DNA from: Phallus indusiatus | Lineage: Eukaryota > Basidiomycota > Agaricomycetes > Phallales > Phallaceae | Assembly (NCBI GenBank): GCA_027605045.1 | Contig: JAQFWX010000006.1 | Span: 1,488,001 to 1,552,000, forward strand | Direction: 5' to 3' | DNA length: 64,000 nucleotides | Shown here: piece after piece, positions 1 to 64,000 of the stretch | Position numbering within the stretch: the first letter of the stretch is position 1 | How the letters are laid out: every line of letters starts with the position of its first letter | Translations under genes and position numbers: made by a program | The notes under the pieces: model-generated | What the model was told of the DNA's origin: nothing | Database searches by the model: none | Seen by the model: the letters and a program-made list of their open reading frames with translations, nothing else

Positions 1-547
1 TTAACACCTCACTTGTTTGCTGGATTCATCAGGTGTATAATTCCAAAAGAGTTTTGACTCCGAAGAACTTGAATTTTGAATAGTACTGAAAGTTGAGATA
101 AAAGGTAAAAGTCGTGTATTGTACATATATTAGTTAGCACCGTCTGGCTTACTAAGTTTTTACCGTTTCTGTGCTGCTCGAGGTATCGCTCGAGGTGTCG
201 CTCGAGGTGTCGCTTGAAGTTATAATCCAGGTGTAGGGTTTCTGACTTTGCGTGAAGTTCTTCGTATCATCGTCAATCGCGAAATAGCTATCTTTGAGTT
301 CTTTTGCCACGCTTTGAATTTGGTATTCGTTTGATGGGGATTCGCTGTCTATGCGTTTAATTTTCCACTATGAAGAATTTGACACTAAATCGAGGAAAAA
401 AATTGCCGGACCAACCTGCTGCCGGGCGTCACTCGAGGAGCTTTTCGCTACAACGAGACTTTGTCCATTGACAGCAGTTACGCTGAGCCCGCTTGTGCCG
501 GAGGGGGATATGGTGAGCTTTTTACCAGAGATAATAGGATCTGACAT
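1..547 (-). CDS. beta-trefoil protease inhibitor/lectin-like protein, copy 1
   Basis: Small cytosolic-type beta-trefoil protein. By fold it resembles the fungal ricin-B-like lectins and the I66/mycocypin protease inhibitors, which act in defence or protein turnover. The target of this protein is unknown. I read three exons: 547-416, 367-153 and 85-1 (44, 71.7 and 28.3 codons), giving 143 aa with the stop at the window edge. Exon 1 starts MSDPIISG and ends in QQ. Exon 2 starts with Trp, completing a QxW-like junction seen in every paralogue here. The core motifs EYQIQ, TWII and KLFWNY match the copies at 7015, 33748, 47121 and 52375. Exon 2 carries a 12-bp tandem repeat encoding SSDT units (about 178-217). 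No signal peptide. The reading ends earlier than the 157-aa copy at 47121. Splicing is inferred from frame, GT-AG ends and paralogue phases; the biochemical role is inference. Confidence 0.7.
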
Positions 548-819
548 GGCTGAAAGAGAGCTTGAACTTGGAAAAGGAGTCCTTGCTGAAGCTGGAATCC
601 AGCCGTCTTTTGTAAGCAAAAGCCGCACAGTGAACACTAAAAGGCTAGACATTTAAAGTAGAGAAAATCATAAAAAATCAAAGAACATCATTTTTTACGT
701 AAAATTTCATTGATAATTAGTTAGCTATAGATTGGCTGTAATTGTCAAGTCAAGTGTTTTTTTCTTGGAGAGCTTGATGGAGTTCCTAGTTACACGTCGC
801 CCGGCAACTCTTCACGTGT

Positions 820-1400
820 TCGGCAATGAGTGCGCAGTGGCAAATATACTCAGATGCGAAGATGCGAATGAAAACACATATGTTGAATATATCAATATCA
901 ATCCATAAAAAATGGTCTCAAAAAGAAACACTCGAAGGAGGAGGGTGTGAAGTCATAAAAAGTGTAATAGGTGAGTATTGCGCCATTGTAGGTCTCCGCT
1001 GGGTGATTGAAACGCGTGTCAGTGAAATCGTGCCAGCGTCATTGATGTTTACTAATAAACTACTAAAGCTAGCAGATTTCGCACGTCGTCGCAGCACTCA
1101 CGCTCGAAATATCCTGGCCTCGTTGTCTGAAATTATGGAAGAGCCTAATTCTGACAGATGGGACGCCGTGGGAAGCGATTTGAGTTTCGACAGCTTCGTA
1201 GAGCAATAGAAGGATCCGTTAAGGAAAATACGTGGCGCTTACCAACTTTGAGTAATTTGAGTAAGAAAATGGTCGAGAGAAAATTTGGCGTTGTAAGAAA
1301 ACGAGCTTTAATTCAAAGAGATAAGGTTCGCTGATTCTGCTTTGCTTGTGTGACGCGCGCTTAAAGTTCAGACGGCGCTCGCCGACTTTTGCCAGCAAAT
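820..1400 (+). pseudogene. possible decayed gene in the spacer of block copy A
   Basis: Between the two divergent genes of the block lies sequence with protein-like runs on the plus strand. One open frame runs from ATG 826 to 1209 (NSDRWDAVGSD near the end) and a second from about 1170 to 1335 in another frame. The same stretch in copy B (about 7770-8280) keeps the NSDRWDA peptide but has indels that are not multiples of three. So neither copy has a continuous frame. I do not recognise the product. It could also be promoter sequence with chance ORFs. Confidence 0.3.
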
Positions 1401-1517
1401 TCTCAGCGTGACGAGTACGCAATAATTGCAAATTCAAAGGCCCAAAGTACTTACTACTTTCTTTCAAACACAATCACTGTGAATCACATCTCAAAACCAT
1501 ACAATCAATTCAAAAAC

Positions 1518-2068
1518 ATGGCTGAAGGAACTAAATTTCTTGAAGCTAATCCCATCTCATTCAACAATCTAGCCCAAAAGCTCGATTTGGATACTTCCCA
1601 ATTCTGCATTCACGACGTTCTAGGCTTCGATGAGGAATTGCCCGCACTCATTCCACGCCCAGTCAAAGCTGCAATACTGCTGTATTCTGCCCCCAAACGT
1701 TTTGATGATCCCGAAGCGATCGCTGCTGAAGAAGTGAAGAAAAAGTGGCTTTCCGATGATGATGCTGGCTTAAAGGAAGTCGTGTACAACAGACAGAAGA
1801 CGATGGCACGAGATAGACTGATTTAATAACGATAACGCTAAGCCATTTTTCGTTCGAAGGCTCTTCTGCACAGTTTGCCAGATACGCCTTCTCTTCCATT
1901 AGGTATGTCACAGTGGCGTATCATTCGCTCGCTGGTTTGTTATTTTCGTTATCAAATCCATCTTTTGAACTTAAAAGTACAATAAGAACTGGGTTTATTA
2001 AAGCCTTATTTAAGCAATGAAAGGGCGTATGCCTTCTGAATCCGCAGAATTGCTTGAAGAAACTAATA
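1518..2068 (+). pseudogene. ubiquitin C-terminal hydrolase (UCH, peptidase C12) pseudogene
   Basis: Truncated copy of the UCH gene at 8491. Exon 1 begins at ATG 1518 and keeps the family core (EANPISFNNLAQKL, LIPRPVKAAILLY). Relative to the intact copy, 18 bases are missing near 1798, removing the six codons around the catalytic Cys. The following splice donor has changed from GT to GC. Exon 2 (from about 1860) is still recognisable. Exon 3 has lost one base near 2018, creating a stop, and homology ends near 2068, so the His and Asp of the active site are absent. It cannot encode an active hydrolase. Confidence 0.85.
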
Positions 2069-2347
2069 ATTTTCATCTCTCCTGGATAACGAAGAGTCAG
2101 ACTATACTTACTAGTCGTTGGCGGTATCGATGAATTGCCACCAGCGTCGCAAAAAGCATATAAAAGCTTAATGTTTGACGTCTTGCCTGACATTTGATCC
2201 ATTCCAATGTGTTTCCAAACGTCTCCAATTCTTATACTGGCACCCAGGACGAGCGGAGAGACATGGATCCCTAATGTTTAGGAATAAGGACAATCCCATC
2301 TTAGTATACATGCTCGTTTCCCAACCAGAAACTCGCAGACGTATGGA

Positions 2348-3170
2348 TCAGTTTGAGACGCGGAGGTGATGCCATGAATCCAAGGAGAGGTTGAACGACC
2401 GGTCCATGAAATAAAACGTATAGCTTTGATAGATTGCGAAATTCCGAACGTCTTGGTTCTGATTAGTGAAGCTGATAATGTAATTGTTGGATGTTAGGCG
2501 CATTTCCCGAGAAGAAGGCATTTGTGATTGCGTCTTCACGGACACCTTTGTGAAGGTCGCGACCATTGAAAATGATATTCTTGTACCATGAAGAGAAAGT
2601 CCGTAGCTCTGGCGCGGGTTGTTCGAGGTATGACAAGACGTTTCGAATTGGTGCTTGCATACGATCATCAGATCGTCTTCCAGCATATCCACGGTAGTAA
2701 AAGGAACGAACCGAGGATTGATCTGCAAGCGTTATAACTTGAATCGATGAATATGCTGGAAGACGATCTGAAGCATGTCATCCGCCTCTTCAACGTCTGT
2801 ATCGAGGGGATCTTTCACTATGAGGAAGACGGTCAGTGGAGCAGAACAAGCATTTCTCCACGAACGATAGATTTGCGACGCAAGCGCCGGGTATAGGAGG
2901 CGATGCTAGATGGGACTTGTAAGACGGAATCTCCCAGTCAAAATCCACGCACTGTATTGTGTGCGTGTAAGTGTAGAGAATAACTTTTCTTATGACATCG
3001 TATGGCAAACGTTGGAAGGCACTTGATGCCATCTGGCCAGACAAGCCAGCAGATGAAGAAAAAAACTTCCGTCCAATCACTCCGTTGTGGTAGTAGCGTA
3101 CGCAAGTGTAGAGAACAAATTCTTTGATAACATCATATGGCAAATGTTGGAAGGCAGACCTTGGTGCCAC
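2348..3170 (-). pseudogene. F-box protein pseudogene
   Basis: Remnants of the local F-box family on the minus strand. The F-box start (LPYDVI..VILYTYT) appears twice, near 3165 and near 3015, as a small internal duplication. A middle piece at 2463-2660 matches the intact genes (SYLEQPAPELRTFS, FSGNAPN). Frames change several times and the C-terminal half is missing. Intact relatives lie at 26548 and 41632. Confidence 0.75.
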
Positions 3171-4179
3171 CTAGAGATTGTATGTAGCACAAGAAAGAAA
3201 ATTTCGCCGTGTATTAGCGTACGTAATCTTGCTTAGCTCATACAGGCAGGAGGAAATGCCTAACGGGAAAAGCCGAAATCAACACCCCCTTGTGAAAACG
3301 TCAACCTAACCTCCACCGACTGATCCGTTGTATCCCACAAGCGTCCTCATTTCCAACACTCATATCACTAAAAGTGATGATAGGCTCCGTATTTGCCGGA
3401 TGGAGAACCAGTCTATCCGGCGTCCATACTATTAAGGACACACCATCGCGGGGAGCGAGACGAGACATTCCTTTACGATCAATTGGGCACAGGATTACGA
3501 ATCAAGTATGTGCCTTTGTTAAATCTTCATACACCGGTTTTTTTCGTTCCTATCACGTTTTCCAGGAATCAGTTGCGCCACGAAATTTCACCAGATTCTC
3601 CTTTCAATCTCATTCCCTCTGAACCTACGTTTCACATGTCGACTTCTTCTTTTGGCGTTGCTATTGGTTGCCAAGATTTGAGATGGCCCATCCGGTAGAC
3701 CGTAGCATTTGACGCATTTCCCGATAGTCCCAGCTGATCTCGCCTGATGCTAACAGAACCAACCTGACACTTTTTCCGCTAACACGTCTACCGTCCGGAA
3801 CCGGACTCGACTGGCTGGATAGCAACGTTTCGAGTTCCGACTCAGAGTTCGACGTCTGTCATAAAGCTCGCCAATTGATTTGAATCTGTGTCACAATGAT
3901 ATTCCCATGCTTATTCTGATTCAATCGGTGAGTACTCCTCAGGCTATTTGGTGAAACCCAGGAGAATACCTTTTTGAGGCGATGTGTAAACCACGGTTTT
4001 GGCACTAGCACTGTCACCCTCCTTTCTCACTTGGTGCCATATCTCGCCTTAGGTGTCAAGATCCATACGGAACCAGAAATGAAAATTTTCATACTATTAC
4101 CCGCAAACGCGTATAAATTCTGTATGCCGAAGAAGACGGGTTCTTTAATTCGCCTTTCTCTCTCCGCCTGTTTCAAAGT
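3171..4179. other. intergenic, no convincing gene
   Basis: Open frames at 3374-3698 and 3974-4183 do not resemble any family I know and show no splice or domain support. Confidence 0.5.
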
Positions 4180-5839
4180 ATGAGCAACGTAAATAATACG
4201 ACGATGGCTGCGTCCCTAACCATTCAAATCCAAGAGGACTATCAAACGTAAGGATTTGTTGCATTTCCCATCTTGCGCTAAACTCATTTATAATATTTAG
4301 CTACATTTACATCTTGATCCTAGCTTCTAACATAAGTAAGCTATATTCAGGGTGAACGAACGTAGATTCGTGACTAAAAAACGCTTCAAAGCACTTTTAT
4401 TCTATACCACCTTATTGAGCATGTCGAAGGAGATGGCTTATATTTGGAAAAAATCATTTAACCATACGACTGTGCTATATATATTCTCGCGATATGCCAC
4501 TATGACACGTTTAATTCTATACTTTGTCGTCGCTGTTTATCCAACCTTATTTGTCAGTTAGTCATTTTCTTCATTATTTTTATGTTAACTGACTGATCAA
4601 CTCTTTATAGCCAATACTGTGAGTTCAAGCTCAAAGCTAAATGGTTACAGTGAACCTTACATGACACAACAGGACCTGTGATATCATCACGGACACTATA
4701 AATATTATCCAAGTTTTGTCATACATTGGAGTTCAAGGTATTTGAGCTGTTTCCTCCTCCGAAAAACCGTCTAATCCACTGTTTATAGGGCTACTAGTCG
4801 ATAGAGCACAGATTATCTGTCGAGAGAGCTCTCTGCACGCATGGTATAAATTTATGATCAACACCGCTCTGGCTTTAGGTTACATTGGGGGCCTATCCTT
4901 TCTGATCTTCGGCAAGTGCTGGCGAATATTGTTTTCATAGTTTCACTTATTGTTCTCGCTGTTAGTTGACATAAAGTTTGGCGGTTGTACATATACCGAT
5001 AGGTCAGTGTAGCATGAAGGGTGCATCCTCTCTTACATATTAGGATGTTCCCTTCGATACATATTTAGAGGTATGCAGCGTTTCTGCAATGAGTGCTATT
5101 CCTAATTTTTAAGATATTTTATTATCAGGCGATGAGGTTCTGCTTATCCTTCTCGGCAATTTATGCGTCGTCGTGACCGACTTCATGGTTTTCTCTACAT
5201 GCTTGTATTCCCTTTGGGATGTGCGGAAGCTCAAATTTCAGAAGCTCACGACCATCGCTTCCTTCATTTTCAAAGAAAGTGGGTATTTTTATGGTAAATT
5301 CTGAAAATACGTGACGTTGACAAGTTATAAGCTATTTTATAGTTTTTGTACGTACTAAGACCAACTAAATTACAAACCTGGCAAACTAACCAACACGAAG
5401 TTTTGCGGTCTTTGTTATCCTTATCCTTACGATTCTTGCGAAAGTACGTTCAGTATTCGATCGACCAATATTTCAATGTTTACCATATGTTTAGTTTGTC
5501 ATAAATCAGGTAAATATACCCTGAGGCTAGGAATATCAACACTAAATTCCTGGTTTAGTCTGTCATCATCGCCACTTTTCAAAATGGGTGAAGTCATACT
5601 TTGAATCAGAATTGGTTAACTTATCTTCTCATGCCTGGGGTTATAGTCTGACAGCGATCTTGGTCACTGAGTTTACGCTCAGTCTTCGCGAATGCGATCC
5701 TGCGAATAAGACGTTTCACGGTAGTGAATTCTCAAACGAACCGATTTTAAATTTTATGTCGGACTCGGTTGACAATCGGTCTCCAGAACCCAACGGAAAT
5801 CAGCCCGAGCAATCAGCCCGGGGTTCAAGTTCAGTGTGA
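4180..5839 (+). CDS. DUF6533-type multi-pass membrane protein, copy 1 (possibly broken)
   Basis: Member of the basidiomycete DUF6533 family of predicted seven-helix membrane proteins of unknown function. Exons read: 4180-4247, 4301-4335, 4392-4552, an 8-base exon 4611-4618, 4673-4737, 4789-4911, 4966-5002, then 5129-5278 and later exons ending at TGA 5837-5839. Motifs: SKEMAYIWKKSFN with YIFSRYA (DUF6533 core), KFGGCTYTD, DEVLLILLGN, and the C-terminal EFTLSLREC. Exon lengths 35/161/8/65/123 are identical in the copies at 31367 and 48016. Oddities: the donor after exon 6 is GC (GCAAGT), and I found no open exon 8 of the right phase near 5040 (the obvious exon contains TAG). It may therefore be a pseudogene. 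It converges on the orphan beta-trefoil exon at 6146. Confidence 0.65.
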
Positions 5840-6029
5840 GGTGTTCTTCTCGCCTATACAGTTGAAATTTTGTGTGGTTTTTTGCTATGAATATTTATAA
5901 TGGTACACAAAATTATCGCTAACATAATTGAATGATGAAGAGTAAAGGACAGGTAGAATTATAAAGAATTATATTCCGCTATGCAGGGATCAGTGGACAT
6001 TTAAATCAAGGAAACATCTGCGAACCAAC

Positions 6030-6146
6030 CTGCTGTTGCGGGCCATCCGGGGAACTTTCCGTCAGAGAGAGACCTTGTTCATTAGCATTTACGTTGAGAG
6101 TTGTGTCGCAGAAGAGAGATATGATGTGGACACCAGCGATAGACAT
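6030..6146 (-). pseudogene. orphan first exon of a beta-trefoil gene
   Basis: ATG at 6146; 39 codons ending QQQ, followed by GT at 6029. This is the standard exon 1 of the beta-trefoil family. No exon 2 with a leading Trp can be found downstream before the DUF6533 gene end at 5839, so the gene is a fragment. It sits tail-to-tail with DUF6533 copy 1, the arrangement also seen at 47121-49668 and 52375-53720. Confidence 0.65.
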
Positions 6147-7014
6147 GACCGGGAGAGAATTTGGACTTGTATAAGAAGACGACCTTTTCGTTCTTCCGAC
6201 TGATGCAGCATAGCATGCTTCAAGCCTTATATGAACAAAAAGCGCACAGTGAAATACCAAAAATACTAGACGTTTAAGTTACAAATACCAAGGAACATCC
6301 GCTAGCTCATTGTTTCTCAAGGGCCAAGAGTCATCGATAATTAGTAGTGGATTGGCTGTTAAGATTCTGTAGATGAATTATTTGACTCGATGGTGCGCCC
6401 AGATTTCCAAACTTCGTCCTCCGAGTCCATTGAGTTTTTTTCAGCCATCTCTTATCGATCAATGTGAATATAAAGATGTGTTCGTGTGTGAGCACTTGTC
6501 GGCACTCGTTGCCACACACGAAGAACTGCCGGTGAGTCGGGCTTCATGAAAACTGGATTGCTACGGATCAGTGATCTGAGTTCATTGACCACAGTCCCGT
6601 AAGATAATAGCAGTTGAAAAGTCGGAAGAATATGACCGAATGAAACTCGGGGTGCAGGATGTTATTTGTTGACAGAATACCGACTACCGGTATTGCGTCC
6701 AAGTGGACTACTACTGCGAATGACGAGTAGTGTAATGTAAAGATTGGTTGCGTTGCGTAAATATGAGGAGGCTTCACAGTGCATGATTCGACTTTTGTTT
6801 TTTCGATAAGTTATAAACCTCATTGGTACCGATTCGGGTCTGTTCTAGGACGAAACAAATTATTATTCAATTTCTAAGTCTGTTTATTTATCAATCCTAC
6901 GTGATTGAGAAATCAATTTGCCAACCGGAACCACTTTGACCAGGATCCGGTACTCCGGATAAGAAAACCTAAGGCTTTTTTTTCAATTTGACAGAGACAA
7001 GTAAGAATGTATTA
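6147..7014. other. intergenic, no gene seen
   Basis: Only short frames without family resemblance (6331-6519, 6568-6777 minus). Includes an A/T-rich stretch near 6850-6900. Confidence 0.5.
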
Positions 7015-7493
7015 TCACTTCACTTCTTGTTCGATGCTATTGGGATCATAGTTCCAAAAGAGGTTCGTTGATGAACATTGAATACTTGAAAGTTGAAATA
7101 CAAGGTAAATGTAGTGTTACGCATAACGGTTAGCTCCGTCTGGCTTACGTTCTCGGGTTTGTATCGCTCGGGGTTATGAACCAAGTGTACGGTTCTTTAC
7201 TCTGCGTAAGTTTGTTCGTCTCAGTGTCAGTCGCAAGGTAGGTATCTGCGATTGCGCTTTGAATTTTGTATCCGTCTGACGGGGAATCGGCGTTTATGAG
7301 TTGAATATTCCACTACGAAGAATCTTGACATTGAATTGAGGAAAAATATTGCGGGACCAACCTGCTGCTGAGCGTCACCCTTGGAGCTTTCCGTTACAAT
7401 GAGAGTTTGTCCATTGTCGACAGCAGTTACGCTGAACCCGGTTTTGTCGGAGGGGGATATGGTGCGTTTATCACCTGCGATAAAATCTGACAT
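7015..7493 (-). CDS. beta-trefoil protease inhibitor/lectin-like protein, copy 2
   Basis: Paralogue of the gene at 1-547 within the duplicated block. Exons 7493-7362, 7312-7149 and 7084-7015 give 121 aa. Exon 1 starts MSDFIAGDKR and ends QQQ. Exon 2 starts with Trp (WNIQL) and holds GYKIQ and YTWFIT; exon 3 holds LFWNYDP and ends at TGA. Phases (0, then 2) match all other copies. It lacks the SSDT repeat of copy 1. It is likely intracellular because no signal peptide is visible. It is divergent from the intact UCH gene at 8491, with about 1 kb between. Function is inferred from the fold-like pattern only. Confidence 0.7.
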
Positions 7494-9074
7494 AACTGAA
7501 AGAGAGCTTGAGCTTGAAAAAAGGAGATGATTTCTTCGTTTCTCTTGCTGAAGCTTGAATCCAGCCATCTTTTGTAAGCAAATGCTGCACAGTGAACAGC
7601 AAAAGGCAAGACATTCAAAGCAAAAAATTCAAAGAACATCATTCCTTACGTAAAAGGCCATTAATTTAGTTGGATGTAGATTGGCTGTAAAAAATGTGAA
7701 GTGTTTTTTTCTTGATTTGGTGTTCTTCAGTTACACGCCGCACGGCAGCTCTTCACGTGTTCTTCAACGAGTGCTGGTGGCAAATACTCAGACACGAATG
7801 AAAACACATCTATAAAATATATTAATATTAATCCATAAGAAATGGCTTCAAAGAGAAACACTCGAAGGAGGTGGGTATGGCGCCATTTGTGGGTCTCCGC
7901 TGGATGATTGAAACGTGTCGATGAAATCGTGCCAGCGCCATTGATGTTACTAATAAACTACTAAAGCTAAAGCATATTAAATTTCGCATGTCGTCGCGGT
8001 GCTCACTTTCCAAATCTACTGGCCTCATTGTCTGAAAATATGGAAGAACATAATTCTGATAGATGGGACGCCATGGGAAGCGATGAGTTTATTCGACAGC
8101 TTTGTACTAGTAGAGCAATAGAATCACTGAGGATCCGTTAAAGAAAATACGTGGCGCGTTACTAACTTTGGGTAATTTGGAAAAAAAGAATGGTCGAGAG
8201 AAAAATTTGGTGTTGTAAGAAAACGAGCTTTAATTCGAGATATAAAAAGAGATAAGGTTTGCGTTATTTAATACCGATGATGTTCGCTGATTCTGCTTGT
8301 GTGTGAGTAACTGTACTAACTGACGCGCGCTTCAAGTTCAGACGGCGCTCGCTGACTTTTACCAGCAAATTCTCAGCGTGACGAGTGCGAGTGCGCGTTG
8401 CAAATTCAAAGGCCCAAAGTGCTTACTACTTTCTTTCAAACACAATCACTGTGAATCACATCTTCAAATCATACAATCAATTAAAAAAATATGGCTGAAG
8501 GAACTAAACACATGCCCCTCGAAGCTAATCCTATCTCATTCAACAATCTAGCCCAAAAGCTCGGTTTGGACACTTCCCAATTCTGTATTCACGACGTTCT
8601 AGGCTTCGATGACGAATTACTCGCACTTATTCCGCGTCCAGTCAAAGCTGCCATACTACTGTACCCTAGCCCTAAACGTTTTGATGATCCCGAAGCGATC
8701 GCTGCTGAAGAAGAAGTGAAGAAAAGATGGCCTTTCAATGACAGTGCTAGTTTGAAGGAAGTCGTGTACATCAGGCAAACGTTGTCGAATCACTGTGGGA
8801 CGATGGTACGAGATGGACTGATTTCTTGCCGATAACGCTAAGCACGTTTCTGTTCGAAGGCTCTTCTACACAGTTTGGCAAATACGCCTTCTCTTCCATT
8901 AGGTATGTCACAAGTGGCGTATCATTCGTTCGCTAATTTGTTATTTTCGTTATCTAATCCATCTTTTTGAACTTTAAAAACAAAAAGAACCGGGGCCTAT
9001 CAAAACTTTATTTGAGCAATGCAAAGGGCGTACGCCTTCTGAAAACGCAAAACTGCTTGAAGAAACAAATATCG
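7015..9074. repeat. segmental duplication, copy B
   Basis: Second copy of the block at 1-2068, same orientation and gene order. Copy B retains the whole UCH gene, which extends to 9479 beyond the shared part. The spacer 7494-8490 matches 548-1517 with many small indels. Confidence 0.85.
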
Positions 9075-9479
9075 TGCAATTACACCGTTCCGCTGCCGAT
9101 CTAGGTCAATCATGGGTGGGTAAGAATTATTGATCACTATAATTTCTCAAACTCATTTTTCGCTCTCCATAACAGCTCGATGATCCAGACGACATAGAAT
9201 CCCACTATCTCGCGTTTACAGATTACAACGGTCAACTGCTCGAGCTAGATGGATGGGCTCGTACGGGACCCGTTTCGCATGGTCCTATTGCCGTTCGTGG
9301 AGATGGAGATTTTCTCAAGGTAAGCAAATGTCTATCAAAAGATGATAGTCTACGAAAATTTGCGCGGATACTATTGATGTGTGAAGAGCGTTATAGCGGT
9401 GACGAAAGACATGATGTCCAAATCTGGGAGTATTAGATATACTCTACTCGTTATTGCTCCTCCGACGCACGACGACTGA
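8491..9479 (+). CDS. YUH1: ubiquitin C-terminal hydrolase, UCH-L3/Yuh1 type (peptidase C12)
   Basis: Cysteine protease that removes small adducts from the C-terminus of ubiquitin or NEDD8 in cytosol and nucleus. Five exons: 8491-8805, 8860-8902, 8988-9115, 9176-9319, 9387-9479, giving 240 aa, close to the roughly 230 aa of UCH-L3. Visible features: substrate-groove region LIPRPVKAAILLY; oxyanion Gln96 and catalytic Cys102 in RQTLSNHCGT; helix ALLHSLAN; RTPSENAKLLEE; catalytic His172 in SHYLAF and Asp187 in LLELDG; C-terminal RYTLLVIAP. The spacings Gln-Cys (6) and His-Asp (15) equal those of human UCH-L3. Introns are 54-85 bases with GT-AG ends. Start chosen at ATG 8491; a second ATG lies eight codons on, in MPLEANP. 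A broken paralogue lies at 1518. Gene symbol given by family homology. Confidence 0.92.
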
Positions 9480-11383
9480 AAAGGTCTGATTTATTGTCAA
9501 GCAGTAATTGTACTCAACTGTATTTGCAACAAGAAAGGAAGCACATATGATAATGTTTATGTTCTCTTGGGTGATATCTGTGAATGATAGAATCGAGGAA
9601 AACAAGGGCATGGCATGTCCACCAGGTTGGATAAACTGAACCCCTCTTCTGTGTTCTTTGGCTGGGCTTGGATCAAAGACGCCTAGACATGTATAAGCAA
9701 GTCCTTGTTTTCTAGTGCTCGTCTTTTCTTTGTACTAAAATGCCAAGTCATCCCCTTTCAGGCTCTCATCTAATCCAATATTCCCAATCTGTTTAGACAA
9801 GAAACTCGATCTTATCTGCGTCTTCACGAGATCTGAACCATACTTTACGGCACCTAGCTTAGTAAAGGCTAGCCCGGACTAGACTTCAATTAATTTTGCC
9901 TTTCATTGCCATGTCTCGTGTCTAAGGCTCCGAGACTCCGAGACTCCGAGATTATTTCTCTTGGCGGGATTCTCTCCTATCGGACCCGTTGACGGGAATG
10001 TGCCAAGGGCAATAAAGAATAATGGAATATTCTCCTTCTGATTCGGCTTCGGCTTCATCAAATATCATTTTTCAAAATTGAATGATCACGGGCCCCGAAT
10101 CCCTTCGGATCGCGCGCCTGCGGCTGTCTACAGCGATAGATTTTGTCTGGACAAATCATTAAACAGGATCGGACCTTGTGAACTTCAACAACTTGCGCCA
10201 AGGCTACGGTAGGCTACGGTCGTTTATATCTGATTGATTCTCAAGCGTACTCTCACGGTTTGGATTCCGGAAATGTCTGAATGATGTGCCTCATATCATG
10301 GCCATATGTTATGGTTGGCTTTCTGTCGCCTTCAGGGTACTGAGACGCCCTCTCTCTTCCATTATAATCTATCGGAGGTTTTGCGTTATGTATTGTGCTG
10401 CCAGATTCGCGGAAAAACCCGGACACCGAGTCGGGCACTTGCTTGTATCTTTCTGCCTTGAACGATCTCATGATTCGTGACAGAGTCATGAGCCAGGGCT
10501 TTGCACTGCAATGTCATGAATCCGTCTCACTTGTCGTTGTTGCGCTGAAACAGTTGAGTGATATGTATTCTATCCAAAAGCATCAGGTGATCAAATAACT
10601 CAGCTTGGCGGATCTACTAACCATTCCAAGGACAATATTTGACAGGCTGTTATCGTCGCGTCAAAATAGCAACTGCGCTGGGTGTAATCATTAGAGGCTG
10701 CCCACCACTGAGACGAGACGACTGAGACGAGCTGGCAACGCGTTGCCTGTTTGTTGCCGAATCATGACATCACATGCATAACACGTGACATTTCCCGCAC
10801 ATGCTCTTGAGTCTCAATATCAAAAATTTTGGTTCCCTTCTCCTTTAGACTCCTTTATTTATTCCGATACTTCACAATGAATATACTCCTATTTGACTCT
10901 TTTCATTGTTGATTATTATTGCTTAGTGGTATGGCTGTGTAGTGACAGACTGCAGACTCGCAGATTTTCCATCCATTCGCCACTCACAGCACGGAAGCTG
11001 TGTGCTGAGATCCGTGCCTTTTCTTATACACGCAAATTAAATAAAGGTAATAAATGTCCCAAAAAAAGAAGAAGCCGAAACATCAGAATTCTGAGAAGAG
11101 TTGTTCAAGGCATCTTACATATATTCCTCCCACATTCTCAATTTTGTTTTTGACTCAACACGGCCTTGAAAGGGTGCCACGGGCGTCTAACAAAGCGGAG
11201 CCAAAAAAAATCACTGACTGGGCGCTCCCATTTCGCCAGCAGCAAGCAGTAAAGGGGACTGACTGGTCTCTTCAACAACATCCGGAACGAACGTCTCCTC
11301 ATCTTCGACCACCGACTGCCTCTGTTTTCTTCTTTCTCTTTTTCTTCTGACTATCGCTTTTCAATTCTCTATCTTATGTTTTG
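9480..11383. other. intergenic region upstream of the dma1-like gene
   Basis: No supported gene. Contains short direct repeats (CGAGACTC three times near 9931-9953; a doubled GGCTACGGT near 10201-10220) and a C/T-rich run at about 11327-11350 just before the dma1-like start, typical of fungal promoters. Confidence 0.5.
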
Positions 11384-13858
11384 ATGGACTCTCCTGCAAG
11401 TGATACTCCACGACAATCTCTTCTCGCATTTCTCGGTCGCCCCTCACGACCGCGTACACAAGCACCACCACCACAACATCCCCAATCACAGGCTCAGCCT
11501 TCATCTCAAACCCAAGCACAAGGAAATTCAAACGCAAACGATCAGTCCCAACAATCTCAACAGCAGCACTCTCAGTCTGCTCATTTAGCAGCGGCTCTTT
11601 CGCAATTCCTGCCTCAATCACCCATAATACCATCGAGAAGGCAGACTATTCCCGTTCCACCTGTTACTTCTTCTAATAACAACAACACTTCGGCTGCTCA
11701 ACCTTCTCCTGCATCGCCTGCCATGCAAACCGGCAGTTTCGGGAACATGCTTCGTCGTCGTCGGTCCGCCAATAATGTCGAGCGCAGCGACACGAATAGA
11801 AGAGTTCATGTTCAACCTAACAACAACCCTACCAACACCAACAACAGTACCAGCAATAACAACGCTAGCGCTAATAGTGCGAATGCTAACACCAATAGTG
11901 CTGGCGGTGGCGGTGGTGGGAACATGACGAATGTTACTGGTGGTAATCACGCACCAAATGGAGGCGGAGGCACCGGCCCCACCCACCGCATCCGTTTGGT
12001 CCCCCACTTGGACTCAGTTCGCTCTCTCACTTTCGAGCCAATCTCGCGCGATGTTCGTCAAGGCGATCAGCCTCTTCGTATAGGGCGTTTTACGGATCAT
12101 TCATCAACCCCCGGTCAGGTATCAAACAAGCTTGCTTTCAAAAGCAAAGTTGTTAGTCGGGGTCACGCCGAAGTATGGTTCGATAATGGCTCGGTGCGCC
12201 CTTTTTTCTTTTCTATGCGACTCAAGAAAGTATTGTTTATGAGGATTGTTTGTTTCTTTAATAGTTCTTCATTAAGGACACCAAGTCCTCTTCTGGTACT
12301 TTTCTGAACCACATCAGACTTTCTCCGCCCAACTCCGAATCACGGCCGTTCCCAATAAAAGACGGCGATGTTCTCCAGCTCGGTGTAGATTATCAAGGCG
12401 GTACAGAAGAGATGTACCGATGTGTGAGAATCCGAATCGAGTTGGGCAGGGAATGGCAGACCAGTGTTAATGCTTACAAGTAAAAACCATCTATCCTTGA
12501 ATCTGAAGACACTTTTTACTTATTGTTGTTGTCTTAGTCTGCAAGCTTTCCAACAGCTCAAGAATCTTGCCAATCCAGGTGCAGGAACTCCTCCTCTTCC
12601 TCTCCAAAATGGAGAAGGATCATCATCATCTCGGCCAGGCCCAGGCCAAGGCCGTACAACACCACGTCCAGCCGACCAATCCCAATCAAACCCTCCACCG
12701 CTCAAACCACCCGTCCGCCAATCCTCACGAGCAGTCCGCCCCAAAGCCGCATCAAAACAAGCTATCCAATCCTCCGCTTCCGCTCCTGCTGCAAACAACA
12801 ACAACAGCGGTGGTAGCGGTGGCGGTGCTGTTTCAGACTGCTGTATCTGTCTATCGAGCGTAACGATTTGCCAAGCTCTCTTCATTGCGCCGTGTTCGCA
12901 CGCGTACCACTATAAATGCATTCGCCCGCTTTTGCAGATGCATCATCCTGGGTTCTCGTGTCCTCTTTGTAGGACGTTTGCGGATTTGGAAGCGGATGTT
13001 GAAGGAGGAGAACTCATGTTTGGATTCGGTGGCGTTGGTGTTGGTGTTGGTGGGATAGACGACCAGATGGTTGTTGATGGAGATGAGGGGTATGAGCAAG
13101 ATGATAACGGTGTGGTTGAAGATGGCGAAGGCGAGAACGAAAGTGGTGGTGGTGGTGGTGGTGTGGGTCAGTCAAATCATCAGTCGGGTCAAGCTGGTCA
13201 TCAGTTACAACAACAACAACAGCAGTCACGTCTTTCGCAAACTCCAGAAGCTGGCGCAGAAGTGGACGGCGATGGTGATGCGGGCGCTGAAACGGATACG
13301 ATGCCTGAGATGATGGGTCCGATGGGTATGGGAGGGTTTGCTTCGTCTATTCGATCACCTGTGGAGGGAGGAGAATCCTCAACACGTAGTGCTGCCGCTG
13401 AGAATGGGAATGGGGATGGGGGTGGGCTGATCCACGATCCGACTGTTGATGTCGATCCATCTGTACCCGGGGGTGTACAACAGCAGCATCGTTCTCGTTT
13501 ACCACTGCACGAAGAAGAAGAAGAAGAAGAAGAAGCGGAGGAGGAGGCGCAAGAAGAGAACTATGGTGGTTTCACAGAATTGAATTCGGATCCTAATATA
13601 CGTCCGATGTTTGGGGCGGGCCCACTTTCTGTGAGACTCGATTTTGGGGTTGGCGCGGGTGTGGGTGTAGGGTTGGGATTGGGTCCGCCGTTGATTATTG
13701 AGGATGGGGATGGTACCGGTGCGGGTGCGGGTGCGGGTGCGGGTGAGGATGGTGTAGGTGAATTGGGTACCCTACTACCTGCCGGTTCGAATGCTGCTGG
13801 ATCTGCTAATGGCGGTGGACCTCTCTCCGTTGCCACACTCGTCAACAAGAGACGATAA
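11384..13858 (+). CDS. dma1: FHA-RING E3 ubiquitin ligase, Dma1/Dma2 type
   Basis: E3 ligase of the Dma family, which links a phosphothreonine-binding FHA domain to a RING finger and acts in the mitotic/septation checkpoint and septin control in yeasts. Three exons: 11384-12193, 12265-12479, 12538-13858, giving 781 aa. The FHA domain spans about residues 200-340 and is split by intron 1: RIGRFTDHS, SKVVSRGHAEVWF, then IKDTKSSSGTFLN after the intron. The RING (about residues 440-490) reads CCICLS, PCSHAYHYKCIRP and SCPLCRTFADLE. The N-terminus is rich in Gln, Asn, Ser and Gly; the C-terminus is long, acidic and Gly/Val-rich with runs of Gln and Glu, making it larger than yeast Dma1. The start is ATG 11384; the upstream ATG at 11376 stops at once. 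Single-copy housekeeping gene with no damage seen. Confidence 0.93.
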
Positions 13859-15990
13859 AGACGAATCATGATAACGTGCGGGACAAAACAGTAGATTGAA
13901 ACGCACTTCACCAAAAGTTTTCTTTTTCCTTTCGTCGTTGTCGATATAAACCTTTTGTCATGTCCTATCCTCTTCTCCTCTTCTCATCATTTCTGTGCTT
14001 GTTTGTTATGTATCGTCCGGTGTCTCGCTTTTATTCGTTCCATTTCGTTTCGTATACCAGGATTAGGAGACGGGATCGGATTCATTGACTTCATCGATTA
14101 TTATCCCCCCTTGCTTTGTCGCTCTCCCTTCCAATCATCGTCCATCGTCATCATCGTATACTGTCTTCATCATCATCCACCATTCACCAATGCAGGTTTC
14201 ACGTACAGCAATCCAACCCTCTCCTCTCCTCTGATTCTATCCCTGTCCCCGTCCCTCCCAATGCCGTTTCGTGTCTCCAATATCCCCCAATACCGATGGT
14301 GTCCGACTTTCGTGTCTCGTGTCTTGTGTCACATTATATCACTGTACATCGCCCTTTTATTCCACCTTTTTTTTCCCATCAAGAATGAAACGAAATCTCA
14401 TGGCCCTTTTACAATAGAGGATGTTTTCTCTTCTCTTCTTCTCTTCTCGAGCAAATCTGCAATATATTCTTTGAACAACTCCATATCAAGTCCTGCCTGT
14501 CTCCTCAAAATCGGAATTCGGAAATTCAAATCCGGTTTTCTATTTGCGCGGCCTAACGAAACAAACCAACGAACGTTGTCACATGAACGAATGAACACAA
14601 ATCATCCATTCATCATATGGAGCGCCTTTTCTCCCTCTTCCCCACACTTCCCCACACGAGACGTCTTAAGCGCTTCAGCTTCTTCATGACATTTATCAAC
14701 CCTTTACGGACACAGTCTGTTTTTTTACAAATTTGTGATTCCTTTCCACGAACTCGGATGTCAAAAGTTACCCCCAACCATTAACGATTGTTACCCCCTC
14801 CAGCAGACTCCCGGTCTTCCCAGTTTTTATATTTATTCATCCTGTTCAATATGTTTCCCGTTTTTTTTTTACTTCTTCTTTTCTTGGGGTTTTCTTTTCT
14901 TTTTGGAACAATGTTACTATTTTATATCATCAATTTCTCTTACGATTATGAATGCGCTGTGTTTTCTTTCTCTCTTATACTTTGAACAATGACGAGCGAC
15001 CACTGTATATATTACATTTTGAATACATACAACGAAAGAAGCTTATGTGGCAAGCCCTCAAGCCCTCAACTTTGAACTGATCGACACGGACGTCGCTTAC
15101 ACGCTCAAGCACGAGATGAAAATAATAAAGATCAGTTTTAAAGGCCGAATGGGTTATGAGTAGAAAAGTATAAAAAAAAGCTAGAGGAAGTACAAGGGTA
15201 TTAGCTATGTATTGTTGAAATTCTGGTAGTCTTTTGTTATGTAAATTGCGAGTCGTGACGGCAGCTGGCAGTGGAATTAAATCGTCGCGGACTTGCTGAC
15301 TTAATATTTAACCGGGATGATTTGTGTACAAAATTGAATATAAGAACCCACAGTATCACAGGAAATTTCGAAAGGAAAAAGTGAAAGGTGAAGGTGGAAC
15401 TTGAAACGGAAAAAAAAACGATAATGGGGGATGGTGAATGCGCATATATGTGAGGTGGTCTGAGCTGGCAGCCTCCAAGACATCATGCATTGCTCATGTT
15501 ACTACTTAAAAGTGCTTCAACTATGCATGTGCGTATGTCGCCACTGTGCACATTTCGACATACAACCTTCTATGACCAAACAAAAACAGGGATTCGAATA
15601 CGAAATACGTTGGTCAGCCGGAGGGCATTTGCTCAGGGGAAGCTTGATCAAGATACGAAATAACCAACGTTGCTCGAGTCTGCCAATGTGCATGGTGTAG
15701 ACTGTATTTGAATAATATCATACCATGTCAGTCTAAGTCAGGGTCTCATGATCTCTGACGAAGAATGATTCCTTCCTTATTGTTCACTCCCTTATTACTA
15801 ACGTTCTCAGTTATCCTTTTGTGGCTTATCCTTTCCTCCATTTTTCTCCCTCAAAATCGGTACAAATACCCCACATCCATGCTCAATTATTACATGAGAT
15901 TTCTTGAGTCCCATATCTTTACGTTCGTATCTACGTCGCTCATCATTCTACTTCATTACTCTACCAAGCGTCTTGTCCACACTTGTCAGT
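13859..15990. other. 3' region of dma1-like gene and intergenic sequence
   Basis: Very pyrimidine-rich from about 13920 to 14960. Open frames here (e.g. 13955-14689) are compositional and contain no recognisable domain. Nothing else seen. Confidence 0.5.
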
Positions 15991-16479
15991 ATGTCGACCG
16001 AAGCACGCATCGAAAGCCAAGCTACCCCTTCAGATGCCATACAGTGGAGGAAAGCAATAAGCAGTAACGGCACACCCTTCGAAATTGGAGTCAGAAAGTC
16101 AGACATCGACAAGTGGGATGGAAGCCTCTGCGCCGCTTCCACTACAGAATTGGACAAAATAGCCTCAGACTCCCAACTTAAGGGAGTTCATGAGGTCTCT
16201 GTCCATTGGGAAGTGGGCAGTGATACCTGGAAAGACGTTTCGGATGACTCAAATGTAGCTTCATTGGGCGTTCAACGATATATACTCTACCGCAACAGTA
16301 CTCCCCGCATATTTGAATACACGCTAGAGTTCACCAACACCGCGGGAGGTGTATTTCACTTCCAAGATGAAACCGAAGATATTTACACTGTCACGGCGTG
16401 GCTTCTCCACGACCATTGGGTTAAATACAATTCTGAGAAACCGACAATCATTAGGGTGGCGGTCGGCACCCCGGAATGA
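15991..16479 (+). CDS. hypothetical protein, 162 aa
   Basis: Uninterrupted frame from ATG 15991 to TGA 16477-16479, 162 aa, start chosen as the first ATG of the frame. Coding-like composition with regular beta-strand-like patterns (EVSVHWEVG, VQRYILYRNS, FEYTLEFTN, YTVTAWLLHD), suggesting a small all-beta domain. No signal peptide in this reading, no transmembrane segment, no motif I recognise. The upstream sequence carries hydrophobic codons in frame but no ATG. Neighbours (dma1-like gene and a transposon) give no functional hint. Confidence 0.55.
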   Translation: MSTEARIESQATPSDAIQWRKAISSNGTPFEIGVRKSDIDKWDGSLCAASTTELDKIASDSQLKGVHEVSVHWEVGSDTWKDVSDDSNVASLGVQRYILYRNSTPRIFEYTLEFTNTAGGVFHFQDETEDIYTVTAWLLHDHWVKYNSEKPTIIRVAVGTPE

Positions 16480-16948
16480 CGATTAGGTGTTATTCCACAA
16501 TTACGCTGGTATCGAAGTTCGGTAGTACTCGTTATCGATCGGCTACTTCAATACATGACTTTTGTCCTATGTACTTTACTAGTTCTGTCGTTAGAATGTC
16601 TTTTATGACATTTAATTACAACATTTGTGCTCATCATGTCTGCAAATTGGGCTATGCCGTTATCTTTCTATAATACCTCAAAGCATACTATCCTGCTAGT
16701 GAGACATAGAGTTGATTCTATATAGTCTCAACCCTGCTAACATCACTGATTTGCGGGTATGTTGTGTAAGCGTAAAAGAATCATACAGATGCGATAGACT
16801 TGGAGGAACCAGATGTCAGGGAAATATTAATACGTTAGAAGATTATCACACCTGTTCTGAAAGAGACAAAGATTGAACATCATTGCATAGAAAGGATGTG
16901 AATGGACAACTTTTAAACGCGATTTTTGGACGGCTTGTCTATTACATA
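16480..16948. other. intergenic, no gene seen
   Basis: Short A/T-rich spacer up to the transposon end. Confidence 0.5.
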
Positions 16949-17162
16949 AAGTGACTCAAAAAACTGATCGCGCGCGTGACGATTTTGTGCGCGCATGCAA
17001 ATATCTCACCCAATAAAATTCCTAAATTTCTGAAAATATTAATTTAGATATATTAATATATTATCTACATTATTTACTAATTGATCTAAGAGCAAATGTG
17101 AGCCGTGTCAAAAATATTTGTGTTTTATGGACAAGACTCCGTGCGATCAGTTTCTGAACTGA
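16949..17162. repeat. left terminal inverted repeat
   Basis: Reverse complement of 18312-18525 with few mismatches; contains an A/T-rich centre and a GCGCGCG tract near the tip. Confidence 0.85.
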
Positions 17163-18311
17163 CCTTAAAATCACATAAAAACATAGTTTTCAACACACTG
17201 TTGATTAGGAACTGACCCTCAAATTTTAAATTTATCATTATTAACATCATTAGTACGGGTATAGTACAGATTATGACAAGAATCATGTTATTTATTATTG
17301 CCCTGTCGGAATTTCTCTAAGGCCATGTACTGGTCTGTCTTTTGCATTTACACAGGCTTTTACTTCATAGTAACGAGCTTGAATACATTTCTTTGAGTTA
17401 TTGATAATACTTTTGAGAGATTGAATGAGCAAATAACTCGTTTCATTGTCATTTCATGGCAATTCATTCATGTCATCCTCCTTATATGCAAGCCACATAT
17501 TCAACAAATCCTCCATTTAAACGCCTAGACTCTGATAATGTGATACGATACTCATTAAACAATCTCTTAATATTATATGTATTCTATTAATTCATGAATA
17601 TTCCATAATTTCTCTCTGTAATACATTGGAGAGACCAATTTATCCTGGTGGCTTTCCAAGGAAATCACCATAGTACTCCCATGCATAGAAATGTCTATCA
17701 GGGATAAAAAGTAAAGTTCTGAAGGGTAATCTATACCAATTTAATGTACTCACACAGCCATATCACCCCTACTTATCATTGCGCTTATGCTGTGTATTTT
17801 CAGTTTATCTCTGCTCAGGGCTGAGCTGGCACATAGGTCAAAATACAATTTCTACACCGGTTAAAAAGGGATTTGCATATTATACATTTTTACATGTGAC
17901 ATAAATTATAACTGAATCTTCTCATACAATTTCTAGGCCAAAATATGACTGGCAGGAGTTTGTACTATACTGTTCAAAACTTGCCTTTTGACCGGGGAGC
18001 CGGTATGAAACTATCAAAATAATCTGATTAATATGACCTGAAAATTTTTCCTCAGTGTTATTTGACATTATAAATAATTATTCAATCCTGACATACGCTC
18101 ATCTATCTCGAATAAATACTATGGGATAACCATGTCCTCCTCTGGAGCTGACTCCTTAAGAACAGGCTATGGAGAGTCTCACCACAAAGTATATATCAGC
18201 GGATTCAATAAATTCAAGTTCAAATAATATAATTGAATAGATTTTATCTATATCAGCATTTTAAAACTGTAAGATTGAGCCCTCAGGGTGCCAAATATGG
18301 AATCTGAGGCA

Positions 18312-18525
18312 TCAGCTCAAAAACTGATCACACGAAGTCTTGTTCAAAAAACACAAATATTTCTGCCGCGGTTCACATTTGCTCTTAGGTCAATTAGTAA
18401 ATAATGTAGATAATATATTAATATATCTAAATTAATATTTTCAGAAATTTAGGGATTTTATTGGATGAGATATTTGCATGCGCGCACAAAATCGTCACGC
18501 GCGCGATCAGTTTTTTGAGTCACTT
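18312..18525. repeat. right terminal inverted repeat
   Basis: Partner of 16949-17162; ends in AGTCACTT followed by TA. Confidence 0.85.
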
Positions 18526-18962
18526 TATCGACTTTGATTTGAATAATTAGAGAAGCAGTAGAAACCGGGGGGTGTGGCAGTGCATCGGGTACAGACGTCG
18601 GAAGGGCACTTGAGATGACACAGTGAATAGCAGCGTCACGGATTCAAGCTTCACCAATCGAACCATGTCATTAATGTTACATGTAGTCGCATCGCGACAT
18701 TATGTAAATGAACCAAGCAAGAAGGAAGAGCTACCGTTACATTTTATGATGTGGAAATCTTTGCAACATCATGAACATGCATTTATTATTAGTACTAGTC
18801 CTGTCCTTGAACTTGAATTCCCGTCCTTTCACAATTAAATCGCAATAACCGTCCAATACACTCGTGGACCAAACCCCATATATACCTTCTGTTATTTGCG
18901 AGGTTCTCTACTCTCGCTTTTGCATCCCATTAACAACTGCCGCGCTGAAATTCCGTCATTCC
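18526..18962. other. promoter-side spacer of the F-box gene
   Basis: No gene seen between the transposon and the F-box start at 18963. Confidence 0.4.
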
Positions 18963-20713
18963 ATGTCGAACTCATTTCTCATGCATCGAATCTTCGATCA
19001 TCGTGACTATCTGGACATGATTTTCTGTCACCTATCACAAAACGATTTGACGATTACCATTCGTGTTAATCGGGCCTGGTTCGAGGCTTCTGTGGTTTCC
19101 TTATGGAAAGTAGTGGATCTCCGAGTGGCACTCAGACTCCTGAGATCACCCGATCAAATGAACGAAAAAATAGTTGTGAGCTACGGATTCCGAAATAATA
19201 CTTCAGTTCATCTAATTTACGAAAGAAGTTCCCAGATTTTACTTCATTAGACAATTGGAGACGATTCATGGTATACGCTCAACATGTTCGCATTCTACGT
19301 GCTTCTGGTTCTGATTCCCTCGCTCTTATCAATGCTATACTTTCGATTCCACATTCATTGAGGAATGATCTCAAATATTTCTTCCCAAACTGCTGGCATT
19401 TCACTTGGTTCACAACCCTCGTACAGGCTGACGCGGCGAGGCTTGGGGTTTTACTGTCGCCCAGTGTTCGTCACGTTAGGCTTACTGGAAGAGTACAATC
19501 TGATTGGTTTGAGACATTATGTCGGCAAATGTCTAATAATCTGACAAGTCTTCGGGCCTTTCATGTTGAATACGAAAATCATGTTACACTGGCACCATTA
19601 CAATGTTGTGGTCCCTTCCTGAAATGCTTGGCGAAGTTCTCACCTACCTTGATATCGGTTTGGATCCCTGAAGAGCTATTTATCAATAAGACTCTCAACA
19701 AGCTTCTCGAATGCAACTTACACAGCTTGGTGGTTTCTCAATACACATTATTCGGAATAGTTGAGCCTGAAGAGCAGATGTTGCACGGCGCGGAAGAGGA
19801 GTATGCTGATTCTGAAACCCCGGAGTGGTTTTCGTCTATGAAGAATCTGATACTTGGTCGATCGACTCCCCACGCTCTTGTTTTCGATCTCTTAGGGTGT
19901 ATTTCTCTCCCCAGTCTTACGAGTTTTTCTTGGGAGTTCAATACCGGCACGTTTGACTTCGACACCCTAACCACAAAGCTTTCCATGGTTGCGCCGAACC
20001 TTAGGGAATTCACCTTTGGAGTACCATACCCCACGGGGAGCACAATGCCAATCTCCTGGATCTCAGTAAAGCGGCTTTTAAATTGCTTGAAGCTAACTAG
20101 TCTGAGAATACTCTGCGGTCGGGTTAACATGACTATCGACAATCTGTTAGAACTTCTCAAAAGTCGACAAGAACCATTTGTCTGGGATGAGCTTGAAATA
20201 AAAAGCTTGAAGCCGCTAAATTTTCAGGATGCTTTGTTATCTGTCGCCAAATTTTCCCCGGGAATTCGTTCACTGACTCTCTGTGTTCATGACGAGGATT
20301 CTGCAAATCTATTCAATCAAATACCCAACTTATCTTCTGGACTGATACCCCGCCACGCGAGGAAGAATAGTATATGTGCTCAAATGAACTTAAAAAACCA
20401 GCTTGGGGAATCAGGATTTTTCTTGCCTTGTCTGTCCGCCCTCAAATTTTATCGAAGCAGTTTTACCACAAAGTCGATCGGGGGTGTTGCTTTTCTTGTT
20501 TTAGCCATTTCTGAGCCGATGAAACTGGACACATTTATTATAGATGATATTACCATGCATCGCCGCGTCCGATCTCGAATGAGGAAGTACTATCAGGCAA
20601 GCATTAGACATTTGACAGCCGGCTCTATGCCATCTCATTCTACGGGAAGAGATATGTACCAATGGCTGGATGAATTAGATGGAAACACTAGTCTTTTTGA
20701 AACATTGTTTTAG
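18963..20713 (+). CDS. F-box protein, 565 aa
   Basis: Probable substrate receptor of an SCF ubiquitin ligase. Two exons: 18963-19175 and 19229-20713, with a 53-base intron. The F-box is at the N-terminus: HRDYLDMIFCHLSQNDL, then VNRAWFEASVVSLWK, the usual agaricomycete pattern that binds Skp1. The rest is an irregular leucine-rich-like region (WRRFMVYAQHVRILR, LPCLSALKFYRS). It belongs to a different subfamily from the minus-strand F-box genes downstream, which start LP(Y/C)D/E and carry SHVCRSWR. Start chosen at the ATG preceding SNSFLMHRIF. No damage seen. It converges on the F-box gene ending at 21244. Confidence 0.82.
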
Positions 20714-21243
20714 TTAATACAAAATTATGCATTCCAAGTTATGGTTACAGTATATGCATTCAGTCTGAGTCACCTATGTCATTACCATTTCGTTAAATTA
20801 CCATCCCTTATGGCTGTTTATCTTTATATGTATAATAGTTTTCCTTGTCGTCAATGCATACATAATTACCCTATTGATTGTGTCAAGGACTAGTCGTCCA
20901 TCCAATACTACTTCGTGACGATGAGCTTAGTAAACCGTCTGGTCAATTGAGTATATTATATTGTTGATTGTGTAGTCATTACATCAAAATTATGCTAGAA
21001 ACTGGAGCATGCGACATAAGCAATGTACAGCGTTAGCAACACAAAACATTGCACTACTGGTGCCTATTAAGGATTAAACAATACGTATCTATGCAGCCCG
21101 GGCGAGGAAAATAAGTTATAGCAAAAGAATTAAAAAGGGGGATAACCCAAATCAAAGGGCTGGACAAATCATCATACGGTGAGATATACTATTTACACGA
21201 CATGGAGCGGGAAAGTAGATAGTCGAACTCTAGTAGCTCAATA
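20714..21243. other. convergent intergenic spacer
   Basis: Shared 3' region of two F-box genes; no gene seen. Confidence 0.5.
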
Positions 21244-22867
21244 TTAATCTTCTTCGGCCGTTTCTGTGTTCGCGAGCAAGCGAACGCGTATCGGGAGTGG
21301 ATTACCTTCCACTTGACGTGAAGAAGAAAACGCTGAAAGCAATCGTGCATGATCTGCATCAAGCGGATCGCGGAGTTCTATAGTTACTTCGCGTAACAGA
21401 GGACAAGGCAATACGGGCCCGGGTGGAGTCAACCTTGATGGACTATGATTATACTCCTGGTCCATTTCCGGATCCGCCGCTCTCGTAGTCGTATTATATA
21501 GGATTTCTAAAGATAACTTTTGCAAATCTGGAAATAATGCAGACAGGCACAAGAGACGTATTTCATCTGGACCACTAACACGAATCGGAAGACCAGTATT
21601 CGGTCTGATAATCAAAGATTTCAGACTTGACATCAAAGTGAAGAGTACTGAAAGTGAATCAGAATAAACAGCTAATTCTCCAACATCAAGTTCCATATGA
21701 GTGATACGAGAAGACGATTCAAAAGCTTGTATAGCCAAATCCCAAATATACTTCAGATGATGAATGTTTCTAGGGATATATAACGTAAATTGATTATGGC
21801 CTGGTCGTTCTTGAAAAGTCAGCCTTGTGGCGGTGCGCAAGACATGGACATGAAGGGACGTAAAGTGCGCTCGAGATAGAAATCGAGATACGGAGGGCAA
21901 CTGCCAACATTTGAGACCAGAGTTATGCAGAGAAGTGAGCTGCCACTGAATATCCAGAGGTATAACCACGTGTTTAAAAAAGTGGTCTATCAATGAGCCC
22001 GTAGAATCCGCATTCAGCACGAGCTTCTGAAGGGATAGCAAATCGACCTTCCGGTCGGAAAAGCGTTCGAGATATGCCAAAACGCTAACCCACTCGACAG
22101 AAAGGAGCAGGAGTTTAAGGCCAGGTGATAGTGCTTAGAAGATCGAGGAAACGACTAAAGTTCAAGTTGAAAAGTAAAGTGAGACGCATCTCCGAAAGAT
22201 TATGGAACAAAGGACAGTCTAGTTCCATGAGGTTGCGGGAGAGTCGATGATGCATTCGCTTAAGCCTGGGTGCATCCCCCGAAAACAGTTTCTTGATAAC
22301 CGCGTAGTCGGGAGTGGAGTCTGGTACATTGTCCAGGTAATCGTACCAATCGAGATAATTGTACCAGAAAGAAAGCGTTTGCAGCTTCGGCGCGGGTCGT
22401 TGAAGATATGAGACTGCCAGCTGAGCCAATACTAATTCAGAATCCGAGGGAGGAGGGAGGGGGCCTTGCTCCCAAACGTTGACCTGCACGCGCAAAAACT
22501 TGAATCGATGGATATGCTGGAAGATGGCCGTAAGCACGCTCTCCGACTCGTCGTAATTCCACTCGTCACGTTTTTCGGCGGAGAGGAACACATTCAATAA
22601 AGAAGAATCCGACCGACGAAGTAGCTCCACTATCCATTCTGGATTCATGTCTGGAAACACAATACAAGTCCACATCGTAGCATCTGAAAGGAGAGCACGT
22701 CTCCACGAACGACAGACATGCGATGCGATTATGGGAGGCGCAAGGACTTCAACGTCGAATTTGGCTTCTTCGGATAGCTCCAGTGCAAACACATAGGTAT
22801 AGAGCATGATTTCTCGAAAAACATCGTGAGGAAAACGTTCGAAGAAAGGTATTATTCTGCTGGACAT
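21244..22867 (-). pseudogene. F-box gene with a single frameshift
   Basis: Intronless F-box gene of the SHVCRSWR subfamily. ATG 22867; the F-box (FPHDVFREIMLYTYVF ... IIASHVCRSWRRALLSD) is intact and the frame runs to about 22124. There one extra base shifts the reading into a stop at 22115. The second half continues without stops in the adjacent frame (SPGLKLLLLSVEWV, AYLERFSDRK) to the end at 21244. No GT-AG intron can explain the shift. Either a very young pseudogene or a sequencing/assembly error. Confidence 0.75.
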
Positions 22868-23136
22868 TTTTTTGTGGACTGTATGGTTGTCAGGAAAATT
22901 TTAGTTGATCAATTTGTCAGCAGGTCAAAGGCGCTATGTAGCGCCCACTCGCTAGTACTTAGATCTTGGGGTCACCTAGATCTTTATTAGAATTACTAGA
23001 GGCGTCTGTCACGCCAGCACCCTTGCATGAAGCCACGAAGCTAGGGATTGGCACGTATATAACCTTTTTTTTTTCTTTCTGTTCAATGTACATATAAAAT
23101 CAATTCGGACAAATCTATCATATCCCAACATCATGG

Positions 23137-24215
23137 TCAACCAGTCCTAGCCTTTTTTGCCCACGCCCTTTCACTTTCAGGTGTAATGGGTCCATCATCC
23201 AACAAATTCCTTTTGCTAGGGGAAGGGACGCCCGTCGCCGATTTTTTGATCACAGAGACTTGAGAAACGTCGGCGGTAATGGTACTTTTCCTTTTCGAAA
23301 TAACGGCTGATGAGAGTAAAGTGTACACGTACCACACGTACCAAGGCATTCCAGAGAACGTCCGGTACTTTATCAGGGTCAACCTTGTCACCACTTTCGT
23401 AAACGCGAAAACCATTGATCGCGTATTCAAAAGAAATCTTTTCGTAAGCTTCCTTTTGTTTCTTACTCAAGGTTTACTTCGCCAGGTCGACATTTGTGTC
23501 AGGATCAATATCTGGAGCAGAAGATTGCCAGGATTCGAAGTCGGTTACGGAGGATCGTTTGTATTCTTTCAGCTTAGATATAGGACGTTCAGAGATTAAA
23601 CATCAGTTTATGTGTAATTCACTCACCCTTAAGGAAAAGCAACGAGAAGAAAATAAAACACCGCCCACTTTACCGTCACGGTCGTAATTGAACAAATTTC
23701 GACAGGCAGCACCCTTGGTTTGCAATTTATCGAATTTCTTCAGTAAATGAATCGCATTATCGTAAATAGCACGCAAAGAAGCGACATCCGGAGGACCACC
23801 CACAAAACGGTATTTCGCGTTTTATAGATCGTAAGTCCCAAGATAATTTCCGCAAGGCCTACAAAGAAACTGGGGCCATTTATTATTCAAAGGCTAATCT
23901 TCCGAGTACTTCTCGAGGATAATTTGGAAGGGTGCGACGAGGTCTATCTGAATTCCGTCTCCATTGAAGAGTTGTTTACCACCGTTGCGCAATGCCACCC
24001 ACTTGAATGTAGTGGACACGTCGGGAGCCTCGACGAAGCCTGGAAATCTTTTCATTTCGGCTAATAATTTAGCATCGCACCCTTCAGTATCGTCCAAGGT
24101 CTCTTCAGAGGAGCGAACTTGAAAATGTGAATGTGAATGTGCACAACGTGTTAATACAATCGCTGTTTTACCTCCTTTCTTGTTTGAATTGACCAATTCT
24201 TGGGCAGTAGCTAGT
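23137..24215 (-). pseudogene. remnant of an unknown multi-exon gene
   Basis: Several coding-like pieces on the minus strand in changing frames: KLLAEMKRFPGFVEAP with FKWVALRNGG (about 24125-23894); GGPPDVASLRAIYDNA (about 23805-23660); LKEYKRSSVTDFESWQ; SKKQKEAYEKISFEYAIN (about 23470); and a Lys/Arg-rich end (TPESERAWAKKAR) at 23137. Between some pieces GT-AG introns are possible, but stops remain and the 5' end is missing where the helicase fragment begins. I do not recognise the family. Confidence 0.45.
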
Positions 24216-24457
24216 CACATGCATTCACCGATCATAAATCACAGGGACAAACCGTCAGCCCAGTGATCATTGATCTGGCTAAACCGCCTACTGGGAAGTT
24301 GAACCAGTTCAACGCGTATGTAGCCCTTTCGAGGTCCAAAAGTAGAGAGCATGTGCGTTTGTTAAGAGATTTTGAGACTAAGCTCATAACGGGCGAGATA
24401 AACGGAGATCTGAGGTACTTCGACGAGTGGCTTTTGAGGAAAGACTCCGTTACATAG
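24215..24457 (+). pseudogene. C-terminal fragment of a PIF1-like helicase
   Basis: An 80-codon frame with the superfamily 1 helicase C-terminal signature: AFTDHKSQGQTV (motif V region) and FNAYVALSRSKSREHVRLLR (motif VI region), ending at TAG 24455-24457. The ATPase core is absent. Such fragments usually derive from Helitrons or PIF1 gene copies. It is not a close copy of the helicase at 55925, which reads HNSQGRSLN at the same place. Confidence 0.7.
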
Positions 24458-25233
24458 CTTGAAGGCAATGTCGCGGCGTTGTATCGACTATATAGCGTGT
24501 TTAATGTCGAGATAATAAGAGTTCGAACGGAGAAGGACTTACTGTGATGAGATAACGACGGAAATTATTGTAGTAACGCGACCCAATATCAAAAATAATG
24601 GTGCAGAAGGACACTCCTGACAACCGCACGAGTCTCGAGCATCCGAGGTTGGACCCAGCCTCCGTTGATGACATCGTGTACAAGATGGTTACAAGCCACG
24701 GCTAAACAGGGTATCTGGAGAACACCCTTCGTTTGCAGCGATATATACAAAAGGGACGACGATATGGGAGGCGTCATGCGTCACACGTAAGCGGAGAAAG
24801 CAAATAGCTACAAACAAGTGTCAGATGGAAGCAAATTCTACGGGCATCCAGAGCCCTTGCTACATGCAAGGGAACATAGTACTCGGCGAAGACTTGCAGG
24901 GGAAATGGCTAAAATTGAGCACTGAACGTACTGAACACGGCAGATCGCTGTACGCCATGACTCAATGAGTACACTCGCGGAGCTGGGTCAAAGTACTGTA
25001 CAGAATTGTGGAGTAAAAGACCAACCTCTCGTTCCGAGGTCTTTGAAATGCTCACTGCTTATATGTTTGCACACTTGGTCTAGACTTTGGTTGCTAAGCT
25101 AAAAATTACCGTATGCTATCTCCGGAGAAGATATAGTGTTGGGATACAATTCAGAAATGATTACAGGCGAACGAATAAATTCACTGCATACAATAAAAAA
25201 ATGGGTTAATAGTACTTATAAATAACGAGAGAA
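24458..25233. other. intergenic, no gene seen
   Basis: Minor minus-strand frames at 24501-24777 without family resemblance. Confidence 0.45.
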
Positions 25234-26172
25234 TCATTCAAAACTGCTGAGAAAGGTCAGCGTAATCATCTCCGGAATATTGGATAAGCTTTCTACCAGT
25301 CCAACGGAATTCATATCGGAAGGAATAACGGAGATCTCGACGTCGACATTCAATTCTGGGTGTTGCAGTATACGTTCCACCTGTTTATTTATCGAAGGAC
25401 AACAGACACACAACCGCAGAGGATGACCCATCTTCCGCCGTGTGCTAGAAAAACTACTGATTGTCTCGGCATACTTGATCTGTAGTGGTTTACCCAGCTC
25501 TAATGTCACCGTGCGCAATAGGGCACAATCTTGAAGAGCTTTCGTAGGTTGGGTTCTCCGAAGGCTTCGACTGGTTCGACTCATTCGTAGCATCCGGAAT
25601 ATCTTCTCTCAATGGGGATGGCAGCCTATTAGGTATCAGCGCTTTCAATCACAATAAGCGCACTGGCAGTTCATTCGTATCTCGAGAGAATGGCCTGATT
25701 AGTCTGACCTCCAGAGACTCTTACGAAAAATAATCTGTGATATCATAAAACGAAACACCTCTTCTAAATCGCCAAGATCGAGATTCATGTGAGTGATATG
25801 TGATATGGTACCCTGCCAAGTATCAGAGAACCCCGGAGAGTTGTCATTGTATCCGCAGACGAGCGCATTGGCATTATCGATTTTCATCCGGACCGTTCCC
25901 AAAACGAAAGTAGGATCCGGTCCTTATACCACCGATGATGCGTGCATGAAGATATGTAAAGCGAGCTTGGGACAGCAATCGACGCAAGACACGTCCACAT
26001 TGTTGGATCTGATAAAAAACCGTACCTCCATGAACGACAGACCTGCGATGGGACGATGGGGGGCGCTAGCACTTGGGGTGTCATATTTGGGTTCTCCAGC
26101 GCACACCTTCAATGTATATTTGTCAGAAAAGAGTATAGTTTCTTTCAATATGTCGTACGGAACGCGCTCCAT
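25234..26172 (-). pseudogene. F-box protein pseudogene, decayed
   Basis: ATG 26172 begins an F-box (MERVPYDILKETILFSDKY), but the frame breaks before the SQVCRSWR segment (about 26050). A central deletion leaves only a short ISHITHMNLDLGDLEE piece (about 25810-25740) and the C-terminal ALLRTVTLELGKPLQIKYAE part (about 25530-25234). About half of the usual length is lost and at least three frame changes are present. Confidence 0.75.
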
Positions 26173-26547
26173 GGTTGTGGTCAGGTCTGGGAATCGGATG
26201 CGGTGAGTAACCCGTAACATGTAACACATTGCCTCAATCAACAAGGAACAAAGGAAATGATACATACAAAAGAATGAAACCCATAGCACACAATAGGATA
26301 TTGTGAAAGAATAAGTCGATCTTCGCTCGCATTTTTACTAATCAAAGGAGCAAGTCGCGAATGGATGAGGCAAAAGTATGTATTATGCAGGTATTAAATA
26401 TAAGCATTGGCTAGTATATTATCTTAGATAAATAGTTGTTAGTGACGTGCAAGCGGATTAATGAAAAAGAATACATTACTGGCACTATGGAAATTGAAAG
26501 AAATAGAAGCACCGCCGAAGAATCTATGCTGTCGATAGAGCCGGTCC

Positions 26548-28275
26548 TTAGTACTCATATGGAGCAGATGAGATGCGAATGCCTTCATTTCTTCTTCCCG
26601 ATCGCAGGATGAGTGCGGCCCGTTTTCTCATTTTAGGACAATGAACGAATATCTGTAATGGATATCCTTCCTCTACACGTCTGGTATAAACCACGCAAAG
26701 CATGGCTGCGCACGCCGTACTCAATGTGCCGTCGCCAAAAGACACAACTAGTTCGCAAAGGGAAGGACAAGGAAAAGCTGCAGTAGGTGTTGACCGATGA
26801 GACGAGGTGCCTTCCAATGTCATCGTTGAATGACCAGACTCGGTGGTAGAAACGGAGTCCAAATCCGGATCAGGTACCGGATTTTCTGTACTCGTCGGCT
26901 TGCATTCGGAAGCTTCTTTTTGTTCGAGATTTGGTACCAGCGCCGACAAACACACGAGAATCGATTGGAGACCCTCAAATCCATAGCGGAATTCTGGGTC
27001 GTGCCTGATAACTAGAGTGTCCAGACTATGCAGTGTCCCGAAAATGATCGGAAAGATAGTGTCGTCATCGTCCGAGAGGCTCGTACATCTGAAGACAATA
27101 TCCAAGTAAGTGATATTTGAAAACACAGTAGATTCTAGCAACGGATGCCAAGATCTCTGTAGATCCGATGCTTCTTCATAGGAATACGCAAGGCGTTTAT
27201 CATTGAATCGGCCGGTATAGGGAAGAGTGATATTTTTTTCTTCTTCTTCTTCTTCGTCTTCTACCCCCCCTTCTTCTTCGAAGACCAGACATATGGATCC
27301 TGAATCGGCAAATTCGATATTGAGGGACGAGAAATGCGCTTGGGACATAAGTTGAAGTAAAGATGGTGATCCTGTGAACTCCTCAGAGCAATGGGCACTA
27401 ATAGACCACTTGAAGTTTGAGGGAACTTTGATGCATTCCAAGATTGTCTCTACTATATCGGTCGTGCCATATGTAGAGAGCACAAGCCTTTGAAGACATG
27501 GTAGATCGATCACGCGACGAGTACCCTCGACGGATGCTTTGGAGCCGAATTGAAGGGAAAGTAATTCAAGACGGGGAGATAATTCGAGAATATTGAGAAA
27601 ACGACCAACATCCAGGACAAGAATACGGGGCAAATAGAGGTACAGTTCGGATAGATTTTGGAATAGAGGGTTATTTATTTCTGGGAAGTCGTCCAGAGGA
27701 AGATACTGGATGCTTTTCAAATTCGGCGCATTTCCCGAGAACAGCGTGTGAAGGAGTGTTTCATTGATGGAATCGTCAGAACCACGAAAACAAAACGTCC
27801 GAAGTTGCGGGGCGGGTTGCTGAAGGGACAAAAAGATTTGGTTAATCACCAGGTCGCTGGTTTCATCGATAGGGGGCTCATTATCGTAATCCATCTCAAC
27901 GCTCAATATTTTAAACCGATGCATCTCTCGAAATAGAAAGGAGAACACGTTTGATTCGACATAGGCATCTAATCGAGAATAATCATTAGTCTCTAGTTTG
28001 ATAGATACGTTTAACGGGGAGGAACCGGATCGTCGAAGTAGCTCTATTATGCAGGCATTCGATAACTCCGGGATTGTAAGACATGTCCACATCGTAGGAT
28101 CAGATAAAAGTGCATGTCTCCACGAACGACAAACATGAGATGTGATGATGGGAGGAGGAAGTGATTGGAGATCCAAGTGTGAACCACCGTCAACCACTGG
28201 TTCGGGTACATATGTGTCGGTATAGATTATTATTTTCCTGAATATTTCACAAGGAAGGTTGCTAAACAAAGACAT
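26548..28275 (-). CDS. F-box protein, 575 aa
   Basis: Intact single-exon member of the SHVCRSWR F-box subfamily; probable SCF substrate receptor. ATG 28275 (MSLFSNLPCEIFRK) was chosen because the frame upstream has no ATG. F-box at residues about 5-70 (IITSHVCRSWRHALLSDPTMWTC), then LLRRSGSSPLNV, HRFKILSVEMD, a PAPQLRTFCF / FSGNAPNLKSIQ leucine-rich-like region, an acidic insert of Glu/Asp at about residues 335-350, and a C-terminal PCPSLCELVVSF unit. Two decayed or frameshifted relatives flank it. A more distant decayed copy is at 43700-45160. Confidence 0.85.
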   Translation of the reverse strand: MSLFSNLPCEIFRKIIIYTDTYVPEPVVDGGSHLDLQSLPPPIITSHVCRSWRHALLSDPTMWTCLTIPELSNACIIELLRRSGSSPLNVSIKLETNDYSRLDAYVESNVFSFLFREMHRFKILSVEMDYDNEPPIDETSDLVINQIFLSLQQPAPQLRTFCFRGSDDSINETLLHTLFSGNAPNLKSIQYLPLDDFPEINNPLFQNLSELYLYLPRILVLDVGRFLNILELSPRLELLSLQFGSKASVEGTRRVIDLPCLQRLVLSTYGTTDIVETILECIKVPSNFKWSISAHCSEEFTGSPSLLQLMSQAHFSSLNIEFADSGSICLVFEEEGGVEDEEEEEEKNITLPYTGRFNDKRLAYSYEEASDLQRSWHPLLESTVFSNITYLDIVFRCTSLSDDDDTIFPIIFGTLHSLDTLVIRHDPEFRYGFEGLQSILVCLSALVPNLEQKEASECKPTSTENPVPDPDLDSVSTTESGHSTMTLEGTSSHRSTPTAAFPCPSLCELVVSFGDGTLSTACAAMLCVVYTRRVEEGYPLQIFVHCPKMRKRAALILRSGRRNEGIRISSAPYEY

Positions 28276-28845
28276 GTCGCGAAAGTTTTGTTGGGCTAGT
28301 CTGGGCTGTTGAAAAAAGTACGAGCGGCTTACGTGTGTACGAAATGTCACTACATGTCACAAGCAAAAACAATTTGAACACCGGCAGTTCGTTACTGCCA
28401 ACATCTTTGCTACCGGCATACTGTTCAACATACGAGCTGCGTCTCTGACTAGTTCTTCTTATCAAGGCTGCTGTACGCTAATAGGAGACGAAAAGACGAG
28501 CCCATTATGTAATTTTAAGTTGTCATTCAGATATTTGCCATTCGTGAATCTCGAACGGTATAGCGATACGTCTATCCCCTTCCCCGTCTCTTATCTCTCC
28601 ACTTACTACCGTTGTTTCGTGCTCCACGTGGCCCATGTCTTCATAAACGACCTCTCAATCCTTTTTCCTCTTCTCATGTAAGGGAAAGGTATACGTTTTG
28701 AGATACGCGGGTAGATAAAAAGTTAAAACAAATAATTTTAGGGACAGAGTAACTATTAATATAATAAAATAGTCAATCCAAGGTTGGTAAAGCGCTATAG
28801 TTAAGCATCCATATCTTCAAATCAAAAGAAAGACCACCCCCTCGT
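28276..28845. other. intergenic spacer
   Basis: No gene seen. About 28680-28830 is similar to 41450-41560, the 3' side of the paralogous F-box gene. Confidence 0.5.
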
Positions 28846-30479
28846 TTATTGATTCGAAAATGCATGCAAGTAATCCCACCCAATTACGATGACATTGATG
28901 GCGTCATTTTCTGGACGTTGCAGCATATCTTCTACACCTTCATCAACCTGCGGGCAACGGGCACATATCAACAATGGATAGCCCATATCGCGCCGTATGT
29001 CTGAGCATATACTGATTTTCTCGACCTGTTCTATCTTTAATGGTTCCCATAATTCCAATGTTACTGTGCATAACGAGGGGCAAAGCACGGACATCTGGGG
29101 GTCAATTTGCTGGCGAGAATATAAGCGACATGTATTTGCAAAGTCTAGCTCCAGGTTGCCTACCGAGCTCGTATTATCCGGATTCGGCAGCAATGCAGTC
29201 AAGCACGTCAAATGTGCAATGTTGGTACCATTATGGAATAGCCCGACGACTATAGACTTTAAGCTTGACATTTCAGCAAGGATAAGTCGCAATATCCATT
29301 CCTGATCCGGCAAAATATCGGACTGTAGATTCATATGAGTGATGTGTGACGATTGCATGGCACGGATCATTGGATTCCAGAGATCCCTTAATTCCTCTAT
29401 AGCTCGATATCTGCAGTTGAATGTATTGAAATTGGGTCGATCCTCGGTCGGGTCTTCTGTGAAACCAAGAGATCCGGATTGCGAACTAATTTGTGCGTAC
29501 GAAGTTCCAAAGCGCGCCTGAGACATAAATTGAAGTAGAGATGGTGATTCAGCAAAGTCAGGGAGATGCAAATCATAGATGTACCAGATGGTACTTGAGG
29601 GAAAGGTGATATGTTTGATAAACAAGCCCAACAGTTTCGTGGTAGATTTCACCACGATAGTCAGTTTTTCAAGGTGTGGTAGATGTACTTCACGATCGGA
29701 AGATGGATCGGCGACGGTGATTCGCATGTTATGAAAAACGTCGATAAAATGAAGTAATTTGAGCTGAGGGGATGCTTCCAGAAGATTAAGGAAAGAAATA
29801 AAGTGCATACGACAAGGCGGCGTGAGATGAAGTCCGAAATATTGTTGAATGCATCAGAACACGGTTTTCGGAACTCGCGAGAGAGTCGATGGTGTACTCG
29901 TTTAAGATTAGGCGCATTCCCGGAAAATAGGTTGGCTATAGCTGCAAATTTGGGATTGTAGGTTGAATTCTCGAGATGACCGTACGAGAAAGAGAACGTT
30001 TGCAATCTCGGTGCGGGTTGTTGAAAGGAAACCATAATCAGTTCAACCGATACATCGAAGACAGCTGAAAAAGGTAGTTGTTGATTACCCAACAGGTCGA
30101 GCTGCACACGCAGTACATTAAACCGATGGATTTGTTTGAAGAGAGTGAAAAGCATGATTAGTGTCTCACTACGGTCGCCCAGTTCGCATACCCAGTTCAG
30201 CTGGAGGAGCACCGTTAGAGAAGCGGATCCCGACCGGCGAAGCAACTCCATTATTCCGTCAGGTTTCATTGTGTGAATCACAAGACCTGTCCACATTGTT
30301 GAGTCTGATAAAAGAGCATGTCTCCAGGAACGGCAGACGTGAGACGCAGTGATGGGGGGCTCCAATACTTTTATATCAAATGAGGGTTCGTCAAATCCCA
30401 TGCTCGGTGCGTACTCTTCGTCATAGAGCAATATTTCCCTTAATATGTCGTATGGAATACGTTGGATTGGAGAAGTCAT
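28846..30479 (-). pseudogene. F-box gene with a single frameshift
   Basis: Close paralogue of the intact gene at 41632-43251. ATG 30479 (MTSPIQRIPYDILREILLY), F-box and middle region are open to about 29830. There, after AFNNIS, one base is missing relative to the paralogue, sending the frame into unrelated sequence. The adjacent frame carries the rest (LHLTPPCRMHF, then LNLLEASPQLKLLHF) to the stop at 28846. No intron explains the change. Confidence 0.8.
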
Positions 30480-31366
30480 GCTGAACCACTCGCTTGTTCA
30501 ACAGTCCGAGGGTTCGCGGGTTAAGAACATGATTTATGTAACGCGTGACGCATGCCGGATGCAGCCGTATCCACGTACTTCACTGCGAAGTTCGAACACA
30601 AAACGACCTAAAACGATACCCGTGGTATATAATAAGAATTTTTTTGGTATGGTATCCGATATTGAAAACCTTGCACTCTACCATCCACGTAATCAAAGCC
30701 GGAAACATCATATGACTCCACGAGCGAAAAATATGAATGCGGCTAGGGAAAATAATTACTCTCAAAGTCTAATTCAAAAATATCCTAAAAATTATATTAA
30801 TGATGCTGTCTATGGATCTCTGACATCACTTAATTAATATTTTTGAGTGAACGTTTATTGACGGACACACCAAACCTGGTTCGAATGCACATTCACCTTG
30901 GCACGACATCACAAATAATTCACGTCCTAACTCAGCACGAAACGACAAATAAAACACTTTTCGTGTGGTCCAATACAAGTTATATGGATCTGAGTAGCCA
31001 CTGGTTTACCATTTGTCCATTTTTTTCAATGCATATTACATAACAGGTGACACTGAAATTGACGTTATACCAAGGAAAGAACAAGATTAATATTATGGAT
31101 TACCTATACTTTACGTCAAAAGTAACCTACCTTTCGTCTGTAGCACTGATAGAACCCCGGTTCATCATCTATGCCATTTCAATCAACTCATGATGGTGAC
31201 TGGACGCGGAACTGGTATTCATATGGAGCGTTGTTAAGAAAGAGTAAAACTTGCTTATTATATTGCTGTAAGTATATGTTCATCTTTTAACTCCCACATG
31301 AAGCAGATAGGACGCAATCGGAAGCCTCCCTATCCAATATTAACTATTACCACCCATACCTCTGTC
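30480..31366. other. 5' region of the F-box copy, duplicated
   Basis: About 30480-30775 is similar to 43252-43620 upstream of the intact paralogue (shared pieces TAACGCGTGA, CCATCCACGTAATCAAAGCC and GACTCCACGAGCGAAAAA). The duplication therefore included the promoter. The remainder to 31366 shows nothing. Confidence 0.6.
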
Positions 31367-33003
31367 TTACTGACTGTGTCGGCGGGGCAGATCGGAGAGT
31401 GGTTCAATGCAATCGAAGGGCGACGCAGGAGATACGACTAAGAGATCTCCTTTGTTATTTTGAGCACAATGACATTCACGGACATCCAAAGTAAATTCCG
31501 TAAGTAGCAAAACTGCTAAACTAAGAGATTGGGAAATGTGTGTAGTCAGCTTGTTTGAAATACATAAGACAAAAAAGTGCTACTTACCCATTCTGAAATG
31601 TGGTGAAAATGGGAGACTGACAACATCCTCAGGGGTTAGGAATTAGTTTCTGACATTGAAAGAAAGACCCACGCTTTCAAGGAACTGTAGATTATAATGT
31701 TGAAATACTAACAAACATCAAGTCATTTTTACTCACTTGTGACAAAATTTTTAGGAGAAAAATAATGACAATGGAAAACCTTCAAGTTTCGAGAAACCGA
31801 TGTAAGTTACCGTCCGAAAAATACGTTTCTCGTGTACTCACAAGAATCGTGATATAGCTGATAATTCAAATATGTAAGCCATTTGAGACAGCTTGCCAGT
31901 GAAACTTACTTTCTTTGAAAATTATCAGGGCCAGATTGTTTCCTTTTTGTACCCTCAATTTCCACATATCCCAAAAATAATACAGACCCATGGCAAAGAC
32001 AAGAAAATCGGTCACGAAAACGCATGTATCCCCAAGGAGTATGATGAGGGTCTCACCTCCTGGTATTTCTGTGGATAAATTAGGGAGACTCTTCGGGTAA
32101 AATTTAAAGAAAGATGAGCTACCACTGAAAATACATTTGTATAATTTGGCGTAGAAGACAAACTATATCAAGATTAGGTTATACAACTGACCTGCTAGTG
32201 TAATCCGGACAGCCGCCATAATGTATTACGGCTAAAGAGTGAGAAGGTCCTTTCCAGAGTGTCATCAAAAAATAATGTAGAGATATTTACCATACGAGTC
32301 TATGGTTAATCCCAAAAAGAAGAATAGAGCTATTGTACAGGAATACGTAATTTTGAGCCACATGGGAAGTGAGCATACTCGACAGAGTGCATGTGCTCGA
32401 GTAATTAGTAAACCTAGATAAATTTATGAGCCAATTACTGCTAACACAAAAAAGGAACAGACCCTGAATGCCAACGTAACACAAAATGGTAAGAACATCG
32501 ATAGTGTCCACAACGACATCACAAGTCCTTGAATTTTTAGTTCGAGTTCATTTTATAATGCCTTGATACCTTTTATTACTCTTACCTTTTCGGCTATTTT
32601 GTGTTAGTTTTGTTTTGAGACCTTTTATAAAACGTCCGTCTTACAGTGTTAGGCGTGAACAGAATCTCAGCCAAGGTCATCCCGAAACAAATAATAGACG
32701 CATATCTTGTTAACAGGTAAAATAACGTTGGGAGTCTAAATGGTTTCTTCCAGATGTAATCGATTTCGCGGGAAAAATTGAGACAAGAAGTGTACAAGAA
32801 AAGTGCTGAAAAATGTATGTGATTTAGTTATCAACATTGATTTGAACAACTCACTTAAATTAGAGAGCAGGACCATGATATAAACATCGCTGTTCATTAT
32901 CAAAGCAGTATATTCAATTCCAAGCGACAGCGCGGACTCGATTGAAGACATACTTCAAATAATTGTCCTGAATGGCCAATGCTACCATCGTTGCGTTCCC
33001 CAT
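31367..33003 (-). CDS. DUF6533-type multi-pass membrane protein, copy 2
   Basis: Best preserved DUF6533 copy. Exons in gene order: 33003-32954, 32889-32855, 32805-32645, an 8-base exon 32593-32586, 32527-32463, 32413-32291, 32231-32192, a short exon with an upstream TTTTCAG acceptor, 32068-31910, a helix exon (FSIVIIFLLKILSQ), and a last exon ending at 31367. Motifs: SREIDYIWKKPFRL with YLLTRYA (DUF6533), GLLITRAHALC, YGGCPDYT, TLIILLGDTCVFVTDF, and C-terminal EFTLDVREC. All junctions keep frame. The family is predicted to be seven-helix integral membrane proteins of unknown function in basidiomycetes. It is divergent from the beta-trefoil gene at 33748. Confidence 0.75.
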
Positions 33004-33747
33004 TTTTTGGATGAGCACGCGAGTTTAATTGGCGATGTTACTTTCAACTCGTCGATTGTACGTCAAGCTGATTTTATATTCTCCTGCCCACGTTAGGTCA
33101 TGAATGTTATCACCATTCGAGTCGAGGTTGTTTCATCTCACGGCCGTAACTATCGCAAATGACGTTGACGCTAGCATCGGTCCGTTCGGTAGGATGAGAC
33201 GTGCGTGTTGACCGGAATATACTGCCAGTGGGGGTGCCAATGGCAAGTCGGCGCCAGACCTCCTAAGTCCCCGATGATTGATATTCTGGTGTTCAGGGGG
33301 GCAATTCGATTTCAAAGATATCGAGAGTGAGTCGGATTGCTTCTAAGTGATCGATTTTATCAGTAATAAAGCTTGCTTGGGCGCGTGAACACTATCAGCA
33401 CACTGAATATGCGAGTACCTGGTTGTCGGGCACATGTTTTCACTGATTCTAGGAGACGAGGCAGGCTCTTTCAGGAGTTGAGTTAGGAATTGCCAGCCAA
33501 CATCAAGTGATGTTGCCGCCTGATCCTTTGGCTTCAATCATCGTAAAAGCTGTGTAACCTGGTTAGCTGGCTCCTTACCGGGACTGTTGCAGTTGACATC
33601 TGCCCAATTGAACATGGTTTGAAAGGTCACCGGTCATGCCTCCACGCGTAGTCTACGGAGCGTGGAAAATTTCAACGCATGTTCAACTCATATATAAACA
33701 GAGTCAAAGTGTCGCTTAACCTTCCCTGCAAGACAGCTTGCTTAACC
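33004..33747. other. divergent intergenic region
   Basis: Space between the DUF6533 and beta-trefoil starts; probably holds both promoters. No gene seen. Confidence 0.5.
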
Positions 33748-34251
33748 ATGTCGATCACTGTGTTCAATGGCACTTACTTTATGTCAATTTCTGACCGAAG
33801 TATCAATAATTCTATCGCTGCTAGTCCTAATGGGGTAATTCTTATCGCCAAAAATTCTCAAGATCCTAGACAGCAGGTATGTTCGCCGCCTTTTGATTCA
33901 AACCTTCAATGTGACGAACAGTATATGATTTCATGAATGCACTTAAAAGTGGCGTATCCAACCGTTTAATCCCAAATCAAACCTACCTTCGAATGTATAT
34001 CAAATCCAGAACATCGCGACTGGGAAATATTTACAAAGTGGGAATTTTCCGTTTAGCAGAATGCCTTTCCCTTGGACTATTTCCGGCTCCTACAACGAGG
34101 GTTTCAAGTAAGTTGTGAACATTTTGCTAGCGGCAAAATTTAACGTAAATATCACCTCATTAGGGTTTCAGACCCCAATAGCAGCCAAAGTAATGTAGTG
34201 TATCAATTCTCCAGCAGTTTGTTATTTGCGGTTGAGCTGAAAATGGTTTAG
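33748..34251 (+). CDS. beta-trefoil protease inhibitor/lectin-like protein, copy 3
   Basis: Exons 33748-33876, 33950-34107 and 34164-34251 give 124 aa. Exon 1 starts MSITVFNGTYF and ends RQQ. Exon 2 starts WRIQPFNP and contains VYQIQN, KYLQSG and PWTISG. Exon 3 is short and ends at TAG 34249-34251. Exon phases (0, then 2) equal those of the other copies. No signal peptide. It lacks the (L/F)(Y/F)W turn found in exon 3 of the other copies, so its C-terminus has diverged. It lies 745 bp from the divergent DUF6533 gene. Confidence 0.7.
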
Positions 34252-37200
34252 GCCTCACATAGTTGTATGGTTCCCGGTTGTATAATCGCGATCAATAAGT
34301 CCTAAGTATTTTTTTTGAGTCCAAATTTTTGACTCCGTTGTGACAACCGGGGTAGTATATACACTACCATAATTGTGTTGTTTTCTTTTTTTATGAATAA
34401 CATCATCATACAGAGAAACAATCAATAGCCAAAGTTCAGGTTGAACTGGACCAAAGTCTAAAAGCGCTGGATATAATCCTATTGATTATGAATTAGTGAA
34501 GGTTCTAGAATTAATTTGACAAACGTACTTCGAAAAATGTTGATGTATTTTGGGGACAATGTCATATGGCATCATATAAAGCATTTTCCAACTCATTTTG
34601 GTCGAGTCCAAAACCCAACGAGTACTAAAAATTCGTATGTCTTCTAATGTTGGATGAGGACGGCGGCACGGCCGGTCACCTAGGATCTCCTGCTCTTGCA
34701 TCTCCAGCATCCATATCGTCTAATCCATCTCCCGTCTTGCTTGTTCAAAAACATGCTAAGAAAGATGGTTTGGTGATGAAGGGAAAGAGGTGCTTCACCC
34801 GCGAGGAAGATAATGGTGATGCGGTGGATTCGGGTGAATGTTCTAGGGTTGGTTGAGGAGGAAGGTTGACGCAGTGCGCTGCGAGGAGTGCCGTGTGCGA
34901 GATGAAGCGTAACCTTCTTGAGCTTTGTTGGTATTTCTTGGTCATTTGGTGTGCGGTAGTAGACGATGACGTGAGATAGTCGTAGAATGTAGAGGATGCA
35001 GTATGGACAAGGAGATCAAGTTCCCGAGGGAGGCAGTTTATGGGTGTTGGGTTGTTAATGGATGTGCGGCTTAGAGTATTCTACAGACGGGAAGCAGTAA
35101 GCGGACTGTCGAATACAAAGAAGTAGAATGCACCCTTTACCCACGATTCTCAGTTTGCCAATGCCATTCAATGGGACAAACTTAAGCTCCAGGTCGAGTG
35201 CCTGCGAAACGGCGACATCGACGGCAGTCATAGATGGGTTCCTTGTTTGACAAAGTGATCGATTAGGGTATTGAAACGGAGAAGAGGAATCGGTGGTGAC
35301 AACTGGAAAGGACAGTCTGTCGCATCTACATACATTGTCCCAAAGTTATGCGTCTCTCTGACGTCGCCCGTCTACCTCCACACCAAGCAAACCCAAAACC
35401 TTTTTGAATCCTCTTCCCATCGACACAATTCTCCATAACGTGCACGCAGCGCGTGTTCATAGTCCGTGGGCTAATATGATCGCTATTGGAGTATCGATAA
35501 TTGGATGAGCTTTTTGGGAGTTTGTTATGATTGTACGGGCTATTCTGTCGGATAAGTCGTTTATGTTATTTGTTATTCGTGGTGCATGGATTAGGAGGGA
35601 TAAATGTTACTTGCAGTATTATCATAATCAGAGGTCGTTTTGAGGAAAATAGGGCGTACATTACTGGTTTTACCAAGGATGTCGTGATGACGCGAAACAA
35701 AAAACCTGGGGGTTACGAATTGCTGTCACATGTCGCGTGTCACGGACCCGAGACGGTTCGTTGAACGTTAACGTTCAACTTCGTTGACGCAGTTGCGGAC
35801 TCCCAGGATCCCAAGTCCCGAGTGCGGCCGTTCCTCAGTACGTGAGTATCAGCTTTGTCCGCTCTATCTCTTCTCTAACGTCTACATTTATACAAACTAA
35901 GAAATCAAATGCCTTTAAATGGTCAAATTCAACTCGGGTATACCACTTTCAATTTTTTAAAATTCCCCTGTGAAGGATAAGGATAGCTAATTTTCAAGTT
36001 CCTCATTGAATTAAAAGGTGATGTTATACCCGGTATAGGGTTTGGAACATGGAAAATTTCGCAATCCAATACTGTCAAGCAGCTCAGTTGGTACCATTTT
36101 CACTTATATATAGTATCGTATCACCAGCCTTGTTCAGTACGTTCTTCTAACATTGTATAGATACGGCTCAAAAGTACATTGACGAACCTTAAACGTATCA
36201 AGCTCTCAGCAAAAACGGCTCGTTCTTCCGTGTGGCTCAAAACCGAAGTTCTCAGGCTTGAAAAGCATAAAATAATCTATTTAGACTCAGTTGATAATGT
36301 TCGTTGACACCCCGTCATATTCACGATCCGAATTTCTGTGTTTTACCTGTTTGCAGTTTGAAGTCAAATTGGTGACTTTTATCTGATCCATGGTTCTCCC
36401 GTGCTTAGAAATTACACAATTCCAGAGGCGTGATTCAGCTATTTGAGCGCAAACAATCCGTATCGAAAGAACGCGGATAAACAACAACAACCAACGCGGG
36501 CATCGAGCAGGATGTCTGCGTGCCACCCTTGGCGCTCACCACGACATGGAAGTCTCTCTAGTCAATCTCAGCGTTGCTATGTCATTTATATCATCTGAGT
36601 CAGTATTTTGATCCAAATGATGAGACTAGGAGTGACTAAGGGGCAGGACCCAGATCAGCTTCGTGTTGTAAGCATCATGATGAAGACGCACTTTGCCACC
36701 ATTTATTGTCCATCCATTTGCCTCTATTAGGATGACTTCTCTCACTTTATCGCCTCTTCGTTCTTCGGCCAGTCACTTTCCGCTAAAGATCATTGCTTGG
36801 ATGAAGATACGGGAGCAGATGACAAGGCGGTGACTGATTTTCCTCGTATGCTCTGTCAGTGCGTTACACGAAAAACTCTCAAATGATCATGTCGGGGTAC
36901 ATGATAGAAAGACAACGCCAACTGCCAGTTCCAAGTCAGACGCAAATGCTAATCACGATGCTGGGCCATGCGGACACCAGGCAAATAACATAAGTATCCA
37001 TACTCTTTATCAGAAATCCACACCAAATTTGTCTCTTCGCTAACATTCTAATACAAACCTTATAAAACATATCACAGCCGTAAACGGACATTACAGCTAC
37101 CTCGAAGATCGTAACTTGAAAGACGAGAAAATTAGACATGATGGGAGTTCTCGTCGCGCAAGCCCGGCCTCAGTTTGAGGGTTACTTATTACAAATGATT

Positions 37201-37760
37201 GTGTTTTAGGTTTATTGTACGCGTAGAAGGTCTAAAGGGACAACGGGGCAGAAGAAAGCAACCCTCGGCTCGAGTCGAGGCGAGCATTCGCAACACATCA
37301 TATCTTGTCTGAGGTGTCAGCAGATATCATGTCTTATATATGTGCGTTTATCGGCAAGCAGTAACTCGCTGTTCAAGTATTTTTCGTAAAGTTCTGGATC
37401 GACGGTTCAGCCTGAAGTTTCCTGACTGCATTTGACGCTTTTGTTCTAGCTTCTGTTCAAACTCTATTTCTAGAGAAGGTTTACGTTGAGAATTTGAATA
37501 TAAACAAGAAGTGATTCAGCGTAAGAGTAGAGAACAATCTTTCCCGCGAAAGATGTCAGACGAATACCTGAACTGGACGGGGGTAAACGAAAGGGAGCGA
37601 ACATTGTCGAGCAAACGATTGCAAGGACAATACTACAAGCTTTCTTTATTTATCAAGATTTTTACATATTGGGATGTGTGCAGGAAATGCAATAACTTTT
37701 ATCACAAGGAGGAACCACAGTTTAGGGGTAAAAAAGAAGATAATGGAGAAACGTCGTGAA
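34252..37760. other. long intergenic stretch, no firm gene
   Basis: A 69-codon frame with coding-like composition begins at ATG 34647 (LGSPALASPASISS, KGKRCFTREEDNGD) and ends at 34856. It could be a gene fragment. A minus-strand PYDIVPKI peptide near 34560 hints at an F-box scrap. Frames at 35531, 36287, 36936 and 37511 have no support. Confidence 0.4.
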
Positions 37761-38742
37761 CTAATCCCTTTCATAACACATGGTCAATGAAAGCGCTCCA
37801 TTTTGACTCGATATACTCACTGTTATTCAGACTACAGTGGAAGCTAGAAGATAATTAAATTGAGTACTAAAATTGATTTAAATAGTCAATATACTTACAA
37901 GGCTCGGCAACGAAATGGGTAGGACCTGGGAAATTTATTCAATAACTCCAGGCGTCAATGTGTTTACAGATATGGCTTACTGGCTGGGAACAAGCCTAGG
38001 ATAATCGATAAATTATAATGAAGCATACAACAGTACAAATGAAGTTATTTGCCTATAAAAAATGCCATGAGATTATGAGAGAATATATCAAATCAATCGA
38101 TTACTCACTAGTGTTATCAGCAGCTATCATGAGCGAATTGCCAAATCTCTCATTAAGAGGGGTATAAACCTGATAGACAATATACTTACTAGGCTCGGCA
38201 ACATCGAAATGAGTAGGGCCTATGAAATTTATTCAATAACGGCAAGCATAGAAGTGTCCGCAGGCACGACTTACTGGCTGGGAATAAACCTAGGATAATT
38301 GATAAATAATGAAGAAGACAACAATACAAACGAAGTTATTTACCTATAAAGAAGGTGATGAGATCATGAGAGAATATATTAGATTATAATCAATCACTTA
38401 CCAGTGGCATCAGCAGCTATCATGAAAAAATTTCCAAATTTCTCATTAAGAGGGGTATAAACCTGATTAGTCAATATACTTACTGGGCTCGGCAGCGTTG
38501 AAATGGGTAGGACCTATGAAATTTATTCAGTAATGGCAGGCGTCGAAGTGTCCGCAGATATGACTTACTGGCTGGGAATAAACCTACAGACAATTTTTTG
38601 AGATAGCTTGTTAGAAGGCGCAAATCAACGTCATGGCCAGTGTGAAATCTCTGAAACCCATACCACTGGCAGGGGCGGCGGAGACAGATACAAAGAGAAC
38701 GGAGATGATAGAAACGAAGAACGCAGAAATGATGAATTGCAT
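37761..38742 (-). CDS. secreted repeat peptide encoded by tandem micro-exons
   Basis: No known family recognised. I read ten exons giving 99 aa: 38742-38664, 38583-38569, 38513-38484, 38416-38402, 38289-38275, 38219-38190, 38123-38109, 37995-37981, 37925-37899, 37819-37761. The first encodes a strong signal peptide (MQFIISAFFVSIISVLFVSV, then SAAPAS), so the product is secreted or vacuolar. The eight middle exons are 15, 30, 15, 15, 30, 15, 15 and 27 bases. All are multiples of three and all in phase 1, with GT-AG ends. They encode repeats of the type LFPASPTHFNAAEPTADAT. The last exon gives a 20-aa tail with the only mature Cys and Arg. The repeat has no dibasic Kex2 site. Start chosen as the ATG with a CAAAAC context. 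Function unknown; a small secreted effector-like or peptide-precursor role is inference. Confidence 0.72.
37899..38583 (-). repeat. tandem repeat of about 294 bp containing three micro-exons per unit
   Basis: Equivalent micro-exons recur at a spacing of 294 bp (38569, 38275, 37981; 38484, 38190) with small changes (291-293) elsewhere. Introns are repeated along with exons, so whole exon-intron units were duplicated. The third unit lacks the last 15-base exon and has a 3-base deletion in the 27-base exon. Confidence 0.85.
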
Positions 38743-41631
38743 GTTTTGAAAATAGACCGAAGAGTGCTAATGACACTGGGTTTTGAGAGCTCAAGACGAG
38801 TGGCGGAATGGAGACTTTTTAGTCGGGTTATATACGTTTTGGATGTCCAAGGGAGTGCCAGGGTAATGTGATCTAACTTGTGAAAATCAGGTTAGCACAA
38901 GTAAATTTTCATCCAAAATAATCAGACGATCCTGACTCTGAAACTGATGCCTGAAATTTGAGAAATTGCGCAGTTATCGTGTGAAGTGATTGTACTTTCA
39001 CGATGTAACAAGCCTATCATCCTATGATTTGCTTCCGAAAATGTCAGCCGTCATCGGGGAGTCTACAAAGTAGTCCAGAGACCCAAATTGGACGGTCCGA
39101 ATCGAGCCATACGGTCACTTCTCTGAATTGAATGATGCTAAACACTAACGACAGCGGCCGTGTCTGTTTTTCAAATCTTTTTAATTTATACATTTTATTT
39201 ATCCATCAACAATTCTCTTCATTTCAAAAACCTTTGCCACGTCTGATTATTTCTATCATTTTACGGAGCTATAGTCGTGAAAATGTTTGGACTACTGTAA
39301 GTCCGGCATTTACTGACAGCTCGGGGAATCACACGCACGCGTGGTGATCTTTGCATAATAGACCGTGGTGCTCTCAGGGGGAATGCAATTAAGCACGCTT
39401 CGATTCGACTCAGGGCGGGCACCCGCCCGAAATGCCCATTGAAAAACCCTTGTTGTTATCTAGAGTGAAGTTTTTTATCTGGTCATTGTGGAGGGCTCAG
39501 CAACACTCAGCCATATGTATACTCAGGCTGGACGTTTTCTTACTGTACCTTGGGCGTGGCGCTCGTGTGTCGAAGTGGATACTTTCCCGGATTTGACTCA
39601 TTTTTCATCTTCCATTTTGCTTCTTATTTTAGTGGAGGAAGGCTTAAGAATTGTACATAGGGATGACTTTCCGGTTATGAGTTTGCCGTCTGCCAGCCCT
39701 TCACATAGCGCTTGATTGAGCTCTACGACCCTACAACCTGATTCGACTTGACCTAACCTAAGAAGGATTAAAACTGTCACTGGAGAGATAAACGTACCTG
39801 CAGCCTTCTGTATTCATCCGCTTTGTCTCCCAACGTGTTCATTTTTTTGTGTGCATGTGGACTTATTTTAACTTTATTAGGAATCGCCCACCACACAGGG
39901 AAAATAAGGGGAACGGGATCATTGATTCACGCAAACACAGTTGGTAGATGTCATTCACTGAAAATCATTGGATTCACCTGTTCTTTCGATCGTAATCATC
40001 CGCTACAGTCACATATCGTAATATCTGCAGTGTATGTATCACCAGACCACCATCGGAGAACCCAGCTAAATGCTTCAAGGTAGATTTGCGCCAATCATTG
40101 CCATTCCACGAGCTATACCTAAATTGTAAAAAATAGTTCAATTCTCATCGTTTTTTACAATTAAAATAGTTGTTCAAAGGTCGTTTACTACTATTAGTAG
40201 TTCCGACGATCCGCGCGGGGATTACAAACCTGTGTGTGTAAATCAGTTTATAGTCCGTCAGGTCGCGTCAGGGTGTGTCCCCATGTCGACAGGACTGTAC
40301 AAAAATATAAACACCAGTATGTACATAACTCGTTCTGTCCCATGACCAGGGTTTGGTGAGGCTTTCTGGAAGGTGCTGCAACTAAGGAGTTGGATGAACA
40401 TTACTTATGTCAATACCAAAAACTGAACTCGAAACAGACAAAGTATTATATTATTTTCTTTCCTGTCCTTTCGGTGAGATGATGATCTCATTCTTTAGGC
40501 GTTTCGGTAATTATAACGAATCCTACCTCATTTCGGAACCGCTCGAGTCTATTTTGACATCGCATCTTTGTTTTTCCCACTCATTATACTAGATCAAAAA
40601 GGTTATCTTCTTCGGTATATGCCTGTCATGTTCAACCTGGTGGAGTTCAATTTGACAAAATTCAACCAATGTATTGCACATGGTTACCTGAGATGCTAAG
40701 ATCTAGAACAAAATATTCGAGTTGTCTTCTCAACTTGCACCTTGACATATCCTTCTAGCATCCTTAGATTATATCTGCTTTCGAGATTATGTCTTTGTGC
40801 AATTGTCTCGCCGTTGATGACATTCTTTTGTAAACTCGTATTATTGCCGATGGCGACATCGTCGTTGGTTTTTTTGCACATACTTAGCTCGACTGTCTTT
40901 TTTTAGTAAATGTCTATAAACCATTTGCCTTCACATATATGCAGGGCAGTTGGACATGAAGTTTCGAATTGTGTGAAGTTTTATCAGTCAGCGCCTAAAG
41001 GGACGTTATTAATAGGCCTCGGAACCGCGCCCGTCACATTACTGCATGCATTACCACTGAGTAATAGGATTTACTGTTTAAATTAGAGACTGATGCGAAA
41101 ATATTTTTGACAATCTATTGTATTAGTCACTGTTAGCTCACACGGTTCACGCTGAATAAAGTTAGCAGAGTTAATATTTATTTTCTAAGCTTGTTGTGCA
41201 CCCTAAATCGTTCTTTCGACAGGGTCAAAGTTAATAACATCCGAGCGATTCCCATCCAGAAAGGCAGGAGTAGCCGCGCAGTTTCGCGCACGCGCAACTT
41301 ACATAAAGTAGGCAAAAGTCTGCAGCCATCTGCCCGGTGACTATAAACTATTCCGTTTCGGCCTGGTAGTTATTTGTAGATTGTGAAACTCCGACGCTGA
41401 TGCACACATACTTTTTTATTCTCATTTCCTATTTTTTCACGAAAAAGGCATAATTTTTGGGATATACGAGTAAATAAAAATGAAACAAATTTGGGGGACG
41501 AGTAGGTAATCAAAATAGTCATCCAGAGTTGGTAAAGCGCTATGGTTCAAACATTCAGATCTAAAAATCTTCTTACATAAACAAAAGAAAAACCGCGCGT
41601 AGGTCCATTACTTCAAGATGCTCCAACCCGG
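38743..41631. other. long intergenic stretch, no gene seen
   Basis: Frames at 39132, 39488, 39823 and 40407 have no family resemblance. About 41450-41560 is the duplicated 3' flank shared with 28680-28830. Confidence 0.45.
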
Positions 41632-43251
41632 TTATGTTGGGTAGATAGCGACCCCAATAGCGTCGTCTAACCGCTGCAGTGTATGTTCCAGTACACCTTT
41701 ATCCGTTCGCGGGTAATTGGCCCATATTTGCAAAGGATAGCCTATCTTCCGCCGTACGTCCGAGCATTTACTGATTATCTCGGTCTGTTCCGTCTGTAAT
41801 GGCGCCCATAACACCAGTTCTACCGTGCGTAACATGGGGCAAAGGATGGGCATTTGAAGACCAAATTGCGAAGCAGGATCAAGGGCAGAGGTATCTGCAG
41901 ACTCGGAGTCCGGTTCTACTAGGCTCCCTACCGAGTTCGTACCATCCGTCTCTGTTATCAACGCTTTCAAGCACATGATACGTGCCATATTCGTATCTGC
42001 GGGAGATTTCCAGGTTGATCCGATGATCAAAGACTTCAAGTTCGACATCTCAGCAAAAATAATTTGCAATAGCCGATCGTCATTTCGCAGATCATCTGGC
42101 TGAAGATCCATGCGAGTAATATGTGATGATTTCAAGATACGTATCATTGGCTGCCAGAGACTCCTTAATTCCTCTACGGTGCTATATTGGCAGGTGAATA
42201 TATTGACATGGGGTCGATTATCGGTTGGGTCTTCTGCAAAAGAAAAGGATCCGGATTGCGGACTAATTCGAGTGTCCAGATCTGTAAAGCGCGCCTGGGA
42301 CAATAATTGACGTAGAGACGGCCATTTAACAAAGTCGGGAAGACACGGAATAGAGATGTGCCATATGGTATTTGAGGGAAAGGTGACATGTTTCATAAAC
42401 AGGTCCGATATTTCCGCGGTAGTGTTCACCTCGAGCTTGAGCTTTTCAAGGTGGGGTAGATGTACCTTTCGTTCGGAAGATGGGTCGGAGATGACTTGGA
42501 CATCATGAAAAATATCATGAAAATGAAATAGTTTGAGGTAGGGGGATGCCGCCAGAAGATCGAGAAGACTGTCAAACCACATTAAAAAAGGCGGGGTGAG
42601 ATAAAGCTCCGATATATTGTTGAACGCAGCAGAATGCGGCTCTCGGAACTCGCGGGAAAGTCGATGGTGTACTCGTTTAAGATTAGGCGCATTTCCGGTG
42701 AATAGGTCGGTTATAGCTGCGTATTCGGGATTAAAGTTTCTACCGATCCCGAAATGACTGTATGAGAAAGAAAGCGTTTGTAATGTCGGCGCGGGTCTTT
42801 GAAAGGAAGACATAATCACTCCGACTGATGCCTTCATGATCTCCGAAAAAGGATATCGATTATCCCACAATTCAATACGCATGTACAACGCGCTGAAGCG
42901 ATGAATTTGTTCGAAGAGGGCGGAAAGCATAGCCAGGATCTCCTTGTAGCCCATCTCGCATGCATTGTTCAGGTGGAGGACCACCGTTAGAGGAGCAGAT
43001 CCCGACCGGCGAAGCAGTTCCATTATTCCGTTGGGTTTCATTGTGTTAACCAGAAGACATGTCCACATTGTTGGATCCGATAGAAGAGCGCGTCTCCATG
43101 AACTGCAGACGTGAGACACGGTGATGGGGGGTACCAGTAGTTTTATATCGAAGAAGGGTTCGTCGAGTCCCATAATCGGTGTATTCTCGTCGGCATAAAG
43201 CATGATTTCCCTTAATACATCGTACGAAATACGCTGGATTGGAGAAGTCAT
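41632..43251 (-). CDS. F-box protein, 539 aa
   Basis: Intact single-exon F-box gene and probable SCF substrate receptor. ATG 43251 (MTSPIQRISYDVLREIMLY). F-box with ITVSHVCSSWRRALLSD (one Arg of the usual CRSWR is Ser here), then LLRRSGSAPLTV, PAPTLQTLSFSYSHF, FTGNAPNLKRVHHRLSREF, and a leucine-rich-like second half (LAASPYLKLFHFHD, HLPHLEKLKLEVN), ending in a CPMLRTVELVLWAP unit. It is the undamaged partner of the frameshifted copy at 28846, and the duplication covers both flanks. Confidence 0.85.
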   Translation of the reverse strand: MTSPIQRISYDVLREIMLYADENTPIMGLDEPFFDIKLLVPPITVSHVCSSWRRALLSDPTMWTCLLVNTMKPNGIMELLRRSGSAPLTVVLHLNNACEMGYKEILAMLSALFEQIHRFSALYMRIELWDNRYPFSEIMKASVGVIMSSFQRPAPTLQTLSFSYSHFGIGRNFNPEYAAITDLFTGNAPNLKRVHHRLSREFREPHSAAFNNISELYLTPPFLMWFDSLLDLLAASPYLKLFHFHDIFHDVQVISDPSSERKVHLPHLEKLKLEVNTTAEISDLFMKHVTFPSNTIWHISIPCLPDFVKWPSLRQLLSQARFTDLDTRISPQSGSFSFAEDPTDNRPHVNIFTCQYSTVEELRSLWQPMIRILKSSHITRMDLQPDDLRNDDRLLQIIFAEMSNLKSLIIGSTWKSPADTNMARIMCLKALITETDGTNSVGSLVEPDSESADTSALDPASQFGLQMPILCPMLRTVELVLWAPLQTEQTEIISKCSDVRRKIGYPLQIWANYPRTDKGVLEHTLQRLDDAIGVAIYPT

Positions 43252-43699
43252 GCTGAACTACTCGTTTGTAATTTGTGCAACGGGCAGGCAACGGTCGAGT
43301 CGGGGACACGATGTAACGCGTGATGCATACCGGATGCAGCCGAATACTCTTCACAGCTTGAACGCGCATTCATTTTCGCACGACATTACAAAAAAAAACC
43401 ACCTACGTACATACTCCCAAAAAGACCTAAAGGAAACTCGTGATGCGAATATACTAGAAAATTTTTTCATAATCGATATCGAAAAACATGTACTCCACGG
43501 ATCATCATCACCATCCACGTAATCAAAGCCGGAAACAAGCGTATGACTCCACGAGCGAAAAAATATGTTGAAAGCGACTAGGGAAAAAGTTGACTCGAGG
43601 CCTAATTCGCAATCTCGTGGGAACTAGAAATGATTCCATGGATCTCGGACTTCACACGTAGTATCTTTCTGAGTTAACGTTATTGATGTGAAAGCGGAT
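43252..43699. other. 5' region of the F-box gene, duplicated
   Basis: Similar to 30480-30775; see that entry. No gene seen. Confidence 0.55.
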
Positions 43700-45160
43700 A
43701 CAAAAGGATTTTCACTGCACACCATGACCTTGAAGCGAGCACCAATAAAGCTGATCTCTAATCAAGCGGATCAAACGAAACATAAATGTCATCATTTTTT
43801 CCCAGTGACAGCAAACCTGTACATCCATTCTAGGGTATTGAATGAAGATTTTCAAAGGATATCCTTCCTCTTGAGGTCTGATAAATATCAAGCGCAACAT
43901 GACTCCACATGTCATATTTAATCAGTCTCAGATTTTTGCTGTTAGTTTCAAAGAAAAGGGCAAGGAGAAACTGCAGTAGGTTTTGACCACTGAATCAAAG
44001 TACCTTCAGCAGTCGCCGTACGGTCGATGTTGACTGGCAGGACTCGAAATTGTTATATATTGAGTCCAAAGCGGGGTTTTCGGGACTCGCGGGTCTGCGT
44101 TTAGACGTTTCGACTCATTCCAGATTCGGTACAGAGTCTATAATGATTGGTTCGACATCGTCGGTATCATAGGAGGTGGATGTTAAGGCAAGTGCGATAG
44201 TGAGGAATTTCAGGCTATTCGGCGTCTTATACGCTGTCCAATGAATGTTCCTTCACGAGACGATTGTCATCGATTTGGTTGGCATAGTGAGAGCCTTTAT
44301 TATAGAATTTTTAAAATAAGAGAAATGATTGAACTGACTATGATAAATCCGAAGGACGGAGAATGTGTTTGGGACACGAATCGGTGTAAGGAAGGCGGCT
44401 TTGCGAGACTCGCCCAGTAATAAGCGCTAAGTTGAGGAAACTTGAACACATTTCATACACATCTCCACGAGCCTTTGAAGACTTGGGTGATTGATTATGC
44501 GCATAATCTCGAATGAGACCCCGTACCAACAAGATTAGAAGAAACAATGTAATAAGACAGGACGATAGTTTGACAAGATCGAGACACCGGCCGAAATCCA
44601 AGAAAGCGGGGGCCTGTTCGGGCAAAGAGTACGGCTCGAGCAGACCGTGAAATAGAGGGTTTATTTTTGGGAAGTTGTCACGGAGGTAGATCTTAAGATT
44701 AGGCGCATCTCCGGAAATAGTGTGGCTAAATGTGCTTTTTCGATGGGACGATCAATAGTGAGAAATTAGAACGTCTGGAACTGCGGCGCGGGTCGCTGAA
44801 GAGACGATAGAATTTGTCGGGACAGTGGATGATGAGAAATTTGGCCAGGTACAGCATCGTTAAGACGGATTTAAGGTGCAATACCCTGAAACGATGTATC
44901 TCTTGAAACAGCACGGAAAGCACGTTTGTATCCACCTAGTATGACTATAGCTGGGTGGGATCATCCGCGGTTATCTTGATAGATACATACATTTAATAGG
45001 AATGCGCTAGACCGCTGGCGTTAGCCTATCGCTATTCACCTGTGGGGCTGAAAGTCATGTCCACATCGTAGGATCAGAAAGAAGTGTACGTACTTGGTCT
45101 CCACGAGCGACAAACATAGAACACCACTATGGGAGATCAAGACACTTAAGAAAACTTGAC
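43700..45160 (-). pseudogene. F-box protein pseudogene, decayed
   Basis: Fragments in gene order on the minus strand: a trace of the CRSWR region (about 45125-45050), LFQEIHRFRVLHLKS (about 44910-44860), a region like DFGRCLDLVKLS (about 44600-44560) and the C-terminal EEGYPLKIFIQYPRMD (about 43870-43820). Most similar to the 26548 gene, which has EEGYPLQIFVHCPKMR. Many frame changes and deletions. Confidence 0.7.
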
Positions 45161-47120
45161 ATTCTCCCGGCTTGAGTAAATATGAATCCATATGGATATG
45201 ATTTCTCTGAAGTTATCGCAGGGAATACGACTGAAGGCCTGAGGGCAGAGACTCCAGAGTCGGCAGACAGGCGTACCGAATACAGTTGCTTACGTGTACA
45301 CGTCACATTGTCACTTCATTGCTTCGCTGCCCAATCACCACGAGTTGCATTTTTCACTTCTCGTCGTTTAGCTGTATCATGAAGAATGTTTCACGAGTCA
45401 GCAAACAGATTACAGTATGTGATTCGTCGTCCTGATGCATCACTTGATTTGACTGCTGCGCTCAGTCGGATGGACACCTTGGGTGATAGCACTTGATAGC
45501 TGCGCTTTGCATAGCCTTATCTGAACTGTCATCGTTTCGATGAAAAACCAAAATCAAATTAACCATGTCCGACGATGACTGAGCACAACCAAATTTGCGG
45601 GAACGATATGTCCAGCGCGTCGCCCGGTGTTATCAGTTCAATCTGGTAACACGCATTGAAGATCTAGAATAGGTGATTATGCCGATCATGTTTAAGTATA
45701 TTTCTAATGCCTTTTAAATATATGCTTAGAACGCACGCCGATCATTGATTCGTTAATACTTAGTTCTGTAGGAGGTTCAAACACCTTCACAGCACCCGCG
45801 CTGAATCGTGACTTTAGTAGCCAATGCAAGATTGGAGATCCCACAGACACCAGCCACCCACGCCGAGGGTTTTGTTCCTAATGGCTCTGATGGAGCAGTA
45901 CGATACAGGAGCGAGGTTGAGCTAAGAGATTGGAGCTATCAGCTGGGTAAGGGCGGAGATCACAGTTTATTCAAAGCCGAGCTGAATAGGTATCAGTCTC
46001 AACACTCGCCTCAAAATACCGCGACAGCGCTTGGTACAAAAGCATTCATGGTACTTCTACTTCAAGTTGTACCCGCTGAAGCTTCGATGGATGGGAAAAA
46101 CTACCGGAAACAAAAGGGCAAACCAAAAGGCTAAGGGTGCATCGAGACTAACGTATCACATGCCAGGGAATCTTCAGATAAGAAGATGTTGGAGTCAACG
46201 ATATCATATATGGTCACTGTAGATTAGATAGTAAATTACATAACGGACTGTATAGCAGAACCTGAAGCGTCGGTTAGAAGACTACGTCTTCTGACCGACG
46301 TTCTTTAGTTCAACAGAAGACCTATCCCGAAGCGTGACAACCTTCAAAGAACCTATTGACCACACATCACCATCTTTCGTCGGCGGAGACACGGGTGCGA
46401 TAAGGGCCCATCGATGAGACAACGCTCCGGGCCTAGCTCTACGACGGCGTATGTAAGCCTCTTCTCGAGTCGGAGTGGATTGATCAGGTACATTGTCTGA
46501 AAGAGTTTAATGATTCAAAGTGATTAGAGACTTTCCGGTCAGACAACCAATGAATGACCCGTCGGAGTGGGTCAAAATGAGAGGTCGCTGAGATTTGGAT
46601 GAAGAGGCTTTGCGAAGCTTTTAGTCAGGGAGATTCTTCCATATATATAGAGGTGAGAAATAAACGTCATCTCGCTGGTGTGATTATTACATCCCTTTTC
46701 CAGAAAGACTACTACGGAGCGTCGGCATTCGAGGAGTGGGGTGGTTCTCAAGCTGTACAGCGTCAAAGACTACAATCTACGGGAACCATGCACAGAATTG
46801 CGCGAAAAAATGTTTACAGTAATAAATACACGAAACTCGTCTTCTGATGAACATGTGATACTTATTCTGCAAAGTTGTTTGAAATGGCACGTTTTTAGCG
46901 TTGGCTGATTACTGAGGAAGTGAGAAGCCGCCATATTCAATCGCATAACAAACTCTCGAAGCAGTATGATAGCACATCTATTCCTTGATTCCGGCACTTC
47001 ATTAACTTTATCTTCGCACCATCTTATCCTTCACATTACTTTTTGACAGATATATCTACGAGGCACCCCACCCCGACGATTATTACTTCTTACTCCGAGA
47101 CACTCGCCATACCCTTGATC
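45161..47120. other. intergenic, one strong hairpin
   Basis: No firm gene (frames at 45808-46134 and 46599-46847 unsupported). A near-perfect hairpin lies at 46266-46302. From about 46980 the sequence resembles 52240-52374, the shared promoter of two beta-trefoil copies. Confidence 0.5.
46266..46302. repeat. near-perfect hairpin
   Basis: Arms CGTCGGT-TA-GAAGAC and GTCTTC-TG-ACCGACG around a 3-base loop. No neighbouring gene end explains it as a terminator. Confidence 0.6.
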
Positions 47121-47758
47121 ATGTCCGACCTAAATGGTACTTACACTATTATCTCCTCTTTGAAGGATGCACATAAGACCGTTGTAACCGCTGATTGCGA
47201 TGAACCTGGGCCAATTTTGATGCCGGGCTGCGCACACGTTGACAGCTGCACACAAAAGGTTTGTTTGTTAAAATTCATCACACCCCACTGTATTAGTACC
47301 TAGACCGATCAATTTTGATTCACAGTGGAAAATTCAGCCAAAAGAGTGGGGAACAGGCATGTATCAAATTCAGAACACAGAAGGACAATATCTTGTTCCT
47401 GATTTGTGCGGGACATCGGTAGCATACTGCAATGTCCCAGGGGAACATGGTTGGAATATAACAAAAATTCATTGTAAACCCAAAAAGATTTATACGTAAT
47501 CCATGCCGGCTAATGTTTTATGAAGTATTGATTGGTTATTTATGTAGAATCAGAACATGTTCGGCGAAAGGAAAGCTCTATTGGCACTCGAATGGATGGG
47601 TAAGTTTGATCCAATATCTGTGAATTATGATTAAAGGAGTTTAGTGTCTCGACCTCCAAATCGGTCCTGGAGATAAACAACCAGTAAAGTGCTTATTTAG
47701 CTATGATATTTTACAAGCTGAAGGAAAGGTCAGATTAGCGGTGGCATGGGTTGGATAA
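47121..47758 (+). CDS. beta-trefoil protease inhibitor/lectin-like protein, copy 4
   Basis: The most complete beta-trefoil copy: exons 47121-47258, 47326-47495, 47548-47599 and 47645-47758, 157 aa, the usual size of fungal I66-type inhibitors. Exon 1 starts MSDLNGTYTII and ends CTQK. Exon 2 begins WKIQPKEWGTG and holds MYQIQN, QYLVPD and GWNITK. Exon 3 holds KLYWHSNGW. Exon 4 (CLDLQIGPGDKQPVKC) supplies the last strands that the shorter copies lack. No signal peptide. Start is the first ATG of the frame. The gene converges on DUF6533 copy 3, with 257 bp between ends. Target (protease or glycan) cannot be told from sequence. Confidence 0.78.
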
Positions 47759-48015
47759 TCGCATAAATGTTAAGGTACAACAGTTTTCCGCATGCATATT
47801 TGAAAATGTGTACCCATATTTTAGAGCCCTGGAAATGCGAGTATATGCCGAGAATGTTGATAAAGACACAGTCAGATAAAGATTATAAGACATATTACAA
47901 GCTCAGCTTCTTGCATCCGCGTACTCATGAACACACTCGCCTGGGATGAGGATTCAAGCGAGTTTACCAACTTTTTCATCATAATTCCCATTGTATGTTT
48001 ATAACATTCCGACAT

Positions 48016-49668
48016 CTATTCTACTACATCAGAGGGGTTGTTAGACAAGTCGTGAGAAGTGACCACTATTGTAGGTAATACAATATTGTCGACATGACCA
48101 TCGGCGGAGTCGTTTTCACATTCACGAATGTCTAAAGTAAACTCAGCGATCAAAACCGCCGATAGACTGATGTGCGGGACAGTGTCATTCCAAAACAGCC
48201 TGAGGTATAAATACAGGCAACAACTCACCTGTTTTGAAAGGCAGCGATGTCAAGAGGCTATGTCTCGAACTTTAGTAGTGATCCGGGGTGCAACGCCTAC
48301 TGAGAGGCACTTACGTTGTGTATCACTACAATCTAATCCAATTATAAGATTTAGCTGCCTACGAAACATTGAAGGATTGAATCCCAAACGTACCGCAATG
48401 ATTTCAAGGGTAAGGATAATAATAAGAGCAAAACTTCGTAAGCCAGGTCAGATCTCAGAGTGCCTAAGAAGATAAACTATTAATAAATTGCGCACCAAAA
48501 CCTTAATATAGCTAAAAGGTTTGGGTAAAAATTATCGTCGATAAAATCGTTAGCAGCACTCACTCGCTCTCAAAAGCAGAAAGGCGAGGACGTTATCTCT
48601 CTGAATTCGGAGCGACCTCCACCCGTTCCAGAAATAATAGAGGCACGTGAAAAATACTAAAACATCAGTCAAGAGAATGAATCCGTTCGCGAGGAGGATG
48701 AATAGGGATTCGTCATCTGACGGGAAAATCAATATGTGAAAATATTGTTTGCGGAACGTTAGTATATTATATTGTACCTCTGGGAAGAGATTGATACAAT
48801 TCATACGAATCACTTTAGCTAAATTAAACCTTTCGTGAATAACCTAATGGACTGACATATTGGTATATGAGCATCCGCCGTATCGTATCGCGACTGGAAA
48901 GAAAGATGTTTATGCGTACTCTGAATAAAATATCAGAGGTGAAAAAAACTCACCAAAAAACTGGAAAAATAGTCCTCCAAGGAAGCTTAGAACCAAAGTG
49001 CTGGAAATTATGATGTTATACCGTCTGTCAAGATTGCACGCTTGGCAGAGTGCATACGCCCGAGCAACCAACAGTCCTGGATAACGAATCAAATGCTTGG
49101 CCGAGATTCAAGAATAGACATAACTCAACCTTGAATGCCGATGTACGTTAGAACTGTTAATGTATGCGTTATGTTGAAAACTACATCGCAAGCTCTGTTG
49201 TTGTTTTTTCAAAGAGGTTGTTCAAATAGTGATGGAAGGTTATTGTCTCACTCTGCTGGCTATAAGGATTGATCCGTTAGCTGTCGACCAATAACGGCGA
49301 AACTTCGACTGACTAAAGATGAGGGGTAAATTTCCAGGCCAAAATATGACACGAGAGTCATTATAGTCGTGTATCTTGTAAACATGTAAAGCACGTTAGT
49401 GAACTTGAAAGGCTTCCTCCAGATATAATTCTTCTCTCGCGACATGCTCAAAAGGGAAGTATAAAGGAGGATGGCTAATCCATCAATTGGACCATTAATG
49501 TACACCTCTTTGAAAACTCACTTATATTGGAAATGAGGATTAAGGAGTAGATATAGCTAAATTAACGGTAAGCTCAGCTCAACAAGGAGACGAAGATGCC
49601 GATGCATACCCTTTGGAATACTCTTGAACGATAGTACTAGCCGTCATGTCGTCCATACTGTTATTCAT
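48016..49668 (-). CDS. DUF6533-type multi-pass membrane protein, copy 3
   Basis: Exons in gene order: 49668-49610, 49556-49522, 49474-49314, an 8-base exon 49259-49252, 49194-49130, 49076-48954, 48893-48857, a short exon near 48829, 48716-48564, then later exons ending at TAG 48016-48018. Motifs: SREKNYIWRKPFKF with YMFTRYT (DUF6533), GLLVARAYALCQ, YGGCSYTN, SLFILLANGFILLTDV, C-terminal EFTLDIREC. Exons 2-7 have the same lengths as copy 1 (35/161/8/65/123/37). The helix exon near 48400 is harder to place in frame, so slight damage is possible. Convergent with the beta-trefoil gene at 47121. Confidence 0.7.
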
Positions 49669-52374
49669 GCTGTTATTTACGTTTTAGGGGAAAATGAGAG
49701 TTTGAGAACAATTGCCTTCTCAACATGGAAATTTTTATACCTGTAACTTGGCCGCACCCAACTTATCAGTGATCTGGGTGACGTTATCCGGCCTTTCCAG
49801 CCGTTCTCAGAGTCTCAAGAAGTTCTGAGAACGGCTGGGAAGGCTGGATACCCGGATTACTGATTTAAATAGCGTTAAAACATCATCACGCGCGGTATCC
49901 GTATCGCAAAGGGATTTAATAGACTATGGCTACAACAAGGCAACTCAAATGTCATTCTAGATACATCAGTGTCAGGAGTACCAAGCCGCAGTAATCAAAT
50001 ATCTCACTAATACATAGAGGACCAGAAGCAAGTATACGTTAGTCTTTACGCATAGAATCTCAGACTTAGTTTGTTTTGACCTAAAAATGACAGTTTTTTT
50101 TTCTCCGAGTGAACCCAGCACTAGTTCCGAGCAGTTCCCTATTTTGTCAGAGAGGGTGTTGATATATTAGTCTAGAACTGATTCAATCTCATCATGCCGC
50201 GTCGGGGTTTCAAGGGGCGGTGCTAGGTCGGCGTGAAAGAACAAGGAGCGTTCGTAGCACCGGCAACATAATGATGAAAAATGGTTCTTCTTGAAAGGTA
50301 GCGATGCCGTCTTGCTTAGATCGACGAGTTAATCCGATTCATCGGCTGATCTATCACGTTGTGAGAGTAGCTGGAGCCAACAGAAAGAGGGGTTTGAAGA
50401 GGTGAAGTTGGAACAGAAATAAGAAAAAGAAAGAAAAACGAGGGAAACACTGAGTACGCCTCGATCTGCATTGCATTTCCCTCCCCTTGACATTGTTTAG
50501 AACACCCTCATACACGAAGAGCAGATATAGTTATTTGGCACGCCCGCACGACTCAGACACCAACCCGATCAACTTGAAGTCTATGGTTCGCGATAATTGC
50601 TGATAGGATAAAAATAGCGATTTAGATAGCTCAAAGGTACGATCAATTAAAATATACAAATACCTTGAACTATGTATGGCGCTATCGGAAGATTGAAAGA
50701 CTGCCGTAATCAATATACTCCAGCTTGGGACGAATCATACGAGTTTGAAAGCAATTGAGTTCATATCTGCAACATATCCACGCCATCTATTGAATCTATT
50801 GAATCAGTCAGAAGTATGAGTCGCCGGGAGCAATAAATTTGACATACGCCTATGGGAGGCTTGGGGTGCGGATCCGACGAGTTTCATCCCTCTCATGAGC
50901 AAAAACCAGAGTACCTATGTTTCTATTCAACGACGTAGAAACGTGGACATGCGAAAACACTGTACATGGCGCATGCGTTGCCAGTGGAAGTTGCCAGAGG
51001 AAGTTTTTTGATTGGAGGCAACAGTCGCTTACGTGTTCATCTTGTCACCCTATGTCACAAGACTTCTCTCTACTTACTAGTAACGAGAGCGGAAATCATG
51101 GCGCAGGATGAGCCAGTTCCGCTTTTAAGCAGCATGTAACATGTTGATTCTTCAGGAAATACGACTGGTTTCTTAACATTAAAGGTAGGAAGAACGGGCC
51201 CCTACGTTGGTCCCGGTCTGCGCTCCCACGGGTTTAGTAACTTGAACACTTTCAATCACCACGGCTTAAGCAGAGAGACCGAAAATAGTTCTATGTCGTT
51301 ATTGGTGGGCGCGATAGTTTCGTTGGACACTTCCTGTCACTGAAACACTCAATATACAGTATACAAAAGTAATGTTTATCGGATGTAACTGACTACATTG
51401 TAAGGTACGTGTTTGTATTGACGCCGTTCACGTTTTCGTACTCATTACACATCGTGCGCAGAGTCAGAGATTCAGTTAATTCATTATCCCCGGCGCATGT
51501 GCTATTTAATATTCTCGAAGCGCAAGGACGGTCTATATTTGGATTGTAATACTGTAAACTAGAACAAAAAGTCTCTTCACCCCAGCTGACCTGACTCCAC
51601 AGTGGCGTATGTCTTTCTCGAATTAATCGGGTATAGAACATTCGTCCGAACTGGAAATTACACCACAAAGGTCCTGAGGTACGTTCTCTCTTCTCCCATT
51701 ATGAATGCAGTGACAGATCAATCACTATCAATCAGTGAATTGCGCGTAAAGGGAGGCTCAAGAAGAAGCTCTCGCCAGCTGTCTAAGCGGGAAATTCTTT
51801 CATAAAATGTAAGAGCTGTAATTTTTCAAATGACAGAACATGATTATTCAAATTTACTATCCAGTAGTGGAAGATCAACAAACTTCCCACATATATCAAA
51901 CGCCTGCTGTGGATTCACCAGTAATACAAGCGGCGATAATTCGAGAATCACAATGTCACGGTTACAAAACTGAGAATTATCTCAGTGCACCTGGCTTCCA
52001 GGTACATGAAGCACGTTACACAGTTCGATGTGATGAGCATGTTTCCGAAGAAGCATCTTTTGGCACTGATTGCCAAAATGAAGAATCACCGATAAAGTCG
52101 GATCTGAATTTAGCCTTACTATTGCACAGGCTAAATTACATCTAACGACGAAAGCCTATAATATCTTATGACATGTAGCTTAACACGGTATATCGATCGC
52201 CCTTACTCATAACTTGGCGACATGAGTATTCAGGCTTTCAGCTGGAAAAACGGGGTGACTTCATAAACCTTATCTTCACGCCATCTCATTATTCATAACG
52301 CATTTGGTCAGATATAAAGACAGGTCGCTCTAAACATCCTGCAGTTTTTCTTCGAACTCAGATCTCCTTCAGCT
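49669..52374. other. long intergenic stretch with a foldback repeat
   Basis: Only the palindromic element at 49765-49864 stands out. A 101-codon frame at 51840-52145 looks mildly coding-like but has no family or splice support. The last 130 bases resemble the promoter at 46980-47120. Confidence 0.45.
49765..49864. mobile_element. foldback/MITE-like palindromic element
   Basis: About 100 bp made of two inverted arms of about 43 bases around a 12-base loop. Tips read ATCAGTGATCTGGG and CCCGGATTACTGAT; the inner 20 bases (CAGCCGTTCTCAGA) pair perfectly. Possible TTA-like target repeat at the ends. No coding capacity. Confidence 0.65.
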
Positions 52375-53093
52375 ATGGTGTCAATCGCACCAGGATCTTA
52401 CACTATTACATCAAATGCGGAGAAACCGACAAACAGTGTCGTAATCCCCTGTGATTCTGGACCCAAGTTAATGCCGCCGGACTCATCGGCACAGAAGGCT
52501 GTTCGTCTTAGTCCTTTTTGAATGAACTAAGCGTAATTGAATTACTATTTACAGTGGTGGTCTATTTATCCCACACCAGAAGACCCAAACAAGTGTCAGA
52601 TTCAGGTCGCTGACGGCGACAACAAAGGACAGTACTTGGTTCTCGGTTCAGACTTCAAAGGGCCGTCGATCGTGTACTCTGTGTCCGGTACCTCTCAAAA
52701 CTCCGTCTGGTGTATAAAGCTACAAAGCGACTCGGAGCCTCCTAAGTATAAGTGAGTCATAAGAGTCTATCTGCAGACTATAACAAAAATTGATAATTTT
52801 CCTTACATCAGAATTACACCGAATTCAGAGGCAAATCTCTTTTGGTACTCTGATGGCAAGGTAAATTCGAGCTTTTAATAGCTTTAGATCTAATTTATGT
52901 AAAGAGATTTTAGTATCTCAGCCTTCAAGCCTCTGTAAGTCTAATTTTCCTACGGCTTAAATCAAAACTGAAGAGAAACATTAAGTCCCCACTACCTAGT
53001 TGTGGTATACCGGTAAGATGTCCGTTTTCGCGTGGCCGTCCAGGAAAACTAAAAAAAAAGTTCAGATCACCGGCGGTTTCGGTTGGACAATAG
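52375..53093 (+). CDS. beta-trefoil protease inhibitor/lectin-like protein, copy 5
   Basis: Duplicate of the 47121 gene. Exons 52375-52497, 52555-52751, 52812-52860 and a last exon from 52914. Exon 1 starts MVSIAPGSYTI and ends AQK. Exon 2 starts WWSIYPTPED with GQYLVLG and VWCIKL. Exon 3 gives NLFWYSDGK. The first donor at the expected place is GC instead of GT (alternatively GT three bases on, adding Ala). The last exon begins YLSLQAS but then diverges into a basic stretch to TAG 53091-53093; an extra intron with a GTAAGT donor at 52936 is possible. So the C-terminus is uncertain and the gene may be decaying. It converges on the DUF6533 fragment at 53333. Confidence 0.6.
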
Positions 53094-53332
53094 CGTAAAA
53101 ATGGTGATGCATGATCATACAGAACAAACATTCAAATGTTGAAGCAGCAGAAAGGTTGGTTGAGTCGATGAGAAAGTTCAGTGAAAAAATACTCAATTCC
53201 TATACACTACCAGATGGCGAAATTTTTAGCTTTTTATGTCTAGCTCCATGAACAAACATTAAATGAGAATCAATAGCCTGTGTCTATATGCGTAACCCAA
53301 TCATGAACGAACGCCTTTGATTTCACTGTAAT

Positions 53333-53720
53333 AAGGAATTGTCCGTCGAATTATGAGAAGTGAACATTATCGCAGATAGTATATTACTGTCCATATTACC
53401 ATCGGCGGAGTCGTTTTCACATTCACGAATGTTTAGGGTAAACTCTGCAATCAAAATCGCGGATAAACTAAAGAGTATCAAGCGTAAGGTGGGAAATTAA
53501 TTCTGAGGACAACAAACCTGTTTTGAAAAGTGGCGATGTCTAGAGTCTACGATCAAAGTTTAAAGATCAGTATGCACTAGGCTAGATATTCCGGAGGTAT
53601 TGCTCACATTATGTATCCCTACGAGCTAGTACGTGTTAGATCATTGTCCACGAAGTAAGTGTTATACTCACTCCAACGATTTCAAGAGTGAGAATAATAA
53701 AAATTGCAAAACTTCATAGA
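53333..53720 (-). pseudogene. 3' fragment of a DUF6533 gene
   Basis: Carries the C-terminal exon (AILIAEFTLNIRECENDSAD, stop at 53333) and part of the preceding intron and exon, similar to 48016-48450. All exons encoding the DUF6533 core are missing; similarity stops at about 53720. It completes the second copy of the beta-trefoil/DUF6533 block. Confidence 0.75.
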
Positions 53721-53791
53721 ACGTCTTAAAACGCTTTGTCCCGAAAAGATATGTCGCAAAAATCGAAAGAGGTTTATATTGATTAATAAAC

Positions 53792-53871
53792 GAGTCAAGG
53801 CTCTAAAATCACATTTTATCGGTTAATAAAACTTTATAAACCGATAAAATGTGAAGTTAGCGCCTTGACTC
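53792..53871. repeat. 80-bp hairpin at the breakpoint of the duplicated block
   Basis: Outer arms GAGTCAAGGC and GCCTTGACTC, inner arms TCACATTTTATCGGTT and AACCGATAAAATGTGA (one-base variation), separated by short unpaired bulges. MITE-like solo palindrome; no coding capacity. Confidence 0.65.
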
Positions 53872-54284
53872 AATTATTATTGCCGTTTGCAAAATTGTTT
53901 TCTGGCACTGACGGGCGCTAATTTGGACCAAATGCGACTGAAGCAAAAAAAATTCAATATCTCCTGAACGAGTGGAAGAATCTGTACATGTTATATATCA
54001 AAATTCATATTTTTTCATGACGAATTTTTTGAGCCTAAAAAGATTGAAAGATACTATGAAGAAAAAGATTTACATCACATGCTTTCTTTTTTAGCTTGGT
54101 TGAGTTTTATATAGATGACGAATTATGTATTTTCAGTTTCTCAGCATTTTTTCGTGTTTCGTATGCTCAAAATATTTATTTAGGATACAAGTTTCAGTCT
54201 AGTTATGCTCGTGTTTGCTCAGACCTTTGGAACTCCGCAGTCATCGTGTTGAAACCTAGTTTGACTAGCCACTACACTCTTCTC

Positions 54285-55185
54285 ATGCCTGTAACGCGAT
54301 CTAAAGACAAGGAAGCAGATAAGACTCCAACCATCGATAATATACCATTGCCACCAAAACGAAAAGTTGGAAGACCGCGAAAGAACCCTGTCGTGCCTGC
54401 ACCTGAAAACATCATGTCTAATCTTCCTTGTGCCCCTACTCTTGTTTCTGCAGATAGTGCATACCATTCTACATCAGCAGTAGAACCAGCTATCATTGAA
54501 CAACGAGAGATTGAGCTCGAGAATGAGAGATATATGATCGGACTTGGCATACCTCTTGACCTGGGGCCGGATTCATCTTCTGCTTTGCCAGTTCAGGATA
54601 TTCCTTCTAAAAGCTCAAATGTCCGTGAGAAGGATCATAATTTCGAGTTGAGTGATGATGAGAATATGGTGGAGGGAGGGGAGGACTTTACCATGGAGAT
54701 AGAGGAGACAGACAATGGTATGCTGCCTCATAATTCTAAATAAAAAAAAGCTTATTAATGGAATATAGTTCAAAACATAATCATACCATGTTTAGTTCCA
54801 ATGAAAAATGGGACCAGTGATACATTGGAACTTCCATCAAACTTGACCTGGCAAGATGTCAGGTTTCGCCTGGCAGAAAAAATGGAGATTTCGGTCACTT
54901 CGCTGAACATAGGCTATAAATTCTCAACACACACTGTCAATGATCCCCAGAGAAGTCTTAGTTCCGTTGCAAATTGGCTCAATTTTGTTGCAAAAGCACG
55001 CGATGCCATGAAAGCCAAAGCAAAAGCCAAGGCAAAAGGGAAACCATTCGAGGTGCTGATCAAAGATATGACTCAGCCTCCGGATGCTAAGGGTACCAAG
55101 CTGACGAATGAAAAATCACGATTTGGAGGATCCGGTGGCAAAAAAACTGCGGGTGCGCTGGGTGGTGATGGTAATGTGGGACAAG
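54285..55185 (+). CDS. AT-hook protein with ubiquitin/PB1-like segment, 3' end lost (partial)
   Basis: Two exons: 54285-54717 and 54796-55185. Exon 1 starts MPVTRSKDKEADK and contains a clear AT-hook (KRKVGRPRKNP, residues about 28-38) that binds the A/T minor groove, then an acidic tail. Exon 2 begins VPMKNGTSDTLELPSNLTW and VRFRLAEKMEI, a pattern like the start of ubiquitin/PB1-type folds, followed by a KAKAKAKAKGK tract. After GGDGNVGQ a GT donor leads straight into the repeat starting at 55191, and no further exon is found. Either the intron contains the whole insertion or the gene was truncated by it. Such AT-hook proteins accompany agaricomycete mobile elements, but I cannot name the family. 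Confidence 0.55.
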
Positions 55186-55190
55186 GTGTG

Positions 55191-55332
55191 TGTCAGGGTA
55201 CGCTACCGCGTCCCCTCATTTTTCCTTATTTATTATCATCGGTATATATCTATTCCTGTCTTATTTATATTTCCCGTGCATTACCTCTACCATCCGTTTA
55301 TTCTCTCTGTCCATATTTCACCTTCTCTACTC
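55191..55332. repeat. direct repeat, left copy
   Basis: Begins TGTCAGGGTACGCTACCGC and continues C/T-rich. Similar, with small indels, to 63890-64000 in the same orientation. It flanks the Helitron/dioxygenase pair on the left. Confidence 0.7.
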
Positions 55333-55924
55333 GCGCGCGTTGCGCGCTCGTACACGGCGTGATGCCCGTGACATCACGTCGCTTAGGCTCGGCTTGGGCG
55401 CCTGGCATTTAGCTGTGTCAGGGCCGCACGCCGCGTCGTCGTTTTATTACCAAAGCTTGTCTTTGGTTCCATTACAGCATGTAAAAATCTCGTGTAGTGA
55501 GACAAGCGCCCAAGTTTGCAGGATCACATGCCTTCAGCTGGTATGAGTAGGCTTGATACGAAACATTGAGACTTTTTTTGCTATAATTAATGAGTGTCTG
55601 GCATGATCAATTGCTGATGATTTTTTTGACCATATTTTGTCAGTAAATTCCAGAGATATAATGCTTGAAAGTGAGCTTTTCAGGAACAGATTCCGTCGAT
55701 TATATAAGTGAATCACATGACATGTTTTCACCGTACAGTTTGTATTATATAATAAACATTCGTCATAATTGTCATATGATGTCATCGATGATTTCACGAG
55801 ATAAATAGCTTGGATTCAATATTTCGGAAACAACTCTTCTTCGCTCTAACAGTCTTCAATCTTCAAAGGTTGGTCTTTCATTTGACCTACATGTGGATTC
55901 AAGTTTAAATTATTCAACAGATTC
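55333..55924. other. 5' region of the Helitron gene
   Basis: No gene. Contains a CGCGCGCGTTGCGCGC palindrome near 55332-55347, a second TGTCAGGG-like start near 55417, and a CCAAAG/CTTTGG hairpin near 55450-55466; A/T-rich from 55550 on. Confidence 0.5.
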
Positions 55925-58900
55925 ATGATGTCTCATAATAATATACGATCTCGTATTATCGGCAGTAAAGCCAATGTAAATGTTTCAGGCAATGAAGCCA
56001 ATTCGAATATATTAGGCAATGAAGCCCAGTGTTTTTCTGAAGTACAACAAAATCACTCGTCATTATCATATTCTCATTTCGCTATTCTTACAGTCCCCCA
56101 AAAACAGCATGTTATGAATAGATTACTGTCCTTAAATCCGACAATCAGATCTCTTCGACTATTGGTCCAACTTCATACTGATATTGAAGTTGATGATTCG
56201 CACACAAAATCTGTTTTATTAGATAAATTCAATCTGCATTCTTGTAGTGATTATTGTTTAATTACCATTCGTGATGCTTTGAAGTGTGGATTAGACAGTG
56301 TCGCTTCTATTGGTACCTCAGATATTGATACAGCTCGTCAATATATCACAGATGAGTTTAGTCGAACAGAATCTAATTATCGGCAAATAAATATACCTGC
56401 TCAATCTCAAAATTGTCTCGTTCGTGTTGAACCAGTTGCTTTAACACATTATTTACACTCACTTATATCCCAATCAAATATAAGTCGGAAACAAATAGAC
56501 AGATTGATAAAACTACATGACTGTAGTATTTCAGCACGATTGAATATAAAGAAAACTGTTGATCTTTTAAAAAAACATTCTTGTTCAAACAAATGTCTCA
56601 TAACCTTCGGTGATGCTTCTCGGGCAAATTTAACTATACAAAAATCGTACAATACTGATGATATACGATCAATTTATACACAGTTCAAGGGATGTAGAAA
56701 AAGGAAGACACCTGATACAGATGAACTATGTTCATCATCTAAAAGGCAGCGCATACAGAATGTCAGTTGGCCACAGATTTTGACTGATACAGAGAAAATT
56801 GAAATTATGGATGAATTTCGTACAATGTATACATCTCAAAATTTTGGTCGTAGAGAATGCTCGTTTTGTGGTATCGCAGAAAAAATCTCTGAAATTCATA
56901 CCTTTGGTATGTCCGATTTGAATATAGATATTCTACAAAATGCTGTTAATGAAGTTCACTATCGTAATTTACAACAGCATATTCAAGCATATGACCCTAC
57001 AACTATAATTGACAATAACTATCAAGTCTGTCATACTTGCTATCGGTCTATTAAGAGAAATAAATTTTTTGAAATCCCACTTCATGCATACAGTAATAAT
57101 TGTTGGATCGGTCATGTTCCTGCAGAATTACAAAATTTGACATTTCTTGAAGAACAATGTATCGCTCGTGCTCGTTGTACAAAATGTACTGTGAAAATAG
57201 AATCGGGTCCAACAGGTCAATATAAAACAAAGGGAAATGTCTGTATACTATCGCAAGAACCTGGTTCACTTCAACGAGTATTACCACCCCCTATAAATAC
57301 TTTAACTGATGATATTGTCGTTATTTTCGTAGCATCACAAGAGTCTGAAATTACTACTGAGACTTTGAAAAAATCACCTCTGTTAGTACGAAGATCTAAG
57401 ATCATTAATGCTTTAACTTGGCTTAAACGAAATAATCCTTTTTATCAGGATATTGATATCTCACTTGAAAATTTATTGAATGATTACCCTGAAAATAATA
57501 TTCCGAAATCTTTTGCAATACAGCAAGTCTTCCGAAATAATATGACGAATAGTGAAAATATATCCTATGTGACAGATGCAAATGATGATTTATTCACAGA
57601 ACACTCTGACAGTATAACAATGACATCAACAGCTATAATAGATACTGAAAATATCGATTTAACCTATAAATCTCGTAAAATATTCGCTTTAAAACAATTA
57701 ACAGAACATAATCAACCTTTTGTCAAATTTCCGAGTGCTCAAGAACCTCTATGCACATGGAACAATCCTAATTTATATACTTATTTGTGGCCAACTTTAT
57801 TTCCTTATGGTACAGGTCTATTAGAAGATCCTCTTCGTAATGATAAGAATCTTGGATTGAGAAAAATTCATTTAAAAGATCATGTTCGACACTTATTACA
57901 TTTAACTGATACTCGTTTTCAGACTCATTTGACATTTATATATGTTATGATGAATATCATACAGCGGCGAACTACAACATATCAATCTAGATTAGCATGT
58001 AAAAGATCGTGGTTCCCGAAAGTATCGCAAGCACTATCAAAAATCTCTCCTGAATCAATTCAATCTTTCGAAGAAAAATTACAGAAACATATACCTATAG
58101 CAGGTGAAAATGAAAATGATAGTGAAAAAGCAATTCTTCAGATTTTGAAATATGTAGACTATATCTCCGAAGACATTACAGGTTCTACTTCAGAAGTACA
58201 TGTAATGCGAGAAGAAATTCATTCAATTTCTCGTGAAGTTGGTTTGCCACATTTGTATATAACTATAAATCCTGCTGACTTTTATAATCCTATTTATCAA
58301 ATACTGGCAGGTCGTAATATAAACTTAGACTCTATTTTTGATGACTTGAATCATAATCATGAAAATATCACTCGAGCAAAAACTGTCGCTGAAAATCCTA
58401 TAGCAGGTGCCAAGGGCTTCAATTCATTGATGAATACATTTATTAAAATTTTACTCGGAACTGAAAGAGAAAACAAAGTCGGTATTTTCGGTAAAGTTAG
58501 GTCATATTATGGTGTCGTAGAATCTCAGAACCGAGGTTCACTCCATTGTCACTCTCTCGTATGGTTAGAAGATGGTTTACCACCAAATATTGTAAAACGA
58601 AAACTTCAAATGGAAGAACAATGGAAACAACAGTTTTTTAGATGGCTTGAAGATATTATTTCGTTAGATTTTCCGGATCAAACACTGCCATATTCATCTG
58701 AAAATGAACCTTACATTAAAACTCCCTTAATGAGTACCATGTTAGATCCGAAATTAAATTTCAATAACCTTAATTGGCTGCAAGATCTACGAAATGTATT
58801 GGAGAATGTAGGACAGATACATGTACATAATAATACCTGTTTTAAACATCTGCCTAAAATGGCCCAAAAATACAGAGAACCTGACAAAGATTGTCGTTTC

Positions 58901-61900
58901 CAATTACCAAGACCTACTGTTGTTGAAACATATTACGATGAAGATGGTCATATACATTTAAAATGTTCTAATGGTCATATGAATGGATTTAATGATATAT
59001 GTGTATCGTGCTTAAGATGCAACATGGATATCAAATATGTTGGTTCTGGTACTATAGCCTTAGCAATGATCGAATACATAACAAATTACATAACAAAACT
59101 ATCACTTGATACTTCTACAGTCTTCTCAGCTCTTTGTGCAGCAATCAAGTCGTTAGAAAATTCTTCTTCAACCCGAAATACATTCGGTGAAAATAGCGAG
59201 GAACATTCTCGATTACTTCTTGTTAAAACCTGTAATAACATGATAGGTAAACGAGAATTGTCAGGTCAACAAGTTGCATCATTTTTATGCAATATTCCAA
59301 ATCACTACACAAATCACTCATTCGTCAAGGTATATTGGACAAAAATACTAAGATTTACTTCTGGTACTCTATTTAATTCTGCAACATCAGATTCTTCAAC
59401 TGATGAATCAGCCATAGAACATGACTTAAATGAATCTGAATCTCATGAAATAATTGATACCTCTAACAACCTTTCCATTGATTCACTAATGATTTTGGAT
59501 AAAAATAATCTGCACACTCAACACTATCAATCTTCGATCATTGATGATATTTTTTATCGCCCATTAGAACTTGAACACATGGCTTTGTGGGAACAGCTAC
59601 AAAACTTCAAAAAGGAAAAACTAAAGAATCGTCATACATCAAATAGCACTAATAATTCCAATATCTTTCGTTTTCATCCTAAACACCCTTTGTATAATAC
59701 CCACTGTTTGAAACAATTCATTACCCCCATGACACCTGTTTTAATTGGTTGTTCAATCCCTCGTCGTGATAAATCGGACCAATTTGATAAGTATGCTGCA
59801 GCTATGCTAACTTTATTTAAACCATGGTCTAGAGACTTAAATAGTATTTTAAAATCTGAAGAAGACACATGGTCAGAAGTATATAATAACACCTGGTCTG
59901 ATTTTAAACCCGAACATAAAAAAATTATTGATAATATGCAATCTGTTTATGAATGTCGAGATGCTGCCCATGACTTATCTGTAACTCGTCGCCAGCGTTT
60001 AATCGAACTTGGCATGAATTCCCTCGCTACTAATACTATCAAACAATCTAATTCAACCTTTGAAAATGATCCTATTTGGATACTTGGAATGCAAGACCTA
60101 CAACCTGGAGTAAATTCTGAATTAAACGAAAACCTATTAGACATTCCTCTTTGTATTAATGAAAAATATGAGCAGGTTGCGCTACATTTTTACGAGATAG
60201 CCTCAAATAGTAATGTCTATAACCATACAAGTAATTGTGATTATATTCATCCGACACATTATACAGTTGATCGTGGCACACATCTTGATATCGAATATGC
60301 TAAAAATCAGCATAAAACACTCATGAAACAGAAAGAATATAAAATAAATTCCCAGAAAATCTCCTCTGAAACACCTCAAAATAATTCTCTTGAATTACGC
60401 CATTCTAACAATGAATCCTCTAATGATAATGCTTCACTAGCTTATCTGACTACTTTACACGATGAATATCTCGCTATTCAAGAGAAATTACAGCAATCGA
60501 ATCCAATTAGATGGAATAACTTACTGCCCTATCAACGTATATGTTCAATATTAGTCGAAAAATATACATTTAATACTGAACAACAGGCTGCATTTTTACT
60601 ATTTGCTGATCACTATGGTAAATCACTAAATAACGATATCCCTCCCATTCGAATGCTAATAGCTGGTCCCGGTGGTACAGGTAAATCGCAAATCTTCGAT
60701 GCTATCAAAGAGTTTTTTATGTGTTGCAACCACTCCCAATATTTAAAAGTATGTGCCCCAACCGGTTTAGCTGCCAATAATATTGGTGGTTCAACGATAC
60801 ATTCCGAAGCTTCATTAAGAGTCAATAGAAAGAACTTACATGCTAATACACCTCAAGGACGAAATTTGAGAGAAAACCTTGAAAATCGCTGGCAAAATAT
60901 AACATCTCTTATCTGCGATGAAATATTTTTCTTAGGGGCAAAAGATAATAGCATTATGTCTGAAAATCTTAATATCGCCTGCGCGAACTCTTCCCATTCT
61001 CCATATGGAAATTTAAATATTTTATTTGCTGGTGATCCTGCTCAATTACCTGCCCCATGTGCTACACCTCTGTATAACCATAATGCGATTACACTCTACC
61101 GAACAGGAGAGTTTAACACTCTCAACGAGAAAGACAAATATACTGCAGAAGGCATTTTTGCATGGAGACAGATTGACATGTGTATTGTTTTGAAACAAAT
61201 TATGCGACAAAAAGAACCACACTTTCAATCGTTATTAACCCGATTGCGACATGGTAACTGCACTCGAGCTGATTATGCTTACTTACAACAATTCATTATA
61301 CAAAATCGTTCGGAACATGTAAACACCAAACTATTATCAGTGGCCAACTGGATACACAATCGAGAGTTTTTTGCACCACTTATTTGCTACACAAATTTAA
61401 TTCGAGATATTCACAACTTCAAATGTGCTGAATCATTCGCAAAACTCACGAATCAAGAATACCACTACTATCATTCATGCGATACGCTTAAAGGCACAAA
61501 TACTACTCTAAAAAATGCTATTGCAGAAGCTGCATGGAATATGCGTATAAAAGAGGCTAATGATCTTGCTGGAAAATTACCTCTTATTCCAGGTATGCCA
61601 GTTTTTTTAACAGAAAATGTTGCAACTGAACTTGGTCTTTCCAATGGCTCAGAAGGAACTTTGATAAATTTAAAGTATTATGAGTATTCCAACCGTCGAT
61701 ATCCCATTTATGCAACAGTTGAATTTCCTTCCTATCACAATCCATGGTCAAACTCAAAACAAGTAATCATTCAGCCCATAAACTCAGATATCAACTTCAA
61801 ATATCCAAAAACAGATAAAGTTTTTCCACTAAAAAGAACACAGCTACCACTGATACCTGCATTTGCATACACTGCTCATAATTCTCAGGGCCGTTCATTA

Positions 61901-62128
61901 AATGCAGCACTAATTGACTTAGAAGGATGCCCAAGTATTGCAACTGCATATGTAATGCTATCGCGAATCCGCACTACCTCCGGTATTTCTATCCTTAGAC
62001 CTTTCTGCTTCGAAAGGATTCATTCACACATTCCAGGAGAAATTCGCGATGAAATAAAAAGGCTTGATGACTTACACACTGACACACTGAGAACTGCAAA
62101 AATAAATTTAAAATGGTATTATGATTGA
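55925..62128 (+). CDS. Helitron replication initiator-helicase (Rep-Hel), 2067 aa
   Basis: Transposase of a rolling-circle Helitron. One exon, ATG 55925 to TGA 62126-62128. N-terminus: Cys-rich region with ECSFCGIAEK, then CHTCYRSI and NCWIGHVPAELQNLTFLEEQ, the DUF6570-like segment common in fungal Helitrons. Rep domain (Helitron_like_N): LPHLYITINPADF, the HUH metal site His874-Cys-His876 in GSLHCHSLVW, and the paired tyrosines Tyr1051 and Tyr1055 in EYITNYITK. PIF1-type helicase: Walker A GPGGTGKS (1581-1588), Walker B ICDEIFF (Asp1665/Glu1666), and C-terminal HNSQGRSLN with AYVMLSRIRTT. All key residues are present, so it may be active. Codons are strongly A/T-rich compared with the neighbours. 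Confidence 0.95.
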   Translation: MMSHNNIRSRIIGSKANVNVSGNEANSNILGNEAQCFSEVQQNHSSLSYSHFAILTVPQKQHVMNRLLSLNPTIRSLRLLVQLHTDIEVDDSHTKSVLLDKFNLHSCSDYCLITIRDALKCGLDSVASIGTSDIDTARQYITDEFSRTESNYRQINIPAQSQNCLVRVEPVALTHYLHSLISQSNISRKQIDRLIKLHDCSISARLNIKKTVDLLKKHSCSNKCLITFGDASRANLTIQKSYNTDDIRSIYTQFKGCRKRKTPDTDELCSSSKRQRIQNVSWPQILTDTEKIEIMDEFRTMYTSQNFGRRECSFCGIAEKISEIHTFGMSDLNIDILQNAVNEVHYRNLQQHIQAYDPTTIIDNNYQVCHTCYRSIKRNKFFEIPLHAYSNNCWIGHVPAELQNLTFLEEQCIARARCTKCTVKIESGPTGQYKTKGNVCILSQEPGSLQRVLPPPINTLTDDIVVIFVASQESEITTETLKKSPLLVRRSKIINALTWLKRNNPFYQDIDISLENLLNDYPENNIPKSFAIQQVFRNNMTNSENISYVTDANDDLFTEHSDSITMTSTAIIDTENIDLTYKSRKIFALKQLTEHNQPFVKFPSAQEPLCTWNNPNLYTYLWPTLFPYGTGLLEDPLRNDKNLGLRKIHLKDHVRHLLHLTDTRFQTHLTFIYVMMNIIQRRTTTYQSRLACKRSWFPKVSQALSKISPESIQSFEEKLQKHIPIAGENENDSEKAILQILKYVDYISEDITGSTSEVHVMREEIHSISREVGLPHLYITINPADFYNPIYQILAGRNINLDSIFDDLNHNHENITRAKTVAENPIAGAKGFNSLMNTFIKILLGTERENKVGIFGKVRSYYGVVESQNRGSLHCHSLVWLEDGLPPNIVKRKLQMEEQWKQQFFRWLEDIISLDFPDQTLPYSSENEPYIKTPLMSTMLDPKLNFNNLNWLQDLRNVLENVGQIHVHNNTCFKHLPKMAQKYREPDKDCRFQLPRPTVVETYYDEDGHIHLKCSNGHMNGFNDICVSCLRCNMDIKYVGSGTIALAMIEYITNYITKLSLDTSTVFSALCAAIKSLENSSSTRNTFGENSEEHSRLLLVKTCNNMIGKRELSGQQVASFLCNIPNHYTNHSFVKVYWTKILRFTSGTLFNSATSDSSTDESAIEHDLNESESHEIIDTSNNLSIDSLMILDKNNLHTQHYQSSIIDDIFYRPLELEHMALWEQLQNFKKEKLKNRHTSNSTNNSNIFRFHPKHPLYNTHCLKQFITPMTPVLIGCSIPRRDKSDQFDKYAAAMLTLFKPWSRDLNSILKSEEDTWSEVYNNTWSDFKPEHKKIIDNMQSVYECRDAAHDLSVTRRQRLIELGMNSLATNTIKQSNSTFENDPIWILGMQDLQPGVNSELNENLLDIPLCINEKYEQVALHFYEIASNSNVYNHTSNCDYIHPTHYTVDRGTHLDIEYAKNQHKTLMKQKEYKINSQKISSETPQNNSLELRHSNNESSNDNASLAYLTTLHDEYLAIQEKLQQSNPIRWNNLLPYQRICSILVEKYTFNTEQQAAFLLFADHYGKSLNNDIPPIRMLIAGPGGTGKSQIFDAIKEFFMCCNHSQYLKVCAPTGLAANNIGGSTIHSEASLRVNRKNLHANTPQGRNLRENLENRWQNITSLICDEIFFLGAKDNSIMSENLNIACANSSHSPYGNLNILFAGDPAQLPAPCATPLYNHNAITLYRTGEFNTLNEKDKYTAEGIFAWRQIDMCIVLKQIMRQKEPHFQSLLTRLRHGNCTRADYAYLQQFIIQNRSEHVNTKLLSVANWIHNREFFAPLICYTNLIRDIHNFKCAESFAKLTNQEYHYYHSCDTLKGTNTTLKNAIAEAAWNMRIKEANDLAGKLPLIPGMPVFLTENVATELGLSNGSEGTLINLKYYEYSNRRYPIYATVEFPSYHNPWSNSKQVIIQPINSDINFKYPKTDKVFPLKRTQLPLIPAFAYTAHNSQGRSLNAALIDLEGCPSIATAYVMLSRIRTTSGISILRPFCFERIHSHIPGEIRDEIKRLDDLHTDTLRTAKINLKWYYD

Positions 62129-62136
62129 AATACAAT

Positions 62137-63629
62137 CTATACCGTCTCGTCTACAGGCTCTATTTCACACGCTATACCCATTTCATCGTTCTTAACAGCG
62201 CGATCATACGCTTCTTTAATTCGTGCTGTAAAAGTAACCACAACCCCACTTCGCTTTACATCCAGATCACATTTTGTAGTCCCGTGAAGATAATTGGGAC
62301 AGAATATTAAAAGTGTGTCGCGGGCCGGACAGACCCTTACCCCCAACGATACATCGATATAATTGCCGCCTGAAGTGTTTCCTACTACGCCGGTATCATC
62401 ATGCCTGGTAATCCACGAAAACGAATATTTAGAATAAGTTCGATCTGTATGAACAGGCCTAGCCACATTTTGAACATTATCGAAGCAGATATTTACATAA
62501 TATAAGCTTACGCTGCATAATTGAAAGCTAAATAACCCTCGCATGGAGCACGCGCTGCATACGGAAACTTCAATACGTGCCCCAAATAGTGAATCGTGTA
62601 TCCCTGTTTATCTGTAGCATAATGTAAATACATCAATTGCATTGATACACATATCATTTACCTACCTTCATCATACCTGCCTGACATTTCAGGCATTCCA
62701 GAATCTTTAATTGCTGCTTCTACACACTGCACAACTTCCTTAGGAGCACGAACACGAAATAGCTGCCATGCGATGGCCAGGACTCCTAATATGTCCCGGT
62801 CCTTACGCTGTTTCTCGGTATCCGATAGCGAATCCGCACTCTTAAAATTGTTTACCAATCCCCACACCCGACACGTTCGGGAACCCGCATTCCACCCATA
62901 TTGAACCATGCTGCCATCATGCCCTGGCTGAATCTCCATAAGTAAGACACTATACCGAACAGGTGAACAGCATACCCTAACATTGCGCCTATCTGATACC
63001 GCTTTCTTGATCACACTATTAACGCTTCCAAGCAAATCCGGCAATTTCGTAACATCCCGCAAAACGACGAGTTGAATTTCTCCTAAATTGAAATGAAATG
63101 CTGATCTCCCTACAGATATTATACACGCACCTTTTTCGTCCACAAAAATTTTGCTTTCATTGGATGGCACTGTATACCACCCATCCACATCATCGACTAC
63201 AAAATAGCGCTGCATCGGATCGCACAACCCCTCGTTACCCCTATCAATGAGATGCCATCGCGTCTTGATACCAGGAAAATATATACGCTCCCGCTGAACT
63301 ACGTCTACTCCCAACTCGGCATATGGTAACGCATCGCTCCGTAAATTCAGCGCCGAAACCTGTTCAGTACTGAATACTAAAAGAATATAAAAGCGCAGTT
63401 TACTTACGAGACCGCGCTTAGTTTGTCTTATATACATTCTTTTCTTAGATACTTGACGCTGATATAACAGGATTGCCGCCTTCAAATCGCCATAATCTGA
63501 TTTCCCGACAAGTTCGAACACGAGCCGCTCCTGCACTATAAATTTAACAAACGGTAGTATAGATTCATGAAAAACATACGTTACAGTTTTGTTCCAGGCC
63601 GACAATCCTTCCCAGCTCCTGTAATTCAT
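62137..63629 (-). CDS. TET/JBP-like 2-oxoglutarate/Fe(II) dioxygenase
   Basis: Probable nucleic-acid-modifying dioxygenase of the fungal TET/JBP group, whose members oxidise methylated bases. Exons in gene order: 63629-62666 (with a probable 48-base in-frame intron starting at a GTAAGT near 63410), 62611-62512 and 62458-62137. The core is in the last exon: HTD (iron-binding HxD) in PVHTDRTYSKYSF, GGNYIDVSLGVRV, the distal iron His in NYLHGTT, then VVVTFTAR with a candidate 2-oxoglutarate-binding Arg. Upstream, GHVLKFPYAARAPCEGYLAFNYA fits the family's pre-core region. The true start is uncertain: ATG 63629 or an exon from ATG 63756. The gene converges on the Helitron gene with 8 bases between stop codons. 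Family assignment rests on motif order; substrate is inference. Confidence 0.65.
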
Positions 63630-63889
63630 TACGCGCTAAACACGAGATAGAACCCGCTTTAAGATCGCGCAAAAATACGCTACATGTTGAAACTAAACGC
63701 AAGACTATACGCCGATGAGAACACTGCATTAAAAGTTTATTACACTTAGCGTACATTCCCGCTGCTTATCCCTCCTTCCCATCGTTTGATTCGGTTCAGA
63801 ACAGACGAAAATGAACGAAAATTCAATCCTGCAACCAAGTACGCAGCGCCGACAGGCGTAATCGCACTGTGTGCCTGTTCTCTACTTAA

Positions 63890-64000
63890 TGTCAGGGTAC
63901 GCTACCGCCGTCTCTCATTTTCTTATTTATTATCATCGGCATCACTTCCTTTCTATTTTATTTATCATTTCCATATTTTACCTTCACTCTCCGTTTCCTT
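63890..64000. repeat. direct repeat, right copy (runs off window)
   Basis: Begins TGTCAGGGTACGCTACCGC like 55191 and follows the same C/T-rich course to the window end. Confidence 0.7.

Follow-up and report, generated by a model that had tools for sequence, protein, structure and literature searches.

The DNA analysed here, referred to below as the window, is a stretch of 64,000 nucleotides from Phallus indusiatus, covering bases 1488001-1552000 of a contig that is 2.04 Mb long and belongs to an assembly of 67.2 Mb and 206 contigs. Its minus strand carries, from 38742 to 37827, a predicted gene of ten exons, with lengths of 79, 15, 30, 15, 15, 30, 15, 15, 27, and 17 nt. Predicted exon 1 (79 nt, 38664..38742) contains the ATG, the signal-peptide-like leader MQFIISAFFVSIISVLFVSVSA, and the start of the mature peptide, and ends at the donor GTATGG. 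It is followed by eight predicted micro-exons: exon 2 (15 nt, 38569..38583), exon 3 (30 nt, 38484..38513), exon 4 (15 nt, 38402..38416), exon 5 (15 nt, 38275..38289), exon 6 (30 nt, 38190..38219), exon 7 (15 nt, 38109..38123), exon 8 (15 nt, 37981..37995), and exon 9 (27 nt, 37899..37925). Predicted terminal exon 10 (17 nt, 37827..37843) ends with the stop codon TGA. Each of the eight internal exons is a multiple of three and is entered and left in phase 1, as the first-pass annotation had proposed for eight consecutive exons of 15 or 27-30 nt; the exon ends, lengths, and phases that we re-derived agree with that prediction. Spliced in this way, the gene would have an open reading frame of 258 nt, which encodes 85 amino acids and a stop, and 162 of the 258 coding nucleotides lie in the eight predicted symmetrical exons of 15-30 nt.

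The micro-exons lie in a tandem array with a period of 294 bp and 2.4 copies, placed by Tandem Repeats Finder (TRF) at 37882..38586 on the minus strand; a second repeat search gave the same spacing (294/294). One unit consists of exon A (15 nt), an intron, exon B (30 nt), an intron, exon C (15 nt), and a long intron. Unit 1 (exons 2, 3, and 4) and unit 2 (exons 5, 6, and 7) are complete, and unit 3 comprises exon A (exon 8), an intron, exon B (exon 9), and about 15 nt more, beyond which it no longer aligns with the other units. The upstream edge of the array coincides with the acceptor of exon 2. In other words, whole exon-intron units of 294 bp have indeed been duplicated, as had been claimed, giving two full units and a partial third. 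The only exonic length change is one of 3 nt: exon B of unit 3 is one codon shorter than its counterparts in units 1 and 2. In the introns, units 1 and 2 are offset from each other by indels of 1, 2, and 3 nt.

The predicted introns are, in order, 80, 55, 67, 112, 55, 66, 113, 55, and 55 nt long. The micro-exon donors are GTAAGT, GTAAGC, or GTGAGT, and every acceptor of the predicted gene ends in TAG or CAG. For comparison, the gap between profile matches in the actin genes of the assembly is 58 nt, and the gaps in its chaperonin genes are 46, 48, 50, 50, 55, 58, and 59 nt (a gap was counted where two neighbouring matches shared no more than one profile position; pairs with larger overlaps or missing positions were left out). 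Measured against these, the four 55-nt introns have an ordinary length, the three of 66, 67, and 80 nt exceed it somewhat, and the two of 112 and 113 nt reach about twice the usual size. A histogram of intron lengths behind strong donors in 264 kb had no peak relative to reversed DNA. The gene is bracketed at gene-like distances by two motif matches on the minus strand: a TATA-box-like TATATAA (38828..38834), 86-92 nt upstream of the ATG, and a candidate poly(A) signal, AATAAA (37645..37650), about 177 nt past the stop. AATAAA also occurs in every copy of the A-B intron (38522-38527, 38228-38233, and 37934-37939, minus strand), where it adjoins a branch-like site and could act as a premature poly(A) signal within the gene.

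How readily could such a chain of splice signals arise by chance? We scanned both strands of 264 kb around the gene for chains of micro-exons of 6-45 nt (multiples of three) separated by introns of 45-120 nt, with donor, acceptor, and branch-like weights that were set by hand from the fungal consensus and were untrained. The phase-1 chain of exactly these eight exons scores 36.6, and the runner-up chain in the 264 kb (both strands) scores 8.6. The best chain in reversed DNA reached 8.8, that in complemented DNA 9.6, and the highest-scoring chain among 20 Markov shuffles (each of 264 kb, scanned on one strand) 16.3. Because the copies of a repeat are not independent, we also simulated 3000 arrays, each a tandem triplication of a 294-bp stretch drawn at random from the local DNA, with similar divergence; none of the 3000 reached a score of 20, and the maximum was 12.8. 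Taken by itself, unit 1 has a score of 17.0, which exceeds the best shuffle only slightly, so that the evidence from a single unit is strong, though not beyond doubt. In addition, seven strong donors (GTRAGT/GTATGT) fall within 920 bp on the gene strand, whereas none of 2268 intervals sampled from the 264 kb holds more than five, and these seven are not independent, since the copies share ancestry.

Without the restriction to phase 1, the best chain scores 37.8; its phase is 0, and it uses another stretch in place of exon 8, which belongs to the phase-1 chain only. A scan restricted to the window likewise gave a top chain of 37.8, with controls at 9.4 or below. Because the phase-0 chain is also open, an open frame alone is weak evidence and does not pick the phase; the phase is chosen by the leader exon, not by the openness of the frame. 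The layout is statistically strong; splicing, secretion, and function are predictions.

Units 1 and 2 differ at 9 of 60 exon positions and at 30 of 207 intron positions, so that the exons are no better conserved than the introns in this pair of units; the splice sites differ at 1 of 24 positions, an effect that lies in the expected direction but is small. Rows of unit 3 more than about 15 nt past exon B, being non-homologous, were left out of these conclusions. Among the repeats themselves, synonymous and non-synonymous changes number 4 and 4 between repeats 1 and 2 (P 0.17), 2 and 2 between repeats 1 and 3 (P 0.34), and 4 and 1 between repeats 2 and 3 (P 0.02, marginal and uncorrected for three tests); the synonymous excess is therefore non-significant in two of the three comparisons. 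No selection at the protein level is evident, because the exons diverge between copies as much as the introns do. This pattern is compatible with a young gene or with a disordered product under weak constraint, but also with decay. Under the latter reading, the locus would be a minisatellite made of duplicated DNA rich in introns, either in decay or without function from the start, whose splice signals are remnants and whose product, if any, is of no use. The equal divergence of exons and introns, the non-significant constraint in two of three comparisons, the absence of relatives in the protein search described below, and the truncation of unit 3 all point this way. Against this reading, the copies retain a usable donor and acceptor at every exon present, no stop interrupts the frame between the ATG and the TGA, the exonic indel is a single codon, and the score of the chain is beyond the reach of the simulated arrays. 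We consider decay unlikely, although it has the largest chance among the alternatives weighed here.

The predicted product consists of MQFIISAFFVSIISVLFVSVSA-APAS, followed by GLFPASPTHFNAAEPTADAT, GLFPASPTHFDVAEPTADNT, and SLFPASPTHFVAEPSSTVV, that is, a hydrophobic leader and three related repeats (LFPASPTHF...). Over 19 residues, the hydropathy of the leader peaks at 2.5 (residues 3-21) and falls to 0.5 or less past residue 24, and an A-rich, cleavage-like site is present as well. Of the earlier claims about the protein, a signal-peptide-like start and a repeat peptide encoded behind it are supported at the level of the predicted splicing, with secretion itself a prediction. The 63 residues that remain past the likely cleavage are rich in Ala, Pro, Thr, and Ser and carry a net charge of -6 (K+R-D-E). 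Since the 85-residue protein contains no Lys, Arg, or Cys (nor Trp or Tyr), it has no Kex2 site, no disulfide, and no internal trypsin site. Disorder and O-glycosylation of the mature peptide are guesses from its composition. With 85 residues, three repeats, and a leader-like N-terminus, the product fits the descriptive class of fungal repeat-containing small secreted proteins, again on the basis of predicted secretion. The precursors of basidiomycete peptide pheromones are recognised at the C-terminus by a CaaX box. We rejected this identity, because the predicted protein ends in SSTVV and, having no Cys, has no CaaX box. A pheromone-family search of the assembly had no match anywhere, in the controls either, and is uninformative.

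Searches for relatives returned little beyond the locus itself. The DNA of the gene has one match in the assembly, which is this locus, and a six-frame search with the 85-residue protein also has one match, to exon 1 only. The exact exon-A word occurs three times in the assembly and the exon-B motif twice, in every case at this locus. A looser exon-A motif occurs at eight places, three here and five elsewhere, and none of the five lies near an exon-B match; we treated these five as chance, and four of them fall into two pairs, with the same word on different contigs in each pair. In a collection of 5.8 billion proteins, the predicted protein has no relative, and an artificial longer version of the repeat, used to cover a wider length range, gave 17 candidates, none with E <= 1. 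Pfam and PDB likewise held no match to the predicted protein. The search for the repeat peptide that the first-pass annotation had called for thus yields no relative in the protein collection and exon 1 alone in the six-frame assembly. As a control, a search with the product of a neighbouring gene recovered that product and ten relatives, with identities of 31-41%, all but one of the ten coming from a single source; close relatives of the fungus therefore seem to be thinly represented, and the homologue null is weak. Absence from protein collections would in any case say little, because a gene of this kind would often be mispredicted elsewhere.

Matches to hydrophobin, actin, and chaperonin profiles partly recur on different contigs at equal or near-equal scores, which suggests that the assembly holds more than one haplotype. 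The adjoining 3-kb stretch at 39700-42700 matches only itself and, at 65-73% identity, paralogues (7 of 7 candidates scored). The gene and its 3-kb flank therefore appear to be single in the assembly, despite the apparent presence of multiple haplotypes. Two longer queries gave, among the matches listed (39 of 64 and 3 of 4 candidates scored), only matches at 65-87%; as even the self-match is missing, these lists are incomplete.

Several features of the neighbourhood can be recorded here. The gene sits within a cluster of F-box-like paralogues on the minus strand (26548-28356, 28846-30497, and 41632-43257), with further matches at 65-73% on the same contig; those matches of the F-box-like neighbours that were tested fall below Pfam's cut-off. 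On the plus strand, an open frame of 2080 residues (55886-62128) with the domains Helitron_like_N, PIF1, and DUF6570 looks like a Helitron transposase. The assembly contains 39 matches to the hydrophobin family, which, like the Helitron and the F-box-like neighbours, would suit a mushroom-type basidiomycete. About 0.5 kb upstream of the gene, at about 39259-39687 in minus orientation, lies a repeat element of which a degenerate 3' end is present; other copies in the genome (L042, L043, and L044) end in an A run, like a non-LTR retrotransposon. The stretch at 39259-39586 matches C176 and C78. Three stretches were considered as diverged paralogues of the gene and rejected: they instead hold the 3' end of this A-tail-ended element, and BLAST of the three against the micro-exon gene returned short chance words only.

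If one intron at a time were retained in the transcript, the end of the protein would be altered in eight of nine cases, with products of 43-90 amino acids. The ninth case is intron 6 (38124-38189, minus strand, 66 nt), which is without an in-frame stop and, if retained, would lengthen the frame by 22 codons and leave the protein end unchanged. The two longest introns invite a further reading, in which the exons are joined as predicted while introns 4 and 7 are each a pair of abutting introns, spliced in two steps via a zero-length exon, or in which use of the inner acceptor ends the protein early (...ADATGK-stop). Within intron 4 (112 nt, 38290..38401), the sequence TATAG|GTAAAT at 38344/38343 divides the intron into 58 and 54 nt, both near the usual intron size of this genome, and unit 2 keeps the site in intron 7 (37996-38108, minus strand) as TATAG|GCAAAT, with parts of 56 and 57 nt. 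Yet the inner donor of unit 2 is GC rather than GT, an AG followed by GT is frequent by chance, and a phase-1 stop codon directly follows the inner site. Two-step or early-terminating splicing of this kind seems to us quite improbable. The form TATAG|GCAAAT also suggests that a zero-length exon, or pair of abutting introns, may have decayed in the second copy.

The micro-exons could also be used selectively. The first-pass annotation had stated that any exon can be skipped without loss of frame, and as arithmetic this holds completely: all 256 subsets of the eight micro-exons keep the frame, and they specify 224 distinct proteins of 31-85 amino acids, all 224 open to the same stop. On this basis, the locus might be a working fungal micro-exon gene, in which the regulated skipping of frame-neutral exons would yield many secreted variants, as in schistosomes. 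Beside the arithmetic and the signal-peptide-like leader, there are fungal precedents for variable splicing: five versions of the mRNA are described for SP7, a secreted effector with repeats from a fungus (PMC4617103), and the P450 genes of Phanerochaete that bear micro-exons were called likely candidates for alternative splicing, which was experimentally observed for one of that micro-exon-rich basidiomycete set, CYP63 (PMC1184071). For Schizophyllum commune, one paper gives two counts. In the main count, exon skipping makes up 1% of the alternative events in coding regions, against 43-44% for intron retention; a second count lists 1,527 skipping events in coding regions, against 7,851 alternative splice sites (PMC5034255). 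Because of the second count, skipping cannot be dismissed, but the first speaks against it, as do the comparatively low levels of skipping described for fungi (PMC6142364) and the donors of the micro-exons themselves, which are strong and near-uniform (GTAAGT, GTAAGC, GTGAGT) and give no sign of weak, regulated exons. Regulated skipping therefore has, in our estimation, a small chance of being the right account, somewhat below that of decay. A bolder version would make the locus a fungal micro-exon system with an origin independent of those in schistosomes and aphids, a tandem phase-1 cassette whose exons are mixed and matched into up to 224 secreted peptides, with two-step splicing of the long introns in addition; this we hold to be a long shot.

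The reading that we favour, with modest confidence, is that a 294-bp tandem repeat, found once in the assembly, carries eight predicted in-frame micro-exons that would be spliced, most likely constitutively, into an 85-residue, likely secreted repeat peptide. Each short intron would be recognised across itself (intron definition), which we infer because most of the introns here are near the gaps of 46-59 nt in the actin and chaperonin genes. Under intron definition, the size of an exon would hardly matter, and all exons would normally be joined. We accordingly expect mostly full-length mRNA, with skipping possible, in view of the micro-exons in the P450 genes of a basidiomycete and of the two counts for Schizophyllum commune. 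The gene itself would have grown by duplication, as DNA, of a unit of three micro-exons. Since the exons run from phase 1 to phase 1, unequal exchange inside the introns would add or remove whole repeats without a frameshift, and the number of repeats could consequently change quickly. The mature product of roughly 63 residues, acidic, rich in Pro, Ala, Thr, and Ser, and probably disordered, may be a small secreted protein specific to the lineage, with its site of action in the cell wall or beyond the cell.

If this gene model holds, it provides a clear fungal case in which the repeats of a secreted protein are encoded as a chain of micro-exons, and its frame-neutral units would let repeat number vary by DNA exchange within introns. 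Exons so short are generally hard for gene finders. Such genes would be easily missed, because their exons are short, because the six-frame search saw exon 1 only, and because the product offers no internal tryptic cleavage. If skipping were proved real, the strategy of producing secreted variants from micro-exons would extend to fungi.

It remains to compare the gene with known systems. The micro-exon genes (MEGs) of schistosomes (DeMarco et al. 2010) reportedly combine a signal-peptide exon with many short symmetrical exons. The gene described here has the same predicted order, a signal-peptide-like exon and then a long series of small symmetrical exons, any of which could be left out without loss of frame, and its predicted exons agree with the description of MEGs as genes whose coding sequence lies mostly in symmetrical exons of 36 nt or less. 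It differs in that its exons derive from one duplicated 294-bp unit and in that the searches led to one gene, not to families. No match to MEG families appeared in the protein collection (whose helminth coverage is uncertain), Pfam, or PDB. The likeness is thus one of layout, with no sequence relation found, which is how the first-pass annotation had put it when it drew the parallel by analogy only.

The bicycle genes of aphids combine a CYC motif, Cys-Tyr-Cys, with an exon structure that invites comparison. They are putative effectors with many small exons of constant phase, and duplicated units occur in the megacycle genes; their internal exons are almost all in phase 2, about 17 exons are present on average, and CYC motifs are characteristic (PMC9168663). 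The gene here has ten exons, with phase 1 throughout its internal exons, and its product has no Cys and no Tyr. By both phase and motif, we rejected membership of this group.

Among fungi, close to a third of the Phanerochaete chrysosporium P450 genes contain micro-exons, of 2-10 codons, and introns of 45-55 bp are frequent in this gene set (PMC1184071). These genes share with ours the basidiomycete setting, the range of micro-exon sizes, and the short introns, but they encode enzymes, and a tandem chain of duplicated micro-exons is absent from the excerpted description. SP7 of Rhizophagus irregularis resembles the predicted protein in being fungal and in having a signal peptide followed by imperfect hydrophilic repeats, and differential splicing is reported to give its transcript five versions (PMC4617103). 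In contrast, the SP7 repeats carry Kex2-type [KR]R sites (PMC5293756), and several SP7-like members have an NLS; for the SP7-like genes, one conserved intron before the first repeat is mentioned, and micro-exons are not, in the excerpt of a further source (PMC11333574). With no Lys and no Arg in its 85 residues, our product was rejected as a Kex2-processed repeat protein or SP7-like effector. Rsp3 of Ustilago maydis is another secreted repeat protein, length-polymorphic among isolates, and the excerpt describing it leaves an encoding of its repeats by micro-exons unmentioned (PMC5923269). We would predict a similar length polymorphism among isolates for the gene presented here.

A 2024 paper stated that functional microexons were previously undescribed in filamentous fungi and reported one in Xlr2 of Trichoderma virens (PMC11121469). 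Xlr2 is therefore a precedent for a functional fungal microexon; it concerns a single microexon that serves as a switch in a transcription factor, whereas the gene here would have a whole series of them in tandem and a secreted product. Among the matches listed in a search of the open-licence literature, itself a weak guide, no title or start of an abstract concerned a tandem micro-exon gene for a fungal secreted protein. The earlier remark that no fungal counterpart has been described was too strong in view of SP7 (PMC4617103) and the Phanerochaete P450 genes (PMC1184071), and it stands to the extent that neither is described, in the excerpts of these sources, as a tandem chain of micro-exons in a secreted peptide. 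Micro-exons, and a secreted repeat effector with several splice forms, were already known in fungi; the new part is the predicted arrangement of micro-exons as a tandem chain that encodes a likely secreted peptide.
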